Shown piece after piece: positions 1-6,975 of a stretch of DNA of 6,975 nucleotides. The position numbers and the translations under genes were made by a program. Numbering within the stretch: the stretch's first letter is position 1; every line of letters starts with the position of its first letter. The DNA comes from Deltaproteobacteria bacterium. GTDB taxonomy: Bacteria > UBA10199 > GCA-002796325 > JACPFF01. Under the pieces are notes generated by a model. The model ran no database searches, had not been told where the DNA came from, and worked only from the letters and a program-made list of their open reading frames with translations. Location of the stretch: positions 1 to 6,975 of the forward strand of contig JACPFF010000003.1 in assembly GCA_016183065.1 (NCBI GenBank), in the 5' to 3' direction.

Positions 1-1
1 C

Positions 2-823
2 CACGCCCGGGACCTCGACCCGACGTGGGGCCGCTTCCTCACCCCGGACCCCGTGGTGAGCGATCCCACCGATGCGCAGGCGTATAACCGGTACGCCTAC
101 GCCCGCAACAACCCGTTCCGGTACACCGATCCGACGGGGTATTTTGAAACCGCCGACATGTTTGGGGATCCCGCTTCGGATAAGGACAACGACACCATCG
201 TGGATGATTTTTATGAAGTCGATTACGAAACCGACGCGCGCGCTCCGGTCCCAGCCGACCCCCCGAACCTCGTGGCCAGGACCACTGGGGCGGACGAGGC
301 GGTGCCACCGCCCGCCTGGTATCACGCGGGGACTGTCGAGACGCCGCCCGCGCATCCGCACACGGGGCGCCACGTCGGCATTGTCTATGTGACGGGGCAT
401 CGGTTTGCACACATCGGTCCCTATCACACGGCCATTGAATATACGAATGAGTTGGGGCAAGCTCGGTGGGTGAGTGCGGGACCGCAGGGGGGCAACTTGG
501 TGAGTGGCCAAGGCGGGGCGTTTGGGGTTGGGGTCTATAAGGCCGAACGCGCCACCGATCGCCCCGGCAAGAATGCGACGTTGGGGACGGTGACCCCGCC
601 GGTCGGAGAAGCGCCGGGGGCGTATTTTGAGCGCATTCGCGCCGCCGATGCGGCGTATTGTGATTGTATTGGATATCCGTTGGATGGAGGATATTTCAGT
701 GGGGCACAGAACTCGAATAGTTATACACGGGGGTTGATCGAAGGTACCGGGGGGACGACCGCCGTAGACTTTGGCGAATATACGAGTGGCAATAATCCTG
801 TGTCTGACTGGTATTTCAAATAA
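2..823 (+). CDS. Rhs protein C-terminus with variable toxin-like tail (5' partial)
   Basis: The frame is open from the window edge, so the start lies upstream; the internal GTG at 53 is not a credible start. Visible residues 1-47 are the end of the Rhs-associated core: the GRFLTPDP motif, then YNRYAYARNNP and YTDPTGY. This conserved segment marks where the core is cleaved or ends and the variable toxin tail begins. The tail (residues ~48-273) drops in GC content, as is usual for swapped Rhs tips. It contains GPYHTAIEY (His142), a GPQGGNLV segment near 160-167, two cysteines (220, 222) and QNSNSYTRGL (237-245). I recall this His...GPxGG...NSNS[YF] pattern in other Rhs tails. Its order resembles permuted papain-like folds in which His precedes an N-C-N motif, but Ser238 occupies the Cys position, so catalysis is uncertain. 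The probable role is an intercellular antagonism effector. The Rhs assignment is secure; the toxin activity is unproven. Confidence 0.88.
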   Translation, partial: HARDLDPTWGRFLTPDPVVSDPTDAQAYNRYAYARNNPFRYTDPTGYFETADMFGDPASDKDNDTIVDDFYEVDYETDARAPVPADPPNLVARTTGADEAVPPPAWYHAGTVETPPAHPHTGRHVGIVYVTGHRFAHIGPYHTAIEYTNELGQARWVSAGPQGGNLVSGQGGAFGVGVYKAERATDRPGKNATLGTVTPPVGEAPGAYFERIRAADAAYCDCIGYPLDGGYFSGAQNSNSYTRGLIEGTGGTTAVDFGEYTSGNNPVSDWYFK

Positions 824-853
824 ACACAGGCAGCGAGATTTGAAGGAGGGTGG

Positions 854-1438
854 ATGTATAGTCAGCTATTTGTTCAGCGATACATATGGTATGGCTTCGG
901 GATAGGCCTTGGATATGTCTTAGCGATCCCGTTAACCATCGGCAGCGGAGCACTACTTTCCACTGTTGGCGCGGCGCTTCCACCTGTAGCAATTCTTTTG
1001 CCGGGAGTATGGTTTCATAGGTATGGAGTGAGCCTGGAACTCCTGGTGGGAGTATTGCTGCACAGCAGTCTTTTTCTGCTCTTCAATGTCTATCTCTTTC
1101 GCCGATATCGTCGTCACCGAGTGTTTTCCTCATGGCGGGCCTGTGCCCCGACCCTGTGGGGGCTGGCACTCGTGTTGGGGCTCGATGTCGCGTATTGGGC
1201 GTTTGCGCTGACCTCGTCCCCTGTGGGGATCGCGCATCAAGGGATGACATATCTCATTGTGTATGGTGCGCTGAACGTCTTAGTCTTTCTTGGGGCCACC
1301 GGGGTACTCTGGGGTCTGGTGCGGCAGGCACGACGACAGCAGACCACCATTGCCCCGCTGTCACTGTTGACCCTCCACTTTTGTATTTATCTTGCCGGGC
1401 TGACAATCTTGTTTCCATACATTGGAGAACTGCCGTAG
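854..1438 (+). CDS. Polytopic membrane protein, candidate immunity protein of the Rhs tail
   Basis: This is a 194-residue integral membrane protein. Hydrophobic segments lie at about 11-52 (one or two helices), 61-83, 100-119, 130-156 and 167-189, so roughly five or six helices. A basic loop, RRYRRHR (83-89), follows the second major segment and probably faces the cytoplasm. The ATG start is supported by AAGGAGG at 843-849, four bases upstream. The gene begins 30 bp after the rhs stop on the same strand, the usual slot for the cognate immunity gene of an Rhs toxin tip. I recognise no family. Most immunity proteins against cytoplasmic toxins are soluble, so a membrane immunity protein would suggest a toxin acting at or across the membrane; alternatively this is an unrelated cargo gene. 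The coding call is strong; the role is inferred from position only. Confidence 0.72.
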   Translation: MYSQLFVQRYIWYGFGIGLGYVLAIPLTIGSGALLSTVGAALPPVAILLPGVWFHRYGVSLELLVGVLLHSSLFLLFNVYLFRRYRRHRVFSSWRACAPTLWGLALVLGLDVAYWAFALTSSPVGIAHQGMTYLIVYGALNVLVFLGATGVLWGLVRQARRQQTTIAPLSLLTLHFCIYLAGLTILFPYIGELP

Positions 1439-1466
1439 CTATTGACATACGCATAAATAATAGAAT

Positions 1467-1628
1467 CTAAGGCCACGACAATTCCGATGCCTTGAGGCAG
1501 GACCGAAGCAGTGTTTGGGAACGTTTCAGCCTCTGAAAGGGTTGATCGAGCAGCCGCCTCAGGTGTGGGAGATTCTTGGGGACGCTGTTGGCGACCGCAT
1601 GCTTCAGGTTGTTCCAGACAAATTCAAC
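1467..1628 (-). pseudogene. IS630-family transposase, 3' fragment
   Basis: Read on the minus strand, the frame gives VEFVWNNLKHAVANSVPKNL and then a basic, leucine-rich end finishing in ASELSWP before a TAG stop (1467-1469). The VE.VW..LK block is the conserved C-terminal motif of IS630/Tc1-like DDE transposases, and its Glu (codon 1623-1625) is the third catalytic acidic residue. About 53 codons remain. Upstream of the Val codon (1626-1628) the expected LNP residues are absent and the frame runs into Rhs-like DNA, so roughly the first 80-85% of the transposase, including both catalytic Asp residues, is gone. It cannot be active by itself. No terminal inverted repeat could be identified in the 28 bp between 1439 and the stop codon. 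Confidence 0.8.
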
Positions 1629-1629
1629 G

Positions 1630-2283
1630 GTGGCCCTGGCGGCGAACCCCCTCGACAATGCCCTGATTGCAGCGATCGACACCCTGGAGGCCACGACCCG
1701 CGTCACGCTGACGGAGCCGCAGACGGGGCGGACGGTGGCGGTGTTTGAAACACCGGCGGCGTCGGGGGCCCGTGCGCTGGGCCGGCTGCTGGGGCCGATC
1801 GCCGACCTCGCGCGGGGCTTGGATTACCAGACGGTGGCGTTCCTGGCGGCGACGCGGGGCGATGCGCTCACGGCGGCGGTCTATGAAACTTCCGGGTACG
1901 TCATACCCTGTGCAACGTCCTGATCTGACTTGGGGATTCAGGCGTGCCTGGGCAAAATGCGCCTCCCCGCGGGGGACACCGGGGTCCCGTGGCTGACCAC
2001 CGACGATCCGACGCCGCTCGTCTACCTCTACCCCGATCCGCTCAGGTCGACGTGGCTCGTGACGGAGGGGAAAGCGAGCGCCGTGCACGCGGGGATCCGC
2101 TACACGAAGGGCCAAGTCCTCCAACGCTACGCCTACGGCCCCTTCGGCGCGGCCACCTTCCAGCTCAATCCCGACCTTGGGGCGCCGACCCCCGCCCACG
2201 CGGCGCTCCTCACCACGCCGTCGTACACCGGTCACCGGGCGCTTCCGGGCGTGGGCCTCCTGGATGCCCACGCCCGGGACCTC
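1630..2283 (+). pseudogene. Broken second rhs core fragment
   Basis: One plus-strand frame runs from the IS630 junction with an in-frame TGA at 1921-1923. The part after the stop is recognisable Rhs core: LVYLYPDPLRSTWLVTEG (the Y.Y.D.lGS motif), then LQRYAYGPFG, then YTGHRALPGVGLLDAHARDL. The intact gene at the window start continues from the same point (HARDLDPTWGRFL). Residues encoded by 1630-1920 are low-complexity, Ala/Thr/Arg-rich and not clearly Rhs; they may come from a more N-terminal part of an rhs gene. Identity to the window start covers at least 16 bases (2268-2283 against 1-16) and then ends abruptly. There is no start codon with a ribosome-binding site, and no toxin tail follows. 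It is best read as a displaced or deleted rhs copy truncated by rearrangement. High GC produces long spurious antisense frames here. Confidence 0.72.
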
Positions 2284-2327
2284 AGCGACAACTGGGGCTG
2301 GGATTATATCGAACAGAGCTACCGACA

Positions 2328-2353
2328 GCGCTTGCTGCTTACGCTGCAAGCGC
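2328..2353 (-). terminator. Stem-loop across the histidine kinase stop codon
   Basis: GCGCTTGC (2328-2335) and GCAAGCGC (2346-2353) form a perfect 8-bp stem with a 10-base loop that contains the TAA stop of the kinase gene. It sits at the end of the four-gene minus-strand operon. No T-run follows on the minus strand, so it is not a canonical intrinsic terminator; it could stabilise the mRNA 3' end or simply be coding sequence. Function uncertain. Confidence 0.25.
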
Positions 2354-3460
2354 GTGGGGGAATGTGAGGCGAAAAATGGTCCCGTGATGCGGGGAAGAGT
2401 CACAGGTGAGGGTGCCACCGCGGGCGGTGACTACTTCACGGACGACCTGCATGCCGATGCCGTGGCCGTCGTCCTTGCCGGCAGTGTAACCGCCCTGTAG
2501 GACACGAGGTATGACCTCAGCGGGAATCCCTGGGCCACTGTCGGCTACTTCGAGGATAATTTGATCTTGACGGACATAGGAACAGAGTCGCAGCTGGCGT
2601 AACCGTTGGGGCCCCATCTTTTGCATTGCCTCTAGCGCGTTTTTCATAACATTCCCCAAAGCACGTTGGAGGCCGATTCGGTCCCCTGCAACGCACGCAT
2701 TGCTCTCATGCGTGGAGAGAAACTCGACTCCCACCCCCAAGGGTTGGGTTTGAAACTCACGGACGAGTTCATTGCAAAGAGTGTCGAGCGAAAACCAAGT
2801 ACATGGTTCTTTCGCGGGCACTTCGTCTTGCAGCTCGAGAAGGGTCTCCGCGATATTCTGCAACCGTCCACAGCCGAGACCAAGGCCTTCGATGACCTGA
2901 TTGATACTGTCGGGATCGCGGTGATCGCGCAGAAACGCGGCGACTGTCTGAATCGTGGTCAGCGGGGAGCGGAGATCATGTGCCACCTGCCGTGCCAATC
3001 GCCCAAGGGCGGCCTGAGCCGTGGCTGCGGCGAGAGCCTTGGTTTGTGTCCGCACAGTGGACAAAAGCTGATTCATACATCGCGCGAGTACACCGACTTC
3101 ATCCTCACGTTGCGCCAAGGATTCAGAGATTTGCAACGTTTCCGTTTGTGTCACCAACGCGGCCTCGGCCACAAAACGCCGCAGCGGATCGCTCAAGAGA
3201 TGCGCAACTGCGACAACAGTGACGGCCACCGCAACAATAATAATGCATGCAATGAGCACAAAAGCCGTCGCCTGTGCTGTCAACAGCGCGGTCACCGGTT
3301 GTCCCAACGTATCCAGGGCCTGTAATTGTTGTCGTAAGAAGAGAAAGCTGAGAGAAAAGGTAACGAGAAGAACGAAGCCGAGGATGCATGGCAAGGCGAT
3401 CAGCAGCTTGTTCCGAATCGATCGCTGGAAGAAACGCCAGCTCCGCATTACGAATGACAT
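2339..3460 (-). CDS. Sensor histidine kinase (HAMP, HisKA, HATPase)
   Basis: A 373-residue membrane kinase that should autophosphorylate on His and pass phosphate to a response regulator not present here. Numbered from the ATG at 3460: membrane segments at ~19-42 and ~64-88 enclose a short loop of about 21 residues. A HAMP-like linker (~89-137) precedes the H-box HDLRSPL with His161. The N-box is NVMKNALEAM (Asn270, Asn274), G1 is VADSGPGIP (Asp307, Gly309, Gly311) and G2 is GHGIG (332-336). All residues needed for ATP binding and autophosphorylation are present. The start is fixed by GGAGG at 3465-3469, four bases upstream. A longer frame to 3574 would overlap the exporter by about 100 bp and is unlikely. 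The gene begins 13 bp after the exporter stop, so it is probably co-transcribed. With so small an outside loop it may sense within the membrane or through a partner such as the exporter; this is inference. Confidence 0.92.
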   Translation of the reverse strand: MSFVMRSWRFFQRSIRNKLLIALPCILGFVLLVTFSLSFLFLRQQLQALDTLGQPVTALLTAQATAFVLIACIIIVAVAVTVVAVAHLLSDPLRRFVAEAALVTQTETLQISESLAQREDEVGVLARCMNQLLSTVRTQTKALAAATAQAALGRLARQVAHDLRSPLTTIQTVAAFLRDHRDPDSINQVIEGLGLGCGRLQNIAETLLELQDEVPAKEPCTWFSLDTLCNELVREFQTQPLGVGVEFLSTHESNACVAGDRIGLQRALGNVMKNALEAMQKMGPQRLRQLRLCSYVRQDQIILEVADSGPGIPAEVIPRVLQGGYTAGKDDGHGIGMQVVREVVTARGGTLTCDSSPHHGTIFRLTFPHALAA

Positions 3461-3464
3461 ACAG

Positions 3465-3469
3465 CCTCC
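3465..3469 (-). promoter_or_regulatory. Ribosome-binding site deciding the kinase start
   Basis: GGAGG on the minus strand, four bases before the ATG at 3460-3458. It overlaps no other gene and lies in the 13-bp gap after the exporter stop. It supports this start over the in-frame upstream codon at 3574. Confidence 0.75.
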
Positions 3470-3473
3470 GTTT

Positions 3474-4859
3474 CTAATCTGCAGCCTCCGCGAACGTCGA
3501 TGACACAGCCACCATCTGCGGAGAAACGTCTCCCACCTGTTGATGAAAATAGCGACACAGCGCCACATGCACAATGCACGTCAGAATAAGTAAGAACGAC
3601 GCCGGTAACATCCACCCCACCACCGTCGTCTCCCCACTCCATCCACTGGAGGGAAGGGCAAAAATGACAATGGCCACATCGACCAACATCGGACCAATAG
3701 AATTGATTGTGGCCCGTTCTCGCGCATTGATGGTTGGCACTGCAACATTCAGGAGTGTTTCGTAGGCCGGCATCAAAAAACCAAAAGCCACATTGAAACC
3801 GACAAACGCTACCAGAAAGATCATCGGCGTTAACCTGCCAGAGAGCTTAAATGCCCCCAATACGAGAATCGACACAGACATCACGACACAAATGCCGCCA
3901 AACCAATGCCACAGACGCAATGGAGATCCTAGTGTGAATGGATGCATTCGCGCACCAGCCAAAATTCGCAAAAGCAGTCGTGCCCCACCATAGGCGGCCC
4001 CCATACCACCAAAGGTTATCAGATACCAATAGAGGGTCATCTGCCCGATTCCAAAGTTTGATCGCAATGCAATCGGCCATAAAATTTCGACAAGATGAAC
4101 AATCATCATAAACCCAACAAACATGACCGTCATATACCGAACGGGTGGATGTTGAATACACACACGCCATCCAACCACCATGATTTCACGGACCCGTTGA
4201 CGTGCTTCCCGAACAAAAGGGTTTCCATGATGAAACTGCAGTGATTGAGTTTCTGGCATGGTCGCCCCACAATAGATAGCACAGAGGAGTGCCGCCAAAC
4301 TGCCAAGACCGAAGGCAATGAACACAACGCCTGAAAGATAACACCAGACACCAATGCCGGCACCAATGATCTTTGCCGCGAGCGAAGCACTTGCCACCCG
4401 CGCAAGAATAGGACCATGACCACCGTCGATGCCACGTTCATTGACCGAGTCGACAATCCACGCTGTAATAGAGCCCGTATAAAATGAATAGCTCACCGCC
4501 TTCAATAGTGCCGCAGTGGCTGCGATGAATAGGGAAAGACCAAAGGCGGGAATAAAGTAGATCCATGCGCGCAGAAAATAGACAAGGGCTTCAAGAGCAA
4601 AACATAGGACAATGGCCTTTTTGCGCCCCAGATAATCACCCAGCGCACCAGTGGGTATCTCCAAAAACACTGTTGCAAGACTCATGAGCATATAGATACC
4701 AACTGTCATCTTGAGGGCAGTTGGACTGGCTCCAAAATGCTCATAGAGAAAGACGTGGTACGTCACCTGCATCAAGCCACAGGCAAGCCCATACACTGAC
4801 TTCAGAAGGCGTGCGCTACGCCATACATCGTGAATTGCGGGCGGAATGGTAGTGATCAT
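3474..4859 (-). CDS. MFS transporter, probable exporter
   Basis: A 461-residue inner-membrane protein with about twelve hydrophobic segments. Residues 68-80 (EIPTGALGDYLGRK) contain MFS motif A, G-x-L-x-D-x-x-G-R-K, in the loop between helices 2 and 3; the preceding EIPTG is common in drug/proton antiporter-like and peptide-exporting MFS proteins. A hydrophilic central loop (~210-235) separates the two halves, and the end is a short cytoplasmic-type tail. I choose the ATG at 4859-4857 because it overlaps the stop of the small upstream gene as ATGA, giving translational coupling. A GTG at 4907 in the same frame has no ribosome-binding site. The gene lies between the small peptide gene and the kinase. 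The inferred job is export of whatever the radical SAM enzyme and peptide gene make, or self-resistance. The substrate cannot be read from sequence. Confidence 0.9.
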   Translation of the reverse strand: MITTIPPAIHDVWRSARLLKSVYGLACGLMQVTYHVFLYEHFGASPTALKMTVGIYMLMSLATVFLEIPTGALGDYLGRKKAIVLCFALEALVYFLRAWIYFIPAFGLSLFIAATAALLKAVSYSFYTGSITAWIVDSVNERGIDGGHGPILARVASASLAAKIIGAGIGVWCYLSGVVFIAFGLGSLAALLCAIYCGATMPETQSLQFHHGNPFVREARQRVREIMVVGWRVCIQHPPVRYMTVMFVGFMMIVHLVEILWPIALRSNFGIGQMTLYWYLITFGGMGAAYGGARLLLRILAGARMHPFTLGSPLRLWHWFGGICVVMSVSILVLGAFKLSGRLTPMIFLVAFVGFNVAFGFLMPAYETLLNVAVPTINARERATINSIGPMLVDVAIVIFALPSSGWSGETTVVGWMLPASFLLILTCIVHVALCRYFHQQVGDVSPQMVAVSSTFAEAAD

Positions 4860-4990
4860 ACCCCCGATTTGCTCGTTGCACTGGCAGACCCCAAATGCAT
4901 CTTCCACCGTGCAATGCGGGCGCGCAGAGCGATGGCCTCAATGGGCAGATGTGCCAACACGCGCAGCATGAGCTGTTTGTATCGTGCCAT
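4856..4990 (-). CDS. Hidden 44-codon basic peptide gene, candidate modified-peptide precursor
   Basis: A short minus-strand frame, ATG at 4990-4988, encodes a 44-residue peptide beginning MARYKQLMLRVLAHLPIEAI and ending in a Gly/Ser/Ala/Thr-rich tail, SASATSKSGV. It has eight Lys/Arg against one Glu, with a hydrophobic heptad-like stretch at 8-22 and an ARWKMHLG segment at 27-34. AGGAAG at 4998-5003 lies seven bases before the ATG; another ATG at 4996 is possible but too close to this site. The first 53 bases overlap the radical SAM 3' end in another frame. The TGA stop (4858-4856) overlaps the exporter ATG as ATGA. The gene therefore fills exactly the space between enzyme and exporter and appears translationally coupled to both. 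In ribosomally made peptide systems a precursor commonly sits beside its radical SAM maturase and exporter. No known precursor family is recognised; it could instead be a small regulatory or membrane-bound accessory peptide. Confidence 0.5.
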   Translation of the reverse strand: MARYKQLMLRVLAHLPIEAIALRARIARWKMHLGSASATSKSGV

Positions 4991-6107
4991 ATACATTCTT
5001 CCTTTCATGGAGAGAGTACGACGCCACTTGACGTATGCTCTTAATCCATTGTTGCCAGTACCAACACGCCGTATCTGGACCGAAAAAATGCCCGTGTATG
5101 GCAAAGCTGGCATTCCGATCGCCACGACAGGCTACAAAATGGGAACAGGTCCCACATCCATCAATCTTGTTCTCACGCAGTTGCTGCATCAGGGGATGAC
5201 GCAAGAAGAGCTCCGCCATGTCCGTCTGTAGCACATTCCCCAGGACCGTTGGCGTGCGGCTCGTGACTTTGAATCCACCCTGATAGTCGATCACAAACGA
5301 GCCAAATCCGGTATTATCGGGGGTCCCGAGCTCGGGTTCGATCAAATGCCACAAGGGGCCCGCAGTATTGGTGGAGACATTGTAGCGCTGCGCAGCGGCA
5401 AAGATCGCCGTGTATGCCTGGTGCAACGCCGCACCCACCAAGGGCCGGTCGACACCAGTTGCCGTCAGCTGCTCCGCATGCCCCTCCAGTACCAATCGAA
5501 CAAAATCCATCGTCTCAGCGTGATGCGCACGCGCCACATGGAAAAAGTCGTCGACCCATGGCACAGATCGTTCACTCAAGACCGCCTGAAAATGGTACGG
5601 CACCGCAGCGTGCTGCAAGTATGCACACCCGGCCATTGTCTTAGCAAAGGATCCCGCTCCCCGAATCGCATCGTGCCGTGCGGCATCAGGGCCATCGACA
5701 CTGATCTGCACGAAGACGGCTAGATCACACAACATGCGCGCCACCCGTTCCGTAATTATGGTCCCATTACTTTGCACACTCAGATCAGCCGTTGGGAACC
5801 TCCGCCGTAGCTCCCGCAACAAGGGCTCGACAAATGGTGCCAAGAGCGGCTCCCCACCACACAACGTGATTTTCGGCACCATATGCAGTCGCTGCAACAA
5901 CTGCTCATATTGAGCAACCACTATCAGCCACTGAGCATAGGTAAGCGCTCCCACATTGTGATGGTGAGGCAAGTAACAATGATCACACCGTAAATTGCAG
6001 GCATTGGTAATATCGAACTGGACACTCAACAATGGCGGCTGCGCATCCACGTGGGGCCATACCCACTCACACACCCAGTCCACCGTTTTCCACAACCAGC
6101 GCACCAT
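4938..6107 (-). CDS. Radical SAM protein with single auxiliary-cluster (twitch/SPASM-like) region
   Basis: A 389-residue cytoplasmic iron-sulfur enzyme. The hallmark CNLRCDHC (Cys37, Cys41, Cys44) should bind the [4Fe-4S] cluster that cleaves S-adenosylmethionine. GGEP (84-87) is the SAM amino-group motif, SNGT (113-116) and ISVDGP (135-140) are typical barrel strands, and the barrel spans about 25-245. Near the C-terminus, GCGTCSHFVACRG supplies Cys318, Cys321 and Cys327, with Cys348 later, preceded by VLGNVL, a phrase common in SPASM proteins. The usual first SPASM Cys (before the LGN) and the CX3C cysteine are missing, so only one auxiliary cluster is likely. Enzymes of this build often modify peptides. 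There is no PqqD-like leader-binding domain. The Trp-rich N-terminus (residues 1-17) is unusual. The ATG at 6107 has AAGGGG eight bases upstream. It is the first gene of the operon. The family is certain; the substrate is unknown. Confidence 0.93.
   Translation of the reverse strand: MVRWLWKTVDWVCEWVWPHVDAQPPLLSVQFDITNACNLRCDHCYLPHHHNVGALTYAQWLIVVAQYEQLLQRLHMVPKITLCGGEPLLAPFVEPLLRELRRRFPTADLSVQSNGTIITERVARMLCDLAVFVQISVDGPDAARHDAIRGAGSFAKTMAGCAYLQHAAVPYHFQAVLSERSVPWVDDFFHVARAHHAETMDFVRLVLEGHAEQLTATGVDRPLVGAALHQAYTAIFAAAQRYNVSTNTAGPLWHLIEPELGTPDNTGFGSFVIDYQGGFKVTSRTPTVLGNVLQTDMAELFLRHPLMQQLRENKIDGCGTCSHFVACRGDRNASFAIHGHFFGPDTACWYWQQWIKSIRQVASYSLHERKNVYGTIQTAHAARVGTSAH
4998..5003 (-). promoter_or_regulatory. 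Ribosome-binding site of the 44-codon gene, inside the radical SAM gene
   Basis: AGGAAG on the minus strand, seven bases upstream of the ATG at 4990. It lies within the radical SAM coding region, as expected for an overlapping downstream gene. Its spacing favours Met at 4990 over Met at 4996 and 5008. Confidence 0.45.
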
Positions 6108-6124
6108 CCCGCATTCCCCTTGTC

Positions 6125-6164
6125 ACACGCCAACATGACGCTATGCGTCGACCCTTTGGCGTGT
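6125..6164. repeat. Nested inverted repeat upstream of the radical SAM operon
   Basis: The outer arms ACACGCCAA (6125-6133) and TTGGCGTGT (6156-6164) are perfect 9-bp complements. Inside them, GACGC-TAT-GCGTC (6137-6149) is a second perfect 5-bp inverted repeat with nearly the same centre. It lies 18-57 bp before the radical SAM start and overlaps the proposed promoter. It could be an operator for a dimeric regulator or an RNA stem in the 5' leader; the sequence alone does not decide. Confidence 0.6.
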
Positions 6165-6167
6165 CAA
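6140..6167 (-). promoter_or_regulatory. Putative sigma-70-type promoter for the operon
   Basis: On the minus strand TTGACA (6167-6162) is a perfect -35 box. With a 16-bp spacer the -10 candidate is CATAGC (6145-6140), which keeps only three of six consensus bases including the A and T at positions 2 and 3. Transcription would start near 6133, giving a leader of about 26 bases to the ATG at 6107. The -35 box sits inside the right arm of the nested inverted repeat and the -10 inside the inner one, so binding there would compete with RNA polymerase. A weak -10 would fit a regulated promoter. Confidence 0.35.
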
Positions 6168-6254
6168 TCTGAAAAACTGCCAACTTCAGTCCAGCGTAGG
6201 CCCTGTGATCGCAGCGGGGCGCACACGCTTAATGGATCACTTCCTCCGCGTGGA
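6168..6254. other. Intergenic stretch without recognisable feature
   Basis: Between the putative promoter and the stop of the unidentified upstream frame I see no gene, tRNA-like fold or long repeat. A GGAGGAA-GTG start on the minus strand (near 6240) reaches a stop after three codons, so it encodes nothing of note. Confidence 0.4.
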
Positions 6255-6554
6255 TCAATAGCCCAAGCAACTCAACGGATGAATCGCCCACAGCTTGAGA
6301 CACTCCGCAAAATACGGCCCGATGGGCGGCGAAAGATTCTGAATGGTGCAATTGGTGGATTTCACGCATCCAGATTTGTAGGCTCCGTAATTATCCTTGA
6401 TTTCCTGATAGCTCACCCCACCGGAATACACCACGCCGGGCACGGCTTGAAAGAGACCGCCATTATTAAGCTGTTTGAGGACACTGGTTTTCGTGACAAA
6501 CTTCGTACTGGTATAGGCGATTTTCCATTCCCCGTTGGGGCACCAAAACGGAAC
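6255..6554 (-). pseudogene. Unidentified 99-codon open frame, probably a gene fragment
   Basis: On the minus strand a frame is open from just after a TAA (6557-6555) to a TGA at 6257-6255. It reads like real protein: PNGEWKIAYTSTKFV near the start, GGVSYQEIKDNYGAYKSG in the middle, and five cysteines overall with four in the last 40 residues (at 63, 69, 85 and 96). It has no ATG; the first GTG (6443) lacks a ribosome-binding site. It overlaps the end of the recombinase frame (6466-6554) in another phase. The best reading is the 3' end of an unknown gene joined to recombinase sequence by rearrangement. Because it precedes the radical SAM operon on the same strand and is Cys-rich at its end, a peptide-substrate role cannot be excluded but has little support. 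I recognise no family. Confidence 0.35.
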
Positions 6555-6580
6555 TTAACGGCTTTTCCAAAACCAGAAGG

Positions 6581-6603
6581 TGGGACGCGCGAAGCGCGTC
6601 CCA
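6581..6603. repeat. 10-bp perfect hairpin in the recombinase remnant
   Basis: TGGGACGCGC (6581-6590) and GCGCGTCCCA (6594-6603) are perfectly complementary around a GAA loop. It encodes the WDALRAS part of the recombinase tail on the minus strand. Confidence 0.65.
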
Positions 6604-6644
6604 AGGATTCCCGCCGAATTCCCCCAACGAATTCAGAATTTTTG

Positions 6645-6658
6645 GCGCGCTTGCGCGC
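6645..6658. repeat. GCGCGC-TT-GCGCGC hairpin
   Basis: Six-bp self-complementary arms separated by two bases. It is the second of four stem-loops within about 150 bp. A two-base loop is too tight unless a pair opens, so physical folding is less certain than for the neighbours. Confidence 0.4.
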
Positions 6659-6679
6659 ACTGTTTTTTCGCCAAGAAAC

Positions 6680-6692
6680 AGGTGCGAGCCAA
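6680..6692. repeat. 13-bp direct repeat, copy 1 (copy 2 at 6784-6796)
   Basis: AGGTGCGAGCCAA occurs at 6680-6692 and again at 6784-6796, 104 bp apart. The two copies fall in different reading phases of the recombinase (FGSHLF versus WLAPF), so protein constraint does not explain the match. Confidence 0.55.
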
Positions 6693-6705
6693 AGATTTCT
6701 TTGGC
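6688..6705. repeat. 7-bp hairpin in the recombinase remnant
   Basis: GCCAAAG (6688-6694) pairs with CTTTGGC (6699-6705) across an ATTT loop. It abuts the next hairpin with one base between them. Confidence 0.5.
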
Positions 6706-6706
6706 A

Positions 6707-6731
6707 CAGACCTTTTTAGCAAAAAGGTCTG
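6707..6731. repeat. 11-bp perfect hairpin, terminator-like
   Basis: CAGACCTTTTT (6707-6717) and AAAAAGGTCTG (6721-6731) form a perfect 11-bp stem with an AGC loop. The short GC-containing base and A/T-rich top do not match an intrinsic terminator, where the T-run follows the stem. It lies inside the recombinase reading frame. Confidence 0.65.
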
Positions 6732-6880
6732 AATCAGAAGCAATTTTGTCCAAGGATTGAGCGTCTTTTAGCCAGTTTTGGAAAGGTGCGAGCCAATCAT
6801 TCTGCTTGTGTGAAAGAGTATTCATTTCTTCTTCGAGCGACTTCTTGGTAGCGTAAGCTTCCCCATTACGTAGACAGTTC

Positions 6881-6975
6881 TCAAGTAGAATGTTGTGTCT
6901 CCAATGCCCGTCGATACACCGTCGGGGGCATGCCGCCCAGCGCCTCATGCGGGCGGTCTTCGTTGTAGCGATACA
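6881..6975 (-). mobile_element. IS3-family transposase OrfB, C-terminal 30 codons (5' partial)
   Basis: On the minus strand the frame entering from the right edge reads YRYNEDRPHEALGGMPPTVY and then RRALETQHST before a TGA at 6883-6881. YN..RPH.ALG..(T)P..Y is the conserved end of the IS3-family DDE transposase (integrase core, OrfB). Most of the gene, including its catalytic residues, lies outside the window, so its integrity cannot be judged. The recombinase remnant begins within about ten bases of the stop, leaving little room for a full terminal inverted repeat; none was recognised. Either the repeat extends into the apparent recombinase frame or the element end is deleted. Confidence 0.85.

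Follow-up and report, generated by a model that had tools for sequence, protein, structure and literature searches.

Whether adjacent genes for a radical SAM enzyme, a short peptide, an MFS protein and a histidine kinase form one functional unit, and what such a unit would do, is the question raised by the window, a 6975-bp contig (C11) taken in full from the metagenome-assembled genome G000 (2.0 Mb, 30 contigs, 89% complete). The original prediction described a compact operon that could produce and sense a modified peptide or provide self-immunity, with the MFS protein as exporter. The compact layout holds, as all four genes lie on the minus strand with overlaps or gaps of at most 13 bp (Table 1). 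The 5' end of the peptide gene overlaps the 3' end of the radical SAM gene by 53 bp, the peptide stop and the MFS start share the sequence ATGA, and 13 bp separate the MFS stop from the kinase start. Ribosome-binding sites precede the peptide gene (AAAGGAAG) and the kinase gene (GGAGG). The outer end of the operon had been placed at 6167, which is about 45-60 bp too far upstream because the open frame of the radical SAM gene spans only about 394 codons. RHS debris lies directly behind the kinase gene, remnants of insertion sequences lie upstream, and the contig ends in repeats. Since the window is a whole contig, the wider context of the locus is absent in G000.

Table 1. Features of the window, numbered from its first nucleotide.
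Feature	Positions	Strand	Basis
Radical SAM enzyme, SPASM-like C-terminus, 389 aa	6107 (ATG) to 4938 (TGA)	minus	Pfam Radical_SAM, 69 bits
Codons of the CX3CX2C radical SAM cluster motif, residues 37/41/44	5976..5999	minus	invariant in 7/7 family members
Codons of C318-X2-C321-X5-C327...C348, SPASM Aux II ligand pattern (presumed)	5064..5156	minus	Cys columns in alignment
Candidate precursor peptide, 44 aa, MARYKQLMLRVLAHLPIEAIALRARIARWKMHLGSASATSKSGV	4990 (ATG) to 4856 (TGA)	minus	homologue at equivalent place in G001
Conserved peptide stretch LPIEAIALRARI	4913..4948	minus	alignment of six peptides
MFS protein, 461 aa	4859 (ATG) to 3474 (TAG)	minus	Pfam MFS_1, 53 bits
Histidine kinase, 373 aa	3460 (ATG) to 2339 (TAA)	minus	Pfam HATPase_c, 72 bits; HisKA, 36 bits

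The three cluster cysteines (C37, C41 and C44) and the Pfam match place the first gene product in the radical SAM superfamily. By profile and predicted fold, its closest solved structures are SkfB, anSME with peptide, SuiB-SuiA and ChlB-ChlA, at 13-24% identity and with a predicted model of only moderate quality (mean pLDDT 72) whose C-terminus is poor. These nearest relatives are peptide modifiers, which agrees with the type of enzyme originally proposed, but their precursors differ and the Aux I cysteine positions are lost in the window enzyme, whose model is weak in the C-terminal part. C318, C321, C327 and C348, which we take from the spacing in anSME to be the Aux II ligands (the profile alignment covers the first three), are kept in all family members that reach these columns. 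We infer from the sequence comparisons that the enzyme modifies the peptide encoded next to it. None of the named NCBIfam radical SAM peptide-maturase families scores above its curated cut-off (best TIGR04053, 99 bits against 395), and TIGR04053, AhbD, NirJ, mycofactocin, WgkB and other named families were rejected on scores far below cut-off. Plasmid records hold only distant matches of the mycofactocin, NirJ and TIGR04053 types (26-29% identity). A viperin-type defence role (PADLOC pVip) was rejected as well, the match covering the generic core only (residues 29-154) with no full-profile match, and so was a viral origin: of two scans against viral contigs, one yielded two weak matches to the core and the other none. 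A search of genome contigs with the single radical SAM protein gave one match at 21% identity, which was set aside.

The distant similarity to AhbD and NirJ type enzymes permits a different reading of the locus, in which the radical SAM enzyme makes a small molecule (tetrapyrrole-like, for example) that is transported by the MFS protein or bound by an SBP, and the small protein is an accessory membrane peptide or an unmodified signal. However, every AhbD and NirJ score is less than one quarter of the cut-off, and other pathway genes are absent from all of the radical SAM loci.

These loci number seven, in five genomes. Close homologues of the window enzyme are present only in G001 (58% identity), G024 (53%), G088 (two copies) and G233 (two copies). 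The window's class, the sole class of its phylum in the set, is represented by 46 genomes of which three carry the gene, and G088 and G233 are the only members of their own, different phylum among the genomes compared. A second collection of 386 genomes, built around G233 and partly shared with the first, added distant radical SAM proteins only. The enzymes of the window, G001, G024 and both G088 loci group together in the tree (99/99), and the G233 pair comes next.

The order of the four genes is more than chance, as it recurs in a genome of another phylum. A search for the same order elsewhere, which the original prediction had proposed, found it in G088 (contig C75), where the locus G088a (L061) consists of genes for the radical SAM enzyme, peptide, MFS protein, histidine kinase with receiver, and NtrC-type regulator, which adds a regulator to the order seen in the window. 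Between window and C75, the MFS proteins are 35% identical (E 4e-110) and the kinases about 25% (E 1e-29). The second G088 locus (G088b, L060) reads NtrC-type gene, other MFS, radical SAM enzyme, SBP_5, SBP_5, peptide and histidine kinase. The G001 locus (L032) reads radical SAM enzyme, peptide, frameshifted SBP_5, other MFS and then contig end; the two G233 loci (L062 and L063) both read peptide, SBP_5, radical SAM enzyme and histidine kinase with receiver; and the G024 contig (L033) ends inside the radical SAM gene. The small peptide gene is present in six of six loci with assembled surroundings, at varying operon positions, and a kinase in five of six, the contig ending first in the sixth (G001). 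Close homologues of the enzyme thus do not regularly occur without the small gene or the kinase. These counts favour the production and sensing parts of the predicted module, and nothing specifically favours self-immunity. Peptide, sensor kinase and response regulator are found together in G088a and G088b, the two loci with an NtrC-type regulator; the window contig has neither a regulator nor a receiver domain. A membrane-anchored SBP_5 replaces or accompanies the MFS protein in some loci, G233 having an SBP_5 while its contigs carry no MFS gene, and G001 and G088b having SBPs together with unrelated MFS proteins. The window MFS protein is not a constant component of the radical SAM locus.

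The six aligned peptides are basic at the N-terminus, continue with a segment of varying hydrophobicity, and then have LP or IP and A-x-A-like residues followed by L. The A-x-A before L in LPIEAIALRARI is a possible processing site, judging from the alignment. Leave-one-out HMMs recover the peptide in four of four core loci (window, E 1e-4; G001, 7e-5; G088a, 3e-5; G088b, 5e-8), each time as the best ORF of its own locus. The window peptide as sole query has its best match at the equivalent place of the G001 locus (E 0.008). A candidate precursor gene with a conserved leader lies beside the putative maturase in the core clade. The leave-one-out model misses the G233 peptides, which were included on position, shape and conservation between both copies, so that in G233 the candidate precursor is recognised by position and shape only. 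The full profile has no match outside the radical SAM loci in the five genomes, its E-values being circular for member peptides. The leaders of G088b and G233 resemble signal peptides in hydropathy. Those of the window and G001 are charged and weakly hydrophobic, with no standard signal peptide, and Sec export is therefore uncertain there. No obvious common acceptor residue (Cys, Trp or Lys) is seen in the tail across the alignment. A conserved Cys/Ser core as a thioether site was dropped as a candidate, the tail cysteines of G001 not being common to the other peptides.

No ABC permease gene adjoins the SBP genes, and the SBPs begin with a transmembrane segment where their N-terminal end is clear; the G001 SBP gene is split by a frameshift. 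The G233 paralogous pair provides a comparison of two whole loci. The radical SAM enzymes are 83% identical and the kinases 86%, the periplasmic loop of the kinase is similar in the two copies, and dS is 0.11 for the leader, 0.60 for the radical SAM gene and 0.41 for the kinase gene. Over the stretch that starts at codon 29 of the peptide and includes the SBP, the copies are far apart, with unlike tails and SBPs that are 60% identical and saturated at synonymous sites. This joint divergence of peptide and receptor, seen in one paralogous pair, would be expected if tail and SBP were a matched specificity pair exchanged together in a pherotype-like mosaic. The same divergence, with the constant association of the peptide, argues against a small-molecule product. 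In favour of such a product are the tail's lack of an obvious conserved acceptor and the resemblance of one G088 SBP to NikA (70 bits, far below cut-off). With the enzyme scores given above, the small-molecule reading is considered unlikely.

The MFS protein was originally taken to be an exporter. Homologues of it are found in seven genomes of the class. Among the full-length ones, 13 of 14 directly precede a histidine kinase gene, mostly overlapping it or lying within 10 nt of it. Most of these pairs have no radical SAM gene nearby, and no peptide homologue was found beside the pairs that lack it. Within this family the MFS proteins of three radical SAM-bearing genomes (window, G088 and G024) form a clade (92/93 and 92/96), and in G024 the MFS-kinase pair and the radical SAM gene are on different contigs. 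The predicted MFS model, with 12 helices, is of good quality (pLDDT 87.5), and its nearest solved fold is MdfA at 14-15% identity, a likeness of models that does not decide between exporter and sensor. Because the MFS gene varies among the radical SAM loci and pairs with kinases where no radical SAM gene is present, the protein is at least as likely to be a sensor partner as an exporter, and on its gene associations it is probably a member of an MFS-kinase sensory pair. The window kinase has two transmembrane helices by hydropathy, a periplasmic loop of about 29 aa and no receiver domain. It is of the same short-loop kind as the kinases of G014, G007 and G019, and in two of these MFS-kinase units a single receiver gene lies upstream as well. 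The idea that it is a degenerate kinase was rejected, as short-loop kinases with no receiver are normal beside this MFS protein.

UhpC is the sensor MFS protein for the kinase UhpB (PMC7607045), and UhpABC resembles the arrangement here in having MFS and histidine kinase genes side by side. However, UhpB has eight transmembrane helices where the window kinase has two, UhpC senses glucose-6-phosphate, and UhpABC has no peptide or radical SAM gene (PMC7607045). By analogy, the window pair may work as UhpBC does, yet it is not a member of that system.

In another reading, the operon would produce a RiPP that is secreted and acts as an antagonist or other effector, with the MFS protein exporting it and/or protecting the producer and the kinase only controlling production. 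A radical SAM enzyme of the peptide-modifying type fits this reading, as do the exporters MdfA, LmrP and NorA among the nearest solved folds of the MFS protein. It is nonetheless improbable in our view: the MFS family goes with the kinase and not with the radical SAM enzyme, unlike peptide tails pair with unlike SBP receptors and not with transporters, and no dedicated leader peptidase or immunity gene is seen.

A signalling role is further suggested by the regulatory sites of the relatives. Sigma-54 -24/-12 sites, scored against the consensus with a threshold of at least 15 of 17, lie upstream of the first gene in four of the seven loci (G001, 77 bp; G024, 96 bp; G088a, 38 bp; G088b, 33 bp). 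Sites of this quality number ten in 244 kb of strand-sequence, so that the expectation for seven upstream windows of 150 bp is about 0.026 (P ~2e-8); the 150-bp length was picked after the hits were seen, and the effect is large nonetheless. No such site precedes the G233 operons, and the best in the window scores 14 of 17, which is at background level. RpoN is encoded in five of five radical SAM-bearing genomes. G000 has NtrC-type regulators elsewhere, none of them assignable to the window operon.

As the window lacks a receiver, a regulator and a sigma-54 site, and RHS debris and insertion sequence remnants surround the operon, the window copy could be a decaying or rewired remnant, in which a radical SAM-peptide pair stands beside an ordinary MFS-kinase sensor typical of the class, in a region rearranged by RHS and insertion sequences, and no longer signals itself. 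This is very unlikely, however, given four intact, tightly packed genes with ribosome-binding sites and an ATGA overlap, a kinase of the receiver-less short-loop kind that is normal in this MFS-kinase subfamily (G014, G007 and G019), and an MFS protein that groups with that of G088.

The reading preferred here is that the operon is a self-inducing modified-peptide signalling module, a proposal for which we judge the case about evenly balanced. It draws on the gene set and order, the conservation of the peptide, the sigma-54 sites of the relatives, the tail and SBP divergence in G233 and the MFS-kinase pairing, all read from sequence. Under this proposal, the radical SAM enzyme would modify the 44-aa peptide, which would be processed, perhaps at the A-x-A before LRARI, and leave the cell. 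The MFS protein and the short-loop kinase would detect it as a membrane pair, as UhpC does for UhpB, and an NtrC-type regulator would receive the signal from the kinase. In related loci the receptor would instead be a membrane-anchored SBP_5, and the kinase has a receiver domain; the in-locus regulator is predicted to act on the sigma-54 promoter of its own operon, resulting in self-induction. The window copy would be the variant with an MFS receptor, and its regulator is not visible here. A wider proposal is more tentative and is somewhat doubtful: that these loci represent a kind of peptide quorum sensing not described before, present in uncultured members of two small phyla and combining a radical SAM-modified peptide, an exchangeable SBP_5 or MFS receptor, a kinase and an NtrC-type/sigma-54 loop, with tail and receptor exchanged as pherotypes.

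Searches of the open-access literature with the terms tried found no paper with this architecture; the original prediction likewise knew of no described system with this exact order, and the gene arrangement appears to be undescribed so far. Membrane-kinase peptide signalling is known mainly from Gram-positive bacteria, in which the agr, ComQXP and ComCDE loci each encode a peptide together with its membrane kinase and a regulator, and peptide and receptor diverge together. The agr peptide is modified by AgrB (thiolactone) and the ComQXP peptide by ComQ (prenyl), and modification by a radical SAM enzyme is not known in any of the three. The two G088 loci resemble these systems in the combination of peptide, membrane kinase and regulator, and the G233 pair in joint peptide-receptor divergence, but the varying receptor part lies within the kinase in agr, ComQXP and ComCDE and in a separate SBP_5 here. 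The nearest described systems are the streptococcal RaS-RiPP operons under Rgg/SHP, in which a radical SAM enzyme gene adjoins that of a short precursor peptide, as here, and peptide signals exert cell-density control (PMC13361665). Receptor and logic differ, however. In the Rgg/SHP systems the cell takes up a separate short hydrophobic peptide, to which cytoplasmic Rgg binds (PMC13361665), whereas the operons described here have one peptide gene each, a membrane kinase and an MFS protein or SBP_5, with an NtrC-type regulator and sigma-54 promoters in relatives.

The radical SAM-peptide pair is small enough for direct testing in E. coli. If the proposal is true, an orphan radical SAM family gains a testable substrate, and many MFS-kinase pairs of the window's class would be suggested to be sensors. 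A pheromone circuit in which a radical SAM-modified peptide is combined with a sigma-54 loop and with SBP_5 or MFS as receptor would then be of a new design.

The radical SAM (rSAM) operon in the window lies among RHS fragments and insertion-sequence remnants (see table). The RHS-repeat protein end at the contig start carries a tail of approximately 230 aa and is followed by the hydrophobic ORF, the tail and ORF together resembling a toxin/immunity pair. The stretch ccacgcccgggacctc is present twice in the window, at the contig start (1-16) and at 2268-2283, which suggests RHS recombination or else an assembly break at the repeat. Another interrupted ORF adjoins the transposase-like remnants, for which Pfam gave no match.

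The related rSAM locus G088a (L061) has a perfect sigma-54 site (17/17; TTGGCACGTGTTTTGCT) at position 130 (-), after the NtrC-type regulator gene. This site is directed off the contig end and possibly serves a further target gene beyond it. The split of the SBP_5 gene at the G001 locus reflects a frameshift or an assembly error. The distant relatives at L064 and L067 represent a different rSAM-RRE arrangement.

MFS-kinase operons that lack the rSAM gene often lie behind a sigma-54 site plus the gene for a secreted protein, approximately 480-540 aa long; at L115 this protein is a beta-helix. The proteases encoded near MFS-kinase pairs (L116 and L118) and near the G024 rSAM gene (L033) are possible processing proteases.

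Features of the window and of related loci
Feature	Location	Strand	Remark
RHS-repeat protein, C-terminal end	window 2-823	+	TIGR03696 core
Small hydrophobic ORF, 194 aa	window 854-1438	+	no family match
Orphan RHS core fragment	window 1930-2367	+	directly behind kinase gene
IS3-type transposase end-like remnants	window 6466-6975	-	HEALGGMPPTVYRR read by eye
SBP_5 gene (G001)	L032 791-2240	-	split into two overlapping frames
Distant rSAM relatives	L064 5148-6451; L067 3036-4357		each followed by PqqD-like protein of ~100 aa
Sigma-54 site/secreted protein	L115 5980-7440; L121 9465-11033; L125 8323-9945; L117 2170-2414		ahead of rSAM-free MFS-kinase operon
Large subtilase (S8) and FG-GAP lipoproteins	L116 4070-7051; L118 2518-4893		adjoining MFS-kinase pairs
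S41 peptidase gene	L033 7812-9647		ahead of G024 rSAM gene
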